DNA of 64,000 nucleotides from Corallococcus macrosporus (GTDB lineage: Bacteria > Myxococcota > Myxococcia > Myxococcales > Myxococcaceae). The translations under genes and the position numbers were made by a program. Shown in pieces: positions 1 to 64,000 of this stretch. Numbering within the stretch: position 1 is the stretch's first letter; each line of letters starts with the position of its first letter. A model generated the notes under the pieces. The model made no database searches. It was not told the origin of the DNA and saw only the letters and a program-made list of their open reading frames with translations. Location of the stretch: positions 682,001-746,000 of the forward strand of contig NZ_JAFIMU010000017.1 of NCBI RefSeq assembly GCF_017302985.1, given 5' to 3'.

Positions 1-181
1 TTCCCGTGGGACGGGAGGGCGCGGATTCGGGGGCGGAGAGGGGGCCGGCCTTCATCGGAATCAAAAACCTCACGGAGGGGGGAACGCCTCCAGCAGCTCC
101 ACCCCATGGTCGCGGATGGGCCCTGCGAAGTCAAAGCAACCCAGGGCTCCACGCCGCGATTTCAGGAGGGGCGAAACGACC
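1..181. other. left edge, no gene recognised
   Basis: GC-rich sequence downstream of the minus-strand lipoprotein gene. I see no convincing coding frame, no strong terminator hairpin and no RNA gene. It may be the 3' flank of that operon. Confidence 0.4.
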
Positions 182-1354
182 TCAGCGGACCTCCAGCACG
201 AAGGCCTGGGACGGCACGCCTGGCAGCCCCACGGCCTCGGCGAGCGCCGGGTCCAGCTCGTTGGGCAGCCGCCACGTCTGCCCCGTGGACTGCAGCAGGA
301 TGACGCTGTAGCGGCCCGGGGGCACGGCCGTCAGCGGCACGGGCGCGGCGGGGTCGTGTGCGTCCAGGGCCTGCGCGCGGATGGCCACGGTCAGCTGCGG
401 CACGAAGACGGGCTGCGGGCGGGGCTTGCCCTCCGCGTCCAGCAGCGCGGCGAGCGGGCCGTCGGGCACCAGGCCGGCCGCCAGCACCACGGTGTCCGCC
501 TTGCCGTCGCGGTCGTAGTCCGTGTCGTCCACGTGGCCCGTCACGCCGTCCGCCAGCTTGCGCACGACGACGCGTGGCCAGACGACGTCCGGCTTGCCGT
601 CGGCGTTGGCGTCGTCCGGGACGCCGTCCTTGTTGGCGTCCCCCAACTGGACCCAGAAGCCCGGGGGCCGCTGGTCCACCGCGCCGGTGAGGGGCTGCGG
701 CGTGAGCGTCACCAGCTTCGTGGCCGTGCCGGCGGTGTTGAACTCGCGCGCGTCCGCGGTCTGGAAGGCCGGCCGGTCGAAGGGCACGGTGGCCGAGTCC
801 GCGAAGGACACGGAGACGCCGGTGAGGGGCTGGGGCCAGCCGTCCGCGTCCGTCGTCACCTCCAGGATGCGCGTGGCGCCGGTGGCCGGGTCCACGGCGC
901 CGCCGCCCACGTCGCCCGCGTTGGGCTCGGAGGTGACGCCGTACCAGGGGTTGAAGTCGGACACGTGGCAGGGCTGCGGCACGTTGCGGCAGGTGTCCGC
1001 GTCAATGAAGCCGCGCAGGAGGTAGCGGCCCGGGTCCACGAGGCTCAGCGAGAACGGCGCGGTGAACGGCCCCGGGGTGTTGTCCCCCAGGGACGCGCCG
1101 AACAGCTCCGCGGCGGTGACGACGGTGAAGGCCAGCGGCCGGCCGGAGCCCGCGGGCGGCGGCGGGTTGGCCGCGTCGTAGAGGAACACGATGGCGTTGC
1201 CGCGCGCGCGCGACTGCACCACGAGGCTGCCCTCGATGCGGGCCGAGCGCGTGTTCTGGCGGCCGTCCGCCGTGGGCACCACGTCCGGGGAGTCACAGCC
1301 GCCCGACAGCAGCGACGCGAGCGCGAAGGCGAGGAGGGAAAGGGGGCGCTTCAT
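182..1354 (-). CDS. putative lipoprotein with calcium-type Asp motifs
   Basis: A 390-residue protein I do not recognise as a named family. The start is the ATG at 1354, because a signal peptide (MKRPLSLLAFALASLLSGGC) begins there and its ATG overlaps the upstream receptor's TGA as ATGA. The cysteine after the hydrophobic run suggests lipidation, although the residues before it fit the lipobox only loosely. The mature part looks like beta-rich secreted sequence. The middle holds Asp-rich stretches (DANKDGVPDDANADGKPD and DTDYDRDGKAD) like the calcium loops of thrombospondin type-3 or dockerin repeats. It is the last gene of a coupled kinase/receptor/lipoprotein unit, so a surface role with the receptor is likely. 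That link is inference from position. Confidence 0.8.
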   Translation of the reverse strand: MKRPLSLLAFALASLLSGGCDSPDVVPTADGRQNTRSARIEGSLVVQSRARGNAIVFLYDAANPPPPAGSGRPLAFTVVTAAELFGASLGDNTPGPFTAPFSLSLVDPGRYLLRGFIDADTCRNVPQPCHVSDFNPWYGVTSEPNAGDVGGGAVDPATGATRILEVTTDADGWPQPLTGVSVSFADSATVPFDRPAFQTADAREFNTAGTATKLVTLTPQPLTGAVDQRPPGFWVQLGDANKDGVPDDANADGKPDVVWPRVVVRKLADGVTGHVDDTDYDRDGKADTVVLAAGLVPDGPLAALLDAEGKPRPQPVFVPQLTVAIRAQALDAHDPAAPVPLTAVPPGRYSVILLQSTGQTWRLPNELDPALAEAVGLPGVPSQAFVLEVR

Positions 1355-3912
1355 GGGGTCACCGTGAGGTTGGCGAACACGCGCCGCTCGATGCGGTTGC
1401 CGAAGGGGTGCTCCGAGTGGTTGCCGCCGAGCTGGCTGCCCTGCAGCGCCACGGAGACGAAGTCCTTCACCACGGTGTAGCCCACGCGGGCGTTGACGAC
1501 GGTGTACGCGGGGAGGTTGTTGGCGGTCAGGTCCACGCGCGTCGGGTCGGACGCGGAGGGCTCGCGCTCCACCCAGGTGGTGGAGGACGTGAACGCCGCT
1601 TCGATGCCGAACTCCAGGTCCGTGCGCGTGCGGTAGGTGACGCCGCCGAAGAGCCGGAACGCCGGCGTCTGGCTGCACGTGCCGCACTGGCCCTCGTCCC
1701 GCAGGTCGGAGCTGATGTGCTGGTACGCGGCGCTCGCCTTCACGCCCAGGCCGTCGATGGGGGACACGTTGATGCCCGCCTCGACGCCGCGCGCGGTGTA
1801 GATGGCGGCCTCGTTGGTGAACAGCGAGCGGCCCAGGAGGTAGCTGCCGCTGCCGCTGTCGTAGGACTCGCCGGCGGGCAGGGGCTGCACGGGCGATAGC
1901 GCGATGAGGTCCTTCACCGTGTTCTGGTAGAGGGCCACGTCCCAGTCCAGACCCAGGCGCGGGGACTCACCGCGCCAGCCCAGCTCCAGCGCGTTGAGGC
2001 GCTCCGGGCGCAGCGTCCGGTTGCCGGTGGTCAAGAGGCTCACGCCGTTGACGCCCGGCACGGGCACGGGCAGCCGGGTGTAGCTCTCCAGGAACGTGGG
2101 CTCGCGGAAGGCGGTGGCCACGGACGCGCGGAAGGCGTGCCCTTCAATGGGCTGGAACACCGCGGACAGGCGCGGCGACTGCGCGATGCCCGGGTTGCCC
2201 TTGTCGAGCAGCGGGTGGCGGTCCACGCGGTAGCTGACGATGAGGCGCAGGGGCTGCACGATGCGCCACTCGTCCTGGACGAAGGCCGCCGCGTGGAACT
2301 CCTCGCGCAGGCCGTCCAGGTACGTGAAGGCCACGCGCTTCAGGCGCCCCTCCACGCCGATGTTCACCTGGTGCTCACCGGCCAGCTCGAAGCTGCGCGC
2401 GTACAGCGCCTCGCCGTTGAACACGTTGGACGCGACCTGGATGCCCAGCGAGCGCTGCCCGATGGCCTCGTACTGCGGGCCCGCGTCACCGGACAGGTGG
2501 TTCCAGAACGCCTTGAGCTTCACCGCGCCCAGCTCCACGTCGGCCTTGGCGTACGCGCCCAGGCCGTCGATGTAGTAGTTGCGCAAGAGGCCCAGCGGGT
2601 AGATCTCCGTGAGGTAGCGGTGCACGCCACCGGAGAGGCCGATCTCGCGGCCCTCCTCGAACGAGTACACGGTGGACAGGTTGGCGCGAGCGCCGCGCTG
2701 GCCCAGGTCCGGATCCGCGGGCCCCTCCAGCGCGAAGTCCGGGCGGCCGGACGCATAATCGCGGCTCCACTTGTCCTCCTGCCGGTAGGCGGCGGACGCG
2801 CGGTAGCGCAGGGCGCCGTTCTGGCCGTGGCTGACGAAGGAGCCCTGCACGGTGTTGCCACCGCCCGCCATGGCGCCGAAGCGCGCGCGCCGGCCGGTGC
2901 CGGGGGCCTGGGTGATGATGTTGATGACGCCCAGCATCGCGTTGGCGCCGTACAGCGCGCTGCCCGGACCGCGGATGACCTCGATGCGGTCGATTTCCTC
3001 CAGGCCGATGGGCAGCCCCGCCCACACCGTGAGGCCGAGGAAGTCCTGGTACTCGGTGCGGCCGTCCACCAGCACCAGCACCTTGTTGGCCAGTCGCTGG
3101 TTGAAGCCGCGCAGGCTGACGTTGGCGCTGCCCACGCCCATGGCCATCACGTCCGCGCCGGGCACGCGGCGCAGCAGCTCCGGCAGCGTGGTGGCGCCGG
3201 ACAGGCGGATGTCCTCCGCCGTGATGACGGTGGTGGCGTTGGGGGCTTCCAGCGAGGACTGGGCGCGGCGGCTCGCCGTCACCACGCGCTCCTCGTAGGG
3301 CACCAGGCCCTCGTCGCCGGAGGTGTCACCCGAGCCGGCGTTGTCGCTGGAGGCGCTGGTGGGGCCCGGCGTGGCCGCGGGCCGCTGCGGGGCCTGGGGC
3401 TGGGCGGTGAGCGACTCCGCGCGGTTGACGGCCTTCTCCAGCCGCTCCATGAGCGAGGCCAGCTGCTGCTGGGCCTGGATGCTCGTGGGGGGCGGCGGGG
3501 GCATGGGCAGCCCGGTGGTGCCCGTGCCCGACGTGCCGGGTTCGGCGCCGGGGGCGGGGGCCTCCGCCTGCGCGGCCTGGCGCGTGGCCTCCAGGCGCGT
3601 CACCTGGGCCTGCACGTTGGCGGCGTCCGGCGGGTTGGTGGCCAGGTAGCGCTTGTACCGGTCCAACGCTTCGTCGAACCGGCCCGCGTCCTGGTACGCC
3701 CGGGCGATGTTGTAGAGGACGCTGGGGTGCGGCTTGATGTTGTAGGCCTCTTCCAGTTCGGCGATGCCCTCATCGAACTGCTTCTGCTCGATGAGGTTCA
3801 TGCCGTTGCGGAAGTGGCGGCGCGCTTCGAGGCGCGCGTCCGCCAGGGCCTCGGTCGCGCAAAGACACAGCGCGAGGAGCGCTCCACGTCGGAAGGCTGT
3901 CGGGGGATTCAC
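1351..3912 (-). CDS. TonB-dependent receptor with N-terminal TPR domain
   Basis: 853 residues, GTG start at 3912 overlapping the kinase stop (GTGA). A signal peptide (MNPPTAFRRGALLALCLC...) is followed by about 80 residues of TPR repeats (EGIAELEEAYNIKPHPSVLY, DEALDRYKRYLATNP), a Pro/Ala linker, then a TonB-receptor plug from about residue 205 (EERVVTASRR, DIRLSGATTLPELLRRVPG, IEVIRGPGSALYGANAMLG) and a C-terminal beta-barrel ending in NLTVTP. Such receptors import siderophores, cobalamin or glycans with energy from TonB. The substrate cannot be read from the sequence. A periplasmic TPR in front of the plug is unusual and suggests a protein partner. Translational coupling to the kinase upstream and the lipoprotein downstream points to one functional unit. 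Confidence 0.9.
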   Translation of the reverse strand: MNPPTAFRRGALLALCLCATEALADARLEARRHFRNGMNLIEQKQFDEGIAELEEAYNIKPHPSVLYNIARAYQDAGRFDEALDRYKRYLATNPPDAANVQAQVTRLEATRQAAQAEAPAPGAEPGTSGTGTTGLPMPPPPPTSIQAQQQLASLMERLEKAVNRAESLTAQPQAPQRPAATPGPTSASSDNAGSGDTSGDEGLVPYEERVVTASRRAQSSLEAPNATTVITAEDIRLSGATTLPELLRRVPGADVMAMGVGSANVSLRGFNQRLANKVLVLVDGRTEYQDFLGLTVWAGLPIGLEEIDRIEVIRGPGSALYGANAMLGVINIITQAPGTGRRARFGAMAGGGNTVQGSFVSHGQNGALRYRASAAYRQEDKWSRDYASGRPDFALEGPADPDLGQRGARANLSTVYSFEEGREIGLSGGVHRYLTEIYPLGLLRNYYIDGLGAYAKADVELGAVKLKAFWNHLSGDAGPQYEAIGQRSLGIQVASNVFNGEALYARSFELAGEHQVNIGVEGRLKRVAFTYLDGLREEFHAAAFVQDEWRIVQPLRLIVSYRVDRHPLLDKGNPGIAQSPRLSAVFQPIEGHAFRASVATAFREPTFLESYTRLPVPVPGVNGVSLLTTGNRTLRPERLNALELGWRGESPRLGLDWDVALYQNTVKDLIALSPVQPLPAGESYDSGSGSYLLGRSLFTNEAAIYTARGVEAGINVSPIDGLGVKASAAYQHISSDLRDEGQCGTCSQTPAFRLFGGVTYRTRTDLEFGIEAAFTSSTTWVEREPSASDPTRVDLTANNLPAYTVVNARVGYTVVKDFVSVALQGSQLGGNHSEHPFGNRIERRVFANLTVTP

Positions 3913-5516
3913 TGGTACGGATCGTCCTTGTACTGGGAGCTCGGGGCCTTGGGGGGCTTGGGTCCCGGCTGCTTCTTGATGCGACTCAGCTTGATGGTCG
4001 CGGGGACGGTGTGCCCCGGCTCACCCGCGAAGGTCTTGCTCTGGGACTGGTAGCCGTCCAGCGCGAACGTCACCTGCAGCTCCGCGAGGCCCGGTCCGTC
4101 CGGAGTGCGGGTGATGGTCATGGGCGTGGTGCCGCGCACCTTGCCGTCGACCAGCACCTCCGCGCCCTGCGGCTCGCTGTCCACGTCGAAGCGGACGGGC
4201 CGGAGGGGCGTGGCCGCGGGCTGCGCCGCCGGGGCCTTCTCGACGGCGGCGGGCGGCGGCGCCGCGACGGGCGCGCGCGCCACGGGAGCGGTGACGGCCG
4301 GCTCCACGGGGGGATTCTGGGCGCCTCGCAGCACGATGAGGCCCGCGGCGACCAGGCCCAGCAGCAGGGACACCCCGAACAGGGCGATGCCCAGCCCCTT
4401 GTTGGACTTCTTCTGCGGGAGGCCGCCGGCCTCGTCCACGGAGATGTCCAGCGCCATGGTGTTGGGCGCGGGCGTGGGGCCGGAGCCCAGCGCGGAGTGG
4501 GCCCCGCTGTGGATGCCGCTGTGCGGACCGCTGTGGGGGCCGGAGCCCACCGCGTTGAGGCCGGTGCGCGTGGCGAACACGCCGCTGACGCCGGACGCGG
4601 AGGCCGCGGTGCGCATGCCCTGGAGCACGGCGTCCATGGACGCGTAGCGGTCCACGGGGCGCTTGGCCAGGCACTTCATCACCAGCGACTCCACCTCCGC
4701 GGGCACGTTGTGGTCCGGCCAGACGGTGTGGAAGGGCGGCGGCGGGTCGTTGATGTGCTTGACGATGACGTCGATGCTCTGCGCCGCCTGGAAGGGCGGC
4801 CGGCCCATCAGCGTCTGGTAGAGCACCACGCCCAGGCTGTACACGTCGCTGCGCGGATCCGCGATGTTGCGCGCCTGCTCCGGCGCCATGTACTGCGGCG
4901 AGCCCAGGATGACGCCCGCCTGCGTGAGGGTGGTGTCCTCCTTCATGGCGGCGTCGCCGGTGAACGACTTCACCAGGCCGAAGTCCAGGACCTTGACCAC
5001 GTCGTGGTCCGCCTCCTGGTTGAGGATCATCACGTTGGCGGGCTTGAGGTCGCGGTGGATGAGACCGACCTTGTGCGCCTCGCGCAGCGAGCGGGCCACC
5101 TGCTGGCCGATGGCGAGCGCGCGCTCCCATGGCAGCGGGCCTTCCTGGGTGAGCAGCTGCGACAGCGTCAGCCCCTCCAGGTACTCCATGGCGATGTAGT
5201 AGATGCCGTCTTCCGTCTTGCCGTAGTCGATGACGGTGACGGTGTTCGGGTGCCGCAGCTTCGCGGTGACGCTGGCCTCCAGGAAGAAGCGCTTCTGGAA
5301 GCCCGGGTCCTTGCCCTCGCCGCTGTACTGCGGGTTGAGGACCTTGAGCGCCACCAGCCGGTCCAGCGGCGCCTGCATGGCCTTGTAGACGCGGCCCATG
5401 CCTCCGGCGCCAAGCGTCTCCAGGATGCGGAAGCGCTCGTTGAGGATCCGCCCGAGCAGGGGATCCGGCACGTCGGCGGGCGCGCCCTTGCTGCGGGGGG
5501 CATCGCTTTCGATCAT
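3909..5516 (-). CDS. transmembrane Ser/Thr protein kinase with C-terminal PEGA-like domain
   Basis: 535 residues, starting at the ATG at 5516 after GGGGGA. Kinase motifs are complete: glycine loop GAGGMG near residues 36-41, ATP lysine K58, HRDLKPAN (catalytic D156), DFG at 178-180 and GSPQYMAPEQ. A linker with a His/Ser/Gly run (GPHSGPHSGIHSGAHS, about 327-341) leads to one membrane helix (about 374-396), a Pro/Ala stretch and an exported C-terminal domain with PEGA features (VDSEPQGAEVLVDGKVRG). PEGA domains are thought to bind surface or envelope components. It heads an operon with a TonB receptor and a lipoprotein, so it may sense envelope or uptake state and phosphorylate cytoplasmic targets. 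The targets are unknown. Confidence 0.93.
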   Translation of the reverse strand: MIESDAPRSKGAPADVPDPLLGRILNERFRILETLGAGGMGRVYKAMQAPLDRLVALKVLNPQYSGEGKDPGFQKRFFLEASVTAKLRHPNTVTVIDYGKTEDGIYYIAMEYLEGLTLSQLLTQEGPLPWERALAIGQQVARSLREAHKVGLIHRDLKPANVMILNQEADHDVVKVLDFGLVKSFTGDAAMKEDTTLTQAGVILGSPQYMAPEQARNIADPRSDVYSLGVVLYQTLMGRPPFQAAQSIDVIVKHINDPPPPFHTVWPDHNVPAEVESLVMKCLAKRPVDRYASMDAVLQGMRTAASASGVSGVFATRTGLNAVGSGPHSGPHSGIHSGAHSALGSGPTPAPNTMALDISVDEAGGLPQKKSNKGLGIALFGVSLLLGLVAAGLIVLRGAQNPPVEPAVTAPVARAPVAAPPPAAVEKAPAAQPAATPLRPVRFDVDSEPQGAEVLVDGKVRGTTPMTITRTPDGPGLAELQVTFALDGYQSQSKTFAGEPGHTVPATIKLSRIKKQPGPKPPKAPSSQYKDDPYQ

Positions 5517-5803
5517 GTGTTCCCCCAAGGCGTAGAGAAGGACCGCATACGTCGTTTCGGACCCGGCGGAGCCTAGCACCGCCTTGGAAAACCGCCCAAG
5601 AGACGTGCCGCTATCATCGCCACGCCCGGGCCCCGAGTTTCCGGCCCGCGCCGCGCGCTCGCACTCCCGCACTTCCCGTGCTGCCCGTGCCCCGGGGGCT
5701 TCGAAATTCGTGGAAATCAGCGTCCGTTGCCGCACAGTCCCCGGGCGCTGGTGCGTCGCGTCATCCGGGGTGCCGGAGGCCTTGGCGGGTTAGGGTTTCC
5801 CGC
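5517..5803. promoter_or_regulatory. divergent intergenic region
   Basis: 287 bp between the minus-strand kinase operon and the plus-strand BtuF-like gene. It must hold both promoters. I see no clean -35/-10 pair. A short AT-richer spot with TTCGAAATTCG lies near 5700. No coding potential is convincing here. Confidence 0.4.
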
Positions 5804-6673
5804 ATGAATGCCCAGCTGTCCGCGCTGTTGTCGTCAGCGCCGCGCCATCCGCGGCGGGTGGTGTGCCTGACGGAGGAGACGACGGAGGTGCTCTACCGCA
5901 TCGGCGCGGGGGACCTGGTCGTCGGGGTGTCGGGGTTCACGGTGCGTCCGCCGGAGGCGCGCAAGAAGCCCCGGGTCAGCTCGTTCCTGGACGCGAACTT
6001 CGAGCGCATCCTGGAGCTCAAGCCGGACCTGGTGCTGGGCTTCAGCGACCTGCAGGCGGACATCGGCCGGGAGCTCTGCAAGCGCGGGGTGCCGGTGTAC
6101 CTGTTCAACCAGCGCTCGCTCGCGGAGATATTGCAGGCGGTGCGGCTCACCGGGGCGCTGGTGGGCCGGGCGGAACCCGCGGAGGCGCTCGCGCTGGAGC
6201 TGGAGAAGAACCTGGAGCGTCACTCGGACGCGGCGCAGTCGCTGCCGAAGCGGCCGCGCATCTTCTTCGAGGAGTGGCACGAGCCGCTCATCTCCGGCAT
6301 CCGCTGGTGCTCGGAGCTGGTGGAGGTGGTGGGTGGGGTGGACGTGTGCCAGGAGTCGCGCGCGTCACAGGGAGCGAAGGGCCGCATCTTCGAGCCGGAG
6401 GAGGTGGCGAGGCGCGACCCGGAGGGCGTCATCGCCAGTTGGTGCGGGCGCAAGGCGAAGCGCGAGAAGATCGCCTCGCGGCCGGGCTGGGCGGGCGTGC
6501 GCGCGGTGCTGGATGATCAGCTCTACGAAGTGAGGAGCTCCTACATCCTCCAGCCGGGGCCGGCGGCGCTGTCGGACGGCGTGGAGCAGCTGGCCCGCAT
6601 CGTGGCGGCGGTCGCGAAGGGGGAGAAGCTGCCCATGGCCCGGCCGGGGGACCTGCGCACCGCGCTCACGTGA
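5804..6673 (+). CDS. BtuF-like (COG0614) binding protein lacking a signal peptide
   Basis: 289 residues from the ATG at 5804 (MNAQLSALLSSAPRHPRRVV). The fold is that of periplasmic cobalamin/haem/siderophore-binding proteins: RVVCLTEETTEVLYRIGAGDLVVGVSGF at the start, then ERILELKPDLVLGFSDLQADI, LVEVVGGVDVC and a C-terminal ARIVAAVAKGE helix. No signal peptide or lipobox precedes the domain, and longer in-frame upstream sequence does not supply one. No BtuC/BtuD partner lies nearby. Solitary cytoplasmic members of this family are annotated as cobalamin-binding proteins in other genomes. Here the ligand is not demonstrated. The next gene follows by 42 bp. Confidence 0.8.
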   Translation: MNAQLSALLSSAPRHPRRVVCLTEETTEVLYRIGAGDLVVGVSGFTVRPPEARKKPRVSSFLDANFERILELKPDLVLGFSDLQADIGRELCKRGVPVYLFNQRSLAEILQAVRLTGALVGRAEPAEALALELEKNLERHSDAAQSLPKRPRIFFEEWHEPLISGIRWCSELVEVVGGVDVCQESRASQGAKGRIFEPEEVARRDPEGVIASWCGRKAKREKIASRPGWAGVRAVLDDQLYEVRSSYILQPGPAALSDGVEQLARIVAAVAKGEKLPMARPGDLRTALT

Positions 6674-6715
6674 GCGGAGGCTGGCGGCAGGCGCGGCGCA
6701 TGACAGGATGCGCGC

Positions 6716-8596
6716 GTGCCGCTCTCACTGCCCGTCCTGCTGCTCACCGTGCTCGCCGCGGCGGGCGGACAGACCGCGTCTGAAAATCCGGGCAAGCCCC
6801 AGGACGTCGCGCCGCCGGATGCGCCCGTGCGCTCGCCGGACGTCGAGCCGTCGGGCGTGTCGAACACGGAGGTCGCCGCGCCGCCGCCCGCGCTCTCCAA
6901 GGACGACGCGAGCACGAAGAACTACGAGGAGGCGCTCATCGCCTGGGGCCTGGGCGAGGTCGAGCGCCAGGTGGAGCCCGCGCCCGAGGGCAAGGTGCTG
7001 GAGGAGGTGCTCGTCACCGCCGAGGAAGTCGTCGCGCCGATGGATCCGTATCCATCGCTGCTCAACATCTTCCACGTCCGCACCCGCGACGACATCGTCC
7101 GCCAGGAGGTGCTCATCGCTCCGGGGCAGCCGTACTCGGAGGCGCTCGTCGCCGAGTCGGTGCGCAACCTGCGCAAGCTGGGGCTGTTCTCCGTCGTGCG
7201 CGCGGTGCCGGTGAAGGGCAGTGCTCCGGACAAGGTCGCGCTGCTGCTGGTGACGAAGGACCTGTGGTCGCTGCGGCTCAACAACGAGTTCTCCGCCGTG
7301 GGCTCGCTGCTGCTCTACCTGCGCTTGCAGGGCACGGAGCAGAACTTCCTGGGGCGCGGCAAGAAGGTGGCGCTGGACTTCATCATGCGCCTGGACACGT
7401 TCAGCTTCGGCCAGAGCTACACGGACCGGCGCGTGCTCGGCAGCCGGTGGTCGCTGACGGAGTCCGCGGCGGTGTTGATCAACCGCGACACGGGCCGCGC
7501 GGAGGGCTCGCGCGGAAGCCTCGTCGTCAGCCGGCCGCTGTACTCGCTGGCCACGCCGTGGAGCCTGAGCACGTCCGTGGCGTGGAACGTGGAAACCGCG
7601 CGCCAGTTCCGGGGCGCGGACATCTGGCAGCTCCCATTCCCGGACGGCGATCCCGTGCCGTACGTCTACAACACGCGCGAGGTGGCCGCGGGCGCCACGT
7701 ACACGCGCTCCTACGGCCAGCGCTACAAGTGGAACGTGGGCATGGGCGCGGGGGCCTATCACTACGCCTACGCCGCGCCGCTGGCCTCGCGGTTGAGCGA
7801 TGCGCAGGCGGACTGGTTCCGGCGCAACTACCTGCCGCGCGCGGAGGACGCGGGCTACGCGAACTTCTCCCTGAGCGCCTTCGAGGCCCGCTACGACGTG
7901 CTCCGCAACGTGGACTCGTACACGCTGTCGGAGGACTTCCAGTTGGGGCACTCGGTGCTGGCCACGCTGCGCTACGCGCCGCCGGTGTTCCCGTCCGCGG
8001 CGCACTTCGCGGAAGGGGGCCTGTCCCTGCGCTACCGCGTGCACTGGGGGGACGCGCTCACCACCGCGTCCGCGGCCGCGTCCATCCGCCAGCAGTTCAG
8101 CGCGCAGACGCCCGGCGCGAAGGAGGGCTGGACGAACCGCCGCTGGGCCGCGGAGCTGGTGCAGGTGTCGCCGCGCGTGCTCGGGGGGCGCTTCGTGGCG
8201 CGCGGCCTGCTGGACGTGAACATCGACGACCTGTCGGACCGCGTGAGCCTGCTGGGTGGCAGCAACGGCCTGCGCGGCGCGGCGGTGGATGCGTACTCCG
8301 GCAAGCGGCTGTTGCTGGTGAACCTGGAGTACCGCACCGCGCCGCTCGTCGTGCGCACGGTGCACCTGGGCGGGGTGTTCTTCCTCGACTCCGGCAGCGC
8401 CTTCAACAAGCGGCCGGAGATGGTGACCACCGTGGGCGTGGGCCTGCGGCTGCTGTTCCCCCAGTTCAACGTGTTCCCGTTCCGCATCGACTTCGGCTAC
8501 GTGCTCAACGGCGACCGTCCTCCGGTGGGCAGCCGCCTGTCGCTCAGCAGCGGGCAGGTGACGGACTACCGGCCCTCGTTCCTCGACTCACCCTGA
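6716..8596 (+). CDS. BamA/TamA-family outer-membrane protein
   Basis: 626 residues, GTG start at 6716 (AGGA about 10 bases upstream) opening a signal peptide (MPLSLPVLLLTVLAAAGG). After a Pro/Ala-rich spacer there is one POTRA-like region (residues about 115-185: VRTRDDIVRQEVLIAPGQPY, SVRNLRKLGLFSVVRAVPV) and then a long beta-barrel with GTEQNFLGRGKKVALDF and a C-terminal surface-antigen-type segment (GGSNGLRGAAVDAYSGKRLL, FLDSGSAF). It is shorter than BamA, which has five POTRAs, so it is not the main assembly factor. A role in inserting or exporting a specific outer-membrane product is possible. The distal stop overlaps an inverted repeat. Confidence 0.85.
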   Translation: MPLSLPVLLLTVLAAAGGQTASENPGKPQDVAPPDAPVRSPDVEPSGVSNTEVAAPPPALSKDDASTKNYEEALIAWGLGEVERQVEPAPEGKVLEEVLVTAEEVVAPMDPYPSLLNIFHVRTRDDIVRQEVLIAPGQPYSEALVAESVRNLRKLGLFSVVRAVPVKGSAPDKVALLLVTKDLWSLRLNNEFSAVGSLLLYLRLQGTEQNFLGRGKKVALDFIMRLDTFSFGQSYTDRRVLGSRWSLTESAAVLINRDTGRAEGSRGSLVVSRPLYSLATPWSLSTSVAWNVETARQFRGADIWQLPFPDGDPVPYVYNTREVAAGATYTRSYGQRYKWNVGMGAGAYHYAYAAPLASRLSDAQADWFRRNYLPRAEDAGYANFSLSAFEARYDVLRNVDSYTLSEDFQLGHSVLATLRYAPPVFPSAAHFAEGGLSLRYRVHWGDALTTASAAASIRQQFSAQTPGAKEGWTNRRWAAELVQVSPRVLGGRFVARGLLDVNIDDLSDRVSLLGGSNGLRGAAVDAYSGKRLLLVNLEYRTAPLVVRTVHLGGVFFLDSGSAFNKRPEMVTTVGVGLRLLFPQFNVFPFRIDFGYVLNGDRPPVGSRLSLSSGQVTDYRPSFLDSP

Positions 8597-8614
8597 GGCT
8601 CCTGAGCTTCAGGG
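8591..8614. terminator. imperfect inverted repeat at left cassette junction
   Basis: Arms CCCTGAGGCTC and GAGCTTCAGGG pair with one mismatch around a 2-base centre. It overlaps the stop codon of the BamA-like gene and the first bases of the 33-bp repeat. There is no T-run. It could terminate transcription or mark the recombination site. Confidence 0.4.
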
Positions 8615-8641
8615 CGGCTCGACGCGCAGCAGCTCGCGGAA
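8609..8641. repeat. 33-bp direct repeat, left copy
   Basis: Identical base for base to 10663-10695. It begins TCAGGGCGGCTCGACG and ends CTCGCGGAA; flanking bases differ on both sides. Read on the minus strand it encodes FRELLRVEPP plus a stop, which is the C-terminus of the arginase-fold gene, here detached from that gene. Confidence 0.95.
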
Positions 8642-9241
8642 TCAGCGGAGAGGGGACACGTCCTTGAACTGCACCCCCGTGGCTTCGATGGCTTCCAGCG
8701 CAAGCTTGATGTCCTCGGAGACAATGAGCGCGATGAGCCAGCCCCAGGTGCGGAAGACCTTCGCGTCCCCGGCCCTGGCTGGGTCGATGCGCAGCCGATG
8801 AACTGCTTGATAGGTGCCGACCCGCTCGGGCCTCCCATCCTCCGGCATCCAGTAACGAACCTCGCCTGATGCTGTGTCGTCGATGCACTTCATGACGCGC
8901 ACGACGTTGACGAGGAAGTACGGGGCCGGGGTGTCATCCATCGTCACGGGAAACAGCTCCACGTCTCCGGGGGCCAGTCGAGACAGCACTTCCGCGACCC
9001 GCTGGGAAACGACAGGAACCGCGCCCGCATCCGCGAGCGAGAAGTCGAGCGCCCTTCCCCGCGCGTAGGACGGAACGTGTAGAGCCCCCTCCACACGCGC
9101 GGGAGTGCCTTGCATGAAAAGCCAGGAGCCGTGGGCCTGCCCCAGGGCATCGACGGGGGTCCCCAGCTCCCATCGGCCGGGAAGTGTCACATCGTCCGTG
9201 AGCTTGAAGTACCGAGGCGTCACATGGGCATCCTGACTCAT
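8642..9241 (-). CDS. imm11-family immunity protein (SitI-like)
   Basis: 199 residues, ATG at 9241 overlapping the toxin stop as ATGA. The sequence begins MSQDAHVTPRYFKLTDD and carries features I know from imm11 (DUF1629) proteins next to AHH toxins in myxobacteria: LPGRWELGTPVD, ELFPVTMDDTPAPYFLVNVV, MKCIDD and KVFRTWGWLIALIVSEDIK. It has no signal peptide, so it would neutralise the toxin in the cytoplasm. Overlap with the toxin gene guarantees co-expression. The stop codon lies directly inside the left repeat boundary, so the cassette carries no spare DNA at this end. Confidence 0.85.
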   Translation of the reverse strand: MSQDAHVTPRYFKLTDDVTLPGRWELGTPVDALGQAHGSWLFMQGTPARVEGALHVPSYARGRALDFSLADAGAVPVVSQRVAEVLSRLAPGDVELFPVTMDDTPAPYFLVNVVRVMKCIDDTASGEVRYWMPEDGRPERVGTYQAVHRLRIDPARAGDAKVFRTWGWLIALIVSEDIKLALEAIEATGVQFKDVSPLR

Positions 9242-10632
9242 CCACCACCCCGGGTGACCAGCTTGTTGAGCCAGGAGTTCTCCGTGGTGAGTTCCTTCGC
9301 GAGGATCCTCAGCGCCTCCGTCAGGTCGACCCGGCACTGCTGAATCGTCCGGCATGTGCTGGTCGCGAGCCTCAACCGTTCAAAGACCTCCTCGTGGTAC
9401 TCCTGCGGATGAGGCCCCTTGTGCCCCGGAACGTGAACCTGGTTCTCAGGGGCATTCAGGGACATGCCCGCCTTGTCGAAGAGTTGTTGGTAGCGCGGTG
9501 TCCACGGGCCTCCGTTCGCGGTGGACGTGCTGAACTTGTCGGACGCGATGTGATGCTTCGGCCCAGGCACGTCCACGGGCCCACCGGTCGCCACCGCGCC
9601 CGGGGCCAGCGTGAGGAGGATGTCCCCCGTCGCGGACACGGCCACGGACTCCACCTGTGCGGCCGCGCCCAGTCGGAAGCCTCCTTGGGCCACGCCCACG
9701 AGTGAGGCCTGTGCGGAACCGGGCAGTGTGGGCACTTTCGCGGCCAGCGTCTCCGCGGTGCTGCCCAGGGCAGCCGTGGCCAGCATGACGAAGGCCCGCG
9801 CGGCGTTCTCTCCCAGCACCCTTCCGTACTGCTCACCCGCGTCTCGGAGTGCCTCGAAGGTCGTGGCTTCCGCCACCGCTTCCGCGAGCCGCATCCATCC
9901 GTGGATGAGACTCCACACCGTGTCGACCCCCAGGTAGGCGATGAGCACTGCTGTCATCGTCGCCGCGATGCCCTTGGACACCGGCTCCGGTAACAGCCAC
10001 AGGCCCAGGTACATGGCGCTGGTCGTGACGATCATCGAGAGCACCGCCTCGCGATCCGTCATGCCTCGCAGCGCGTCCCCCGTCTCGTCCCACACCAAGT
10101 CCAGTGCGATGGAGAAGGCCAGCGTGCGCTTGCCGTCCTCGTCGAGCGAGGGCCCGTGCTCCAGCAGGTGAAGGCAATCGCCGGAGAGCGCCTTGCGCTT
10201 GCACCAACGGCCATACGCCGCTGTCAGTTCCTCGGCGGGAGCCTCGGTGAGCTGGAGGTGTCCGCGTCCTGGCTCCTGCACTGAGACGAGCCCAAGGTGT
10301 CCACGCACCTGGGCGTAAGGACGCGAAGGGGGCGTCGCCGCCAGCAACCGCCGAGCCGTTTCCAGCGGATGCGTGGAAACAGGAGCGGTTCGTGCAAGGT
10401 CCGCGACCGTGGCCACGAAGGCGTCTTCCTCCAGCGCCGGGGGCCGGACGTCCCGCCGCGGCGTGTGGACACGGGTTGCGCCGCGGTCCGTGCTGAGCAG
10501 CACGCTCCGGGATGCCGCACAGCCTGTTCCCACGAGCAGCATCCACGCGATGACGGCTGCGTGCGCCATTCGGACAATGACAGCCGATCCGCGAGGGGGG
10601 GGAGGTCTACCCGGGACGTGGGGCTGGGACAT
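9238..10632 (-). CDS. AHH-domain polymorphic toxin, probable lipoprotein (SitA-like)
   Basis: 464 residues. The N-terminus has a hydrophobic export signal ending WMLLVGTGCAAS, consistent with a lipoprotein although glycine at -3 is not a classical lipobox. A second possible start, ATG at 10569, would give a shorter signal. The middle has hydrophobic segments (about 189-240). The C-terminal 108 residues are an AHH nuclease domain: PKHHIASDK with the paired His near 360-361, then WTPRYQQLFDKAGMSL, GHKGPHPQEYH. AHH domains are HNH-type nuclease toxins. In Myxococcus, SitA lipoprotein toxins pass between cells by outer-membrane exchange and kill non-kin; this gene fits that class, possibly the AHH-bearing SitA5 type. 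Its immunity gene follows with a 4-bp overlap. Confidence 0.85.
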   Translation of the reverse strand: MSQPHVPGRPPPPRGSAVIVRMAHAAVIAWMLLVGTGCAASRSVLLSTDRGATRVHTPRRDVRPPALEEDAFVATVADLARTAPVSTHPLETARRLLAATPPSRPYAQVRGHLGLVSVQEPGRGHLQLTEAPAEELTAAYGRWCKRKALSGDCLHLLEHGPSLDEDGKRTLAFSIALDLVWDETGDALRGMTDREAVLSMIVTTSAMYLGLWLLPEPVSKGIAATMTAVLIAYLGVDTVWSLIHGWMRLAEAVAEATTFEALRDAGEQYGRVLGENAARAFVMLATAALGSTAETLAAKVPTLPGSAQASLVGVAQGGFRLGAAAQVESVAVSATGDILLTLAPGAVATGGPVDVPGPKHHIASDKFSTSTANGGPWTPRYQQLFDKAGMSLNAPENQVHVPGHKGPHPQEYHEEVFERLRLATSTCRTIQQCRVDLTEALRILAKELTTENSWLNKLVTRGGG

Positions 10633-10662
10633 GGGGGGTGGAACTCTAGCCTCCGGGCAATG

Positions 10663-10695
10663 TCAGGGCGGCTCGACGCGCAGCAGCTCGCGGAA
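10663..10695. repeat. 33-bp direct repeat, right copy
   Basis: Identical to 8609-10641's left copy at 8609-8641. It is the last 11 codons, including the TGA stop, of the arginase-fold gene that continues to the right, so this copy is the probable original target. Confidence 0.95.
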
Positions 10696-11442
10696 GAGGA
10701 CCTCCGCCACGTCGCGGAACAGCTCACCGGACGCGAGCAGCCCGCCGCAGTGGTGCGGCTCCCGCGCCAGCGTGAGCGCCACGGCCTTGCCCAGCACCGC
10801 GTCCCAGAAGGGCTCCGAGTCGGGGGGCAGGAGGAACTCGCGGATGACGGCCTTCGGCCACGGCAGCACGGTGGTGGGGTCCGCGTCGCTCAGGCTGGTG
10901 AAGCAGTCCAGGTCCACGTCCAGCAGCACGGCGGACGCGGCCTCCAGCACGTCGCGCACCGCGTCCGTGGGGCCGGGGTGCAGGTACGCCTCCGCCGCGC
11001 GGTCCACGGTCGTCACCGACACGATGCGGTGCGAGCGGCCCCGCGTGTCCACGTACGTGTCCCCTGCGAAGGAGCCCCGGGGCCGGGTGCGCGCGATGAT
11101 CAGCGCGTCGCCCACGAGGTTCGCCTCCATCGCCGCGACGATGTGGTCGTAGTTGCGCACGTCCAGGCGCCACCGCGCGTGCTCGTCCAGCGCGCGCAGG
11201 CCGGCGGAGCGGTCCGGCATGTCGCCGGGGCGCTCAGGCACGACGATGTCCAGGTGCCGGTCCAGCGTGACGAGCAGGGCAGGGAGCCCCGCGTCGCCCA
11301 GGGCACAGGCCCACGCGGGCAGCGCGAGCCGGTGCGGGTCGAACACGTAGGCATCCGTCGGGCCCCGGCCACCACCCAGCCCCAGCCGCACCACGCCCGC
11401 GAGGCGCAGGTGGCGCAGGGCGTCGTCATCTTTCGAATTCAT
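10663..11442 (-). CDS. arginase-fold (UPF0489 / peptide-arginase-like) protein
   Basis: 259 residues from the ATG at 11442; upstream in-frame sequence has no better start. The metal-binding signature of ureohydrolases is present: DRHLD (D61, H63, D65) and LLDVDLDCF (D175, D177, D179), with an acidic E228 before PHHCGG. UPF0489 proteins share these, and some relatives convert peptidyl arginine to ornithine in proteusin maturation. No precursor peptide or radical-SAM gene lies nearby, so the substrate is open. Its last 33 bases are duplicated on the far side of the toxin cassette. It is divergent from the first peptidase gene, with only 89 bp between the starts. Confidence 0.7.
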   Translation of the reverse strand: MNSKDDDALRHLRLAGVVRLGLGGGRGPTDAYVFDPHRLALPAWACALGDAGLPALLVTLDRHLDIVVPERPGDMPDRSAGLRALDEHARWRLDVRNYDHIVAAMEANLVGDALIIARTRPRGSFAGDTYVDTRGRSHRIVSVTTVDRAAEAYLHPGPTDAVRDVLEAASAVLLDVDLDCFTSLSDADPTTVLPWPKAVIREFLLPPDSEPFWDAVLGKAVALTLAREPHHCGGLLASGELFRDVAEVLFRELLRVEPP

Positions 11443-11498
11443 GCGGGAGGAAATCCCCTCCAGGCTCCGTCGTTGGAGACGTGTCCCATCTTGCCGCG

Positions 11499-11531
11499 AA
11501 AGGAGCCCCGTCCCTCGGGGTTCAATCACGC
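11499..11531 (+). promoter_or_regulatory. Shine-Dalgarno separated from ATG by a hairpin (peptidase copy 1)
   Basis: AAAGGAG at 11499-11505 lies 26 bases before the ATG at 11532, too far for normal initiation. Between them is a perfect hairpin CCCCG-TCCCT-CGGGG (11506-11520). Folding it out leaves 11 bases, near a usable spacing. There is no alternative in-frame start. The second peptidase gene has the same arrangement with a different loop. Confidence 0.6.
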
Positions 11532-13712
11532 ATGCGTCCACTCGTCACCGTCGCGCTGCTCCTCCTGGGGATGCCGGTCCTGGCCCAGGAGCCTTCGTCC
11601 TTCCTCCGCCAGTACGCCGAGACAGGCCGCTTCATGAACGGGCGCCCGGTCGGCGCACGCATCACGCCGGACGAGAAGTCCGTCCTCTTCCTGCGCACGT
11701 CCCCCACGTCCAACGTGCGGATGCTCTACGCGTTCGACGTGGCCAGCGGTCAGACGCGCGAGCTGCTCACGCCGGAGGCCCTCCTCAAGGGCGGGGAGGA
11801 GACGCTGTCTCCGGAAGAGAAGGCCCGCCGTGAGCGCATGCGCATGAGCGCCCGGGGCTTCACGTCCTACAGCCTGTCCGAGGACGGCAAGCGCCTCCTG
11901 GTGCCGCTCTCCGGCCGCCTCTACGTGGTGGACCTCGCGACGGGAAAATCCACGGAGGTGAAGACGGGCTCCGGCGTCATCGACCCGCGCCTCTCCCCGG
12001 ACGGCAAGCAGGTCGCGTACGTGCGTGAGCATGACGTGTACCGGGTGGACCTGGCCGCCAACCAGGAGAAGCGCGTCACGCAGGGCGGCACGGCGGACAA
12101 GACACACGGCCTGGCGGAGTTCGTCGCGCAGGAGGAGATGGGCCGCTTCTCCGGCTACTGGTGGAGCCCGGACGCGAAGTTCATTGCCTACGCGGAGTCC
12201 GACACCTCCGGCGTGGAGAAGCTCACCGTCGTGGACGTGATGCACCCGGAGCAGCCCGGTGCGTCCTTCCCCTATCCGCGCGCGGGCAAGGCGAACGCGA
12301 AGGTGCGCCTGGGCATCACGCCCGTCACCGGAGGCAAGACCGTGTGGGCGCAGTGGGACGCGCGGAAGTATCCGTATCTGGCCACGGTGAAGTGGGACAA
12401 GGGCGGGCCGCTGACGTTGCTCGTGCAGAACCGGCACCAGACGGAGGAGCAGTTGCTCGCGGTGGATCCGGCGACGGGCAGGACGCGCGTGCTCCTCACG
12501 GAGCGGGACGCGGCGTGGATCGACCTGCACCAGGAGTTCCCACTGTGGCTGGAGGATGGCTCCGGCTTCCTCTGGTACACCGACCGCAACGGCGCCTCGG
12601 AGGTGGAGCTGCGCAAGGCGAACGGCGAGCTGGACCGCTCCGTGGTGAAGCCGGGCGCCGGCTTCCGGGCCCTCTCGCGCTACGTGGAGAAGGACCAGAC
12701 GCTGTACTTCACCGGCGACCCGAACCCCACGGAGAGCCACCTGTGGCGCGTGAAGCTCGGTGGTACGCCGGAGAAGGTGGCCACCAGCACCCCCGGCCCC
12801 TCCGTGGAGGGTGGCAGCGTTTCCAAGAGCGGTGGCCTCGTCGTCCTCAACACGCAGGGTCCCAAGAGCATGCTGCGCACCGTCGTGCTCAAGAGCGACG
12901 GCACGAAGCTGGGCGAGCTGCCGGAAGTGGCGCAGGAGCCGTCCTTCACGCCGAACTTCGAGGTCCGCCAGGTGGGCGCGCGGAAGTTCTGGACCTCGCT
13001 CGTGAAGCCGCGTGACTTCAAGCCGGGCCAGAAGCTGCCCGTCATCGTGGACATCTACGGCGGCCCCATCACCACGGTGGTGCACCAGTCCATGTCCATG
13101 CACCTGCTCGACCAGTGGATGGCGGACCAGGGCTTCCTGGTGGTGAAGGTGGACGGCCGCGGTACGCCGCTGCGCACCGCGGAGTGGAACCGCGCGGTGA
13201 AGTACGACTTCGCCACCATCACGCTGGATGATCAGATTGAAGCCGTGCAGGCGCTGGCGAAGGAAGTGCCGGAGCTGGACCTGGGCCGCGTGGGCATCAC
13301 CGGCTGGAGCTTCGGCGGTTACATGGCCGCCTTGGCCGTGATGAAGCGCCCGGACTTCTTCAAGGCCGGGGTCGCGGGAGCGCTGGTGACGGACTGGCGC
13401 GACTACGACACGCACGCGACCGAGCGGTGCCTGGGGCTGCCGGAAGAAAACCCCCAGGCCTACGACGTCAGCAACCTGCTGACGTACGCGAAGAAGGAGG
13501 GGCCCATCGGGGCGCTGCTGGTCATCCACGGCACCGCGGACGACAACGTCTACTTCTTCCACGCGCTGAAGCTGTCGGATGCCCTCTTCCGCGCGGGCAA
13601 GCCGCACCAGCTGCTGCCCCTGGCCGGCTTCACGCACATGGTGGCGGACCCCATCGTCACACAGCGTCAGTACGAGCGCGTCATCGCCCACTTCCAGCAG
13701 AACCTGAAGTAG
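11532..13712 (+). CDS. secreted S9B dipeptidyl-peptidase IV-like protein, copy 1 (altered S1 pocket)
   Basis: 726 residues, starting at the ATG at 11532 with a signal peptide (MRPLVTVALLLLGMPVLAQE). An N-terminal beta-propeller is followed by the alpha/beta-hydrolase domain. The triad is intact: S593 in GWSFGGYMA, D670 in GTADDNV and H702 in GFTHMV. The N-terminus-binding glutamates are kept (AQEEMGRFSGYWWSPD). DPP IV enzymes cut X-Pro/X-Ala dipeptides from peptide N-termini. However, the conserved YTERY motif, whose two tyrosines line the S1 pocket (human Y662 and Y666), reads ATERC here (A629, C633), and the preceding SGAPVVDW of copy 2 reads AGALVTDW. It is therefore probably changed in specificity or weakened. 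It is a tandem duplicate of the next gene. Confidence 0.92.
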   Translation: MRPLVTVALLLLGMPVLAQEPSSFLRQYAETGRFMNGRPVGARITPDEKSVLFLRTSPTSNVRMLYAFDVASGQTRELLTPEALLKGGEETLSPEEKARRERMRMSARGFTSYSLSEDGKRLLVPLSGRLYVVDLATGKSTEVKTGSGVIDPRLSPDGKQVAYVREHDVYRVDLAANQEKRVTQGGTADKTHGLAEFVAQEEMGRFSGYWWSPDAKFIAYAESDTSGVEKLTVVDVMHPEQPGASFPYPRAGKANAKVRLGITPVTGGKTVWAQWDARKYPYLATVKWDKGGPLTLLVQNRHQTEEQLLAVDPATGRTRVLLTERDAAWIDLHQEFPLWLEDGSGFLWYTDRNGASEVELRKANGELDRSVVKPGAGFRALSRYVEKDQTLYFTGDPNPTESHLWRVKLGGTPEKVATSTPGPSVEGGSVSKSGGLVVLNTQGPKSMLRTVVLKSDGTKLGELPEVAQEPSFTPNFEVRQVGARKFWTSLVKPRDFKPGQKLPVIVDIYGGPITTVVHQSMSMHLLDQWMADQGFLVVKVDGRGTPLRTAEWNRAVKYDFATITLDDQIEAVQALAKEVPELDLGRVGITGWSFGGYMAALAVMKRPDFFKAGVAGALVTDWRDYDTHATERCLGLPEENPQAYDVSNLLTYAKKEGPIGALLVIHGTADDNVYFFHALKLSDALFRAGKPHQLLPLAGFTHMVADPIVTQRQYERVIAHFQQNLK

Positions 13713-13830
13713 CGGGAGGCCCCGGGGGCTGCGGGGGCTTCGTCCGCTTCCGGTGGGAATCCGATGGACGGCTGGACGTTGAGGGGGCCGCGCGGCGGCC
13801 GGAGTGTAGGCTTGCCCGCACCTTCCCGCG
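13713..13830. other. spacer between tandem peptidase genes
   Basis: About 120 bp separating the two peptidases. It has a small hairpin, GGCCGC-GCG-GCGGCC, at 13786-13800. There is no gene. It may carry a separate promoter for copy 2, but I cannot point to a clear one. Confidence 0.4.
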
Positions 13831-13866
13831 AAAGGAGCCCCGCCCCGCGCGGGGATTCAGCTACGC
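13831..13866 (+). promoter_or_regulatory. Shine-Dalgarno separated from ATG by a hairpin (peptidase copy 2)
   Basis: AAAGGAG at 13831-13837 and ATG at 13867 are 29 bases apart. A perfect hairpin CCCCGC-CCCGC-GCGGGG (13838-13854) lies between. Folding it leaves 12 bases, almost the same effective spacing as copy 1 although stem length and loop differ. Confidence 0.6.
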
Positions 13867-16092
13867 ATGCGTCAGGTCCTTACCGCCGCCGCGCTTCTCC
13901 TCATGAGCAGCGCCCCCTCCATCGCCCAGGAGCGCAAACCCTCCGCCATGGCCCCTTCGCAAAAGCAGCCGGACACCTTCCTGCGTCAGTACGCCGAGAC
14001 GCGCCGCTTCCAGAGCGGCCGCCCGGTGGGCACGCGCATCACCCCGGACGAGAAGTCCGTCCTCTTCCTGCGCACGTCCCCCACCTCCAACGTGCAGATG
14101 CTCTACGCGTTCGACGTGGCCAACGGCCAGTCGCGTGAGCTGCTCACCCCTGAATCCCTGCTCAAGGGTGGGGAGGAGACGCTGTCTCCGGAAGAGAAGG
14201 CCCGCCGCGAGCGCATGCGCGTGAGCGCCCGGGGCTTCACGTCCTACAACCTCTCCGAGGACGGCAACCAGCTGCTGGTGCCGCTCTCCGGCCGCCTCTA
14301 CGTGGTGGACCGCGCCACGGGGAAGTCCACGGAGCTGAAGACGGGCGCTGGCGTCATCGACCCGCGCCTGTCTCCGGACGGCAAGCAGGTCGCGTACGTG
14401 CGTGAGCACGACGTGTACCGGGTGGACCTGGCCGCCAACCAGGAGAAGCGCGTCACGCAGGGCGGCACCGCGCAGAAGACGCACGGCCTGGCGGAGTTCG
14501 TGGCGCAGGAGGAGATGAGCCGCTTCTCCGGCTACTGGTGGAGCCCGGACTCGAAGTCCATCGCCTACACGGAGTCCGACACGTCCGACGTGGAGAAGCT
14601 CACCATCGTGGACGTGATGCACCCGGAGAAGGGCGGGGAGATCTTCCCGTACCCGCGTCCCGGCAAGGCGAACGCGAAGGTGCGCCTGGGCATCACGCCC
14701 GTCACCGGCGGCAAGACGGTGTGGGCGCAGTGGGACGCGCAGAAGTACCCGTACCTGGCCACGGTGAAGTGGGACAAGGGCGGGCCGCTGACCCTCGTGG
14801 TGCAGAACCGGCTCCAGACGGAGGAGCAGGTGCTCGCGGTGGACCCGGCCTCGGGCAAGACGCGCGTCCTGCTCACGGAGAAGGACGACGCCTGGGTGGA
14901 GCTGGCGCAGGACTACCCGCTGTGGCTGGAGGATGGCTCCGGCTTCCTCTGGTACACCGAGCGCAACGGCGGCCCGGAAGTGGAGCTGCGCAAGGCCAAC
15001 GGCGAGCTGGACCGCTCCGTCGTGAAGCCGGACGCGGGCTACCGCAACCTCGCGCGCTTCGTGCAGGCGGACAAGACGCTGTTCTTCACCGGCGACCCGA
15101 ACCCCACGGAGAGCCACCTGTGGCGCGTGAAGGCCGGCGGCGCTCCGGAGAAGGTGGCCACCGGCACCAGCGGCCCGGCCGTGGAGGGCGGGCTCGTCTC
15201 CAAGAACGGCGGCCTCATCGTCCTCAACACGCAGGGCCCCAAGGCCATGCCGCGCACGGTGGTCCTCAAGGGCGACGGCACGAAGCTGGGCGAGCTGCCG
15301 GAGGTGGCGCAGGAGCCGTCCTTCACGCCGAACTTCGAGGTCCGCCAGGTGGGCCCGAAGAAGTTCTGGACCTCGCTGGTGAAGCCGCGCGACTTCAAGC
15401 CCGGCCAGAAGCTGCCCGTCATCGTGGAGGTCTACGCGGGCCCCACCGTCACCGTGGTGCACCAGTCCATGGCCGCGCACCTGCTCAGCCAGTGGTTCGC
15501 GGACCACGGCTTCCTCGTGGTGAAGGTGGACGGCCGCGGCACGCCGCTGCGCACCGCCGAGTGGAACCGCGCGGTGAAGCACGACTTCGCCACCGTCACG
15601 CTGGATGACCAGATTGAAGCGGTGCAGGCGCTGGCCAAGGAAGTGCCGGAGATGGACCTGAGCCGCGTGGGCATCACCGGCTGGAGCTTCGGTGGCTACA
15701 TGGCCGCGCTGGCCGCGCTGAAGCGCCCGGACTTCTTCAAGGCCGCGGTGTCCGGCGCCCCGGTGGTGGACTGGCGCGACTACGACACGCACTACACCGA
15801 GCGTTACCTGGGCCTGCCCGAGGAGTCGCCCAAGGCCTACGAGGTCAGCAGCCTGCTGACGTACGCGAAGAAGGACAGCCCCATCGGCGCGCTGCTGCTC
15901 ATCCACGGCACCGCGGACGACAACGTCTACTTCTTCCACACGCTGAAGCTGTCGGACGCGCTCTTCCGCGCGGGCAAGCCGCACCAGCTCTTGCCCCTGT
16001 CCGGCCTCACGCACATGGTGCCGGACCCGGTCGTCACCGAGCGCCAGTACGAGCGCGTCATCGCCCACTTCGAGCAGACCCTGAAGAAGTAG
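13867..16092 (+). CDS. secreted S9B dipeptidyl-peptidase IV-like protein, copy 2
   Basis: 741 residues from the ATG at 13867, with a signal peptide (MRQVLTAAALLLMSSAPSIAQE) and a slightly longer N-terminal spacer than copy 1. It is the same propeller plus hydrolase layout and nearly identical along most of its length. Triad: S607 (GWSFGGYMA), D684 (GTADDNV), H716 (GLTHMV). The S1-pocket tyrosines are present as YTERY (Y643, Y647), and the oxyanion tyrosine lies in VYAGP, as in true DPP IV. This copy should be a normal extracytoplasmic dipeptidyl peptidase trimming Pro- or Ala-containing peptides, useful to a predatory proteolytic organism. A strong terminator follows. Confidence 0.94.
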   Translation: MRQVLTAAALLLMSSAPSIAQERKPSAMAPSQKQPDTFLRQYAETRRFQSGRPVGTRITPDEKSVLFLRTSPTSNVQMLYAFDVANGQSRELLTPESLLKGGEETLSPEEKARRERMRVSARGFTSYNLSEDGNQLLVPLSGRLYVVDRATGKSTELKTGAGVIDPRLSPDGKQVAYVREHDVYRVDLAANQEKRVTQGGTAQKTHGLAEFVAQEEMSRFSGYWWSPDSKSIAYTESDTSDVEKLTIVDVMHPEKGGEIFPYPRPGKANAKVRLGITPVTGGKTVWAQWDAQKYPYLATVKWDKGGPLTLVVQNRLQTEEQVLAVDPASGKTRVLLTEKDDAWVELAQDYPLWLEDGSGFLWYTERNGGPEVELRKANGELDRSVVKPDAGYRNLARFVQADKTLFFTGDPNPTESHLWRVKAGGAPEKVATGTSGPAVEGGLVSKNGGLIVLNTQGPKAMPRTVVLKGDGTKLGELPEVAQEPSFTPNFEVRQVGPKKFWTSLVKPRDFKPGQKLPVIVEVYAGPTVTVVHQSMAAHLLSQWFADHGFLVVKVDGRGTPLRTAEWNRAVKHDFATVTLDDQIEAVQALAKEVPEMDLSRVGITGWSFGGYMAALAALKRPDFFKAAVSGAPVVDWRDYDTHYTERYLGLPEESPKAYEVSSLLTYAKKDSPIGALLLIHGTADDNVYFFHTLKLSDALFRAGKPHQLLPLSGLTHMVPDPVVTERQYERVIAHFEQTLKK

Positions 16093-16117
16093 GGCGGCAC
16101 CCCAGCCCCTGAAAAGG

Positions 16118-16152
16118 CAGAGGCCCGGTTCCCTTTCGGGGCCGGGCCTCTG
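16118..16152. terminator. bidirectional terminator hairpin
   Basis: Perfect 11-bp stem, CAGAGGCCCGG with CCGGGCCTCTG, around a 13-base loop. It sits between the convergent peptidase copy 2 and the cold-shock gene and can serve both. Only a short T-rich tract (TTGCTTC) follows. Confidence 0.75.
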
Positions 16153-16194
16153 TTGCTTCAACCAGTCCGTGAGGAATGGCTGAGACGCGTCACT

Positions 16195-16398
16195 TCACGC
16201 CGCGCGGACGTTCTGCGCCTGCAGGCCCTTCGGGCCCTTGGTGACTTCGAACTCCACCTTCTGGCCCTCGGCCAGCGTGCGGAACCCATCCATGTTGATG
16301 GCGGTGTGGTGGCAGAACACGTCCTCGCCGCCGCCGTCCTGGGTGATGAAGCCGAAGCCCTTCGCGTCGTTGAACCACTTCACGGTACCAGTTGCCAT
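16195..16398 (-). CDS. cspA: cold-shock domain protein
   Basis: 67 residues, the normal length of the family. RNP1 (KGFGFI) and RNP2-type (DVFCHHTAI) motifs are present, in the frame [18 protein letters not shown]...[10 protein letters not shown]. CspA-type proteins bind single-stranded RNA and DNA and melt RNA secondary structure in the cytoplasm. AAGGAAG lies 5 bases before the ATG. The mRNA leader is likely long because the next gene ends about 165 bp upstream. Which of the several paralogues usual in myxobacteria this is cannot be told, so the symbol is generic. Confidence 0.95.
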
Positions 16399-16485
16399 TG
16401 CGCTTCCTTGCGTTTGCAGGGCTGCCGTGGGGAAGGCCGCCCGTTCTGCCCGACGACCGGGGAGACAGACCTATTTGTAGTGAAA

Positions 16486-16511
16486 GGGCCGACTGGAAGT
16501 CCAGCCGGCCC
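16486..16511 (-). terminator. second hairpin downstream of sucB
   Basis: GGGCCGACTGGA and TCCAGCCGGCCC pair with one mismatch around two bases. On the minus strand the stem is followed by TTTCACTAC, a weak T-tract, which suits intrinsic termination of sucAB. Confidence 0.5.
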
Positions 16512-16532
16512 ACCGGGAATGCCCGTCTTCCA

Positions 16533-16556
16533 CCCCCGCACCGCCATGTGCGGGGG
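16533..16556 (-). terminator. perfect hairpin directly after sucB stop
   Basis: Perfect 9-bp stem CCCCCGCAC / GTGCGGGGG with a 6-base loop, 6 bases past the sucB stop codon. It has no T-run. Together with the hairpin at 16486-16511 it gives a tandem terminator. Confidence 0.6.
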
Positions 16557-16562
16557 AGTAAG

Positions 16563-17786
16563 TCAGATGTCGAGCAGCAGGCGCTCGGGGTCCTCGATGC
16601 ACTCCTTCACGCGCACGAGGAACTGCACCGCCTCGCGACCGTCCACAAGGCGATGATCGTACGTGAGGGCGATGTACATGATGGGCCGGATGACCACCTG
16701 GCCGTCGCGGGCCACGGGGCGCTCCACGATGTTGTGCATGCCCAGGATGCCCGTCTGCGGCGGGTTCAGGATGGGCGTGGACAGCATGGAGCCGAAGATG
16801 CCGCCGTTCGTGATGGTGAACGTGCCGCCCGTGAGGTCCGCCATCGTGAGCTTGTCGTTGCGCGCCCGGCCGCCGTAGTCACCGACCGTCTTCTCCAGGT
16901 CCGCGAGCGACAGCTTGTCCGCGTCACGCACCACCGGCACCACCAGGCCACGGCTGCCGCTCACGGCCACGCCGATGTCGTAGTAGTGCTTGAAGATGAC
17001 GTCCTCGCCGTCGATCTCCGCGTTGATCTGCGGGAACGCCTTGAGGGCCTCCACGGACGCGCGGATGAAGAAGCTCATGAACCCGAGCTTCACCCCGTGC
17101 TTCGCCTGGAACTTGTCGTTGTACTTCTTGCGCAGCGCCATCACCTCGCCCATGTCCACCTCGTTGAAGGTGGTGAGCAGGGCGGCGTTGGACTGGGCCT
17201 GGAGCAGGCGCTCGGCGACGCGCTTGCGCAGCGGCGTCATGCGCACGCGCTCCTCGCGCGCGGCGTTGGGACGCGGGCCGGACGGCGCGGTGGGGGCCGG
17301 AGGCGCGGAAGGGGTGGCGGCGGGGCGGTTCAACTGACCCTGCACGTCCTCCTTCATGATGCGGCCGCCGGTGCCGGAGCCCTTCAGCTGGCCCACGTCC
17401 ACCCGGTTCTCCTCCGCCATCTTCTTCGCGGTGGGGGTGATGCGCGCGTCGCTTCCGGCCTGGGCGGCGGCGGACGCCACCGGCGCCGCGGCCTGGGCGG
17501 GCGCGGGCGTGGCGGCGGCAGCGGCGGGCGAGGAGGCAGCGGCGCCAGCACCGGCCTCGATGGTGCCCAGCACGTCGCCCACGCGGACCTTGTCGCCCTC
17601 CTTGAAGGCGATGGACGCGATGCTGCCCGCGGCGGGGGAGGGCACGTCGATGGTGACCTTGTCGGTCTCCAGCACGACGAGCGGCTCGTCCGCGGAGACA
17701 GACTCACCCTGCTTCTTGTTCCACTTGCCGACGACGGCCTCGGTGATGGATTCGCCGAGCGGGGGGACTTTCAGTTCAACGGCCAT
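16563..17786 (-). CDS. sucB: dihydrolipoyl succinyltransferase (E2 of 2-oxoglutarate dehydrogenase)
   Basis: 407 residues. The N-terminal lipoyl domain has K43 in [10 protein letters not shown]. An Ala/Pro linker leads to a peripheral subunit-binding domain ([28 protein letters not shown]), then the acyltransferase core ending [15 protein letters not shown] with catalytic His about 378 and Asp about 382. It transfers succinyl groups to CoA in the TCA cycle. It follows sucA with an 11-bp overlap, the usual order. The E3 gene (lpd) is not in the window. Two hairpins end the transcript. Confidence 0.96.
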
Positions 17787-20655
17787 TCTGGGGTCCTCGG
17801 AGGATGGCTTCTTCGATGATGAGCTGCTGCTCGTAGTCGTGAGTCTTCGTGAAACCGGTGGCGGGGCTGGCGGCCTCGGCGCGCCCGATGTAGCCCAGCT
17901 TCACCGTCTGCTGCGCGCGGTGCGACAGGAGGTCGTGCAGGCGCGGGAACATGAAGTGCCACCCGCCCGCGTTGCGCGGCTCCTCCTGCACCCAGTACAG
18001 CTCCTGGAGCGCCGGCAGCTTCGCCACCAGGTTCGCCAGCTCGTCCTGCGGGAACGGGTAGAGCTGCTCCACGCGCACGATGGCGATGGAGTCGTCCTTG
18101 CGCTCGTCCCGGGCCTTGGCCAGGTCGTAGTACACCTTGCCGCTGCACAAGAGCAGCCGCTTCACCTTCGCGGCGTCCGCCTTCGCGTCCGGAATCACTT
18201 CCTGGAACGCGCCCGTGGCCAGGTCGTCCATGCGGCTGGTGGCCTCCGGACGGCGCAGGAGGCTCTTGGGCGACATGATGACCAGCGGCTTGCGCACCGG
18301 GCGCAGCACCTGGCGGCGCAAGAGGTGGAAGATCTGCGCGGGCGTCGTGGGGTAGCAGACCTGGAGGTTGTCCTCGGCGCACAGGTCCAGGAAGCGCTCC
18401 AGGCGCGCGCTGGAGTGCTCCGGGCCCTGACCCTCGTAGCCGTGCGGCAGCAGCAGCGTGATGCCGGACAGCCGGCGCCACTTGCTCTCCGCCGCGGCGA
18501 TGAACTGGTCGATGATGATCTGCGCGCCGTTGGCGAAGTCACCGAACTGGGCTTCCCAGGCGGTGAGGCCGTCCGGCACGTCCAGGCTGTAGCCGTAGTC
18601 GAAGCCCAGCACGCCCATCTCCGACAGCGGGCTGTTCCAGACGTTGAACGTCGCCTTGCCCGTGGCGAACTGGCGCAGCGGCGTGAACTCCTCGCCCGTC
18701 TGCGTGTCGTGCAGCACCGCGTGGCGGTGGCTGAAGGTGCCGCGCTCGCTGTCCTGGCCGGACAGGCGGATGGTGTAGCCCTCCGACAGGAGCGTGGCGT
18801 ACGCCAGCGACTCGCCCTCGCTCCACTGGAGCTCCTCGCTCTCCAGCATGCCCTGGCGCTTCTTGAGCACCGTGCGCTCCACGTCGCGGTGGACGTTGAA
18901 GCCCTCCGGCGCCGTGGCCAGCTTCTGGAGCGCGTCGCGCAGCGTGGCCTTGGCCACCGCCGTGGGCACCTGGGGCGCGTTCTTCAGCAGGCCGCCCTTG
19001 TAGGGCTTCCACAGGCCCTCCAGCGCGTTGGGCTCCTTGAACTGGCTCTCCTGGCGGGCGCGGGTGAGCGCCGCGTCGAAGTCCTGGAAGCAGCGCTGCT
19101 TGAGCGCGTCCGACTCCTCCGTGGTGATGCGGCCGGCCTCCGCCAGCGCCTTCGCGTACAGCGCGCGCACCGGTGGGTGCTTGCGGATGAGGTCGTACAT
19201 CGCCGGCTGGGTGAAGGACGGGTCGTCGCCCTCGTTGTGGCCGTAGCGGCGGTAGCAGATGAGGTCGATGACCACGTCGCTCTTGAACGTCTGGCGGTAC
19301 TCCGCCGCCAGCCGCGCCGCGTGCACGCACGCCTCCGGGTCATCCCCGTTCACGTGGAACACCGGGATGTCCAGCATCTGCGCGATGGCGGTGGAGTAGA
19401 TGCTGGAGCGCGAGTCCGACGGGTCGGTGGTGAAGCCCACCTGGTTGTTGATGACGATGTGGACCGTGCCGCCCGTCGTGTAGCCCTTGAGGCCGGAGAA
19501 GTTGAGCGTCTCCGACGTGATGCCCTGGCCGATGAAGGCCGCGTCGCCGTGGATGAGCAGCGGCACCACGCCGGTGCGCTCCGCGTCCCCGCCGCGGTCC
19601 TGCTTGGCGCGCACGCGGCCCTCCACCACGGGGCCCACGCACTCCAGGTGGCTGGGGTTGAAGGCCAGCGACAGGTGCACCTTCGTGCCGGCGCGCGTGG
19701 TGTGGTCCGACGAGAAACCCATGTGGTACTTCACGTCGCCGCGGCCCAGGTACGCCTTGGGGTCCTTGGGGCCGTCGAACTCGCTGAAGATCTGATCCGG
19801 CTTCTTGCCCAGGATGTTGGTCAGCACGTTGAGGCGGCCGCGGTGGGCCATGCCGATGACCAGCTCCTTCAGGCCCATGCCGCTGCCCACTTCCAAGAGC
19901 GCGTCCAGCATGGGGATGAGGGCCTCGCCGCCGTCCAGGCTGAAGCGCTTGGCGCCCACGTACTTCGTGTGCAGGAAGTTCTCGAAGCCCTCCGCGTACG
20001 ACAGCTTCGTGAGGATGTGGCGCTGGTCCTCCACGGAGAACGGCGTGCGGTTGTCGCTGTGCTCCATGCGCTTCATGAGCCAGCGGCGACGCTCGCTGTC
20101 GAGCATCTGCATGAACTCCACACCGATGTGGTCGGAGTACGTGCGGCGCAGGCGCGTGACGAGGTCCGAAAGGCGCACGCGCTGCTGCGGGAAGACGTTG
20201 TTGCACTCCACCGCCTGCTCCAGCTCCTTCGCGGAGAAGTGGTTCTCATCCATCAGCGCCACGTCCGCCACGTGCCCCAGCTGCGGGCGCGGGCGGTCCA
20301 GCGGATCCAGCTTCGCGCGCAGGTGGCCGCGCAGCCGGAAGGCGGTGATGGCCTGGTCCACCTTCGACTGCAGGCCGATGTCCTGCGCCGGAGCGGCGGC
20401 AGCCTGCGGAGCGGCGGCCGGGGCCTGCGCGGCCACGCCGTTCGCCTTGCCCTTGCCCTTACCCTCCGGTGCGGCGGGTGTCGGGGCCTCCAGAAGCTTC
20501 GTGTTGAAGATGGGGCGGCCCGTGCCGTCGTTGCGCTCGAACACCTCGCGCCAGCTCGCGTCCACGCTGCCCGGATCCTCGAGGAAGCGCGCGTAGAGCC
20601 CCTCGATGAAGTCGATGTTTCCACCCGAGAGGAAACTGTCCTGGAAATTCGCCAT
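17776..20655 (-). CDS. sucA: 2-oxoglutarate dehydrogenase E1 component
   Basis: 959 residues, typical length. It starts [21 protein letters not shown], the conserved N-terminal helix that docks onto E2. An Ala-rich insert (about 70-105) precedes the thiamine-diphosphate core: [50 protein letters not shown] and [11 protein letters not shown]. The pyrimidine-binding domain ([20 protein letters not shown]) and a C-terminal domain ([25 protein letters not shown]) complete it. It decarboxylates 2-oxoglutarate and passes succinyl to the lipoyl arm of SucB. It forms an operon with sucB and is divergent from fabI. Confidence 0.97.
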
Positions 20656-20928
20656 GGCGGGGGTCTTTTACTGGATGGGGGACGTGTTGGGGGGTTTTCG
20701 CCTCAGGTTTGTTGAACCGCGTCACGCCCGGCTGCCTGTCTTCGCTCAAGAGAGCAGCTGGAGTCATCCTCCAAGTGAGCGGAGCTTCACCGAGCGCCGG
20801 ATTCCCTGGCATGCTGAACAGACGTACATCCGGGGCCGCGGGAGAAGGGACGGCGGGGGCCTCCCTCCAACGTTCAGGAGTGGTAAGCACACGCCCCCTC
20901 TTCCCTCCCCAATCGAGAACGTACCGAC
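20656..20928. promoter_or_regulatory. divergent sucA/fabI intergenic region
   Basis: 273 bp holding the promoters of sucAB (minus) and fabI (plus). No reliable consensus boxes or operator palindromes are visible. The last 60 bases before fabI are pyrimidine-rich and have only a weak GAGAA ribosome-binding candidate. Confidence 0.4.
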
Positions 20929-21762
20929 ATGCTCCTCCAGGGCAAGAAGCTGCTCATCACCGGCGTGCTCACCCCGCAGTCGTTGGCCTTTGGCGTCGCG
21001 GAGCACGCGATCGCGCAGGGCGCCGAGGTCATCCTCACCGGCTTTGGCCGGGCCAAGTCCCTCACGGAGCGCAGCGCGAAGCGGCTCAAGCCCGGCACGG
21101 AGGTGCTGGAGCTGGACGTGACGAACCCGGCGCACTTTCCGGCGCTGACGGAGGCGCTGCGCCAGAAGTGGGGCCGCGTGGACGGCGTGCTGCACGCCAT
21201 CGCGTTCGCGCCCGAGGACGCCCTGGGCGGCAACTTCCTCAACACCCCCTGGGAGAGCGTGCAGACGGCATTCCGCATCTCCGCCTTCTCCGTGAAGGAG
21301 CTGGCGGTGGCGTGCGCGCCGCTGATGACGAACGGCGGCTCCATCGTGGCGCTGGACTTCGACAACCGGCAGGCGTGGCCCATCTACGACTGGATGGGCG
21401 TGTGCAAGGCGGCCATGGAGGCCACCGTGCGCTACCTGGCGCGCGACCTGGGCCCCAAGGGCATCCGCGTGAACGCGCTGGCCGCGGGCCCCCTGGCCAC
21501 CGTCGCCGCCAAGGGCATCCCGGGCTTCAAGGCACTGGCGCAGTACTGGGGCAAGCAGGCTCCGCTGGGCTGGAGCGACAAGGACAGCCACGACCACGTG
21601 GCCAAGACGGCCTGTGCCCTGCTGTCGGATTGGCTGTCGTCCACCACGGGCGAGATGATTCACGTGGACGGCGGCTACCACGCGGTGGGCGCACCGCCGG
21701 TGGAGACGGTGGAGACACCCGCAGAAGGGGTCCAGGCGAACCCCACGCCCAAGGACGGCTGA
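20929..21762 (+). CDS. fabI: NADH-dependent enoyl-ACP reductase, InhA-like
   Basis: 277 residues. The short-chain reductase fold starts KKLLITGVLTPQSLAFGVAEH (dinucleotide site), followed by LELDVTNP, HAIAFAPEDALGG, and the catalytic Y153-x6-K160 pair in YDWMGVCK. The stretch LDFDNRQAWPIYDWMGV resembles mycobacterial InhA more than E. coli FabI, which reads YNVMGLAK there. The enzyme performs the last step of fatty-acid elongation, reducing enoyl-ACP. The C-terminal 20 residues are a non-conserved Thr/Pro-rich tail. It is monocistronic, with 161 bp before the next gene. Confidence 0.92.
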   Translation: MLLQGKKLLITGVLTPQSLAFGVAEHAIAQGAEVILTGFGRAKSLTERSAKRLKPGTEVLELDVTNPAHFPALTEALRQKWGRVDGVLHAIAFAPEDALGGNFLNTPWESVQTAFRISAFSVKELAVACAPLMTNGGSIVALDFDNRQAWPIYDWMGVCKAAMEATVRYLARDLGPKGIRVNALAAGPLATVAAKGIPGFKALAQYWGKQAPLGWSDKDSHDHVAKTACALLSDWLSSTTGEMIHVDGGYHAVGAPPVETVETPAEGVQANPTPKDG

Positions 21763-21923
21763 CGCCATCCAACCTTGTCGGAAAGTCCCGACAATCACCT
21801 GCCAGGCTTGCCGGCGGACGGAGGCCCCCCGCTTCCGCCCGTCGAAGCGCTCACGGTAGGATCAATCATGCAGCGCAGGACATCTCCGCACGCCGCGGAG
21901 CCTGTGCGAGGAGCCGTGGCACA

Positions 21924-22301
21924 GTGAGCACCAATGTCTTGCTGGTGGACGACAGCCCCACCGTCCGCAACATCCTCAAGATCTACCTGATGAACCTCAA
22001 GGTCAGCATCGTCGAGGCGGAGGACGCGCAGCGCGCGCTGCAGCTCTTGCGGCTGGTGCCGGTGAGCGTGGTGATCGCGGACATCAACATGCCGGTGATG
22101 GATGGCATCACCTTCGTGAAGGAGGTCCGCGCGAGCGCGCAGGCGCAGGTGAAGAAGGTGCCGGTCATCCTGCTGACCGCGGAGAAGGGCAACGACCTTC
22201 GCCAGCGCGGCTCGGAAGCCGGGGCCAACGCCTTCATCCAGAAGCCGGTGTCCCACGACGAGCTGACCAAGACGGTCCGTCAGTTCCTGACCGGGGGCTG
22301 A
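21924..22301 (+). CDS. single-domain response regulator (CheY-like)
   Basis: 125 residues, GTG start at 21924 with GAGGAG 10 bases upstream; this is where the receiver begins (STNVLLVDDSPTVRNILKIYL). Acidic pocket VDDS, phosphorylation site in IADINMPVMDG, Thr in LLTAEKG and Lys in FIQKPV are all present. It would take phosphate from the CheA hybrid encoded four genes downstream and act as a diffusible output. It is the first gene of the seven-gene chemosensory operon; only 5 bases separate it from the next. Confidence 0.92.
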   Translation: MSTNVLLVDDSPTVRNILKIYLMNLKVSIVEAEDAQRALQLLRLVPVSVVIADINMPVMDGITFVKEVRASAQAQVKKVPVILLTAEKGNDLRQRGSEAGANAFIQKPVSHDELTKTVRQFLTGG

Positions 22302-22306
22302 ACGCC

Positions 22307-23173
22307 GTGAGCCTGCCGACGCTGCTGCTGGTGGATGACAGCGACGCCATCCTGGCGCTGGAGCGGGCCATCCTCTCCGGCCACTACACCATCCACACGG
22401 CCAGCAATGGCCGTGAGGCGCTGGACAAGGTGGGGCGGCTGCATCCGGCGGCGGTGCTCCTGGACCTGTCCATGCCGGAGATGGACGGGGACGAGGTGCT
22501 CCAGCGGATGAAGGCGGACGCGGGCACGGCGGACATCCCGGTCATCATCATCTCCTCGGAGAAGCAGCGCGCGGAGGCGTGCCTGGGCTTCGGCGCGGAG
22601 GCGTTCCTGCCCAAGCCCTTCCGCGCGGACGAGCTGCTCGCGCGCGTGGGTGAAGCGCTGGAGAACGCGCGCAGGCGCTCGCGCTCCGGGGCCATGCTGG
22701 TGCTGCGGCTCAACGTGGGCGAGCGCGAGTTCGCCGTGCCGCTGGACTCCGTGAAGGAGGTCCTGCTGCAGCCGCTGACGCGGCCTTTGCCCACCGGCCC
22801 GTCGTACCTGCGCGAGTACGTGGAGCTGCGCGGCCAGGCGGTGTGCGTGCTGGACGTGGCGCTGCGGCTGGGCGTGGAGCACCGGGTGCCCCTGCCGGAG
22901 CGGATGCTGGTGGTCATTGAAGCGGAGGGCGTGCAGCTGGCGCTCACCGTGGACACGGTGAAGGACCCGGAGGAGTTCCAGGCGGGCGACATCGACCGGC
23001 GGGAGAAGGTGGGCGGCGCCGAGCACGGCCTGTTGCAGGAAGGGCTCGTGGGCATGCTGCGCACCGGCGGCCGGGCGCTGCCCATCCTGGATCCGAAGGT
23101 CTTCATCGCGCGGGGACTCCTGCGCGACCTGCCCGCGCTGCTCGCGCCGGTGGAGGAAGAGCGGAGCGCATGA
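22307..23173 (+). CDS. receiver-CheW fusion (CheV-like with reversed domain order)
   Basis: 288 residues, GTG start at 22307. Residues 1-125 are a receiver (LLLVDDSDAI, phospho-Asp in LLDLSMPEMDG, LPKPFRADEL). Residues about 135-280 are a CheW domain (LVLRLNVGEREFAVPLDSV, YLREYVELRGQAVCVLDV, GRALPILDPKVFI). CheV has CheW first and receiver second; here the order is reversed. It should be a phosphorylation-tunable adaptor coupling the MCP to CheA. Its stop overlaps the cheR start (ATGA). Confidence 0.92.
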   Translation: MSLPTLLLVDDSDAILALERAILSGHYTIHTASNGREALDKVGRLHPAAVLLDLSMPEMDGDEVLQRMKADAGTADIPVIIISSEKQRAEACLGFGAEAFLPKPFRADELLARVGEALENARRRSRSGAMLVLRLNVGEREFAVPLDSVKEVLLQPLTRPLPTGPSYLREYVELRGQAVCVLDVALRLGVEHRVPLPERMLVVIEAEGVQLALTVDTVKDPEEFQAGDIDRREKVGGAEHGLLQEGLVGMLRTGGRALPILDPKVFIARGLLRDLPALLAPVEEERSA

Positions 23174-24402
23174 GTGCGGGGCTCGACCCGAGGCTTCTGG
23201 CCCGTGCCCGGGAAGTGGTGGCGGACACCACCGGCTTCCGGGACGACGCCATCGCCCAGGAGGCGGTGGAGCGCGTGCTGCGCGCGGAGCTGGCCCGGGG
23301 CCGCGTGTCCACGGAGGTCCTGAGCGAATTGCAGCAGCTGGGCTCTCCCTTGGCCTACACGCTGGTGCGCGCGGTGCTGGTGGGGGAGACGTACTTCTTC
23401 CGCCAGCCGGAGCACTTCCGCTACATCACGCAGGAGGGCATCCCATCCGCGCTGCGCCACGGCGCCCTGCACCTGCGCGGCTGGAGCGCGGGCTGCGCCA
23501 CCGGCGAGGAGGCCTACTCGCTGGCCGCGTGCCTGCTGGCGTGCGCGCCCCCGGGGATGCCGGTGGAAGTCGTGGGCACGGACCTGCACGAGGCCAGCCT
23601 GGAGGCCGCGCGGCGCGGCACTTACGGCGCGTGGTCCCGGCGCGAGTCCGCCCCCGCGCTGCACCCCGTCTACGAGCTGCTCAACGGGCGTCAGGTCTCC
23701 ATCCTCCCGGAGGTGCGCAAGGTGACGCGCTTCGCTCCGGCGAACCTGCTGGCGCCGCTGCCGGAGCGCTTCGGGCACTTCGACTTCATCCTCTGCCGCA
23801 ACGTGCTCACGTACTTCTCTCCGTCCGCGCGCGACGCGGCCATCGTCCACCTGGCGCGGGCGCTGACGCCGGGAGGGCTGCTGTTCCTGGGCACGGTGGA
23901 GGTGGACCGCACGCCGCCGGGGCTCACGCGCGAGGGGCCTCCGGAGCTGCAGGCCTTCCGCAAGCCCCGCCTGGAGGAGCGCCCCTTCGCGCAGCTGCCC
24001 GTGGCGCCGCCGGTGGTCGCGCCGCGCATGTCGCCCGCGCCCCGGCGGCTGTCCGCGCCCGTTCCGGCCGCCCCCGCGCCGCCTCCGTCCCCTCCGCCCT
24101 CGCCCGCGAGGCTGCACCTGCAGGCGCTGGAGCGGATTGAAGAGGGCAACGTGGCCGGCGCGACGGCGGTGCTGGAGCTGCTGGTGAAGCAGGCGCCGGA
24201 CTACCTGCCGGGCCTGCTGGAGCTGGCGCTCCTGCGTGAGCGCGCGGGCGCCCGGGACGCGGCCTTCCCGCTGATGCGCGCGCTGCGCACGCGGGCGGGG
24301 CAGCTGCCGCCGGACGCATTGGTGGATGGACCGGAGGCGCTGCCCGCGCGCTTCTATCTGGCGTCCGCTGACGCCTACCTGAATCTGGGGGCGCTGGAAT
24401 GA
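23170..24402 (+). CDS. cheR: CheR-type MCP methyltransferase with C-terminal TPR region
   Basis: 410 residues. The N-terminal helical domain and SAM-binding domain are typical: GETYFFRQPEHF, LRGWSAGCATGEEAYSLA, VVGTDLHEASLEAARRGTY and FDFILCRNVLTYF. After a Pro/Ala linker (about 260-315) a TPR-like region follows (LEELVKQAPDYLPGLLELAL; AFPLMRALRTRAG). It methylates glutamates on the chemoreceptor. TPR-fused CheR proteins are known, as in FrzF of Myxococcus, where the TPR limits which sites are modified. Both ends overlap the neighbouring genes by 4 bp. Confidence 0.94.
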   Translation: MSAGLDPRLLARAREVVADTTGFRDDAIAQEAVERVLRAELARGRVSTEVLSELQQLGSPLAYTLVRAVLVGETYFFRQPEHFRYITQEGIPSALRHGALHLRGWSAGCATGEEAYSLAACLLACAPPGMPVEVVGTDLHEASLEAARRGTYGAWSRRESAPALHPVYELLNGRQVSILPEVRKVTRFAPANLLAPLPERFGHFDFILCRNVLTYFSPSARDAAIVHLARALTPGGLLFLGTVEVDRTPPGLTREGPPELQAFRKPRLEERPFAQLPVAPPVVAPRMSPAPRRLSAPVPAAPAPPPSPPPSPARLHLQALERIEEGNVAGATAVLELLVKQAPDYLPGLLELALLRERAGARDAAFPLMRALRTRAGQLPPDALVDGPEALPARFYLASADAYLNLGALE

Positions 24403-24944
24403 AGGGGACGCCGTTGGTGGTGGACGAGGCCCTGGAGTCGGAGACGCGGGATCTGCTCGCGCGCCGGGCCGCGCGCCTGCGCGAGCAGGGCGAGTCCACC
24501 GTGGAGGAGGCGGTCCACTGGATCGCCGAGTTCCCGCTGGGCGAGGAGCGCTACGCGCTGCCGCTGGAGTCGCTGCGCGCGGCGCTGCCCCTGCGCATGG
24601 TGACGCCGGTGCCGCTGTCCGCGCCCGCGGTGATTGGCGTGCTGCGCTTCCAGGGGCAGGTGCTGTCCGCGCTGAGCCTGGCGTCGCTGCTGGGCGGTCA
24701 CGGGTGGCGGCAGGACCCGGCCGTGCTGCTGGTGGTGGACCGGGGCGACGGCGAGCTGTGCGCGCTCGACTGCGAGGCCATCCCGCGCCCCACCACGCTG
24801 CCGCTCGCGTCCGTGGAGGCCGCGCGCGCCCGGGCGGAGGGGCCGGTGGTGGAGGTCTTCACCCAGGACCGGCAGCTCATCCACCTCATCGACCCGCGGC
24901 GCCTGTTCCTCCGCTCCGACGTGGGAGTGCGACATGCCCGTTGA
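24399..24944 (+). CDS. cheW: CheW adaptor protein
   Basis: 181 residues. An N-terminal helical extension of about 45 residues (LARRAARLREQGESTVEEA) precedes a CheW SH3-like domain: IAEFPLGEERYALPLESLRAA, VIGVLRFQGQVLSALSL and LIHLIDPRRLF. It links the chemoreceptor to the CheA hybrid. It is the second CheW domain of the operon, alongside the receiver-CheW fusion. It overlaps cheR by 4 bp and cheA by 11 bp. Confidence 0.9.
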   Translation: MKGTPLVVDEALESETRDLLARRAARLREQGESTVEEAVHWIAEFPLGEERYALPLESLRAALPLRMVTPVPLSAPAVIGVLRFQGQVLSALSLASLLGGHGWRQDPAVLLVVDRGDGELCALDCEAIPRPTTLPLASVEAARARAEGPVVEVFTQDRQLIHLIDPRRLFLRSDVGVRHAR

Positions 24945-27135
24945 TCCGATGCTGCAGCCGCTGGTCGCGGGCTTCGCCGTGGAGGCCCAGGAGGTCATCC
25001 AGAAGGTCACCATGGACCTGCTGGAGCTGGAGCGCGAGGGGCTGGAGAACGACGCGCTCGCGAAAATCTACACGCGGCTGGGCCGGCACCTGCACACGCT
25101 GAAGGGCAGCGCCGCGTCGCTGGGCCTCCAGGACCTGGGCGACATCGCGCACAAGCTGGAGGACGCGCTGGCGCCGCTCAAGGCGCACACGCAGAAGATG
25201 CCGCGCCCGGTGGTGGACGTGCTGCTGCACGGGCTGGACCTCTTCATGCTGCGCGCCCAGGCGCACGCGGACGGCCGGGGGGACTACCTGCCGGACCCCG
25301 CCGCCGCGCTGGCCCAGTTGGTCGCCTCCGCGCCGCCGCCGGAGGAGTCCGCCGTGCTGCCGGGCGGAGGCTTCGCGCAGGCCACGCCCGCCGAGCCTGG
25401 CGCTCCGGCCGCGAGTGCTCCGGCGGTCAGTGCCCCGGCCAGTGCCCCGTTCAACCCCTTCGCTGAAGCACCCGCCCCGCTGGAGCCCGCGGGCGAGTCC
25501 GCGGACGCCGGGTGGCGGGTGAGCGCCAACCAGGTCACGTCGCTGATGCGCGAGGTGGAGCGCCTGCGCGAGGTGCGCCTGCGCGTGGAGGAGCGCAGCC
25601 GCGAGCTGGAGCGGGTGTCCACGCTGCTCGCGAAGCAGGGCCTGCTGGCGGAGACCGCGGAGGCGCGCACGCTGCTGTCCGGCACGGGCCGCTCGCTGCG
25701 CACCGACGGCGAGGAGACGAGCGACGTCGTGGACGCGCTGGAGGAGGGCCTCAAGGCCATCACCACGCGCCCCACGCGCACCATCCTGGACCCCCTGCAG
25801 CGCATGGTGCGCGACCTGTCCCGCCAACTGGGCAAGGAGGCGCGGCTGTCGGTGGTGGGCGCGGAGGTGTCGCTGGACCGGCGCCTGCTGGAGAAGCTCC
25901 AGGGCGCGCTCGTGCACATCCTGCGCAACGCCGTGGACCACGGCCTGGAGCTGCCCGCCGAGCGCGAGAAGGCCGGCAAGCACCACGAGGGCGCGCTCAC
26001 GCTGCGCGTGGAGCAGCAGGGCAACCTGCTGTACCTGGAGGCGAGCGACGACGGGCGCGGCATCGACCTGCACCAGGTGCGCAAGGCCGCGGAGAAGCGC
26101 GGGCTCGTGACGGCGGAGGAGGCGGCGCGGCTCAACGACAACCAGGTGCGTGACCTCATCTTCGCGGAGGGCTTCAGCACCCGCTCGGACGTGACGGACA
26201 CCTCCGGGCGCGGCGTGGGCCTGGACGCGGTGCGCGCCACGGTGGAGGCCCTGCAGGGCCGCATCGAGGTGTCGAGCACGCGCGGGCAGGGCACTCGCTT
26301 CGTGCTGACCCTGCCGGTGGACCTGGGCAGCTCGCCGGTGCTGATGGTGCGCGCGCTGGAGCAGTTCGTGGGCCTGCCCATGCTGGCGGTGGAGTCCACG
26401 CAGCTGGCGCGCCCGGACATGCTGCGCGTGGGCAAGCGCCGCACGCACCTGGAATACCAGGGGCAGCTGCTGCCGGTGGTGGACCTGGGCGCGCGGCTGG
26501 GCCTGCGCGCGTCGTCTCCGCCCGCGGAAGGCCAGCCGCTGCTCATCGTGCAGAGCGGCGGCAAGCGCGTGGCGCTGGGCGTGGACGCGGTGGTGGGGGA
26601 CCGGGACCTGGTCATCCGCCCGCTGCCGTCGGAGGTGCGCGACGTGGCGGCCTGGCAGGGCGCGGCGACGCTCAGCCGCGGTGAGCTGCTGCTCATCCTC
26701 CGGCCGGACTGGGTGGTGTCGGATTCGGAGAAGGTGACGGTGTCGGCGGTGAGCCGGCGGGCGCTGGTGGTGGATGACTCGCTCACCGCGCGCGCGCTGC
26801 ACCGGGCGATGCTGGAGGCGGGCGGCTTCCAGGTGCACCTGGCGGCCAGCGGGGCGCGGGCGCTGGAGCGGCTGCAGGCGGACACCTACGACGTCGTCAT
26901 CTGTGACCTGGACATGGAAGAGATGGACGGCATCGAGCTCATCGCGCGGCTTCGCGAGAACAAGGACACGCGCACGCTGCCCGTCATCCTGGTCTCCGCG
27001 CACGACACCCAGGTCGCGCGCGACCGGGGCCTGGCGTCCGGGGCGGACGGCTTCCTCAGCAAGCGCGAGTGCGCCGCGGGCCGGCTGCTCGCGGAGGTGT
27101 TGGACGTGATGAGCCGCCGTGGGAGCCGCGCTTGA
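24934..27135 (+). CDS. cheA: CheA histidine kinase / response regulator hybrid
   Basis: 733 residues. Order: HPt domain with phospho-His H54 (HLHTLKGSA); Pro/Ala linker (about 130-180); dimerisation helices; ATPase domain (HILRNAVDHGLE, ASDDGRGID, SGRGVGLDAV); CheW-like regulatory domain (LMVRALEQFVGLPM, GQLLPVVDLGARL); C-terminal receiver (RALVVDDSLTARAL, phospho-Asp in VICDLDMEEMDG, Lys in FLSKREC). A separate P2 domain is not obvious. It autophosphorylates under MCP/CheW control and passes phosphate to its own receiver, the receiver-CheW protein, the CheY-like protein and CheB. The layout resembles FrzE, but the operon's MCP is membrane-bound, unlike FrzCD. Confidence 0.95.
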   Translation: MPVDPMLQPLVAGFAVEAQEVIQKVTMDLLELEREGLENDALAKIYTRLGRHLHTLKGSAASLGLQDLGDIAHKLEDALAPLKAHTQKMPRPVVDVLLHGLDLFMLRAQAHADGRGDYLPDPAAALAQLVASAPPPEESAVLPGGGFAQATPAEPGAPAASAPAVSAPASAPFNPFAEAPAPLEPAGESADAGWRVSANQVTSLMREVERLREVRLRVEERSRELERVSTLLAKQGLLAETAEARTLLSGTGRSLRTDGEETSDVVDALEEGLKAITTRPTRTILDPLQRMVRDLSRQLGKEARLSVVGAEVSLDRRLLEKLQGALVHILRNAVDHGLELPAEREKAGKHHEGALTLRVEQQGNLLYLEASDDGRGIDLHQVRKAAEKRGLVTAEEAARLNDNQVRDLIFAEGFSTRSDVTDTSGRGVGLDAVRATVEALQGRIEVSSTRGQGTRFVLTLPVDLGSSPVLMVRALEQFVGLPMLAVESTQLARPDMLRVGKRRTHLEYQGQLLPVVDLGARLGLRASSPPAEGQPLLIVQSGGKRVALGVDAVVGDRDLVIRPLPSEVRDVAAWQGAATLSRGELLLILRPDWVVSDSEKVTVSAVSRRALVVDDSLTARALHRAMLEAGGFQVHLAASGARALERLQADTYDVVICDLDMEEMDGIELIARLRENKDTRTLPVILVSAHDTQVARDRGLASGADGFLSKRECAAGRLLAEVLDVMSRRGSRA

Positions 27136-28199
27136 GCTCGAAGAAGTCCATTCGCGTGCTCGTGGTGGATGACTCGCCCACCATGGCCAACACCCTCACC
27201 GCGCTCCTCACGGAGGAGCCGCGCATCGAGGTCGTGGGCCGTGCGGGGGATGGCAACCGCGCCGTGCAGCTCGCGCGGCTCCTGCGCCCGGACGTCATCA
27301 CCATGGACCTGCTGCTGCCCGGCCTGGACGGCCCGGCGGCCATCGCGCACATCATGTCCCAGGCGCCCGCGCGCATCCTGGTGGTGAGCGCGGTGGCGGA
27401 GCAGCGCGGCGTGGACCTGGGCTTCCAGGCGATGAGCGCCGGGGCGCTGGAGCTCATCGGCAAGCCCAACGTCACCAACGCGGAGGAGCTGCGCCGCTGG
27501 GGCCGGGAGCTGGCCCACTCCGTGTGCCTGATGGCGGAGGTGCCCGTCATCTCCCGCCGCCCGCGCGCGGTGGCGCCGCCGCCGGTGCCCAGCGGGGCGC
27601 GGGTGGACGTGTTCGGCCTGGTCGCCTCCACGGGCGGCCCGCCCGCGCTGGCGGAGGTGCTGTCCAAGCTGCCCCGCGACCTGCCGGTGCCCATGCTGGT
27701 GGCGCAGCACATCACCGTGGGCTTCACGCAGGGCATGGTGCGCTGGCTGTCCCAGGTGTGCGAGCTGCAGGTGGGCGTGGCGCGCGACGGCGAGCGGCTG
27801 GAGCCGGGCCGCGTGTACTTCCCGCTGGACGGGCATGACCTGCTGGTGGACAGCATCGGCCTGGCGCGCCTGCAGCGCAGCACCGGGGGGCCGTGCCCCA
27901 ACGGGGACGTGCTCCTGAGCTCGCTGGCCATGGCGTACGGCCGCAGGAGCGGCGGCGGCGTCCTCACCGGCATGGGCGAGGACGGCGCGCGGGGCCTCCT
28001 GGCCATCCGCCAGGCCGGGGGCGTCACCCTGGCCCAGGACGAGGCGTCCAGCGTCGTCTACGGCATGCCGCGCGCCGCCGTGGAGCTGAAGGCCACCGAC
28101 GGGGGCACGCCCCTGGCCCTGGTGGCGGACCTCATCCTGCAGAGCTGTCAGCGTCCGCCGTTCCGTCCTGCTCGCGGCCCTGAGGGGGGCGCCCGGTGA
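27132..28199 (+). CDS. cheB: CheB protein-glutamate methylesterase
   Basis: 355 residues when started at the TTG at 27132, which overlaps the cheA stop (TTGA); no ATG or GTG gives a better start. N-terminal receiver: [13 protein letters not shown], phospho-Asp in [20 protein letters not shown]. Catalytic domain: serine in [10 protein letters not shown], histidine in [13 protein letters not shown] and aspartate in [11 protein letters not shown]. It demethylates and deamidates the receptor, opposing CheR, when phosphorylated by CheA. The C-terminus ends in a short unconserved Arg/Pro tail. Confidence 0.94.
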
Positions 28200-28296
28200 G
28201 ACGGTCTTCGCCAACAAATCGCAGCCGCCTGCGTTGTCCCTGGCGTTGGGTGGCCGACGGTCGGCCGCCCGAGCTCGCCACCCCGGGAGTGTCCCC

Positions 28297-29916
28297 TTGA
28301 AGCCCTCCGCCGCGCTCCCTGTTTCCCTCCTGCGTGGGCTTGGACTCGCGCAGAAGTTCGTGCTCGTCACGGCGGTCATCAGCGCCTCCGTGGCCCTCAT
28401 CCTCACGCTCATCGCCACGCGCCAACTGGCGTCCAACCTGGAGGAGCGCCACGCCAGCGAGGGCGAGTCCGTGGCGCTGAGCCTGGCCATCGCGGCGGAG
28501 CAGGGCGTGTCCGCGGGCATGGGGTCGCTCCAGCCGCTGCTGGAGACGTTCCGTGAGCGCGAGGACCTGGCCTACATCTTCATCCAGGACCCGACGGGCT
28601 TCGTGCTGGTGCACTCCTTCCAGGGCCCGTTCCCGGAGCCCCTGAAGGCCGCGCTCGACGCGCAGCCCGCCGTGGGCACGGGCCGCACCCGCGTGGTGCC
28701 GGAGGTCCGGCTGTCGCGCGGCGGCAAGACGCTGCGCGCGCTGGATGTCGCGGCGGCCGTGGCGGAGAAGGGGCGGCTGGGCACCGTGCACGTGGGCATG
28801 GCGCGCGAGTTCATCGACGCGAAGGTGGACGCGCTGCGCTGGCGGATGCTGGGGTTCGCGCTGCTGCTGGTGGTGGGCGGCGTGGTGCTGGCGGCGCTGT
28901 TCGGCCGGAGCATCGTGCGGCCCCTGGCGGAGCTCACGTCCGTGGCGGGCCACATCGTGGCGTCCGGCGACCTCACCCGCCCCATCAAGACGCGCGGCAA
29001 CGACGAGGTGGGGCGGCTGTCCAACTCCTTCTCGCAGATGGTGGGCAAGCTGCGCGAGGTGACGCTCAACCTGCAGCACGCCGCCACCGCGCTCACCCAG
29101 TCCACGGACCACCTCAACGCGTCCTCCACCGAGCAGGCGCAGACCATCTCCCGCCAGGCCGCCGCGCTGCAGGAGACGCAGGTGACGGCGCAGGAGATCA
29201 AGCAGACCTCCACGCTGGCCGCGCAGAAGGCGGAGAGCGTGCTCAGCGTCGCCGAGCGCGCGGACACCCTGGCCAAGGCGGGCGAGGCCTCCATCGAGCA
29301 GACGATGGCGGGCCTCAACGACATCCGCGCGCAGGTGGGGGAGATCGCGGACAAGATCCTGGAGCTGGGCGAGCGCACGCGTCAGATTGGCGGCATCACC
29401 CAGACGGTGAAGGACCTGGCGGACCAGTCCAACATGCTCGCGCTCAACGCGGCCATCGAAGCGGTGCGCTCCGGTGAGCACGGCAAGGGCTTCAGCGTGG
29501 TGGCGCGCGAAATCCGGGCGCTGGCGGACCAGTCCATCCAGGCCACGACGCGGGTGCGGGAGCTCTTGGACGACATCGCCAACTCCGTCACCGCCGCGGT
29601 GCGCATCACCGAGCGCGGCGCGGAGCGGATGGAGGCGGGCCTGGCTCAGGTGCGCAACAGCGGGCAGAACCTGCGCGAGCTGTCCTCCATCGTCCAGGAC
29701 AACGCCGCCGCCGTGCGGCAGATCGCCGCCGCGGTGAACCAGCAGAACGTGGGCATCAATCAGATCACCCTGGCGGTGAATGACCTGTCCAAGATGATGG
29801 ACGACACCGTGGCCCGCATCGGCTCCACCGGCGAGGCGGCCACCACGCTCCAAATCATCTCCGAGCAGCTCTCCAGCGCCGTGGGCGCCTACAAGGTCGA
29901 GATCACGCTGAAGTAG
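28297..29916 (+). CDS. membrane methyl-accepting chemotaxis protein
   Basis: 539 residues from a TTG at 28297 preceded by GGGAG 7 bases upstream; the reading frame is open further 5' but without a signal. First membrane helix at about 20-40 ([20 protein letters not shown]), a periplasmic domain of about 130 residues that resembles a single Cache/PAS-like sensor ([18 protein letters not shown]), second helix ([19 protein letters not shown]), HAMP, then the signalling coiled coil with the conserved hairpin [20 protein letters not shown] and [18 protein letters not shown]. No C-terminal CheR-tethering pentapeptide is seen. It is the only receptor in the operon, so it is probably its dedicated input. 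The ligand is unknown. Confidence 0.93.
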
Positions 29917-29925
29917 GAAACACGA

Positions 29926-29960
29926 AGGCCCCGAGTCCCCATGAAGGGGGCCCGGGGCCT
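29926..29960. terminator. terminator between chemosensory operon and clpA
   Basis: Stem AGGCCCCG / CGGGGCCT with an inner CCCC/GGGG pairing around ATGAA. It lies 9 bases past the MCP stop and between convergent genes, so it can serve both directions. Confidence 0.7.
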
Positions 29961-29995
29961 CGGGTGCTTCAAGCCGGTGCCGTACTGCGGTGCGC

Positions 29996-32278
<2,283 letters not shown>

Positions 32279-32281
32279 GGT

Positions 32282-32608
32282 TCAGCCTTCCTCGGGTTCC
32301 ATGGACAGCCGCAGGGGGAACCCGTTGTCCCTCGCCGCGGCCTCCACTGTCTTGAGCTTCGTCTCGGCGACGTCGTAGGTATAAACGCCCGCCACACCGA
32401 TGCCGTTGTAATGAACGTGCATCATGATCTGCACGGCATCCGTCTCCGACTTGTGGAAGATCTCCTTGAGCACGGCCACGACGAACTCACGCGTGGTGTA
32501 GTTGTCGTTGTGCAGGAGGACCTTGTAGAGCGTCGGCCTCTTCAGCTTCTGCTTGGGGACGGCCTCCGTGACGACCTGGCCGTCATCGTGTTGGTGCTTC
32601 TGAGCCAT
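32282..32608 (-). CDS. clpS: ClpS adaptor
   Basis: 108 residues. A charged N-terminal arm (MAQKHQHDDGQVVTEAVPKQ) precedes the core: YKVLLHNDNYTTREFVVAVL with the N-degron pocket residues HNDNYT, and MMHVHYNGIGVAGVYTYDVAETK. ClpS recognises N-terminal Phe, Leu, Trp and Tyr and hands the protein to ClpA, changing ClpA specificity. Only 3 bases separate it from clpA, so they are co-translated. Confidence 0.96.
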   Translation of the reverse strand: MAQKHQHDDGQVVTEAVPKQKLKRPTLYKVLLHNDNYTTREFVVAVLKEIFHKSETDAVQIMMHVHYNGIGVAGVYTYDVAETKLKTVEAAARDNGFPLRLSMEPEEG

Positions 32609-32668
32609 GGGCTTGCGGACTCCCTTGCCTTCGCTTCGCGAACCTTTGGCGGGCCTGCGTGAAACGCT

Positions 32669-33829
32669 TCAGACCCGCTCCTTGAAACCCGTCTCCGCCC
32701 ACCACAGCGGCAGGCCGCTTTCGACGGCTGCCCGCTCGTGCGCCAGGAAGCCGCGCACCGCCCGGTCCAGGCCGGGGTGGAGGAACAGATGCGCACTGTA
32801 CGTGAGGTGCGGCTCGAAACCCCGGGTGAGCTTGTGCTCGCCGCCCGCGCCGGGCTCGAAGCGCTGAAGGCCCCGGGCGATGCAGTCCTCCACCGGGTGG
32901 TAGAGGCACACGTTGAAGTGCAGGAACGGATGTTCCTCCAGCGCTCCCCAATAACGCCCGTACAGCGTGCTCGGCCCGGTGAAGTTGAACGCGCCCGCCA
33001 CCCTGCGGCCTTCCCGGCGGGCCTCCACGAACTCACACCGGTGGCGGAAGCCAGCGAGCAGGCGGGCGAAGAAGTCCTCGGTCAGCGAGCGAACGCCCCA
33101 CGGGTAGCGGTCCACCGTGGAGACGTAGAGCTGGTGGGCGCAGGCCGCGTCCACCTCCGCCAGCGCGTCACCGCGAAGCGTGCGCACGCTGATGCCCTGG
33201 GCCTCCATGGCGCGCCGCTCGTGCTGAAGCTGGTGCCGCCGCTTGGAGCGGAAGCGGCCGAGGAAGTCCTCGAACGTCCGGTAGCCCGCATTGCGCCAGA
33301 GGTACTGCACGCCCAGCCGCAGCGCGTAGCCCTGCGCCTCCAGCACCGGCAGCTCCTCCGGGGTGGGGAAGAGGACATGGACGCTGGAGAGCCCTTCCGC
33401 GCGCGCGTACTCCAGCGCGGCGTTGTACAGCTCGGCCTCGCGGGTGGGGGCGTGCTCGCCGGGGGCCACCAGCACGCGGCGGCCGGTGGCGGGGGTGAAG
33501 GGCACGCCCAGGACGAGCTTGGGGTAGTAGCGCAGGCCCGCGCGCTCGGCGAGGGTGGCCCAGGCGGCGTCGAAGACGAACTCGCCGTGGCTGTCGTCCT
33601 TGAGGTACGCGGGCGCGGCGGCGATGAGGCGCGAGCCCCGCCACAGCGTGAGGTGGCGCGGGTGCCAGCCGCGCTCGGGCACCACGCTGCCGCTCTCCTC
33701 CAGCGCGGCGAGGAAGCCCCACTCCAGGAAGGGCACCGACCCCGGGTCCACGAGCGCGTCCCAGGCCGGCGCGGGAACGTCGGTGATGGACTGAAGCAGG
33801 CGCAGCGTGGTGGGGAGCGGGGCGGACAT
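32669..33829 (-). CDS. FemAB/GNAT-like acyltransferase (DUF482 / PF04339 type)
   Basis: 386 residues from the ATG at 33829. The sequence has the two-lobed pattern of this family: LRLLQSITDVPAPAWDALVD, PFLEWGFLAALEESGSV at the start, YYPKLVLGVPFTPATGRRVL, then SKRRHQLQHERRAMEAQGI, LSTVDRYPWGVRSLTEDFF-type text and FNVCLYHPVEDCIARGLQRFEPGAGGEHK near the end. The family is annotated as GNAT or peptidoglycan-type acyltransferase; no substrate is established. It lies 60 bp upstream of clpS on the same strand and may be co-transcribed, which does not by itself imply a role in proteolysis. Confidence 0.82.
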   Translation of the reverse strand: MSAPLPTTLRLLQSITDVPAPAWDALVDPGSVPFLEWGFLAALEESGSVVPERGWHPRHLTLWRGSRLIAAAPAYLKDDSHGEFVFDAAWATLAERAGLRYYPKLVLGVPFTPATGRRVLVAPGEHAPTREAELYNAALEYARAEGLSSVHVLFPTPEELPVLEAQGYALRLGVQYLWRNAGYRTFEDFLGRFRSKRRHQLQHERRAMEAQGISVRTLRGDALAEVDAACAHQLYVSTVDRYPWGVRSLTEDFFARLLAGFRHRCEFVEARREGRRVAGAFNFTGPSTLYGRYWGALEEHPFLHFNVCLYHPVEDCIARGLQRFEPGAGGEHKLTRGFEPHLTYSAHLFLHPGLDRAVRGFLAHERAAVESGLPLWWAETGFKERV

Positions 33830-33894
33830 GGACGTGGCGAGCGCCAGCCTATAACGGCGGGTGGCGGCTGCCGCCACGGCCACCAGGGCGCCGC

Positions 33895-34335
33895 CTACTT
33901 CCCGCGCGTGAGCTCCTGGGCGAGGAAGCCCGCGACCTCCGTCAGCCCCGCGGCGGCGCGCTTGCGGCCCTCGTCGGACTCCATGACGCGGCGGGCGGCG
34001 TCGCTGGCGGTGCCCACCTCCAGGTCCACCAGGATGAGGAACGCGCTCCAGCCGGGCGTCACGTTGGCGACCTTGCCCGGCCGCTGAGGCCGGTCGCTCA
34101 GGGTGGCGGCCACCTTCTCCAGGAGGCCCTCTTCCTTGAGACGTTTCGTGCTCCCGAGCATCTGCGTCCACGTGGCCTCCAGCAGGGAGGTCAGGAGGCG
34201 CCCGGAGAGGGCGGAGGACAGGCGCTGGGCGGCCTCCTCGGAGTCGATGCGGTGGGCATCCGCGTAGGTGGGGCCCAGCTTGGCCACCACCACGGCCTTG
34301 GTGGCGAGGTGGGCGAGACGTGGCGGGAAGGGCAT
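33895..34335 (-). CDS. conserved hypothetical protein
   Basis: 146 residues from the ATG at 34335 (MPFPPRLAHLATKAVVVAKLG). A longer version from the ATG at 34374 adds 13 unconserved-looking residues; neither has a strong ribosome-binding site. It is mostly alpha-helical and soluble, with no motif I recognise and no signal peptide. It is 65 bp upstream of the FemAB-like gene on the same strand and may be the first gene of that run. Confidence 0.65.
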   Translation of the reverse strand: MPFPPRLAHLATKAVVVAKLGPTYADAHRIDSEEAAQRLSSALSGRLLTSLLEATWTQMLGSTKRLKEEGLLEKVAATLSDRPQRPGKVANVTPGWSAFLILVDLEVGTASDAARRVMESDEGRKRAAAGLTEVAGFLAQELTRGK

Positions 34336-34401
34336 AGGGGCCTGTCTTACATCGGTGACGGGCCTTTGCTCCATCCGGAGTGAATGAACGGCGCGGGGCG
34401 T

Positions 34402-34428
34402 TTGCCTGACAGCCGGACAGGTTGCTAT
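34402..34428 (+). promoter_or_regulatory. possible sigma-70-type promoter for nfu
   Basis: TTGCCT at 34402 and TGCTAT at 34423 have a 15-base spacer, shorter than ideal. They sit about 50 bases before the nfu start in a short divergent gap. Weak evidence. Confidence 0.3.
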
Positions 34429-34475
34429 GGGGCCCGGCGCCCTTTAGAGGAAGCGGACTTTCGTAGGGAGAACAC

Positions 34476-35036
34476 ATGTCAGTGAACATCCAGCTCGAGT
34501 GGACCCCCAACCCCAGCACGTTGAAGTACGTGGTGGACCGCAAGCTGCTGGGCGGTGGCGCGGTGAACTTCACCAACCGGGACGAGGCGCAGGCCAAGTC
34601 GCCCCTGGCGCTCCGGCTCATGGACATCCAGGGCGTGACGGCGGTGATGCTGGGCACGAACTTCGTCACCGTGACGAAGGGCGAGTCCGGCGAGTGGGAC
34701 GAGCTCAACGACTCCGTGATGTCCACCCTGGACACGCACCTGTCGGAAGGCCTGCCGGTGGTGGACGAGGCGGCGGTCGCGGCGGCGCGTCAGGCGACGA
34801 GCGCGGACGGCACGGTGGAGCAGCGCATCCAGTTCATCCTGGACGAGGAGATCCGCCCGGCCGTGGCGCAGGACGGCGGCGACATCACGCTGGACCGCTT
34901 CGAGGACGGCATCGTGTACCTGCACATGAAGGGTTCGTGCGCGGGCTGCCCGTCGTCCACGGCGACGCTGAAGATGGGCATCGAGGGCCGGCTCCGGGAG
35001 ATGATCCCGGAGGTCACCGAAGTGGTGTCCGTCTGA
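34476..35036 (+). CDS. nfuA: Nfu/NifU-like iron-sulfur cluster carrier
   Basis: 186 residues, ATG with GGGAG 5 bases upstream. The N-terminal Nfu_N domain is clear (IQLEWTPNPSTLKYVVDRKL, DIQGVTAVMLGTNFVTVTK), followed by a linker and the C-terminal NifU domain (LDEEIRPAVAQDGGDITLDRF, HMKGSCAGCPSSTATLKMGI) with the cluster-binding CAGC pair. Two monomers share a [4Fe-4S] cluster and pass it to client enzymes. The architecture matches mitochondrial NFU1 rather than E. coli NfuA, so the symbol is approximate. The downstream methyltransferase frame begins around its stop. Confidence 0.92.
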   Translation: MSVNIQLEWTPNPSTLKYVVDRKLLGGGAVNFTNRDEAQAKSPLALRLMDIQGVTAVMLGTNFVTVTKGESGEWDELNDSVMSTLDTHLSEGLPVVDEAAVAAARQATSADGTVEQRIQFILDEEIRPAVAQDGGDITLDRFEDGIVYLHMKGSCAGCPSSTATLKMGIEGRLREMIPEVTEVVSV

Positions 35037-35074
35037 GGCGGAACGTCAAGGCGCCGCAGGTCCGCAAGGAGCTC

Positions 35075-35959
35075 TTGCCGGACCAGTCCCAGGCCCTCCT
35101 GCGTGAGCTGCACCTGCTCACGCGCGAGGGACACCTCAACGCGGACGCGCTGCGCAAGCTCAAGCAGGTGAACCACCTGGTGGGCCTGCTGCGCCCCGCG
35201 ATGGAGGACGTGCAGACGCGCCACGCGAACCCCGTGGTGGTGGACGCCGGCAGCGGCAACGCGTACCTGGGCTTCGTCGTCTACGAGCTGTTCCTCAAGG
35301 ACGCCGCGGGCGGGGAGCTGTTGTCCATCGAAGGGCGGCCGGACCTGACGGAGCGCGCGAAGGGCCGCGCCGAGCGGCTGCACTTCGACCGGATGCGCTT
35401 CCAGACGGCGCACATCGACGCGGCCCAGTACCCGGAGCGCATCCACGTGCTGATGGCGCTGCACGCGTGCGACACGGCCACGGACGACGCGCTGGTGGCG
35501 GCCATCCAGCACGGCGCGGACCACGTGGCGGTGGTGCCGTGCTGCCAGGCGGAGGTGGCCGCGCAGCTGAAGGAGAAGAAGCCGAAGACGGGCGGCTCCA
35601 TGCCGCTGCTCTTCCAGCACCCCATGCACCGGCGCGAGTTCGGCTCGCACCTCACGAACGTCATCCGCGCGCTGACGCTGGAGGCGTTCGGCTACCAGGT
35701 GACGGTGACGGAGCTGACCGGGTGGGAACACTCGTTGAAGAACGAGCTCATCCTCGGGCGGCGGGTGCACCGGGACAACCGGCGCGCGCGGCTCCAGCTC
35801 CAGGCGCTGCTGGCGGAGACGGGCGTGCAGCCCCGGCTGACGCGGCTGTTGGGCATCACGCCCGCGGGCGCCGGCGCGGAGCCCACGGCGGACACGGAGC
35901 CTTCGTCGGACGCGACGGCTGAGGCGGACGCATCGCCCGCGTCACCTCCGGAATCCTGA
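35075..35959 (+). CDS. class I SAM-dependent methyltransferase (Methyltransf_32-like)
   Basis: About 294 residues if started at the TTG at 35075 (AAGGAG ends 3 bases before it, rather close). A CTG at 35033 overlapping the nfu stop is the alternative, so the start is uncertain. Motif I is PVVVDAGSGNAYLGFVVYELF; later LMALHACDTATDDAL and VAVVPCCQAEV match the Methyltransf_32 pattern. Then come SHLTNVIRALTLEAFGY and WEHSLKNELILGRR. The C-terminal 35 residues are an acidic Ala/Glu/Ser tail. The substrate is unknown; family members are suspected of acting on RNA or protein. Close packing with nfu suggests co-expression. Confidence 0.8.
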   Translation: MPDQSQALLRELHLLTREGHLNADALRKLKQVNHLVGLLRPAMEDVQTRHANPVVVDAGSGNAYLGFVVYELFLKDAAGGELLSIEGRPDLTERAKGRAERLHFDRMRFQTAHIDAAQYPERIHVLMALHACDTATDDALVAAIQHGADHVAVVPCCQAEVAAQLKEKKPKTGGSMPLLFQHPMHRREFGSHLTNVIRALTLEAFGYQVTVTELTGWEHSLKNELILGRRVHRDNRRARLQLQALLAETGVQPRLTRLLGITPAGAGAEPTADTEPSSDATAEADASPASPPES

Positions 35960-36010
35960 GCGCAAGCGGACCGCCCCTGGACCGGAGGGACGGGCAGGCA
36001 ACCTCACGGG

Positions 36011-36030
36011 TGGGGGACGCGCGTCCCCCA
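36011..36030. promoter_or_regulatory. perfect 20-bp palindrome
   Basis: TGGGGGACGC joined directly to GCGTCCCCCA with no loop. It is 51 bases past the methyltransferase stop. An uninterrupted palindrome suits a dimeric protein-binding site better than a terminator. Confidence 0.5.
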
Positions 36031-36044
36031 TCCCGGGGAGGCCG

Positions 36045-36071
36045 TGCCCGGCCGTGCGAGGCGGCCGGGCA
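36045..36071. terminator. perfect 10-bp hairpin
   Basis: TGCCCGGCCG and CGGCCGGGCA around TGCGAGG. It is a plausible terminator for nfu and the methyltransferase gene, although no T-run follows. Confidence 0.55.
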
Positions 36072-36370
36072 GGCGTTACATGACCGGGCAACCGTGGGCT
36101 GCGCACGGGACGACACTCCAGGTGGCTGAATCCCTTGAGGGCGGGCCCCGGCGCGTGTCGGAGGACGTGGGAACGTCAGGGGGGCCGGTCAGGATGGCGT
36201 CGATGCCGGAGGTCGGGCCCGCCGGGGGAACCCAGGGCGGCGTTCGCGGTGTCTGAATGCCGGGGTACGCAGTGTCGTCCCGGAGTGGGGCCGGCGGTGG
36301 CCGTCAGGGCACCGGATGTGCGCGGGGTGAGCCGTGAAGTCCCTCCGCCACGACGCGGGGGGGAGGGTCG

Positions 36371-37240
36371 ATGGGAAGGGGCATGGCCTTGGAGCTGGAT
36401 GACTGGGGCGGCAGCGGGCCGCTCTTGCACTTCGCCTGCGCGAACGGCTTCCCTCCGGAGACGTACCGGAAGCTCTTCACGCGGCTCGCCACGCGCTACC
36501 ACGTGGTGTCCCTGCGCACGCGGCCGCTGATGCCGGGCCAGGACCCGAAGGCGCTCACCACCTGGAAGGAGCTGGGCGAGGACCTGGCGCGCGAGCTGAA
36601 GGCGCGTGGGCGCTCCGGCGTGCTGGGCGTGGGGCACAGCGTGGGCGGCACCAGCACGCTGATGGCGTCCGCCGCGAACCCGGGGCTGTTCCGCGCGGTG
36701 GTGGCGTTGGACCCCGTGCTCGTCACCGGCCCCCGGCTGTGGGCGCTGCGCCTGATGAAGCTGCTGGGCCGCATGGACCGCACCGCCATCGTGCGGGGCG
36801 CGCTGCGGCGGCGGGACCGGTGGACGACGCGCGAGGAGGCCGCCACCGCGTACCGTCAGCGCACGCTGTTCAAGGACTGGGACGCGGACTGCTTCAGCGA
36901 CTACATCACCCACGGCCTGGTGCCCACGGACGAGGGCGACTTCCGGCTGCGCTTTCCGCGCGAGTGGGAGGCCCGCATCTTCGAGACGTTCCCCGCGGAC
37001 CCGTGGACGCTCATCCGCGCGAACGCGGCGCCCACGCTGGTGCTGCGCGGCGAGCGCTCCGACACGCTCCTTCCCGACGCGCTGGCGCGGGCGGAGAGCG
37101 AGATGCAGCGCACGCGGGTGGACACGCTCCCGCTCGCCTCGCACCTGTTCCCCATGGAGCGGCCGCGCGACACGGCGGACCGCGTGATGACGTTCCTGGA
37201 ACAGCTGCCGCCCGTGGACACCGCCGCGCCCGAGCCCTGA
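36371..37240 (+). CDS. alpha/beta hydrolase
   Basis: 289 residues from the ATG at 36371 (GGAGGG 6 bases upstream); an ATG at 36383 is also possible. Oxyanion region LLHFACANGFPPETYRKLF; nucleophile elbow GHSVGGTSTLMAS with the serine at about 91; acid in LRGERSDTLLPDA; histidine in LASHLFPMERP. The cap is predicted helical. Soluble, no signal peptide. Many such enzymes hydrolyse esters or lactones; nothing fixes the substrate. It converges on the flavoprotein gene with 6 bp between stops. Confidence 0.9.
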   Translation: MGRGMALELDDWGGSGPLLHFACANGFPPETYRKLFTRLATRYHVVSLRTRPLMPGQDPKALTTWKELGEDLARELKARGRSGVLGVGHSVGGTSTLMASAANPGLFRAVVALDPVLVTGPRLWALRLMKLLGRMDRTAIVRGALRRRDRWTTREEAATAYRQRTLFKDWDADCFSDYITHGLVPTDEGDFRLRFPREWEARIFETFPADPWTLIRANAAPTLVLRGERSDTLLPDALARAESEMQRTRVDTLPLASHLFPMERPRDTADRVMTFLEQLPPVDTAAPEP

Positions 37241-37246
37241 GGCCGG

Positions 37247-38140
37247 TCAGCCGTACGCCTCGCGCTTGATGCGCTTGTCCGGAATCTCCAGCGCGTGCAG
37301 GTGGCCGAGCACCGCCTCCATGAAGCGCGGCGTGGCGGGCGTGCGCGTCTCCAGCGCCTTGCGCCGGTCCCACGGGGTGATGGCGGGTCCGCACACGTAC
37401 ACCAGGCAGGTGTCGCGGTCCGGAAGCAGCTCGTGCAGGAGCGCCTCCGCGACGCGGCCCTTGCGCACCCCGGGGCCGTACTTCGTCTCGTCCGTCTCGC
37501 GCGTGAGCGTGTGCACCACCCGCACGCGGTCCGGCGCGGCGCGCTCCAGCGCGGCCAGCTCCTCGCGGTAGAGGATGTCGCCCCAGGTCTTGTTGGACGC
37601 GAGGAACGTGTGCCGCAGCTTCAGCCCCCGGTGCAGCGCGTCCTTCACGATGGCGAAGTTGGGCACCGCGCCGGAGCCCGCCACCACGTGCAGCACGTGG
37701 TCCGTGCGCTCCGTCACGTCGTCCGGCAGCACGTAGGGCCCCATGAAGCCCGTCACCTTCAGCTTCGCCCCCACCAGCCGGCCGTGCACCAGCAGCGGCG
37801 ACAGCAGCGGCGCGTAGCGCGTGACGCCCGGGATGAACTCCTCGTCCTTCACGGTGATGGCCACGTGCCGCTCATGCGGCGCGGACGCGAGCGAGTACGA
37901 GCGCGGCGGCTCCTTGCGCCCCTTCTGCTCCTGCAGGTACGCGCACTGGTGCGCGAGCGCCCGGAACTGGTGCGGGTCGATGTTGAGGAACTGGCCTGCC
38001 TTGTAGTCGAGCGGCCCAGCCCCCGCATCCAGCTCCAGCAGCAGCGTCGCCGTGTCGTGCGTCTCCATCCGCAGCTCGGTGACGGTGGCCTCGTACTCGA
38101 CGGGCCGCTTCGCTCGGGAGGGCGTGGCTTCAGCGCTCAT
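37247..38140 (-). CDS. ferredoxin-NADP reductase-type flavoprotein
   Basis: 297 residues from the ATG at 38140. FAD domain with RSYSLAS preceded by DYKAGQFLNIDPHQF; NAD(P) domain with VVAGSGAVPNFAIVKDAL, HTFLASNKTWGDILYREEL and YVCGPAITPWDRR. The C-terminus is EIPDKRIKREAYG, near the end where FNR enzymes stack an aromatic on the flavin. It carries no ferredoxin domain, so it needs a separate electron partner. An insert of about 15 residues (QCAYLQEQKGRKEP) between the flavin motifs is characteristic of some BoxA/oxygenase-reductase relatives. The exact pathway is unknown. Confidence 0.85.
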   Translation of the reverse strand: MSAEATPSRAKRPVEYEATVTELRMETHDTATLLLELDAGAGPLDYKAGQFLNIDPHQFRALAHQCAYLQEQKGRKEPPRSYSLASAPHERHVAITVKDEEFIPGVTRYAPLLSPLLVHGRLVGAKLKVTGFMGPYVLPDDVTERTDHVLHVVAGSGAVPNFAIVKDALHRGLKLRHTFLASNKTWGDILYREELAALERAAPDRVRVVHTLTRETDETKYGPGVRKGRVAEALLHELLPDRDTCLVYVCGPAITPWDRRKALETRTPATPRFMEAVLGHLHALEIPDKRIKREAYG

Positions 38141-38345
38141 GGGCCTCCCATAACACGCGGGGTGCGGGGCCGCGTGGACGGGGGTGCCGCCTCCCGCTCC
38201 TCGTGCTTGGCCTGAAGGGCAGGCGCATCGTTGGCTGGATGACGGAAGGGCAGGCGGGCAGACCGGCGCTCCAGGAGGACCGCTGACCCACCCCACCGGG
38301 CAGGACTACATCTTCAGGGAGGACGTCCAGCCATCCGGAAAGGAC

Positions 38346-39107
38346 GTGGTCCGGCCCGTGCTCCGAGTTCTCTTCGCCCTGATGTCACTGCTGCCCTACG
38401 GGCTCCGCCGCCACGTCGTGCGCGGGCTGATGCATGGCGTGTGGGGACGGCTGTCCCACGCGAGGGTGTACGGCCTCAAGGACCTGCCGGCCGGCCCCTG
38501 CCTCTTCATCTGCAACCACCTGTCCAACGCGGATGGCTTCACGCTCTACCGGGCGCTGCGTCCCCGGAACGTCGTCTTCCTTGCCGGCGTGAAGCTGCAC
38601 GGCACCGTGATGACGCGGCTGGCGGCGGAGACGATGGACACCATCGACATCACGCCCAACTCGCCGGACATCGAAGCGCTGCGCCGCTGCGTGGAGCTGC
38701 TCAAGGGCGGCCAGTCCGTCCTCATCTTCCCCGAAGGGGGCCGCAGCCGCTCCGCCGGCCTGCTCCAGGCGAAGAAGGGCGTGGGCCTCATCGCCAAGCG
38801 GGCGGGGGTGCCCATCGTCCCGGTGGCACTGACGGGCACGGAGAAGCTCATGCCCATCAACGACTCGGACATGGGCGGCGAGCGGCTCTTCCACGCGGAC
38901 GTCACCGTGACCTTCGGGCCCGCCTTCCGCATGGAGGACCTGGAGCCGGAGGTGGCGGGCTCCTCCGATGCCCGTCAGGCGCTGGTGGACGCGATGATGC
39001 GCCGGGTGGCCGCGCTGCTGCCGCCGGCCTACCAGGGGGTCTACGCGGGAGGCACGGATCCGGTGGCGCCCACCGCGCCGCCCTCCGCGGTGCCGCCCTC
39101 CGCCTGA
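38346..39107 (+). CDS. 1-acyl-glycerol-3-phosphate acyltransferase-type (PlsC) protein
   Basis: 253 residues from the GTG at 38346. Motif I NHLSNAD (HX4D), motif III FPEGGRSRS and motif IV IVPVALTGTEKLMP are intact, with a hydrophobic N-terminal stretch (VLRVLFALMSLLPYG) for membrane association. It acylates lysophosphatidate or a related lysolipid. The start is uncertain: an ATG at 38382 gives a short form, while a perfect AGGAGG stands 4 bases before an in-frame CTG at 38283. The C-terminal 25 residues are a Pro/Ala tail. A terminator follows. Confidence 0.88.
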   Translation: MVRPVLRVLFALMSLLPYGLRRHVVRGLMHGVWGRLSHARVYGLKDLPAGPCLFICNHLSNADGFTLYRALRPRNVVFLAGVKLHGTVMTRLAAETMDTIDITPNSPDIEALRRCVELLKGGQSVLIFPEGGRSRSAGLLQAKKGVGLIAKRAGVPIVPVALTGTEKLMPINDSDMGGERLFHADVTVTFGPAFRMEDLEPEVAGSSDARQALVDAMMRRVAALLPPAYQGVYAGGTDPVAPTAPPSAVPPSA

Positions 39108-39133
39108 GCGTCCCTGGGGGCCCCGCAATGAGA

Positions 39134-39165
39134 ACGGCCGCGCGGGCGGGTGCCCACGCGGCCGT
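39134..39165. terminator. terminator between plsC-like and chitinase genes
   Basis: Stem ACGGCCGCG / CGCGGCCGT with a 14-base loop, followed by CCTGTTT on the plus strand. It lies between convergent genes. Confidence 0.75.
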
Positions 39166-39186
39166 CCTGTTTCAAGCCGTCTCCGG

Positions 39187-41352
39187 CTACTGGAGGAACG
39201 CCTTCTTCACTTCCGTGAGGAGCGGGTTGGCGCCCGTCGCGGGGTCGGTGCAGCCCTGGTTGATGGTCCAGATGATGGTGCCGCCGTAGCCGTTCGCCTT
39301 CGCGTACTGGCCCTTGGCCTGGATGGCCTCCGGACCGTCGTAGGTGATCCAGCGCACGGTGCCGTCCTCCACCGGCGTGCTGAAGGTGACGTAGTTGGCC
39401 TGCGCGGCCGTGTCCCACTTGAGCGTGCCCGTCTTGGAGAGCGCGAGGATCTTCTTGTACGTGAAGGAGTTGTCCCCGCCCACGTAGTCAGACCAGTTGG
39501 TGAAGGGCTGGCGCGGGCCGGTGATGTTGCGCCACGCGAGGCCGTAGAACGGGATGCCCATGCCCAGCTTCTCCTTCGGGATGCCCGCGTTCACCCAGGC
39601 CTTGAGGCTGGACTCCACGGACGTCGGGTGGGTGCCGGACTCGCCCTTGAGCGCGGACGTGAACCACGAATCCCAGCCGTCCCAGACGCCAATCATCTCG
39701 TAGGACATGATGTTCACCTGGTCCAGGGACTGGGCCAGCTGCGGGTACCACTTGAGCTCCGCGTCCGTGCTGAAGTTGTTGTTCACCCAGCCGATGGGGA
39801 ACGTCAGCAGCATGTTGGGCCGCAGCTGACGCAGCCGCTGCACCAGCGCCAGCAGGTTCGGCTTGTCCACCTCCTCCACCGGCTCCCAGTCGATGTCGAG
39901 CCCGTCGTAGCCGTGGTCGTCCATCACCTTGAGCAGGTTCTGGACGAACTTCTCCCGGTTCGCGGAGGTGGCCGCGCCCACCCAGCCGGCGTGCTCGCCC
40001 GCGCCGCCCACCATGATGATGGCCTTGCGCCCCGCCGCGTGCGCGCGCGTGGACAGCGTCTTCGCCATGGCGGAGCCGTTCGAGTTGTCGAAGACGGCGT
40101 TCACCGTGCCGTCCGCCTTCGGCGTCACGCGGCCCACGATGATGTGCGTCATCGCGCTGAAGTCCACCTTCTCCGGCGGGTACTCATCCGCGTTCCAGCC
40201 CGTGTAGTAGCCGGACACCCACTTGTTCGTACTGCCCACCGGGCCCGTCACCACGACGTCCGCGGTGGCCTTCTTCGTCGTGTCCGCGCTGCTGGTGGCG
40301 ACGACGTGGTACGTGCCCGCCGTCTGCGGCGCGGTGTACGTGCCGCTGGAGCTCACGGTGCCGCCCGTGGAGCCTTCCAGGACGCTCCAGGTGACGGCCG
40401 TGTTGCTGCTGCCCGTCACCAGCGCGGTGAAGGTCTGCACACCGCCGCGCGACAGCGTCACGGTGGTGGGCGTGACGCTGACGCTCACGCCGGTGGTGGA
40501 GGTCCGCTTGCCGGAGACGGCCGTGGACTTCGCGCTCTCACCGGCCGCGTTCAGCGCGGTGACGGCGTACCAGTACGTCGTGCCCACCGCGGCGCTGGTG
40601 TCCTTGTAGGACGCGGCGGTGAGCGCGGAGGAGGTCAGCCGCGTGTACGTGCCCGTCTGCGTCGTGGCGCGGTAGACGTGGTAGCCCGTGGCGCCCGTCA
40701 CCGTGCCCCAGGTGAGGGCGACGTCCGTCGTGGAGCCCGTGGCCTTCAGGGCCGTGGGCGCGGAAGGGGCGGTGGTGCTCGCCGCCAGGCGCACGTTGTC
40801 GAAGTACATCACGGGCAGCGTGCGGCCCGCGTTCTCCATCACCACCAGCCCGTCCAGGGTGGTGTTCGCCGCGCCCAGCGTGGACAGGGGCATGCGGCAC
40901 AGCGTCCACGCATTGGCCTTCAGCGTGCCGCCGGCGCAGGTGGGGTTGAGCGCCACGGGAGGCTTGGCCACGCCGCCCACGCTCGCGTAGAGCGCGATGG
41001 CGGGGTTGGCCGTCGCGCCCGGGTTCACCTGCAGCTCCACGAAGCCGTACCCGGTGGTGGGCACGCCCGCGTGGTGGAAGTACAGGCCCTTCCAGGGGCC
41101 GAACGTCGCGGAGACGGAACGCGTGCCCGCGTACACGGGGTTCGTCACGCTGAGGCTGTGCGTCGCCCAGGACCAGTCCTGCCAGCCCGAGCCGAGCGCA
41201 TCGTCAAACATCGTGGTCGCGCTCGCGAGCGCGTCCCCGGTCGTCAACAGTGAGTCCTCGTCGCCCGCGGTGGAGGTGAAGTCCGGCGCACCACCACAGC
41301 CGGTGTGCATCGCGCCCAACGCCACGAGGAACCCAATGAGCTGCCTTCTCAA
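39187..41352 (-). CDS. GH18 chitinase lipoprotein with carbohydrate-binding and Fn3 modules
   Basis: 721 residues, TTG start at 41352 with TAGGAG 7 bases upstream. Signal MRRQLIGFLVALGAMHTGC puts a cysteine at 19, so it is probably lipid-anchored. Then a jelly-roll-like module (about 45-190: FGPWKGLYFHHAG, LDGLVVMENAG), an Fn3 domain (TALKATGSTTDVALTWGTV, YWYAVTALNAAGES), a bacterial Ig-like domain (VSVTPTTVTLSRGGVQTF) and the GH18 barrel from about 375 (WVSGYYTGWN, DGLDIDWEPVEE with the catalytic Glu near 488, NIMSYEMIGVW, GGTIIWTINQ). It would degrade chitin or related glucosaminyl polymers such as fungal walls, in line with predation. Confidence 0.93.
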   Translation of the reverse strand: MRRQLIGFLVALGAMHTGCGGAPDFTSTAGDEDSLLTTGDALASATTMFDDALGSGWQDWSWATHSLSVTNPVYAGTRSVSATFGPWKGLYFHHAGVPTTGYGFVELQVNPGATANPAIALYASVGGVAKPPVALNPTCAGGTLKANAWTLCRMPLSTLGAANTTLDGLVVMENAGRTLPVMYFDNVRLAASTTAPSAPTALKATGSTTDVALTWGTVTGATGYHVYRATTQTGTYTRLTSSALTAASYKDTSAAVGTTYWYAVTALNAAGESAKSTAVSGKRTSTTGVSVSVTPTTVTLSRGGVQTFTALVTGSSNTAVTWSVLEGSTGGTVSSSGTYTAPQTAGTYHVVATSSADTTKKATADVVVTGPVGSTNKWVSGYYTGWNADEYPPEKVDFSAMTHIIVGRVTPKADGTVNAVFDNSNGSAMAKTLSTRAHAAGRKAIIMVGGAGEHAGWVGAATSANREKFVQNLLKVMDDHGYDGLDIDWEPVEEVDKPNLLALVQRLRQLRPNMLLTFPIGWVNNNFSTDAELKWYPQLAQSLDQVNIMSYEMIGVWDGWDSWFTSALKGESGTHPTSVESSLKAWVNAGIPKEKLGMGIPFYGLAWRNITGPRQPFTNWSDYVGGDNSFTYKKILALSKTGTLKWDTAAQANYVTFSTPVEDGTVRWITYDGPEAIQAKGQYAKANGYGGTIIWTINQGCTDPATGANPLLTEVKKAFLQ

Positions 41353-41739
41353 AGTTCGCTCCTACGGCCAGGTGAAAAAGGCGGGGCCGGGGGTGCTGCG
41401 TTCCTCCGCTCGCGGCGCGCGGCGGGGGTCCCCCGGTCGCCCGTACGCCGCGCCTGGATTGGCGGGCGTGCAAAGGGGGACCTGGCAAATCGCAGGCAGA
41501 GAAACACCGCGATTCGTCGTCAGCGTTCAAGCCATGGGGTGGGGTATTTCGGCACGTCACGAGGACGCCAGGCCGCTGTATCAGCGGCGCGGCGGGCGTC
41601 TGGCTTCAGAGTGAAACGCGCCTGGTGGGTGCAGGGACGGGCGGCCCCTTCCCACGCCTGGAGGCGCCACGGGGGCGCCTCCAGGGGAAAGGCAGCCGTG
41701 TTGTTACACGTGCTGCTTCAATCCTTCACATGCAATGAA
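41353..41739. promoter_or_regulatory. chitinase upstream region
   Basis: 387 bp between the desaturase stop and the chitinase start, both minus strand. It contains the desaturase terminator at 41657-41685 and should contain the chitinase promoter. No gene is supported. Confidence 0.5.
41657..41685 (-). terminator. strong hairpin after desaturase
   Basis: Perfect 12-bp stem CCTGGAGGCGCC / GGCGCCTCCAGG with a 5-base loop, 55 bases past the desaturase stop. No T-run on the minus strand. Confidence 0.65.
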
Positions 41740-42753
41740 TCAGGCCTCGTTCCGGCCGGCGGACGTCATGAAGCTCCACGCGCTCTTCTCCCCGCCCAGG
41801 TACGTCTGGAAATGGTTCTCCCCGGGGCGGTAGAGGTCCGTCTGCTTGAGCCGTTCGTGCAGCGCGGGCAGGTGGTAGTAGGGCACGGACGGGAAGAGGT
41901 GATGGGACAGGTGGTAGCTCGCGTTGAAGGGCGCGATGAAGAAGCGCTCGAACCACGTGGCGGCCGCTACGTCCCGCGTCTCGTGCGTCTCGTCCGGGGT
42001 GGCGGGGGTGAAGGGGTGCTCCACCACCGCGCGGATGCGGAACGCCATCATCATCAGCGTCAGCGACGGCAGCGACCACAGCAGCAGGTAGTAGAGCCAG
42101 CCGCCCGTGAGTGTGAGGAAGGTGATGAGCCCCACCAGCCACAGCGTGTAGCGGATGTGCTCGGCGCGGGAGACGGGCGGGCCGCCCTTTCCCATGGAGC
42201 GGCCCGTATAGGACCAGGGAACGACGATGCGCAGGTGGGACAGGGAGAAGTAGCCCACCATGTCCCCCAGCAGCACCCGCACCGCGCCCCAGCGCGTGCG
42301 CGGGAACATCCACGCGTGGTCGCGCTGCGCCGTGCGCCAGTACGGGTCCTTGTCCGTGTTGACGTAGCGGTGGTGCTCCACGTGCTCCTTGCGGTAGCCC
42401 GCCGTGGTGATGTTCGTGGGGAACGCGCACAGCAGGTCCGCCACCACGTCGTTGAGCGTCCGGTTCGTGAACAGGTGGTAGTGCGACGCCTCGTGCACCA
42501 GGCTCAAGAGCGCGTGCTGCCGCGTGGAGATGACCACCGCGGCCAGCACCCACGCCCACCACCGGTCCACCTGCACCACGAACGCCACCGCCAGCGCGAT
42601 GATGAGCCATTGGCGCGTCACCGCCCAAAGGCCGCGCCCGTTGGCCACCACCGACAGCTCCCGCACCGACGCTGTCAGGGCGCGGCGGTCGAACGCGCGG
42701 GAGGTGACTGCTTCCGCGTCATCCATCGACAACGGTTCTGGAACGGCGAGCAT
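41740..42753 (-). CDS. membrane fatty-acid desaturase
   Basis: 337 residues. Three histidine boxes are present: HEASH (in LLSLVHEASHYHLF), HVEHHRY and HLSHHLFP, which bind the di-iron centre. Four or so membrane helices lie at about 45-80 and 165-230 (LWLVGLITFLTLTGG). It introduces double bonds into acyl lipids using oxygen and a ferredoxin or cytochrome b5-type donor. AGGAGG lies 12 bases before the ATG at 42753. An AT-rich upstream patch may allow temperature-dependent control, which is common for desaturases, but that is inference. Confidence 0.93.
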   Translation of the reverse strand: MLAVPEPLSMDDAEAVTSRAFDRRALTASVRELSVVANGRGLWAVTRQWLIIALAVAFVVQVDRWWAWVLAAVVISTRQHALLSLVHEASHYHLFTNRTLNDVVADLLCAFPTNITTAGYRKEHVEHHRYVNTDKDPYWRTAQRDHAWMFPRTRWGAVRVLLGDMVGYFSLSHLRIVVPWSYTGRSMGKGGPPVSRAEHIRYTLWLVGLITFLTLTGGWLYYLLLWSLPSLTLMMMAFRIRAVVEHPFTPATPDETHETRDVAAATWFERFFIAPFNASYHLSHHLFPSVPYYHLPALHERLKQTDLYRPGENHFQTYLGGEKSAWSFMTSAGRNEA

Positions 42754-42800
42754 CTGGAGACAGACCTCCTGCCGGGTGCGAGCCCTCGGGCATGCACCGC

Positions 42801-42834
42801 ATTAGTGGTAATAATCTCATATCATAGTAAATGT
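42801..42834 (-). promoter_or_regulatory. AT-rich island upstream of desaturase
   Basis: A 34-bp stretch with few G/C (ATTAGTGGTAATAATCTCAT and onward) in an otherwise very GC-rich region. Minus-strand TATGAT at 42826-42821 could be a -10 box; no matching -35 is seen. It lies 50-80 bases upstream of the desaturase start. Confidence 0.5.
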
Positions 42835-43092
42835 GAGCTCTGGAATACCCGCCCAGCCTTCCAGTCAGGACGGACGTGGAAGGTCCAAGGGGTGGGGTGG
42901 GGGCCGGGTGTTGAGTGGTGCCCAGAAGGCGACCTTCCAGGGGGTCTGTCGCACGGGAAGCGCGGGCGCCCGGGCCTTTTGAACGGTGCTCGAGGAGTGT
43001 TGTCCGTAGACTGGACGGGTACTCCCTTTCCCGCGTCTCGCGGCGGCCCCCCAGGAAAGGCGGCGAGGTCCCTGGACCTCCCCGGTGAATGG

Positions 43093-45705
43093 ATGCAGGC
43101 ACCCTTCGACTTCCGCACGCTCTTCGAGCTGTCGCCCAATCCCTACATGCTGCTGGACCGGGAGCTGCGGTACGTGACCGCGAACTCGGCCTACCTGCGG
43201 GTGACCGCCAGCCGGCTGGAGGACCTGGTCGGACGCAACGTCTTCGACGCGTTCCCGCATGACCCGGACGACCCGGCCAATGCCAGCGTGCGGATGCTGC
43301 GCGATTCGTTCTCCCGCGTGCTGACGGAGCGGACGCTGGACACGCTGGCGCTCATTCCCTACCGGGTGCCCCGCCAGAAGGAAGGGGGCGGCGTGGTGGA
43401 GGAGGAGCGCTACTGGAGCGCCACGCACACGCCCCTCTTGGACGGGCGCGGCGAGGTGGCCTTCATCCTCCAGCACACGGTGGACGTGACGGAGCTGCAG
43501 CAGCTCAAGCAGGCCGTGCGCGACGCGGAGGCCTCGCTGGAGCAGGGCGCACCGCGGACCCAGCTGATGAGCGGGGTGCTCGCGCGCGCCCAGGCGGTGC
43601 AGGAGGTCAACCGCACGCTGGACGACGAGCGCCGGCACCTGCGGCGCCTGTTCGAGCAGGCTCCGGGCTTCATGTGTTCGTTGAAGGGGCCCGAGCACGT
43701 GTTCGAGCTGGCCAACCGCTCCTATCTCCAGCTCGTCGGCAACCGGGACCTGCTGGGCAAGCCCTGCCGGGAAGCGCTGCCGGAGGTGGCGGGACAGGGG
43801 TTCATCGACCTGCTGGACCGGGTGTTCAAGACCGGTGAGCCCTTCGTCGGGCACAACGTGGCCCTGCGGCTCCAGCGTGAGCCCGGGACGCCGATGGTGG
43901 ATGTCTTCGTGGACTTCGTCTACCAGCCCATCGTGGAGGCGGACGGGAGCGTCTCCGGCATCTTCGTCCAGGGCCACGACATGACGGCGCAGAAGCTGGC
44001 GGAGGACGAGCTGGCGCGCCACCGCGACCACCTGGAGGAACTGGTCCGCGAGCGCACGCGGGCGCTGGAGGAGAGCGAGGCGGAGCGCCGCCAGGCGGAG
44101 GCCGCGCTGCTCCAGGCGCAGAAGATGGAGGCGGTGGGCAAGCTCACCGGCGGCGTGGCGCATGACTTCAACAACCTGCTCCAGGTGGTGAGCGGCAACC
44201 TCCAGCTGCTCCAGCGCGACGCGGTGGGGGACACGCGCACGCTGCGGCGCCTGGAGACGGCGCTGGGCGCGGTGGATCGCGGGGCGCGGCTGGCCTCGCA
44301 GCTGCTCGCGTTCGCGCGCCGTCAGCCGCTGGCGCCCACGGCGCTCAACCTGGGCCGGCTGGTGCGCGACATGGACGACCTCTTGCGCCGCGCGCTGGGC
44401 GAGGACGTGGAGGTGGAGACGGTCATCGCGGGCGGGCTGTGGAACACGTCCGTGGACCGCAACCAGCTGGAGAACGTCATCCTCAACCTGGCCATCAACG
44501 CGCGCGACGCCATGGACGGCCGGGGCAGGCTGACCATCGAGGCGGGTAACGCGATGCTGGATGACCACTACGCGATGCTGCACCCGGAGGTATCGCCGGG
44601 GCAGTACGTGCTCTTGGCCATCTCCGACACGGGCACGGGCATGACGCCGGAGGTGCTGTCGCGCGCGTTCGAGCCGTTCTTCACCACGAAGCCGGAGGGG
44701 CGCGGCACGGGCCTGGGGCTGAGCATGGTGTACGGCTTCGTGAAGCAGTCCGGCGGCCACGTGAAGATCTACAGCGAGGTGGGGCACGGCACCTCCATCA
44801 AGATCTACCTGCCGCGCACCTTCCAGACCGCGGTGCAGCCCGCGGACACCGGCACGGGGCAGGTGGAGGGCGGCACGGAGACCATCCTCGTGGTGGAGGA
44901 CGACGCGGCGGTGCGGGCCACGGTGGTGGAGGTGCTCACGGAGCTGGGCTACCGCGTGCTCAAGGCGCACGACGGCCAGAGCGCGCTCGCGGTCATCCAG
45001 AGCGGCCTGCCGGTGGACCTGCTCTTCACGGACGTGGTGATGCCGGGGCCGGTGCGCAGCCCGGAGCTGGCGCGGCAGGCGAAGGCGCTGCTGCCGGATT
45101 TGGAAGTGCTCTTCACGTCCGGCTACACGGAGAACGCCATCGTGCACGGCGGCCGGCTGGACCCGGGCGTGAGCCTCTTGTCCAAGCCGTACCGGCGCGA
45201 GGACCTGGCGCGGAAGATCCGCTCCATGCTCAAGGGCCGCGAGCAGCGGCTGATGTCCAGGCAGTACCGCGAGCCCGAACCCGCGCCCGTGCCGGAGCCG
45301 GAGGGCAGGGGCGCGCTGCGCATCCTCCTGGTGGAGGACGACGCGGACATCCGCGAGTCCGCGTGCGAGCTGATGACGGACATCGGGCACTCGGTGAGCG
45401 CGGTGGCGAGCGCGGAGGCGGCGAGCGAGGCGCTGGCGAAGGAGCCCTTCGACCTGCTCTTCACGGACGTGACGCTGCCGGGCATGTCCGGCGTGGCGCT
45501 GGCGCGCGAGGTCGTGCGGCGCTACCCGGCCCTGCGCATCATCATCGCGTCCGGGGACTCGCGCGCGGTGTCGGGGGAGGACAGCAAGGTGCTGTCGCGC
45601 GTGGTGCTGCTGCCCAAGCCGTATGACCTGAACCAGATGGAGCGCGCGCTGGAGCAGGTGGCCCTGGACGCCGCCGCCCCGGTGGCGAGGACGCGGCCCG
45701 CGTGA
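43093..45705 (+). CDS. hybrid histidine kinase: PAS-PAS-HisKA-ATPase-receiver-receiver
   Basis: 870 residues from the ATG at 43093, which starts directly before the first PAS (FDFRTLFELSPNPYMLLDREL). The second PAS is at about 175-305 (FEQAPGFMCSLKGPEHVF). A coiled coil (LARHRDHLEELVRERTRALE) leads to the H-box with the phosphorylated His in GGVAHDFNNLLQ. ATPase: NLAINARDAMDG, DTGTGM, GTGLGLSMVYGF. Two receivers follow: TILVVEDDAAVRAT with Asp in FTDVVMPG, and RILLVEDDADIRES with Asp in FTDVTLPGMSG. No membrane helix, so a cytoplasmic sensor, possibly with a PAS-bound cofactor. The downstream methyltransferase overlaps by 4 bp. Confidence 0.95.
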   Translation: MQAPFDFRTLFELSPNPYMLLDRELRYVTANSAYLRVTASRLEDLVGRNVFDAFPHDPDDPANASVRMLRDSFSRVLTERTLDTLALIPYRVPRQKEGGGVVEEERYWSATHTPLLDGRGEVAFILQHTVDVTELQQLKQAVRDAEASLEQGAPRTQLMSGVLARAQAVQEVNRTLDDERRHLRRLFEQAPGFMCSLKGPEHVFELANRSYLQLVGNRDLLGKPCREALPEVAGQGFIDLLDRVFKTGEPFVGHNVALRLQREPGTPMVDVFVDFVYQPIVEADGSVSGIFVQGHDMTAQKLAEDELARHRDHLEELVRERTRALEESEAERRQAEAALLQAQKMEAVGKLTGGVAHDFNNLLQVVSGNLQLLQRDAVGDTRTLRRLETALGAVDRGARLASQLLAFARRQPLAPTALNLGRLVRDMDDLLRRALGEDVEVETVIAGGLWNTSVDRNQLENVILNLAINARDAMDGRGRLTIEAGNAMLDDHYAMLHPEVSPGQYVLLAISDTGTGMTPEVLSRAFEPFFTTKPEGRGTGLGLSMVYGFVKQSGGHVKIYSEVGHGTSIKIYLPRTFQTAVQPADTGTGQVEGGTETILVVEDDAAVRATVVEVLTELGYRVLKAHDGQSALAVIQSGLPVDLLFTDVVMPGPVRSPELARQAKALLPDLEVLFTSGYTENAIVHGGRLDPGVSLLSKPYRREDLARKIRSMLKGREQRLMSRQYREPEPAPVPEPEGRGALRILLVEDDADIRESACELMTDIGHSVSAVASAEAASEALAKEPFDLLFTDVTLPGMSGVALAREVVRRYPALRIIIASGDSRAVSGEDSKVLSRVVLLPKPYDLNQMERALEQVALDAAAPVARTRPA

Positions 45706-46841
45706 CGGACGCAAGGGCCCGGACGGGCGAAACGGTCTACGTGTCCACACTGCCCGGGATGGAGCCCGCGCTGGAGGCGGAGGCGCGCGAGCGCGGCCTG
45801 CCGTTCCGTCGCGTGGAGGGCGGCATCGAGTGCGAGGGCCCGCCCGGCCTGCACCAGACGGTGAACCTGCACCTGCGCACCGCGAGCCGCGTGCTCCTGC
45901 GCCTGGGCACCTTCACGGCGCCCACCGCGGACGACCTGGTGCGCGGGCTGGAGGCGCTGCCCCTGGCGGACATCTGGGACGGCAAGGTGCCGCTGCGGAT
46001 GTCGGTGACGCTGCACCGCTCCGTGGCCCCCGGGCCGGCCGTGGTGCTGGAGTCCGCGGCCGTGGCCTGGAACCAGCGCGAGGTGGCGGCCGCGGGCTAC
46101 CTGGACGACGAGGACGGGGGACCGGGGCTCACGCTGCTGGTGCGCGGCGAGGGCGAGCGCTGGACGGTGAGCGCGGACACGTCCGGAGCCCCCCTGTACC
46201 AGCGCGGCTACCGGCAGGAGGTGGGGCGCGCGCCGCTGCGCGAGACGCTGGCCGCGGGCATCCTGCGGCTCGCGGGCTACGCGGGCGACGTGCCGCTGGT
46301 GGATCCGATGTGCGGCTCGGGCACGTTCCTGGTGGAGGGCGCGTGGCTGTCCCAGCGCCGCGCGCCGGGCCTGCTGCGCACGTTCGCGTTCCAGTCCTTC
46401 CCGTCCTACGACTCGCAGGCCTGGGCACGCCGGCGCGCGGAGGCGGAGGCCGAGGGGCTGGCGGAGCCTCGCGCGCCCGTGCGCGGGTATGACCTCAACG
46501 CGGGCGCGCTGGGCACGGCGCGGCGCAACGCGAAGCGCGCGGGCGTGACGCTGGCGCTGGAGCGGCACGACCTGCGCACGCTGAAGGCGCCCGAGGGCGC
46601 TCCGGGCCTGGTGGTGGCCAACCCGCCCTACGGCAAGCGCGTGGGCGAGGTGGAGGACCTGCCGGAGCTCTACCGCGCGCTGGGCGCGACGTTGAACGGC
46701 GCGTTCCGCGAGTGGAGCAAGGCGCTCATCGTCCCCGAGGAGCCCAAGCTGGTGGCGTCGCTGGGGTTGAAGAACGCGCGCTCGCTCAACGTGAAGAACG
46801 GCGGCCTGCGCTGTCTGTTGTTGCTGGCGGGCCCGTCCTAG
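45702..46841 (+). CDS. THUMP-type class I RNA methyltransferase (RlmL/TrmN-like)
   Basis: 379 residues, GTG start overlapping the kinase stop (GTGA). The N-terminal half is a ferredoxin-like plus THUMP region (VYVSTLPGMEPALEAEARER, VNLHLRTASRVLLRLGTF). The C-terminal half is the methyltransferase: PLVDPMCGSGTFLVEGAWL (SAM site), GYDLNAGALGTARRNAKRAG and VVANPPYGKRVG (catalytic NPPY, typical of N2-guanine methylation). It probably modifies a guanine in 23S rRNA or tRNA. Coupling to a hybrid histidine kinase is odd and may simply reflect packing. Confidence 0.9.
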   Translation: MTDARARTGETVYVSTLPGMEPALEAEARERGLPFRRVEGGIECEGPPGLHQTVNLHLRTASRVLLRLGTFTAPTADDLVRGLEALPLADIWDGKVPLRMSVTLHRSVAPGPAVVLESAAVAWNQREVAAAGYLDDEDGGPGLTLLVRGEGERWTVSADTSGAPLYQRGYRQEVGRAPLRETLAAGILRLAGYAGDVPLVDPMCGSGTFLVEGAWLSQRRAPGLLRTFAFQSFPSYDSQAWARRRAEAEAEGLAEPRAPVRGYDLNAGALGTARRNAKRAGVTLALERHDLRTLKAPEGAPGLVVANPPYGKRVGEVEDLPELYRALGATLNGAFREWSKALIVPEEPKLVASLGLKNARSLNVKNGGLRCLLLLAGPS

Positions 46842-46842
46842 C

Positions 46843-47031
46843 GTGCGTCTCCAGGATGCCTCCGCGATGCGCATCCTCACCGTGGAGCACCTGCTCGGCG
46901 GCGAGGAGTGCCACCCGCTGACGGAACGCACCGTGGGCAGCCTGGGCCCGAGTGACGTCGAGCACCGCAGGGTGCTGCTCCACCGCGCCGCCCCGCCACG
47001 AACAGGTCCCCAGGAGGGGCGCCGTGACTAG
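46843..47031 (+). CDS. small open frame of doubtful status
   Basis: A GTG-started frame of 62 codons (or 54 from the ATG at 46867: MRILTVEHLLGGEECHPLTE). No ribosome-binding site of note, no recognised domain, and an Arg/Pro-rich end. It fills most of the gap between two genes. It could be a real small protein or a decayed gene; I lean towards non-coding. The rest of the gap, to 47100, shows nothing further. Confidence 0.25.
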   Translation: MRLQDASAMRILTVEHLLGGEECHPLTERTVGSLGPSDVEHRRVLLHRAAPPRTGPQEGRRD

Positions 47032-47100
47032 CGTTCATTGAGCCCTCCCGACACAACCCAGGGCCGTGGTGGGAAGGAGGGGAGGGCACCGTGAGCTGTC

Positions 47101-49701
47101 ATGTCTCGCACCCCTCCGAAATCACAGAAGCCGGACGACCGGGCGCCCCGCGTCTCCCCTGACGCAACCTCGTCTGACGAAGAACACGTCCCCTCGGGCC
47201 CTCGGGACGCTCTGTGGAGAGCCCTTTGGGCACCGCGGTGGGCCAGGCGGCACCCCCCGCGCCTCAAGGCCCTCCGCCTCCTGCTCGTGGTGGTGGGCCT
47301 CGCCTCGCTCGTGGTGTGGCAGTGGGCGGACATCGTCAAGCTGCCCGCGGTGCAGTGGGGGACGGAGCTCGTCGCGAAGGTGCGGGTCGACGAGTCCCCT
47401 CCGGCTCCCAGGGCCTTCCGGGTCGCGGTGGCCAGGTTGGAGCGGGATGCCGACGACGAGCTCTGGCACGTCATTCAGGGCAACCTGAAGGAGGAGCCGT
47501 ATCTCGAGGTGACGCCCGTGGGCTTCACCATCGCCGAGGATAGCGAGGCTGCTGGCCACGAGGCCGCACGGAAGTACCTCCGCAGGATGCACGCGGATGT
47601 CCTCATCTGGGGCAGCGTCATGGGGAGCGGCCCGGCGGCGGTCCCGCAGCTCTACCTGACATGGGCGGACAGTCCGCGGGAGATGAAGCGGGAGGCAGCT
47701 GTTCCCAAGAGCTACGAGCGGGAGCGGGCGCAGCGTCTCCCGGAGTTGTTCTGGGACGACCTGTCGACCGTGCTGCGCCTGGCTGTCTTCACGCAGGCCT
47801 CGAGCGAATTCTCAAACGAGGGGCGCTACCTCGCCGACAAGCTCCCGGGCTTCACCGACAAGGTCCGGTATCTCCTTCGTACGCGCGGCGCCTCCTGGGA
47901 TGCGCGGGACCGGGCCTCCACGGCAGGCGTCCTCGCCAAGGCTCTTTATGTCCTGGGCTCGCAGAGTGGGCAGGATGAACCCCTCCGAGAATCCATCGCC
48001 CTTTACGAGGAATGCCTGAAGACATGGACGCGACGCGACTCGCCCGTGCAATGGGCCATGACACAGCACAACCTGGGCAACACGCTCATGAGGCTCGGGG
48101 AGCGGGAGTCGGGGACGAAGCGCCTTGAGGAGGCGGTGGTGGCCTACCGGGCGGCGCTGGAGGAGCGAACGCGCGAGCGGGTGCCGCTGGACTGGGCCGC
48201 GACGCAGAACAACCTGGGCGTCGCGCTCATGACGCTCGGGGAGCGGGAGTCGGGGACGGAACGCCTTGAGGAGGCGGTGGTGGCCTACCGGGCGGCGCTG
48301 GAGGAGCGAACGCGCGAGCGGGTGCCGCTGGACTGGGCCACGACGCAGACCAACCTGGGCAGCACGCTCATGAGGCTCGGGGAGCGGGAGTCGGGGACGA
48401 AGCGCCTTGAAGAGGCGGTGGGGGCCTACCGGGCGGCGCTGAAAGAGAGAACGCGCGAGCGGGTGCCGCTGGACTGGGCCGCGACGCAGAACAACCTGGG
48501 TGTCGCGCTCATGACGCTCGGGGAGCGGGAGTCGGGGACGGAGCGCCTTGAGGAGGCGGTGGTGGCTTACCGGGCGGCGCTGAAGGAGAGAACGCGCGAG
48601 CGGGTGCCGCTGGACTGGGCCGCGACGCAGAACAACCTGGGCAATGTGCTCACGACGCTCGGGGCGCGGGAATCGGGGACGGAGCGCCTTGAAGAGGCGG
48701 TGGGGGCCTACCGGGCGGCGCTGGAGGAGGGAACGCGTGAGCGGGCGCCGCTGGACTGGGCCGCGACGCAGAACAGCCTCGGCGCCGCGCTCATGACGCT
48801 CGGGGAGCGGGAGTCGGGGACGGAGCGCCTTGAGGAGGCGGTGGCGGCCTACCGGGCGGCGCTGGAGGAGAGAACGCGCGAGCGGGTGCCGCTGGACTGG
48901 GCCGCGACGCAGAACAGCCTCGGCGCCGCGCTCATGACGCTCGGGGAGCGGGAGTCGGGGACGGAGCGCCTTGAGGAGGCGGTGGCGGCCTACCGGGCGG
49001 CGCTGGAGGAGAGAACGCGCGAGCGGGTGCCGCTGAGTTGGGCCGCGACGCAGAGCAACCTGGGCGCCGCGCTCATGACGCTCGGGGCGCGGGAGTCGGG
49101 GACGAAGCGCCTTGAAGAGGCGGTGGTGGCCTACCGGGCGGCGCTGGAGGAGATAACGCGCGAGCGGGTGCCGCTGAGTTGGGCCGCGACGCAGAGCAAC
49201 CTGGGCGTCGCGCTCATGACGCTCGGGAAGCGGGAGTCGGGGACGGAGCGCCTTGAGGAGGCGGTGGTGGCCTACCGGGCGGCGCTGGAGGAGGGAACGC
49301 GTGAGCGGGTGCCGCTGGACTGGGCCGGGACGCAGAACAACCTGGGCGTCGCGCTCACGACGCTCGGGAAGCGGGAGTCGGGGACGGAGCGCCTTGAGGA
49401 GGCGGTGGTGGCCTACCGGGCGGCGCTGGAGGAGAGAACGCGCGAGCGGGTGCCGCTGGACTGGGCCGCGACGCAGAACAACCTGGGCAATGTGCTCACG
49501 AGGCTGGGGCTCAAGACCCACGACGCAGCCCTCATCTGCGATGCACTCACGCGGTATCTTGAAGCCAGGGGCGTCCTATCGGCAGCTCACGATATACGGG
49601 CCGCAATGCCTGACGAAGGCGCCGCCCGTGCCCGCCAGGCTCTCGCCGCAGACAGCGCTGGCGCCGCCAGGGAATGCCCTGGGTGGCAGCAGGCAGGTTA
49701 G
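47101..49701 (+). CDS. membrane-anchored protein with a tandem TPR array
   Basis: 866 residues. An N-terminal basic, cytoplasm-like stretch is followed by one membrane helix (about 59-80: RLLLVVVGLASLVVWQWADI), then about 230 residues of unrecognised domain (AFRVAVARLERDADDELWHV, LIWGSVMGSG). From about residue 314, eleven 47-residue TPR-type repeats follow, each close to TQNNLGVALMTLGERES and EEAVVAYRAALEERTRE. The short C-terminus is unconserved. TPR arrays bind proteins, so a scaffold at the membrane is likely. The repeats are almost identical at DNA level. The stop overlaps the stop of the convergent kinase gene. Confidence 0.9.
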   Translation: MSRTPPKSQKPDDRAPRVSPDATSSDEEHVPSGPRDALWRALWAPRWARRHPPRLKALRLLLVVVGLASLVVWQWADIVKLPAVQWGTELVAKVRVDESPPAPRAFRVAVARLERDADDELWHVIQGNLKEEPYLEVTPVGFTIAEDSEAAGHEAARKYLRRMHADVLIWGSVMGSGPAAVPQLYLTWADSPREMKREAAVPKSYERERAQRLPELFWDDLSTVLRLAVFTQASSEFSNEGRYLADKLPGFTDKVRYLLRTRGASWDARDRASTAGVLAKALYVLGSQSGQDEPLRESIALYEECLKTWTRRDSPVQWAMTQHNLGNTLMRLGERESGTKRLEEAVVAYRAALEERTRERVPLDWAATQNNLGVALMTLGERESGTERLEEAVVAYRAALEERTRERVPLDWATTQTNLGSTLMRLGERESGTKRLEEAVGAYRAALKERTRERVPLDWAATQNNLGVALMTLGERESGTERLEEAVVAYRAALKERTRERVPLDWAATQNNLGNVLTTLGARESGTERLEEAVGAYRAALEEGTRERAPLDWAATQNSLGAALMTLGERESGTERLEEAVAAYRAALEERTRERVPLDWAATQNSLGAALMTLGERESGTERLEEAVAAYRAALEERTRERVPLSWAATQSNLGAALMTLGARESGTKRLEEAVVAYRAALEEITRERVPLSWAATQSNLGVALMTLGKRESGTERLEEAVVAYRAALEEGTRERVPLDWAGTQNNLGVALTTLGKRESGTERLEEAVVAYRAALEERTRERVPLDWAATQNNLGNVLTRLGLKTHDAALICDALTRYLEARGVLSAAHDIRAAMPDEGAARARQALAADSAGAARECPGWQQAG
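48040..49590 (+). repeat. eleven tandem 141-bp coding repeats
   Basis: Unit boundaries (GTGCCGCTGGACTGGGCC or variant) recur at 48040, 48181, 48322, 48463, 48604, 48745, 48886, 49027, 49168, 49309 and 49450, exactly 141 bp apart. Inner units differ at only a few positions; the first and last are diverged. Two neighbouring units around 48777-49058 are almost identical copies, which suggests a recent duplication. Confidence 0.95.
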
Positions 49702-51302
49702 AGCGGCAGCACCAGCTCGAAGCGAGCGCCGCCCTCGGGCCGCGCGCCCGCGCTCACCTTGCCCCCGTGCGCCAGCACCACGCGCCGCACGATGGCCAGC
49801 CCCAGGCCGCGGCCGTTGGCGCGTGTGAGGAAGAAGGGCTCGAAGACGCGCTGCGGATCCAACCCGGCGATGCCCGGGCCCTCGTCCTCCACGCCCAGCG
49901 ACACGCCCTCCGGCACGCGGCGCACCGCCACTCGCACCGTGCCGCCCTTGGGCGAGGCCTGGATGGCGTTGCGCATCAGGTGCGTGACGGCCAGCTGGAG
50001 CAGCGTCTCGTCGCCGGACAGGTCCGGCACGTCCGGCGCCTCGTCGAACGCCACGCGCGGCTTCGGCAGCTCCTCGCGGCCGTGGAGCAGCTGCCCCAGC
50101 GCGCGGTGCACCAGCTCGCCCAGGGACACGGGGCGCGGCCGGGGCTCCAGCGGGCGCACCGCGTCCAGCAGGTCGCGCACGATGTCCTCCAGCCGGATGG
50201 CCTCCTCCTCCAGCATCTCCACCGCGGAGGCACCCGCGGGCCCCAGGCGCGGCTCGCGCTTGAGCACCGCCACCGTGTTGAGGATGGCGCCCAGGGGGTT
50301 TCGCACCTCGTGGGCCACGACGCCCGCCGCCTCGCCCAGCACCGTCAGCCGCTCGCTGGCGATGAGCTCGCTCTGCAGGCGGGACACCTCCGCCAGCCGC
50401 GCCTCCGCCGCCCGGTGGTGCCGCACGTTCTCCAGCGCGCCGCCCATGAGCTGCGCGAACAGCTCCAGCGCCCCCGCGTTCGCGGGCGTCAGCGTGGTGG
50501 ACTGCACCGACAACACGCCGAAGGGCTCGTCCCCCACGAAGATGGGCGCGTCCAGCGCGCGCGAGCCGGGCGGGTAGATGCGCTGGATGGCGTCCGCCAC
50601 CTCCGGCGAGTGCAGCCGCCGCGCCATGCTGAACGCGTCCGGATGGAACGCCGCGCGGCGGCTCGTGAGCACCTCCGTCAAATGCGGCATCCCGGAGCGG
50701 GGAAAGCGCACCGTGTGCACGTCCTGCCCGTAGAGCCGCTCCGCCGCGGCCAGGCTCTCCGCCTCCTGGCGCATGGGCCCGTGGCGCAGGAAGTCGCCCT
50801 CCAGCAGCATCACGGACACGTAGAAGCCCTGCCGGTGCACGGCGTCCACCGCCAGCTCCAGCACCTGCGTCTCGTCACGGCAGCGCAACAGCTCCGCCGC
50901 GGTGGACACCAGCACGGTGGACAGCTTGCGCACCGCGTCCCCGCCCTCCGCGTCCAGCAGCAGCACCAGCCGCTCCTCCGGCACGCGGCCCGGCGCGGAG
51001 AGTGGAGAGAGCAGGTGCTGGCGTCCGTCCGCGCCCCGCATGCGCACGAACGCGGGCTGCACCGGCATGGGCTGCTCGCCGCGCGCCAGCGCCTCACGCA
51101 GGGGCTCCACCCACGCGCGCTCGTCCGGCCCGAAGCGGGCGGTGAGCTCCAGCAGCGACGGCAGCACGTCCTCGGGCAGGCCCAGCAGCGTGCGCAGCGC
51201 CGTATTGGCGAACACCAGCCGGTCGCCCCGGACGACGAACAGGGGCACCGGCAGCGCGGGCAGCAGTCCGTCCAGCGTGCCCGGCGGAGGGGTGTCGCTC
51301 AT
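49698..51302 (-). CDS. PAS-GAF sensor histidine kinase
   Basis: 534 residues from the ATG at 51302 (GTG at 51326 possible). PAS (PALPVPLFVVRGDRLVFANTA), a GAF domain at about 130-285 (LELAVDAVHRQGFYVSVMLL, DAPIFVGDEPFGVLSVQS), a coiled coil, the H-box (GEAAGVVAHEVRNPLGAILN, phospho-His in HEVRNP) and an ATPase domain (HLMRNAIQASPKGG, VEDEGPGIAG, GRGLGLAIVRRV). No membrane helix. No adjacent response regulator on the same strand, though the lone receiver at 52796-53170 is a candidate partner. Its stop TAA overlaps the TAG of the convergent TPR gene. Confidence 0.93.
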   Translation of the reverse strand: MSDTPPPGTLDGLLPALPVPLFVVRGDRLVFANTALRTLLGLPEDVLPSLLELTARFGPDERAWVEPLREALARGEQPMPVQPAFVRMRGADGRQHLLSPLSAPGRVPEERLVLLLDAEGGDAVRKLSTVLVSTAAELLRCRDETQVLELAVDAVHRQGFYVSVMLLEGDFLRHGPMRQEAESLAAAERLYGQDVHTVRFPRSGMPHLTEVLTSRRAAFHPDAFSMARRLHSPEVADAIQRIYPPGSRALDAPIFVGDEPFGVLSVQSTTLTPANAGALELFAQLMGGALENVRHHRAAEARLAEVSRLQSELIASERLTVLGEAAGVVAHEVRNPLGAILNTVAVLKREPRLGPAGASAVEMLEEEAIRLEDIVRDLLDAVRPLEPRPRPVSLGELVHRALGQLLHGREELPKPRVAFDEAPDVPDLSGDETLLQLAVTHLMRNAIQASPKGGTVRVAVRRVPEGVSLGVEDEGPGIAGLDPQRVFEPFFLTRANGRGLGLAIVRRVVLAHGGKVSAGARPEGGARFELVLPL

Positions 51303-51451
51303 CGCCGCACCGGCCCGGTGATCCACCGCCCGGAGACGTCCGCTTCCCCGGCTGGATGCCCGGTGCCACGGGAGGGACCGGGGCCCCGAGGCAATCGCCG
51401 CGCGGGGGCGCCGTAAGGAAGGGTGAAGGCGTTGATCACTGGAGAGGCACC

Positions 51452-51562
51452 ATGAACTTCGCGAACGTGTTGGACCGCAGGGACCTGGAGTTGAAGTCCG
51501 TCATGGCCGTGTGGGTGGCCTTCGTGGCGATGGGCGCGGTCTTCCTGGGCCAGCTGCTCTAA
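51452..51562 (+). CDS. 36-residue single-helix membrane peptide
   Basis: Short frame MNFANVLDRRDLELKSVMAV, then a hydrophobic helix ending GQLL. GGAGAGG lies 4 bases before the ATG, one of the best ribosome-binding sites in the window. A charged head (DRRDLELK) followed by about 20 hydrophobic residues suggests an inner-membrane peptide. No known family. It stands alone between the kinase gene (divergent) and the PilZ gene (convergent, stops abutting). Confidence 0.65.
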   Translation: MNFANVLDRRDLELKSVMAVWVAFVAMGAVFLGQLL

Positions 51563-52780
51563 TCAGGGCTTCTTGGTCCGGCGGACGTACTGCTGGATGA
51601 AGTCCCGCTCCTCGGCGCGCAACGCGCTCAGGCGCAAGCCGTAGCCCCGGGGGTTCTTGCCGTCGTCCAGGGAGTTCTCCCAGATGACGGAGCTGCGCAG
51701 GGTCATCACCCGCTCTGGATCATCGAAGCGCAGCGTCAACTCCACCTGCGTTCCCAACCGCAGCGGCCGGTCCGTGCCGATGAACAGGCCACCGGACGAC
51801 AGGTTGATGATGCGGTGGTCGGTGAAGATGCCCGTGTTCTTCATCGTCACCTTCACGTCCGCGTGCAGCCGGTCGTCCGAGCGGCGCTCCAGGCCCACGA
51901 ACTCGGCGCTCGAGTACGAGGGCGCGGGGGCGGGGGCGGCACGCCGGATGGGCGCGGGCGGAGGCGGCGTGGGAGCGGGCGCCGGCGGAGGTGGCGTCAC
52001 CGGCCGTGCCGCCGTGGGCGTCATCACCGGCGGAGGCCGGGGCGGCGCGGCCGGAACCACCGGGCGCGTCATCGTGCCCGGCACCGGCGTCGGCGGAATG
52101 GAGGCGGCCGTGGGGCGCGTCATCGTGCCCGGCACCGGCGTCGGTGGAATGGAGGCGGCCACCGGGCGCGCGGGCGGCGCGGCCTGCGGGGTGACGACGG
52201 GCGGCGGACGCGCGACCGGCGCGGATCCGCTCAAGGGCAGCGGCGAGGCGGGCGGCGCGGGCGGCAGCGCGCCACCCATGTCCAGCCGGGGCGGCGGGGG
52301 CGCGGGCGGATGCAGCGCGCCCTGCAGGAAGAGCGTCTCCGCCTCGCGGATCCGCCGCGAGAGGAAGTCGAAGATCTCAACGGAGACCTTGCGCAGCTCC
52401 GGGTGCAGGTCCGGCGACAGGTGCTCCGGGGAGAAGCGCTTCGCCATGCGGAAGAAGGCGAGGCGGAACTCGTCGAGCGTGGCCTGCGGCTTGAGCCCGA
52501 ACACCTCGTGCGGCGGCAGGTGCAACAGGCCGCGCAGTTGGTTGCGCAGACGCTCGGCCTGCTGGGTCTCGATGGAGGGCGTGGGCGCCGCGGTGGTGAA
52601 CAGGTCGCGCACCTCCGGGAGGTCCTGGAGCGCGATCCAGTTCGTTCCGTCGCGCGACGCGCGCACGGCGGTCTTCAGGCGCCCGGAGGCGATGAGGTCG
52701 CGGAATGCTTGCAGCTGGAGGGGGCCCAGCACACGGCCGAGCGAATCTCCCACCCAGTAACCGACAGCGGATGACGACAC
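51563..52780 (-). CDS. GYF_2-like / J-like / PilZ domain protein
   Basis: 405 residues, GTG start at 52780. Residues 4-60 resemble a GYF_2 domain (YWVGDSLGRVLGPLQLQAF, DGTNWIALQDLPEV). Residues 90-155 look like a degenerate DnaJ-type helical domain (EVFGLKPQATLDEFRLAFFR) with SPEHL where HPD would be. A long Pro/Ala linker (about 155-285) contains two copies of AASIPPTPVPGTMTRP. The C-terminal PilZ domain has RRSDDR and NLSSGGLFIG, the motifs used to bind c-di-GMP in many PilZ proteins. Such proteins often link c-di-GMP to motility or development. It is 15 bp behind the receiver gene, likely one operon. Confidence 0.85.
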   Translation of the reverse strand: MSSSAVGYWVGDSLGRVLGPLQLQAFRDLIASGRLKTAVRASRDGTNWIALQDLPEVRDLFTTAAPTPSIETQQAERLRNQLRGLLHLPPHEVFGLKPQATLDEFRLAFFRMAKRFSPEHLSPDLHPELRKVSVEIFDFLSRRIREAETLFLQGALHPPAPPPPRLDMGGALPPAPPASPLPLSGSAPVARPPPVVTPQAAPPARPVAASIPPTPVPGTMTRPTAASIPPTPVPGTMTRPVVPAAPPRPPPVMTPTAARPVTPPPPAPAPTPPPPAPIRRAAPAPAPSYSSAEFVGLERRSDDRLHADVKVTMKNTGIFTDHRIINLSSGGLFIGTDRPLRLGTQVELTLRFDDPERVMTLRSSVIWENSLDDGKNPRGYGLRLSALRAEERDFIQQYVRRTKKP

Positions 52781-52795
52781 GAGGACCTCGAGGAA

Positions 52796-53170
52796 TCAGG
52801 ATGCCAGCGCCTGGCGCACGGCGGCGGCGATCTCCAGCGGATGGAAGGGCTTGCCCACGAAGCCCATCGCTCCCGCGGCGATGGCCTGCTCCACCACCGG
52901 CTCCGCGTCCATGCTGCTGATGACCAGCACGCGCGTGTCCGGCGACACGCTCTTGATGGCGCCCAGCACCTCCAGGCCGCTCTTCTTCGGCATGAAGAGG
53001 TCCAGGAACATCACCGCCGGCTGCTCCTTCTGCGCCAGCGCCAGCCCTTCCTCCCCGTCCGCTGCCTCCAGCAGCCGCAGGTCGATGCCCGTGTCCGCGA
53101 TGACGTCCTTGAGGATGCGACGCACGAAGCTGTCGTCATCCACCAACAGCAGGGTAGGTAGTCCAGGCAT
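52796..53170 (-). CDS. single-domain response regulator
   Basis: 124 residues. Receiver features: LLLVDDDSFVRRIL, phospho-Asp in VMFLDLFMPKKSG, Ser in VISSMDAEP and Lys in FVGKPFHP. No output domain, so it acts by protein contact or as a phosphorelay element. It is upstream of and close to the PilZ gene. The kinase is not fixed; the PAS-GAF kinase nearby is a candidate. Confidence 0.92.
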   Translation of the reverse strand: MPGLPTLLLVDDDSFVRRILKDVIADTGIDLRLLEAADGEEGLALAQKEQPAVMFLDLFMPKKSGLEVLGAIKSVSPDTRVLVISSMDAEPVVEQAIAAGAMGFVGKPFHPLEIAAAVRQALAS

Positions 53171-53252
53171 GGGCGGCAGGATACATAAGACGCGCGACGT
53201 TTGGGCGTGCGCATCCCACGTGCCTGCTCGGCTTTTGGGTTAAGGGGTGGGC

Positions 53253-54650
53253 ATGTCCACCGACCCCGCGCTGTCCCATTTCGAGTCCCACAAGGCCGCG
53301 TACCTGGAGGACCTCAAGGCCCTCGTACGCATTCCCAGTGTGTCCTTCCCCGGGTTCGACGCGGCCCTCGTGCGCAAGAGCGCGGAGGCCACCGCGGCCC
53401 TCCTGAAGGACCGTGGTTTTGAAAACGTGCAGCTGCTCGAAATCGAGGGCGCGCACCCGTATGTCTATGGCGAGGTGCTCAAGGCGCCGGGCCGTCCCAC
53501 GCTCCTCCTCTATGCGCACCACGACGTGCAGCCCGCGGGAGACGAGTCCGCGTGGAAGAGCCCGCCCTTCGAGCCGGAGCTGCGCGACGGCCGCCTGTAT
53601 GGCCGGGGCGCCGCGGACGACAAGGCGGGCATCGTCGTGCACACCTCCGCCGTGGACGCGTGGCTCAAGAGCACCGGCCAACTCCCACTCAACGTGAAGG
53701 TCATCATCGAGGGTGAAGAGGAGGCGGGCAGTGACCACCTGGGTGCATTTCTCCAGAAGCACGCGAAGCTGGTGGCGGCGGACGCCATCGTGTTGACGGA
53801 CACGACGAACTTCGACACGGGGCTGCCGTCCATCACCACGGCGCTGCGCGGGCTGGTGACGGTGGACGTGGAGGTGCGGGGGCTGCACCAGGCGGTGCAC
53901 TCGGGCATGTGGGGCGGGCCCATTCCGGATCCGGCGATGGCGCTGTGCCGGATGCTGGCGACGCTCACGCACGCGGATGGCTCCATCGCCATCGAAGGCG
54001 TGATGGAGCAGGTGAAGCCGCTGACGGCCGACGAGCGCCAGAGCATCCAGGCGCTGCCCGGTGACGAGGCCACCTTCCGTGAGCAGGCGGGCATCCGCGA
54101 AGGCGTGCAGCTCCTGGGCGGCGGGCGTCACCCCTGGGAGACGAACTGGCGCCAGCCGAGCCTGGCCATCAACGCCATCCAGGCCAGCAGCCGCAAGGAC
54201 GCGCGCAACATCATCGTGGAGTCCGCGTGGGCGCGCGTGGGCATCCGCGTGGTGCCGGACATGGATCCGGAGGACGTGCAGCGCCGGCTGGTGGCGCACC
54301 TGAAGAAGGTGTGCCCGTGGGGGCTGGAGCTGGAGATCCGCGAGGACCAGGCGTCCGGCTGGTGGTACACGGATTCGTCGCACCCGGCCTTCCAGGCGGC
54401 GTTCCGCGCGCTGGAGAAGGGCTACGCGAAGAAGCCCGTCACCATCGGGTGCGGTGGATCCATCCCGTTCGTGGAGCCGTTCGCGAAGGAGCTGGGCGGC
54501 GTGCCCGCGCTGCTCATCGGCGTGGAGGATCCGTACACGTACGCCCACTCGGAGAACGAGAGCCTGCACCTGGGCGACTGGGAGAAGGCCATCCGCTCCG
54601 CCATCCACCTGTACGAGGAACTGGCGAAGTCGCTGACCCCTCGCGGTTGA
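53253..54650 (+). CDS. M20-family dipeptidase
   Basis: 465 residues from the ATG at 53253, AAGGGG 5 bases upstream (a GTG at 53247 is also in frame). Metal ligands: [19 protein letters not shown] (bridging Asp), EGEEEAGS (catalytic and ligand Glu), TDTTNFD and the distal His in AHSENESL. The lid domain contains [13 protein letters not shown]. Cytoplasmic, no signal peptide. It hydrolyses dipeptides or short peptides with two zinc ions; carnosinase-like members share this layout. It may process peptides produced by the organism's secreted proteases. Confidence 0.93.
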
Positions 54651-54678
54651 GCGTGGAATGGGATGGAGTGCGCGCCCC

Positions 54679-55704
54679 ATGCGCTCACCCCGTCCCGTCT
54701 GGAGTGTCCTCGCCGCCCTGAGCTGTGTCCTGTCCGCCTCGGGGGCCCTGGGAGCGGAAGCGCCCTGGGCCGTCGTGCTGGAGCAGGGCGCGAAGGCCCC
54801 CGCGTTGTCGAAGTCGCTGGCCGCGCTGAAGAAGGACCGCGCGCTCGCGTGGGTGAAGCCGGCGAAGGGCTTCCCCAAGGTGATGGCGGCGAAGGCACTG
54901 CCGGGGCTGCCCGCGGGCAGGCAGTTCGCGGTGCTGGGCGTGTGCGGCACGAAGGAGGAGGCCGAGGGCGCGATGGCGCTGGTGCGGCCCTGGGCCCGGA
55001 CGGCCTCCGTGCAGCAGCTCACCGGTGACGCCGCGCTGTCGTGCCCCACGCCCAACGCGCTGAAGTCGCCGCTCCAGACGGACGCGAAGGTGGAGGCCAC
55101 GCATCCGTTCCCGGACGCGCCGGGGCTGGTGCTCACCGAGCAGCGGGTGAACCCGAAGACGGTGATGGAGTGCAAGGCGTCGGACCTGCTGCTGCGCGTG
55201 TCCCATGGCTCCACGGTGCTGACGGAGGTGCTGCTGAAGGGGCAGTGCCTGGGGGCCTGCTCGCCGGAGGAGCAGCGGACGCAGAAGGTGCGCATCGCGG
55301 AGCTCCAGGCGTCGGCGAAGCAGGGCAATCAGGTCGCGGATCAGCTCCTCAAGGACCTCACCCCGGGCTGCATGTCCCGCGAGTCGCGCGTGGTGAAGGT
55401 GCTCACGGAGCTGGGGATGCCCATGGCGGCGGTGTCGCTCGCCTCCGAGCTCGAGAGCTCGCCCATGCCGAGCGGCGTACTGATGGCGCCCGGCTGCGGG
55501 AAGCTGGTGCAGTCGCCCTACCTGACGGAGCCCGGGCGGGAGGACCTGTCCCGGGTGAAGGTCGTGGCGGACAAGCCGGGCGCGGACGCGTGGCGGCGCT
55601 TCAACGTCTCCATCGCGGACCAGCACGCGGCCCACCTGGTGTGGACCGCGCGCCAGTGCGAGTGGCGGATGGACGACCCGGAGCCCGAAGGCCAGGACAT
55701 GTGA
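54679..55704 (+). CDS. secreted protein of unknown function
   Basis: 341 residues from the ATG at 54679, chosen because the signal peptide starts there (MRSPRPVWSVLAALSCVLSA, cleavage near ALGAEA). The mature protein has several cysteines (GVCGTKEEAE, ALSCPT, MECKASD, GQCLGACSPEE, PGCMSRES, APGCGK, RQCEW) and an SPOR-like start (WAVVLEQGAKAPALSKSL, FAVLGVCGTKEEAEGAMALV), but I would not assign a family. It follows the dipeptidase by 28 bp. Confidence 0.75.
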   Translation: MRSPRPVWSVLAALSCVLSASGALGAEAPWAVVLEQGAKAPALSKSLAALKKDRALAWVKPAKGFPKVMAAKALPGLPAGRQFAVLGVCGTKEEAEGAMALVRPWARTASVQQLTGDAALSCPTPNALKSPLQTDAKVEATHPFPDAPGLVLTEQRVNPKTVMECKASDLLLRVSHGSTVLTEVLLKGQCLGACSPEEQRTQKVRIAELQASAKQGNQVADQLLKDLTPGCMSRESRVVKVLTELGMPMAAVSLASELESSPMPSGVLMAPGCGKLVQSPYLTEPGREDLSRVKVVADKPGADAWRRFNVSIADQHAAHLVWTARQCEWRMDDPEPEGQDM

Positions 55705-55728
55705 CGTCCTGGCCCGTGCTCGCGGGGG

Positions 55729-56694
55729 CTACAGGCCGCGGAAGCGGTCCGTGGCTTCAATCAAAGCGGACGTGTTGCCGGGCTCGTTCGCGGAGTGGCC
55801 CGCGTCCGGCACCATCACGAACTGGGCTTCCGGCCACGCGCGGTGCAGGGCCCACGCGCTCTCCGGCGGGCAGACGACGTCGTAGCGGCCCTGCACGATG
55901 ACGGCGGGGATGTGGCGGATGCGGTGCACGTCGTCCAGGAGCTGGGTGTCGCTGCGCATCCAGCCCTTGTTGACGAAGTAGTGGCACTCGATGCGCGCGA
56001 AGGCGATGGCGAAGTCATCCCCCGCGTTGCGCGCGACCAGCTCCGCGTTGGGGTACAGGCAGCTCGTGCGGCCCTCCCACACGCTCCAGGCCCTCGCGGC
56101 CTCCTGTTGCGTGTGCTTGTCGTCGCCCATCAGGCGCTTCGCGTACGCGCTCAGCAGGTCGCCGCGCTCCTCCTCCGGGATGGGCGCGAGGTACTGCTCC
56201 CACGCGTCCGGGAACATCGCGTCCGCGCCGCGCTGGTAGAACCAGTCGATCTCCTGCTTGCGCAACAGGAAGATGCCGCGCAGCACCAGCTCCGTGACGC
56301 GCTCCGGATGCGCCTCCGCGTACGCGAGCGACAGCGTGCTGCCCCACGAGCCGCCGAAGAGCATCCAGCGCTCCAGGCCCAGGTGCTCGCGCAGCCGCTC
56401 CATGTCCGCCACCAGGTCCCAGGTGGTGTTCTCCACGAGGCTGGCGTGCGGGGTGCTGCGGCCACAGCCGCGCTGATCGAACAGGATGATGCGGTACACG
56501 CTGGGGTCGAAGAAGCGGCGCTGCTTCGGGTCGGTGCCGCCGCCCGGACCGCCGTGCACGAACAGCGCGGGCTTGCCCTTCGGGTTGCCGCACTCCTCGA
56601 AGTACAGCGTGTAGCCGCCAGTGACCTTCAACTGGCCGGTGCGGTAGGGCTCGAGCGGGGGATAGAGCGTGCGCAGCGGCGTGGTGGCGGGCAC
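55729..56694 (-). CDS. pip: prolyl aminopeptidase (proline iminopeptidase)
   Basis: 321 residues, GTG start at 56694 with AGGAAGGA 5 bases upstream. S33 family: YPPLEPYRTGQLKVTGGYTL at the start, oxyanion HGGPGGGTDP (48-57), FDQRGCGRSTPHA, nucleophile S116 in GGSWGST, acid in VQGRYDVVCP and His in PDAGHSANEP. It removes N-terminal proline from peptides in the cytoplasm and complements the X-Pro dipeptidyl peptidases encoded elsewhere in the window. The length matches the family. The 24-bp gap to the convergent secreted protein gene holds no terminator. Confidence 0.95.
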   Translation of the reverse strand: MPATTPLRTLYPPLEPYRTGQLKVTGGYTLYFEECGNPKGKPALFVHGGPGGGTDPKQRRFFDPSVYRIILFDQRGCGRSTPHASLVENTTWDLVADMERLREHLGLERWMLFGGSWGSTLSLAYAEAHPERVTELVLRGIFLLRKQEIDWFYQRGADAMFPDAWEQYLAPIPEEERGDLLSAYAKRLMGDDKHTQQEAARAWSVWEGRTSCLYPNAELVARNAGDDFAIAFARIECHYFVNKGWMRSDTQLLDDVHRIRHIPAVIVQGRYDVVCPPESAWALHRAWPEAQFVMVPDAGHSANEPGNTSALIEATDRFRGL

Positions 56695-56762
56695 GGGGTT
56701 CCTTCCTGGGGAATGAGGTGCGGCGCAGCCTAGCAACAGGTTCCGCCCGCGAGGCGAGCCGT

Positions 56763-57320
56763 TCAGAAGTACCACGTCAGCCCCAGAACGACCCGCAGCG
56801 GGCCTTCGTCCAGGGTGAGGGTCCGCTGGGGCGTGGCCCCTTGCTGATCACGCGTCACCTCGTCCTTCAGCGGCCAGGCCTTGCCCACCTCCAGGCCGAA
56901 GGCCAGGTGCTCCCAGGGGCGGACCTCCGCCAGGAGGCCCGCGGTGAAGAAGGGCAGGGTGGGGTCTTGCGGAAGGAAGCGCAGGCCCGCGCTCAGGCCC
57001 GCGCGCAAGGTGCGCGTGGGCGTCAGCAGCCGCAGGCCTCCGCCAAAGGACGTGTAGTGGACGTCCGCCTGGAGCTCCGCGTACGCGCCCGCGAACGACA
57101 GGACGTCGTAGCCCGCGCGCACGCCCAGGCCCACGCTGGACTCGTACTCCACCGTGGACAGGTTGAGCCCTGCCTCGCGGATGCCCGCGTCGAAGGCGGA
57201 GCTGGTGGACAGCGTCACGCCCACCCAGGGGCCCTGGAGCGGCGCCGGGTCCTCCGCGCGGGCGGCGGTGGCGGCGAGGAAGAAGAGGAGGGTGGTGAGC
57301 GCGGGGGGACTGCGGGGCAC
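56763..57320 (-). CDS. small outer-membrane beta-barrel protein
   Basis: 185 residues, GTG start at 57320 with GGAGG 4 bases upstream. Signal peptide MPRSPPALTTLLFFLAATAARA. The mature part alternates as amphipathic strands (VGLGVRAGYDVLSFAGAYAE, LRAGLSAGLRFLPQ, LAFGLEVGKAWPL) and ends in an aromatic (LGLTWYF), the usual barrel-insertion signal. Eight strands are likely. No ligand or function can be assigned. It is upstream of the prolyl aminopeptidase gene with 68 bp between. Confidence 0.82.
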   Translation of the reverse strand: MPRSPPALTTLLFFLAATAARAEDPAPLQGPWVGVTLSTSSAFDAGIREAGLNLSTVEYESSVGLGVRAGYDVLSFAGAYAELQADVHYTSFGGGLRLLTPTRTLRAGLSAGLRFLPQDPTLPFFTAGLLAEVRPWEHLAFGLEVGKAWPLKDEVTRDQQGATPQRTLTLDEGPLRVVLGLTWYF

Positions 57321-57382
57321 GGTGCCTCCGGGAGAAGGGCTCCCTTCCTACGGAGCGGGCACCGCGCCCTGGTCGTGTCCGC

Positions 57383-58546
57383 TCAGGGCTTCTGGGCGGG
57401 CGGCACGCCGCGGCCGGCCTGGGCCACCATGCGCACCTCGGCGTTCTCCCCGAGCGCGTAGCCGTCGCCCTTCGTCTCCAGGTCCGTCGCCTCGATGACG
57501 TCGCCGCGCTGGAGGTGGAAGAACTTCTCGTTCTTCTCCGAGCGGTGGCGCTCCTGCATCGCCAGGCCCACGCGCCCCTCCGGCCCGCAGCCGATGTAGC
57601 GCTGGCGGCCCTTGCCCTCCAGCGACTCGCTGACGATGCGGAACAGCCGGCCCGGCGGCGGCTCCGGCCACGCTTCGCCCTTGGGCGCCACCACCAGGTA
57701 GCTCATCTTGAGCGACTCCTTGTGGAAGCCCGCCACGCGCGCCAGCTCCTCCACCACCTTGGGCATGGGCCACGGGCGCTCCGCGTGGCACCAGTCCGTC
57801 TCCTTCACCAGCGCGGGGCACGCGCCCCGGAACATGCACGGCGCGCGGATGGCGTAGCCGCGCTCCACCAGGAGGTCGCGCACCTTGAGCAGGTTGCGGC
57901 TCGTCTCGCGCAGCGCGGGCTCCATCACCAGCAGGCTGCCGCCCTTCTTCACCTTGGCGAGCACCGACTCCAACAGCGCCGCGCGCGGCTTCAGCGCTTC
58001 ATCCGTGGCGCCGTAGAGTTCGTTGACGACGTGCCCCATCGTGATGAGGTCGTACTGGCCTTCCGGCAGCGTGGCGTTCTTCTTCAGCGGATCCCACTCG
58101 CGCGTGGCCAGCGCCTCGCCGGCCTCCGTGGCCAGCTTGCGCGCCAGCTCCAGCGCGGGCTTGCTGCGGTCCGCCGCCGTCACTTCGCTGGCGCCCGCGT
58201 CCATCGCCGCGAAGGCCACCGGGCCCGGGCCGCTGCCCAGGTCCATCACGTGGCGCGGGCGGTTCGGCAGCTCGCCCAGCACGTGGCGCGCCTGGGCGTA
58301 GGACACCGGCCAGTAGAAAAGGAGGTACGCGCCCAAGAGGCGCGGGTCGTCCATGTACCGGGCGCCGGCGAGCTGCCGGTCCCGCGTGAGGCCGAGCGAC
58401 AGCTGCTTCACGCCCGCGCCCACCTCCTTGACCTCCTGCGGCGTGAGGCGGCCTTCCGGCCCGTCCCCCCGGCCCCGGGACGCGCGCCACACGGAGATGA
58501 GCCGGGGCAGCCATCGCTCCAGGTCCTTGCTGTATGCGTTGCTCAT
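57383..58546 (-). CDS. Rsm22-like class I methyltransferase with cysteine motif
   Basis: 387 residues from the ATG at 58546 (AAGG 4 bases upstream). Motif I is HVMDLGSGPGPVAFAAM; then EVTAADRSKPALELAR, YDLITMGHVVNELYG and LLVMEPALRETSRNLL. Cysteines follow in APCMFRGACPALVKETDWCH, with a fourth candidate in YIGCGPEG. This matches the Rsm22/METTL17 family (PF09243), whose mitochondrial member binds a [4Fe-4S] cluster and supports small-subunit ribosome assembly. The role here is inferred to be ribosome-linked. Confidence 0.8.
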   Translation of the reverse strand: MSNAYSKDLERWLPRLISVWRASRGRGDGPEGRLTPQEVKEVGAGVKQLSLGLTRDRQLAGARYMDDPRLLGAYLLFYWPVSYAQARHVLGELPNRPRHVMDLGSGPGPVAFAAMDAGASEVTAADRSKPALELARKLATEAGEALATREWDPLKKNATLPEGQYDLITMGHVVNELYGATDEALKPRAALLESVLAKVKKGGSLLVMEPALRETSRNLLKVRDLLVERGYAIRAPCMFRGACPALVKETDWCHAERPWPMPKVVEELARVAGFHKESLKMSYLVVAPKGEAWPEPPPGRLFRIVSESLEGKGRQRYIGCGPEGRVGLAMQERHRSEKNEKFFHLQRGDVIEATDLETKGDGYALGENAEVRMVAQAGRGVPPAQKP

Positions 58547-58604
58547 CGTTGCCTTCACATCAGGGGTCGCCACCCGGAGGCGACCGCGTTAAACCCATCC
58601 CGCC

Positions 58605-59615
58605 ATGATTTCCGTCCGCGGACTGCGCAAGCACTATCAGGTCCACAAACGCCCGCCTGGCCTGAAGGCGGCCCTGCGCTCGCTCGTCCACCGGAACTAC
58701 ACGACCGTCAAGGCCGTGGACGGCATCACCTTCGACATCCAGCCCGGGGAGCGCGTGGGCTTCCTGGGCCCCAACGGCGCCGGCAAGACGACCACGCTCA
58801 AGGTGCTCGCCGGCCTGCTCCACCCGTCCGAGGGTGAAGTCACCGTGGATGGCCACGTGCCCCGGCTGCGGGAGGAGGCGTTCCTCAAGAAGATCATGCT
58901 GGTGATGGGGCAGAAGCAGCAGCTGTTGTGGGACCTGCCGCCGTCGGAGACGTTCGAGCTCAACCGCGCCATCTACGACGTGCCCCGCCTCCAGTACAAG
59001 CAGACGCTGGACGAACTGGTGTCGCTGCTGGAGCTGGAGGACCTCATCGGCAAGCCCACCCGGCAGCTCAGCCTGGGGGAGCGGATGAAGTGCGAGCTGG
59101 CGGCGGCCCTCATCCACCGCCCCCGGGTGCTCTTCCTGGACGAGCCCACCATCGGCCTGGACGTGTCCATGCAGGTGACGATGCGCGCGTTCATCAAGGC
59201 GTACAACGAGAAGACGGGCGCCACGCTCATCCTGACCAGCCACTACATGGACGACGTGGCGGCGCTCTGCCCGCGCGTCATCGTCATCGACAAGGGGCAG
59301 CTGTCCTACGACGGCAGCCTGGACGCGCTGGTGCAGCGCGTGCGCCCGGAGAAGCGCGTGGTGCTGCGGCTGGGCCAGCCGGTGGACGCAGGCCTGCTGT
59401 CCCCGCTGGGCAAGGTGGTGTCGCACGAGCCGGGCTCGGCGGTGCTCCAGGTCCAGCAGGACGCGGTGAACGCCACGGTGGGCCGCGCATTGTCCACGCT
59501 GCCGGTGACGGACCTGACGGTGGAGAACGCGCCCCTGGAAGAGGTGATGAGCGAGCTGTTCCAGGAGGGCAAGGCGCGCCGGGCGGAGGCCGCCCGGGAG
59601 GCGGCGTCCGCATGA
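58605..59615 (+). CDS. ABC-2 exporter ATP-binding protein
   Basis: 336 residues. Walker A GPNGAGKTTT, Q-loop LVMGQKQQLLWDLP, signature LSLGERMK, Walker B VLFLDEPTIGLD and H-loop LTSHYMDD. The sequence between the first strand and Walker A (HKRPPGLKAALRSLVHRNY) and the C-terminal regulatory domain (about 240-320) are typical of the ABC-2 group with PF06182 permeases. It powers export by the two permeases that follow. Overlap of 4 bp with the first permease. The substrate is unknown. Confidence 0.94.
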   Translation: MISVRGLRKHYQVHKRPPGLKAALRSLVHRNYTTVKAVDGITFDIQPGERVGFLGPNGAGKTTTLKVLAGLLHPSEGEVTVDGHVPRLREEAFLKKIMLVMGQKQQLLWDLPPSETFELNRAIYDVPRLQYKQTLDELVSLLELEDLIGKPTRQLSLGERMKCELAAALIHRPRVLFLDEPTIGLDVSMQVTMRAFIKAYNEKTGATLILTSHYMDDVAALCPRVIVIDKGQLSYDGSLDALVQRVRPEKRVVLRLGQPVDAGLLSPLGKVVSHEPGSAVLQVQQDAVNATVGRALSTLPVTDLTVENAPLEEVMSELFQEGKARRAEAAREAASA

Positions 59616-60418
59616 GCCTGCGCACGTCGCTCAAGGCGCTGCCCACGATGGTGCGCATCGGCTTCTCCGAGGCGGTGGCCTACCGCGCGGAGATGATCAT
59701 CTGGGTGCTGGCCACCACCATGCCGCTCATCATGCTGGCCCTCTGGTCGGCGGTGGCGCGGGGCGGACCGGTGGGCCGCTTCGGGCAGGCGGAGTTCACG
59801 GGCTACTTCCTCGCGGCCTTCTGCGTGCGGCAGATGACCAGCTCCTGGGTGGCGTGGCTCATCAGCTACGAGGTGAAGCAGGGCACGCTGGCGATGCGGC
59901 TCCTGAGGCCCATCTCCCCGCTGCTCGCGTACGCGACGGAGGTGCTGGCGGGCATCCCGCTGCGCATCGCCGTGGTGCTGCCCGTGCTGGGCATCAGCCT
60001 GTGGGCGGCGGGCGCGGAGCGGGCGGTGCCCACGTCGCTGGGAGGTTGGGGGCTGTTCACGCTGGGCATCGTGGGTGCGTGGCTCATCACGTTCTATCTG
60101 AACGTGCTCCTGGGCACGCTGAGCCTGTACCTGGAGAGCAGCCAGAAGCTGATGGAAGTCTACATGGTGCTGTTCTTCGTCTGCTCCGGGTACATGTTCC
60201 CGGTGGAGTTCTTCCCGGGTGGCGTGCGCACGGTCATCGAGTGGCTGCCGTTCCGCTACCAGATGGGGCTGCCGGTGGAGTTGATGACGGGAGCGCACGC
60301 GGCGAAGGAGGCGTGGACGTTGCTGGGAGCGCAGTGGGCGTGGGTGGCGGGCCTGGGCGTGGTGTCCATGGCCGTCTGGCGGCGGGGCCTGGCGCGCTTC
60401 GCGGCGTTCGGAGGGTAG
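59612..60418 (+). CDS. ABC-2 type permease, first subunit
   Basis: 268 residues, ATG overlapping the ATPase stop (ATGA). About six membrane helices, for example MIIWVLATTMPLIMLALWSA, ATEVLAGIPLRIAVVLPVLG, FTLGIVGAWLITFYLNVLLG and LGVVSMAVWRRGLARF. Matches the ABC-2 (PF06182) permease pattern, with ELP-type text FRYQMGLPVELMTG in the last third. It probably forms a heterodimer with the next gene product. No substrate is evident. Confidence 0.9.
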   Translation: MSLRTSLKALPTMVRIGFSEAVAYRAEMIIWVLATTMPLIMLALWSAVARGGPVGRFGQAEFTGYFLAAFCVRQMTSSWVAWLISYEVKQGTLAMRLLRPISPLLAYATEVLAGIPLRIAVVLPVLGISLWAAGAERAVPTSLGGWGLFTLGIVGAWLITFYLNVLLGTLSLYLESSQKLMEVYMVLFFVCSGYMFPVEFFPGGVRTVIEWLPFRYQMGLPVELMTGAHAAKEAWTLLGAQWAWVAGLGVVSMAVWRRGLARFAAFGG

Positions 60419-60422
60419 GGCG

Positions 60423-61217
60423 GTGAACGCGAAGCGCTACCTGCGTCTGTTGGGCGTGCAGCTGAAGGCCTCCGGGCTGCTGGCGTTGCAGTACCGCGCG
60501 GACTTCCTGGCGGAGGGGCTGACGTCGCTCGCGTGGACGTTCACGGCGCTGGCGCCGCTGTTCGTCGTCTTCAACGCGCGGCCCAGCATCGAGGGGTGGA
60601 CGTTCCAGGAGTCGCTGCTCGTGGTGGGCTGGTTCACGCTGTTGCAGGGCGTGCTGGAGGGCGCCATCAGCCCCAGCCTCACGGGCATGGTGGAGCACAT
60701 CCGCAAGGGCACGCTGGACTTCGTGCTGCTCAAGCCCGCGGACGCGCAGTTCCTGGTGTCCACGCAGCGCTTCCTGCCGTGGAGAGCGGTGAACGTGCTG
60801 TCCGGCGTGGGGCTGTTCGTCTACGCGTTCGTGTCGCTGGGGCGCTGGCCGTCCGTGCCGGGCATCTTCGCGTCGCTCGTGTTGCTCTCGACGAGCATGC
60901 TCATCCTCTACTCGATGTGGATCCTCGTGGTGAGCGCGGCCTTCTTCGTGGTGAAGGTGGACAACCTCACGTACCTGTTCACGTCCATCTTCGATGCCGC
61001 CCGCTGGCCGTCCTCGGTGTTCCGGGGCTCGCTGTCGTGGGTCTTCACCTTCATCATCCCGCTGGCGCTGATGACGACGTTCCCCGCGCTCGCGCTGCTG
61101 GGCCGGCTGCCGTGGACGTGGCTCGTGGGCGCGGTGGTGGGCGCGGTGGCGTTCGCGGCGGTGGCGCGGTGGGTGTGGCTCATGTCCATCCGCCACTACA
61201 CGTCCGCGAGCAGCTGA
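60423..61217 (+). CDS. ABC-2 type permease, second subunit
   Basis: 264 residues, GTG start 4 bases past the first permease stop. Membrane helices include TSLAWTFTALAPLFVVFNA, LFVYAFVSLGRWPSVPGIFA, STSMLILYSMWILVVSAAFF and LALMTTFPALALLG. A conserved PF06182-like stretch, GTLDFVLLKPADAQFLVS, is present. It completes a three-gene exporter. It converges on the metallo-beta-lactamase-fold gene with 4 bp between stops. Confidence 0.9.
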   Translation: MNAKRYLRLLGVQLKASGLLALQYRADFLAEGLTSLAWTFTALAPLFVVFNARPSIEGWTFQESLLVVGWFTLLQGVLEGAISPSLTGMVEHIRKGTLDFVLLKPADAQFLVSTQRFLPWRAVNVLSGVGLFVYAFVSLGRWPSVPGIFASLVLLSTSMLILYSMWILVVSAAFFVVKVDNLTYLFTSIFDAARWPSSVFRGSLSWVFTFIIPLALMTTFPALALLGRLPWTWLVGAVVGAVAFAAVARWVWLMSIRHYTSASS

Positions 61218-61221
61218 AGCC

Positions 61222-62139
61222 TCAAGGCCTGCGCGCCTGCCGGGCCCACTCCGCGCGCACCACGTGGGGCAGGAGCTTCACGTAGGCGTAGCCGGAGTAG
61301 CGCGCCCTCATCCGGGCCTCCACCGCCGCGAGCGGGTCGCTGCTGGGATGCTCCGCGTGGCGCTCCCGTGTCACTTCCTCCCGCACGGCCTGCACATAGG
61401 CGGCCTGCGCATCCAGCAGCTCCGGACCTCCGGGGAGGCCGCGCCCGGGGTGGAGCCACTTCGGCCCCAGCGCGCGCAGCTCCTCCAATCGCTGGAGCCA
61501 TTCGGTGGTGTCGCCGCCCTCGAACCAGTTGTGGGTGTCCCGCGCCACGAGGTCGCCGGTGAAGAGGTGGCCCTCCCATTCCACGACGACGTGGGATGCG
61601 CTGGAGCCCGCGCCCAGGACGTGGACCTTCAGCGTGAGCCCGGCCGCGCTCAGCTCGCGGGTGCTGTCACCGAAGCTGTCCGCGAGCACGAGCTCCCGGG
61701 GGTAGCGGCCGTTCCAGTACTGCTTGAAGAGGGACGGCGCCCACTTCTCATGGACCGCGGGGATGCGCTCGCGCACCGGGCCGGAGGTGACGACCGGGAC
61801 GCCCAGCTCCTTGAGCAGGGCCGTGCCGTTGAAGCTCTCCGGGTTCGCGTGGAGGACGATGGCGAGCTTCGGCTCCTTGCCGGTGACGTCCTTCGCGAAC
61901 GCCAGCTCCTTGCGCAGCGCGGAGGGCAGCAATTGCGTGTCGATGAGGACCAGCCCCTCCGGTCCTTCAATCCAGTACGACGCCGTCTGGAGTGACCATT
62001 CGGAGGAAATGTACTCACCCACCCTGCGGTCCCCTTGTTCCTGGGCGGAGTGGGAGCGGTAGTGGGTCGGGACGACGGGCTGGGTCGCGCCACAGCCCCA
62101 CAGGAGGGACGCCAGCGCCGCGGCCGTGAACATTCGCAT
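61222..62139 (-). CDS. metallo-beta-lactamase-fold lipoprotein with degenerate metal motif
   Basis: 305 residues from the ATG at 62139. Signal MRMFTAAALASLLWGC puts a lipid-type cysteine at 16. The fold is clear: ASYWIEGPEGLVLIDTQLL, LAIVLHANPESFNG, GVPVVTSGPVRERI, SHVVVEWEGHLFTGDL and LHPGRGLPGG. However, the HxHxDH signature that holds zinc reads HANPES, so the second His, the Asp and the last His are replaced. The other ligand positions (SH, GD, HPG) remain. It may bind one metal, use other residues, or be a non-catalytic binding protein. It is the sole gene of its unit. Confidence 0.85.
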   Translation of the reverse strand: MRMFTAAALASLLWGCGATQPVVPTHYRSHSAQEQGDRRVGEYISSEWSLQTASYWIEGPEGLVLIDTQLLPSALRKELAFAKDVTGKEPKLAIVLHANPESFNGTALLKELGVPVVTSGPVRERIPAVHEKWAPSLFKQYWNGRYPRELVLADSFGDSTRELSAAGLTLKVHVLGAGSSASHVVVEWEGHLFTGDLVARDTHNWFEGGDTTEWLQRLEELRALGPKWLHPGRGLPGGPELLDAQAAYVQAVREEVTRERHAEHPSSDPLAAVEARMRARYSGYAYVKLLPHVVRAEWARQARRP

Positions 62140-62270
62140 GAATGACGATTCTACCCGTGAGGTCGGGCTGAGAGGAATTCCGAGGTGGTGTCTTGCGTCC
62201 GTCTGGGTTAATGGGCCGCCCCCCTGCGGCGAAAGCCGCATCCCCCATGAAGTGAAGGACCTTCCCCCCG
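62140..62270. promoter_or_regulatory. divergent region with GNRA-capped hairpin
   Basis: 131 bp between the divergent lactamase-fold and kelch genes. It contains TGCGGC-GAAA-GCCGCA (62225-62240), a 6-bp stem with a GAAA tetraloop, 30 bases before the kelch start, so it would lie in that mRNA leader. Confidence 0.5.
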
Positions 62271-64000
62271 ATGATCCGTATCCGTTTTCACGGCCTGCTG
62301 GCCGCGCTCGCGCTTGCGTCCGCGCTGGGCTGCGCCCCCGAAGCACCGTCTCTCCTTGACGCTCCCACGACTTCTTCCTCGCGCCTGGACACGTCCTCGT
62401 GGAACAGCGCCGGCACCATGGCGTCGGTGCGCGTGGACGCGACCGCCACCCCGCTGCGCAACGGCTACGTGCTGGTCGCGGGCGGTGGCACGTCCGCGAC
62501 GGAGCTGTTTGATCCGCGCACCGGCCGCTGGTTCTCGCTGGGCGCCATGGCCACGAGCCGGCAGCGCCACACGGCCACGCTGCTGTCCTCCGGCAAGGTG
62601 CTGGTGGTGGGCGGCAGCACCTCCGTGCTGGCCGCGAGCGGCGCGGAGCTGTTCGACCCGGACACCAACAGCTGGACCCCCGTGACGGGGCTGGACGTGC
62701 CGCGCTCCCAGCACACCGCGACGCTGCTCCCCGACGGCCGCGTGCTGGTGGTGGGCGGTGACAGCGGCTCCGGCAACGCGCTCTCCAGCGTGCTCCTGTA
62801 CTCCCCCGCGACGGGCACCTGGTCGGCCACCGGCCGGATGGGCGCGGCCCGCCTGGGCCATACGGCGACGCTGCTGCCGGATGGACAGGTGCTGGTGACG
62901 GGCGGCCGGGACAGCGCCAACGGCACGGTGCTGGCGACGGCGGAGCGCTACGACCCCATGACGGAGGAGTGGACGCCGGTGGACGCCATGACCACGCAGC
63001 GCACGGGCCACACGGCGACGCTGCTGCTGTCCGGACAGGTGCTGGTGGCGGGCGGCTTCTCGGGCAGCCTCGCCACGGACACGGCCGAGCTGTTCGACCC
63101 GGGCACCGGCACCTGGACGTCCCAGGGCCTGCTGCCGTTCCTCTGCGTCTTCCACACGGCGACGCTGCTGCCCTCCGGTCAGGTGTTGGTGACGGGCGGC
63201 TCCACCGGTGGGCAGCCGTACCTGGACCGCGCCTCGCTCTACAGCCCGGCCACCGGCGTCTGGACGGAGACGGCGACGATGGCCACGCGCCGCATCAGCC
63301 ACGCCGCCGCGCTGCTGCCGTCGGGCGACGTGCTCGTGCTGGGCGGCGTGCCGCAGGCGGGCTCGCGCAATGCGTCCGCGGAGCGCTACCGGCCGGCCGT
63401 CCTGCCGTGGACCCCAGCCGCGAGCCTCGGCACCGCGCGCTCTCAGCTCAGCGCCACCCGGCTGAACACGGGGGCCGTGCTGGTCGCGGGCGGGGCGTCG
63501 TCCTCGGGGACCGCGCTGGCCAGCGCCGTGCTGTACGACGAGGCGACGAACACCTGGCGGGACACCGCCGCGCTGGGCACCGCGCGCTTCCTGCACTCCG
63601 CCACGCCGTTGGGTGACGGCCGCGTGCTGGTGAGCGGTGGACAGCAGGGGGGCTCCACCTGGCTGTCCTCCACGGAGGTGTACGCGCCCGGCACGGACAC
63701 CTGGACGGCCGTGGGGAACCTGGGGACGGGGCGGGCCCGTCACACCGCGACGTGGCTCGTGGGCGTGGGCAAGGTGCTGGTGACGGGCGGTGCGTCGGGG
63801 GCGAACACGTCCTCCACGCTCGCGAGCGCGGAGCTGTTCAACCCGGCCACGGGGACGTGGAGCCCCACGGGCGCCATGGAGCACGCGCGCACGTACCACG
63901 CGGCGGTGCCGCTGCCTTCGGGCGAGGTGCTGGTCATGGGTGGCAGCTCCACCGGAGCGGACCCCATCACCGCGAGCGCGGAGCTGTATGATCCGGTCAA
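62271..64000 (+). CDS. kelch-repeat lipoprotein (3' end outside window)
   Basis: At least 576 residues from the ATG at 62271, still open at the right edge. Signal MIRIRFHGLLAALALASALG followed by Cys gives a good lipobox (SALGC). Ten or more kelch-type blades of about 50 residues follow, each with a core like RHTATLLPDGRVLVVGG and TAELFDPGTGTWT. This is a beta-propeller of the galactose-oxidase-central-domain type, abundant as surface lipoproteins in myxobacteria. It probably binds carbohydrate or protein at the outer membrane. No catalytic copper site is visible in the part present. Confidence 0.9.
   Translation, partial: MIRIRFHGLLAALALASALGCAPEAPSLLDAPTTSSSRLDTSSWNSAGTMASVRVDATATPLRNGYVLVAGGGTSATELFDPRTGRWFSLGAMATSRQRHTATLLSSGKVLVVGGSTSVLAASGAELFDPDTNSWTPVTGLDVPRSQHTATLLPDGRVLVVGGDSGSGNALSSVLLYSPATGTWSATGRMGAARLGHTATLLPDGQVLVTGGRDSANGTVLATAERYDPMTEEWTPVDAMTTQRTGHTATLLLSGQVLVAGGFSGSLATDTAELFDPGTGTWTSQGLLPFLCVFHTATLLPSGQVLVTGGSTGGQPYLDRASLYSPATGVWTETATMATRRISHAAALLPSGDVLVLGGVPQAGSRNASAERYRPAVLPWTPAASLGTARSQLSATRLNTGAVLVAGGASSSGTALASAVLYDEATNTWRDTAALGTARFLHSATPLGDGRVLVSGGQQGGSTWLSSTEVYAPGTDTWTAVGNLGTGRARHTATWLVGVGKVLVTGGASGANTSSTLASAELFNPATGTWSPTGAMEHARTYHAAVPLPSGEVLVMGGSSTGADPITASAELYDPV

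Follow-up and report, generated by a model that had tools for sequence, protein, structure and literature searches.

A tandem pair of dipeptidyl peptidase IV-like genes in Corallococcus macrosporus, one with an altered S1 pocket and a probable shift in P1 preference

The upstream member (copy 1) of a tandem pair of dipeptidyl peptidase IV (DPP IV)-like genes in Corallococcus macrosporus probably encodes an active, exported dipeptidyl peptidase whose S1 pocket is widened and whose P1 preference is shifted, derived from an old tandem duplication of a gene of the copy 2 type. The genes lie in the window (the whole stretch of 64,000 nucleotides that was analyzed) of a 9.8 Mb genome (G000). Both frames are intact, in the same orientation, and separated by a 154-bp gap; their coordinates and lengths were as given in a preliminary description based on the letters alone:

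11532..13712, plus strand: copy 1, S9B DPP IV-like peptidase with a Y666A-type S1 pocket, 726 aa
13867..16092, plus strand: copy 2, canonical S9B DPP IV-like peptidase with six of six S1 positions of the family type, 741 aa

The copies had been called nearly identical along most of the sequence, which is fair in that they share 83% identity and generous in wording, with mismatches or gaps in 127 of the 740 aligned columns. The next best match within the genome was merely 31% identical. Both proteins contained the DPPIV_N propeller (PF00930) and the Peptidase_S9 catalytic domain (PF00326), with E values of 7.7e-70 and 5.8e-46, respectively, for copy 1, and by inspection both carry putative Sec signal peptides, from which export is predicted. 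The AlphaFold2 model of copy 1 (mean pLDDT 89.8) had 5yp1, the Pseudoxanthomonas mexicana enzyme PmDAP IV, as its top PDB fold match (TM 0.89).

Residues were mapped by phmmer alignment of the copies to PmDAP IV, using the numbering of PMC5807507, where the S1 pocket consists of N614, V639, W642, Y645, Y649, and V692, and D646 is equated with human D663. The PmDAP motif in this alignment is V639-T-D-W642-A-L-Y645-D646-T-H-Y649-T-E-R-Y653. Within WRDYDTHYTERY, the S1 tyrosines correspond to human Y662, in the YD pair, and human Y666, which opens YTERY; the Tyr that closes YTERY is human Y670, which is absent from the PmDAP IV S1 list. Copy 1 reads WRDYDTHATERC, with Y662 retained, Y666 replaced by Ala, and Y670 by Cys:

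13383..13385, plus strand: copy 1 L618 (CTG), human P655; Leu in 3/7 copy-1 orthologues, Pro in 130/130 intact relatives
13404..13406, plus strand: copy 1 Y625 (TAC), PmDAP Y645, human Y662; the other S1 tyrosine, retained (phmmer alignment)
13416..13418, plus strand: copy 1 A629 (GCG), PmDAP Y649, human Y666; the changed S1 residue, Ala in 7/7 orthologues
13428..13430, plus strand: copy 1 C633 (TGC), PmDAP Y653, human Y670; not S1, Cys in 4/7 orthologues
15793..15795, plus strand: copy 2 Y643 (TAC), human Y666; intact (phmmer alignment)

One of the six S1 positions is thus altered in copy 1 and five are kept. The change from YTERY to ATERC had been reported with these same two codons (GCG and TGC), correctly, together with the claim that both S1 tyrosines were lost, which was mistaken: in PmDAP IV numbering only human Y666 is lost. 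The second Tyr of YTERY is ruled out as an S1 residue by the same numbering; at its position, four of the seven orthologues have Cys and the other three Tyr. A nearby change from SGAPVVDW to AGALVTDW proved unusual only in its Pro to Leu step (human P655); Ser to Ala and Val to Thr are ordinary, PmDAP IV itself reading AGAPVTDW. Nor were the differences between the copies significantly clustered in the pocket as had been suggested: residues 615-647 contain eight where 4.9 would be expected (scan p 0.17-0.55). Both tyrosines of the canonical proline pocket (human Y662 and Y666) are found in copy 2, and copy 1 has Ala for the latter. Copy 1 is therefore S9B by descent and fold and stands outside the canonical-pocket subset of the family.

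The residues for catalysis and substrate anchoring in copy 1 are the following, each invariant in alignment A1:

12132..12137, plus strand: double Glu E201-E202, N-terminus anchor
13056..13058, plus strand: oxyanion Tyr Y509 (human Y547)
13308..13310, plus strand: catalytic Ser593
13539-13541, plus strand: catalytic Asp670
13635-13637, plus strand: catalytic His702

R104, which corresponds to PmDAP R106, the Arg of the blade 1-2 loop, was also invariant in A1. The double Glu holds the substrate N-terminus and the Arg holds the P2 carbonyl (PMC5807507). Retention of the triad and the double Glu in both copies had been recorded previously and was confirmed. Copy 1 has what defines an S9B member: both domains, the triad with the oxyanion Tyr, and the double Glu with the Arg. 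The loop flanking Y509 (VDIYGGPI vs VEVYAGPT) is a second paralogue-specific tract.

PmDAP IV (5yp1-5yp4) and SmDAP IV of Stenotrophomonas (2ecf) are bacterial S9B DPP IV enzymes of the DPP8/9-like type. They have in common with copy 1 the fold, the triad, the oxyanion Tyr, the double Glu, and the blade 1-2 loop Arg, and their S1 V, W, Y645, and V positions also occur in copy 1. PmDAP Y649, in contrast, is Ala in copy 1, and PmDAP N614 (human Y631) is Phe in both Corallococcus copies. The prolyl tripeptidyl aminopeptidase of Porphyromonas (2d5l) is an S9B enzyme with changed specificity and resembles copy 1 in fold and in the region of the S1 tyrosine motif. There, however, the length of the N-terminal piece cut off has changed and the S1 Tyr is kept (phmmer alignment), whereas in copy 1 the S1 Tyr itself has changed.

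Copy-1 orthologues were found in six more genomes of the genus (G001, G003, G005, G013, G006, G008), upstream of copy 2 and in the same orientation in every pair. The comparison of relatives proposed in the preliminary description recovered its substitutions to different degrees: Y666A is present in all seven orthologues, and Y670C (four) and P655L (three) are not fixed. Conservation was scored over 105 near-invariant positions, defined by at least 97% conservation among 130 intact relatives from Myxococcota, Planctomycetota, Verrucomicrobiota, and others. Y666 was the only one of these changed in all seven copy-1 orthologues, and in three of them it was the sole departure; instead of random substitutions throughout, the near-invariant positions were almost untouched. 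With Tyr in 130/130 intact relatives and Ala in 7/7 copy-1 orthologues, Y666A is, judged from these alignments, not a chance change. The dN/dS check, also proposed there, showed strong purifying selection on copy 1, with a whole-gene codon-model omega of 0.069; the value for copy 2, in the same species, was 0.052. Copy 1 somewhat exceeds copy 2 in omega and third-position divergence and has a lower GC3 (0.93-0.95 vs 0.95-0.98), consistent with its being less constrained or less expressed; given the lower GC3, part of the higher dS of copy 1 may reflect weaker codon selection. Some species nested among the copy-1 holders are without it, and copy 1 is therefore dispensable.

The ring of Tyr666 is expected to form part of the wall around a P1 proline and to pack on it; with Ala in its place, the pocket would be larger and less proline-shaped. 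Copy 1 would still trim dipeptides from N-termini with unchanged serine chemistry, its P1 preference would probably be for a bulkier or non-proline residue, and copy 2 would stay a proline/alanine enzyme. Together, the pair would cover more dipeptide sequences in the predator's digestion of prey protein. Neither Y666 mutants nor myxobacterial DPP IV paralogues were the subject of any paper found in a limited search of the open-access literature.

The pocket was then surveyed across Myxococcaceae, where 96 genomes were searched and active-site residues were read in 91. All 55 single-copy genomes had Tyr at Y666, and all 36 genomes with two or three copies had one copy with an intact pocket. The pocket was altered in every extra copy (39/39; 35 at Y666 and 4 at W659), counts that do not stand for 39 independent events, most of these copies descending from one older duplication. 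The replacements at Y666 were Leu (19), Val (7), Ala (7), and Cys (2), and the four W659 variants carried Glu or Gln together with V656T. An exception was the single-copy genome G081, with W659Q and Tyr kept at Y666. Outside Myxococcaceae, matches occurred in 29 genomes of the order, one in each at the threshold used. In a whole-gene tree from which the pocket columns had been left out, the Ala copies of Corallococcus formed a clade (support 99) apart from an older paralogue clade holding the Leu, Val, and Cys forms and the W659 variants (support 99). The tree requires three changes away from Tyr, of which two losses are firm, because the L066/L168 gene may be a mosaic. Altered specificity rather than decay, as originally proposed, is thus supported by the fixation of Y666A in seven species, the purifying selection, and the pocket changes in extra copies; the grounds first offered for it, loss of both tyrosines and clustering, failed.

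It is quite possible, if somewhat short of an even chance, that DPP IV duplicates in Myxococcaceae survive only with a rebuilt P1 pocket. At least two lineages would then have replaced the S1 Tyr (by Ala, or by Leu, Val, or Cys) or the Trp (by Glu or Gln) and gained new P1 specificities in secreted enzymes, and selection in Corallococcus would preserve the distinct pocket tract in the face of gene conversion. If true, Tyr, Ala, Leu, Val, and Cys would form a natural series on closely related scaffolds for measuring P1 specificity in the DPP IV family, which is a drug-target family. It would also be a bacterial case of neofunctionalized tandem copies whose active sites are kept apart against gene conversion, and would suggest how predatory bacteria broaden their peptide-digesting repertoire.

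Several extra copies have further peculiarities. The older clade departs from other near-invariant positions that lie near active-site motifs in sequence (212, 606, 608, 630-632, 641, 644, 715). L032, L033, L035, and L175 keep Y666 and have W659 changed to Glu or Gln, V656 to Thr, and Y634 to Asp, giving a predicted S1 wall that is charged or polar, which is unusual for DPP IV. L186, L187, L188, L191, and L192 have Ser or Ala in place of the first residue of the double Glu and may also bind the substrate N-terminus differently. P655 is Leu together with Y666 to Val in the Myxococcus-type paralogues L159, L160, L161, L163, and L166, an apparent convergence with the part of the Corallococcus copy-1 clade that has P655L (with Y666 to Ala). 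L066 (6001-8133; the same gene as L168) is a MAG copy whose whole gene groups with Hyalangium-like main copies. This Y666L gene is doubtful as a third independent loss, as it has G525A, a deletion of P526, T641S, and Y643L in common with the L173 group, and either mosaicism or convergence is possible. In genome G012, the DPP IV gene (L219, 852-3073, minus strand) gave two matches that overlap, one to query 1-272 and the other to 253-741, which suggests a frameshift or an assembly error.

The Y666A change could instead be a tolerated one, under relaxed constraint, in an enzyme that is still an Xaa-Pro/Xaa-Ala dipeptidyl peptidase, perhaps slower, and kept for dosage or regulation. The five retained S1 residues agree with this, as do the somewhat weaker constraint on copy 1 and its loss in several species. 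Relaxation should strike many conserved sites, yet only one of the 105 has a fixed change; moreover, separate duplicate lineages have altered pockets and Y666 is changed in none of the 55 single copies. Tolerated change is rather unlikely on this evidence.

The history of the pair was read from codon positions. Copy 1 formed one clade by positions 1+2 (86/99) and by protein (99), and third positions placed each copy 1 beside the copy 2 of its own lineage; the third-position AU test of copy-1 monophyly was not significant (p 0.18), and the lineage constraint in these tests left out G010. Within species, dS between the copies was 0.24-0.26, and between the G000-like and G006/G008 lineages dS of copy 1 was 0.34-0.47. 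Among sites fixed between lineages, paralogue-specific ones occurred in blocks (codons 15-50, 255-259, 344-369, 521-541, 618-671) and species-specific ones lay elsewhere, the two kinds forming a mosaic (runs p 0.003). The paralogue-specific sites fell at codon positions 1-2 in 18/20 cases against 7/18 of the species-specific sites (Fisher p 0.0016). Block 521-541 is the oxyanion loop and block 618-671 the S1 region. The simplest reading, suggestive only, is one old duplication followed by gene conversion over much of the gene, with the oxyanion-loop and S1-region tracts retained. The differences in the pocket region may persist despite partly homogenized synonymous sites because of selection for two specificities. 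The third-position grouping would follow if the G000 and G006/G008 lineages had each duplicated the gene in tandem and acquired Y666A convergently, with no gene conversion. Such separate events are unlikely given the single clade at positions 1+2 and in protein, the rare GCT codon at 369 common to both lineages, and the same gene order and orientation in both. This question concerns history and is compatible with a shifted P1 preference; two duplications, if true, would add weight to an adaptive view of the altered pocket.

DPP IV enzymes dimerize, and at 83% identity copy 1/copy 2 heterodimers are conceivable, in which copy 1 could be a regulatory pseudo-peptidase, the alternative put forward in the preliminary description. 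DPP6 and DPP10 are, like copy 1, duplicated S9B members with altered active sites; these pseudo-enzymes, however, lack the catalytic Ser. Copy 1 has a complete triad, and the Ser, like the Asp, His, oxyanion Tyr, double Glu, and Arg, is present in 7/7 copy-1 orthologues, which makes such a role quite improbable. General decay, to which divergence above copy 2 and loss in some species might point, is hardly credible and is largely refuted by the purifying-selection signal, with frames intact in 7/7 orthologues, the low omega, and near-invariant positions hardly touched.

The leaders of Myxococcaceae DPP IV genes have a recurrent design, namely AAAGGAG, a small GC hairpin, and ATG about 26-33 nt downstream, which both genes in the window follow:

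11499..11531, plus strand: copy 1 leader, with AAAGGAG and a small GC hairpin ahead of the ATG
13831..13866, plus strand: copy 2 leader, same design

The hairpin stems vary between genera with pairing kept (CCCCGC/GCGGGG, ACCCGC/GCGGGT, TCCCGCC/GGCGGGA, CGCCCG/CGGGCG), as if the hairpin shortened the distance from the Shine-Dalgarno sequence to the start. Rfam gave no match and a sigma-70 promoter scan nothing in the locus, and single-sequence fold energies of the leaders were unremarkable. In copy 1 of the G006/G008 lineage (L053 near 5072 and L060 near 5253; also L018 and L015), the usual ATG is ATC, the hairpin is broken, and a new in-frame ATG or GTG lies about 8 nt after AAAGGAG, an arrangement that offers a natural test of the hairpin-spacer idea.
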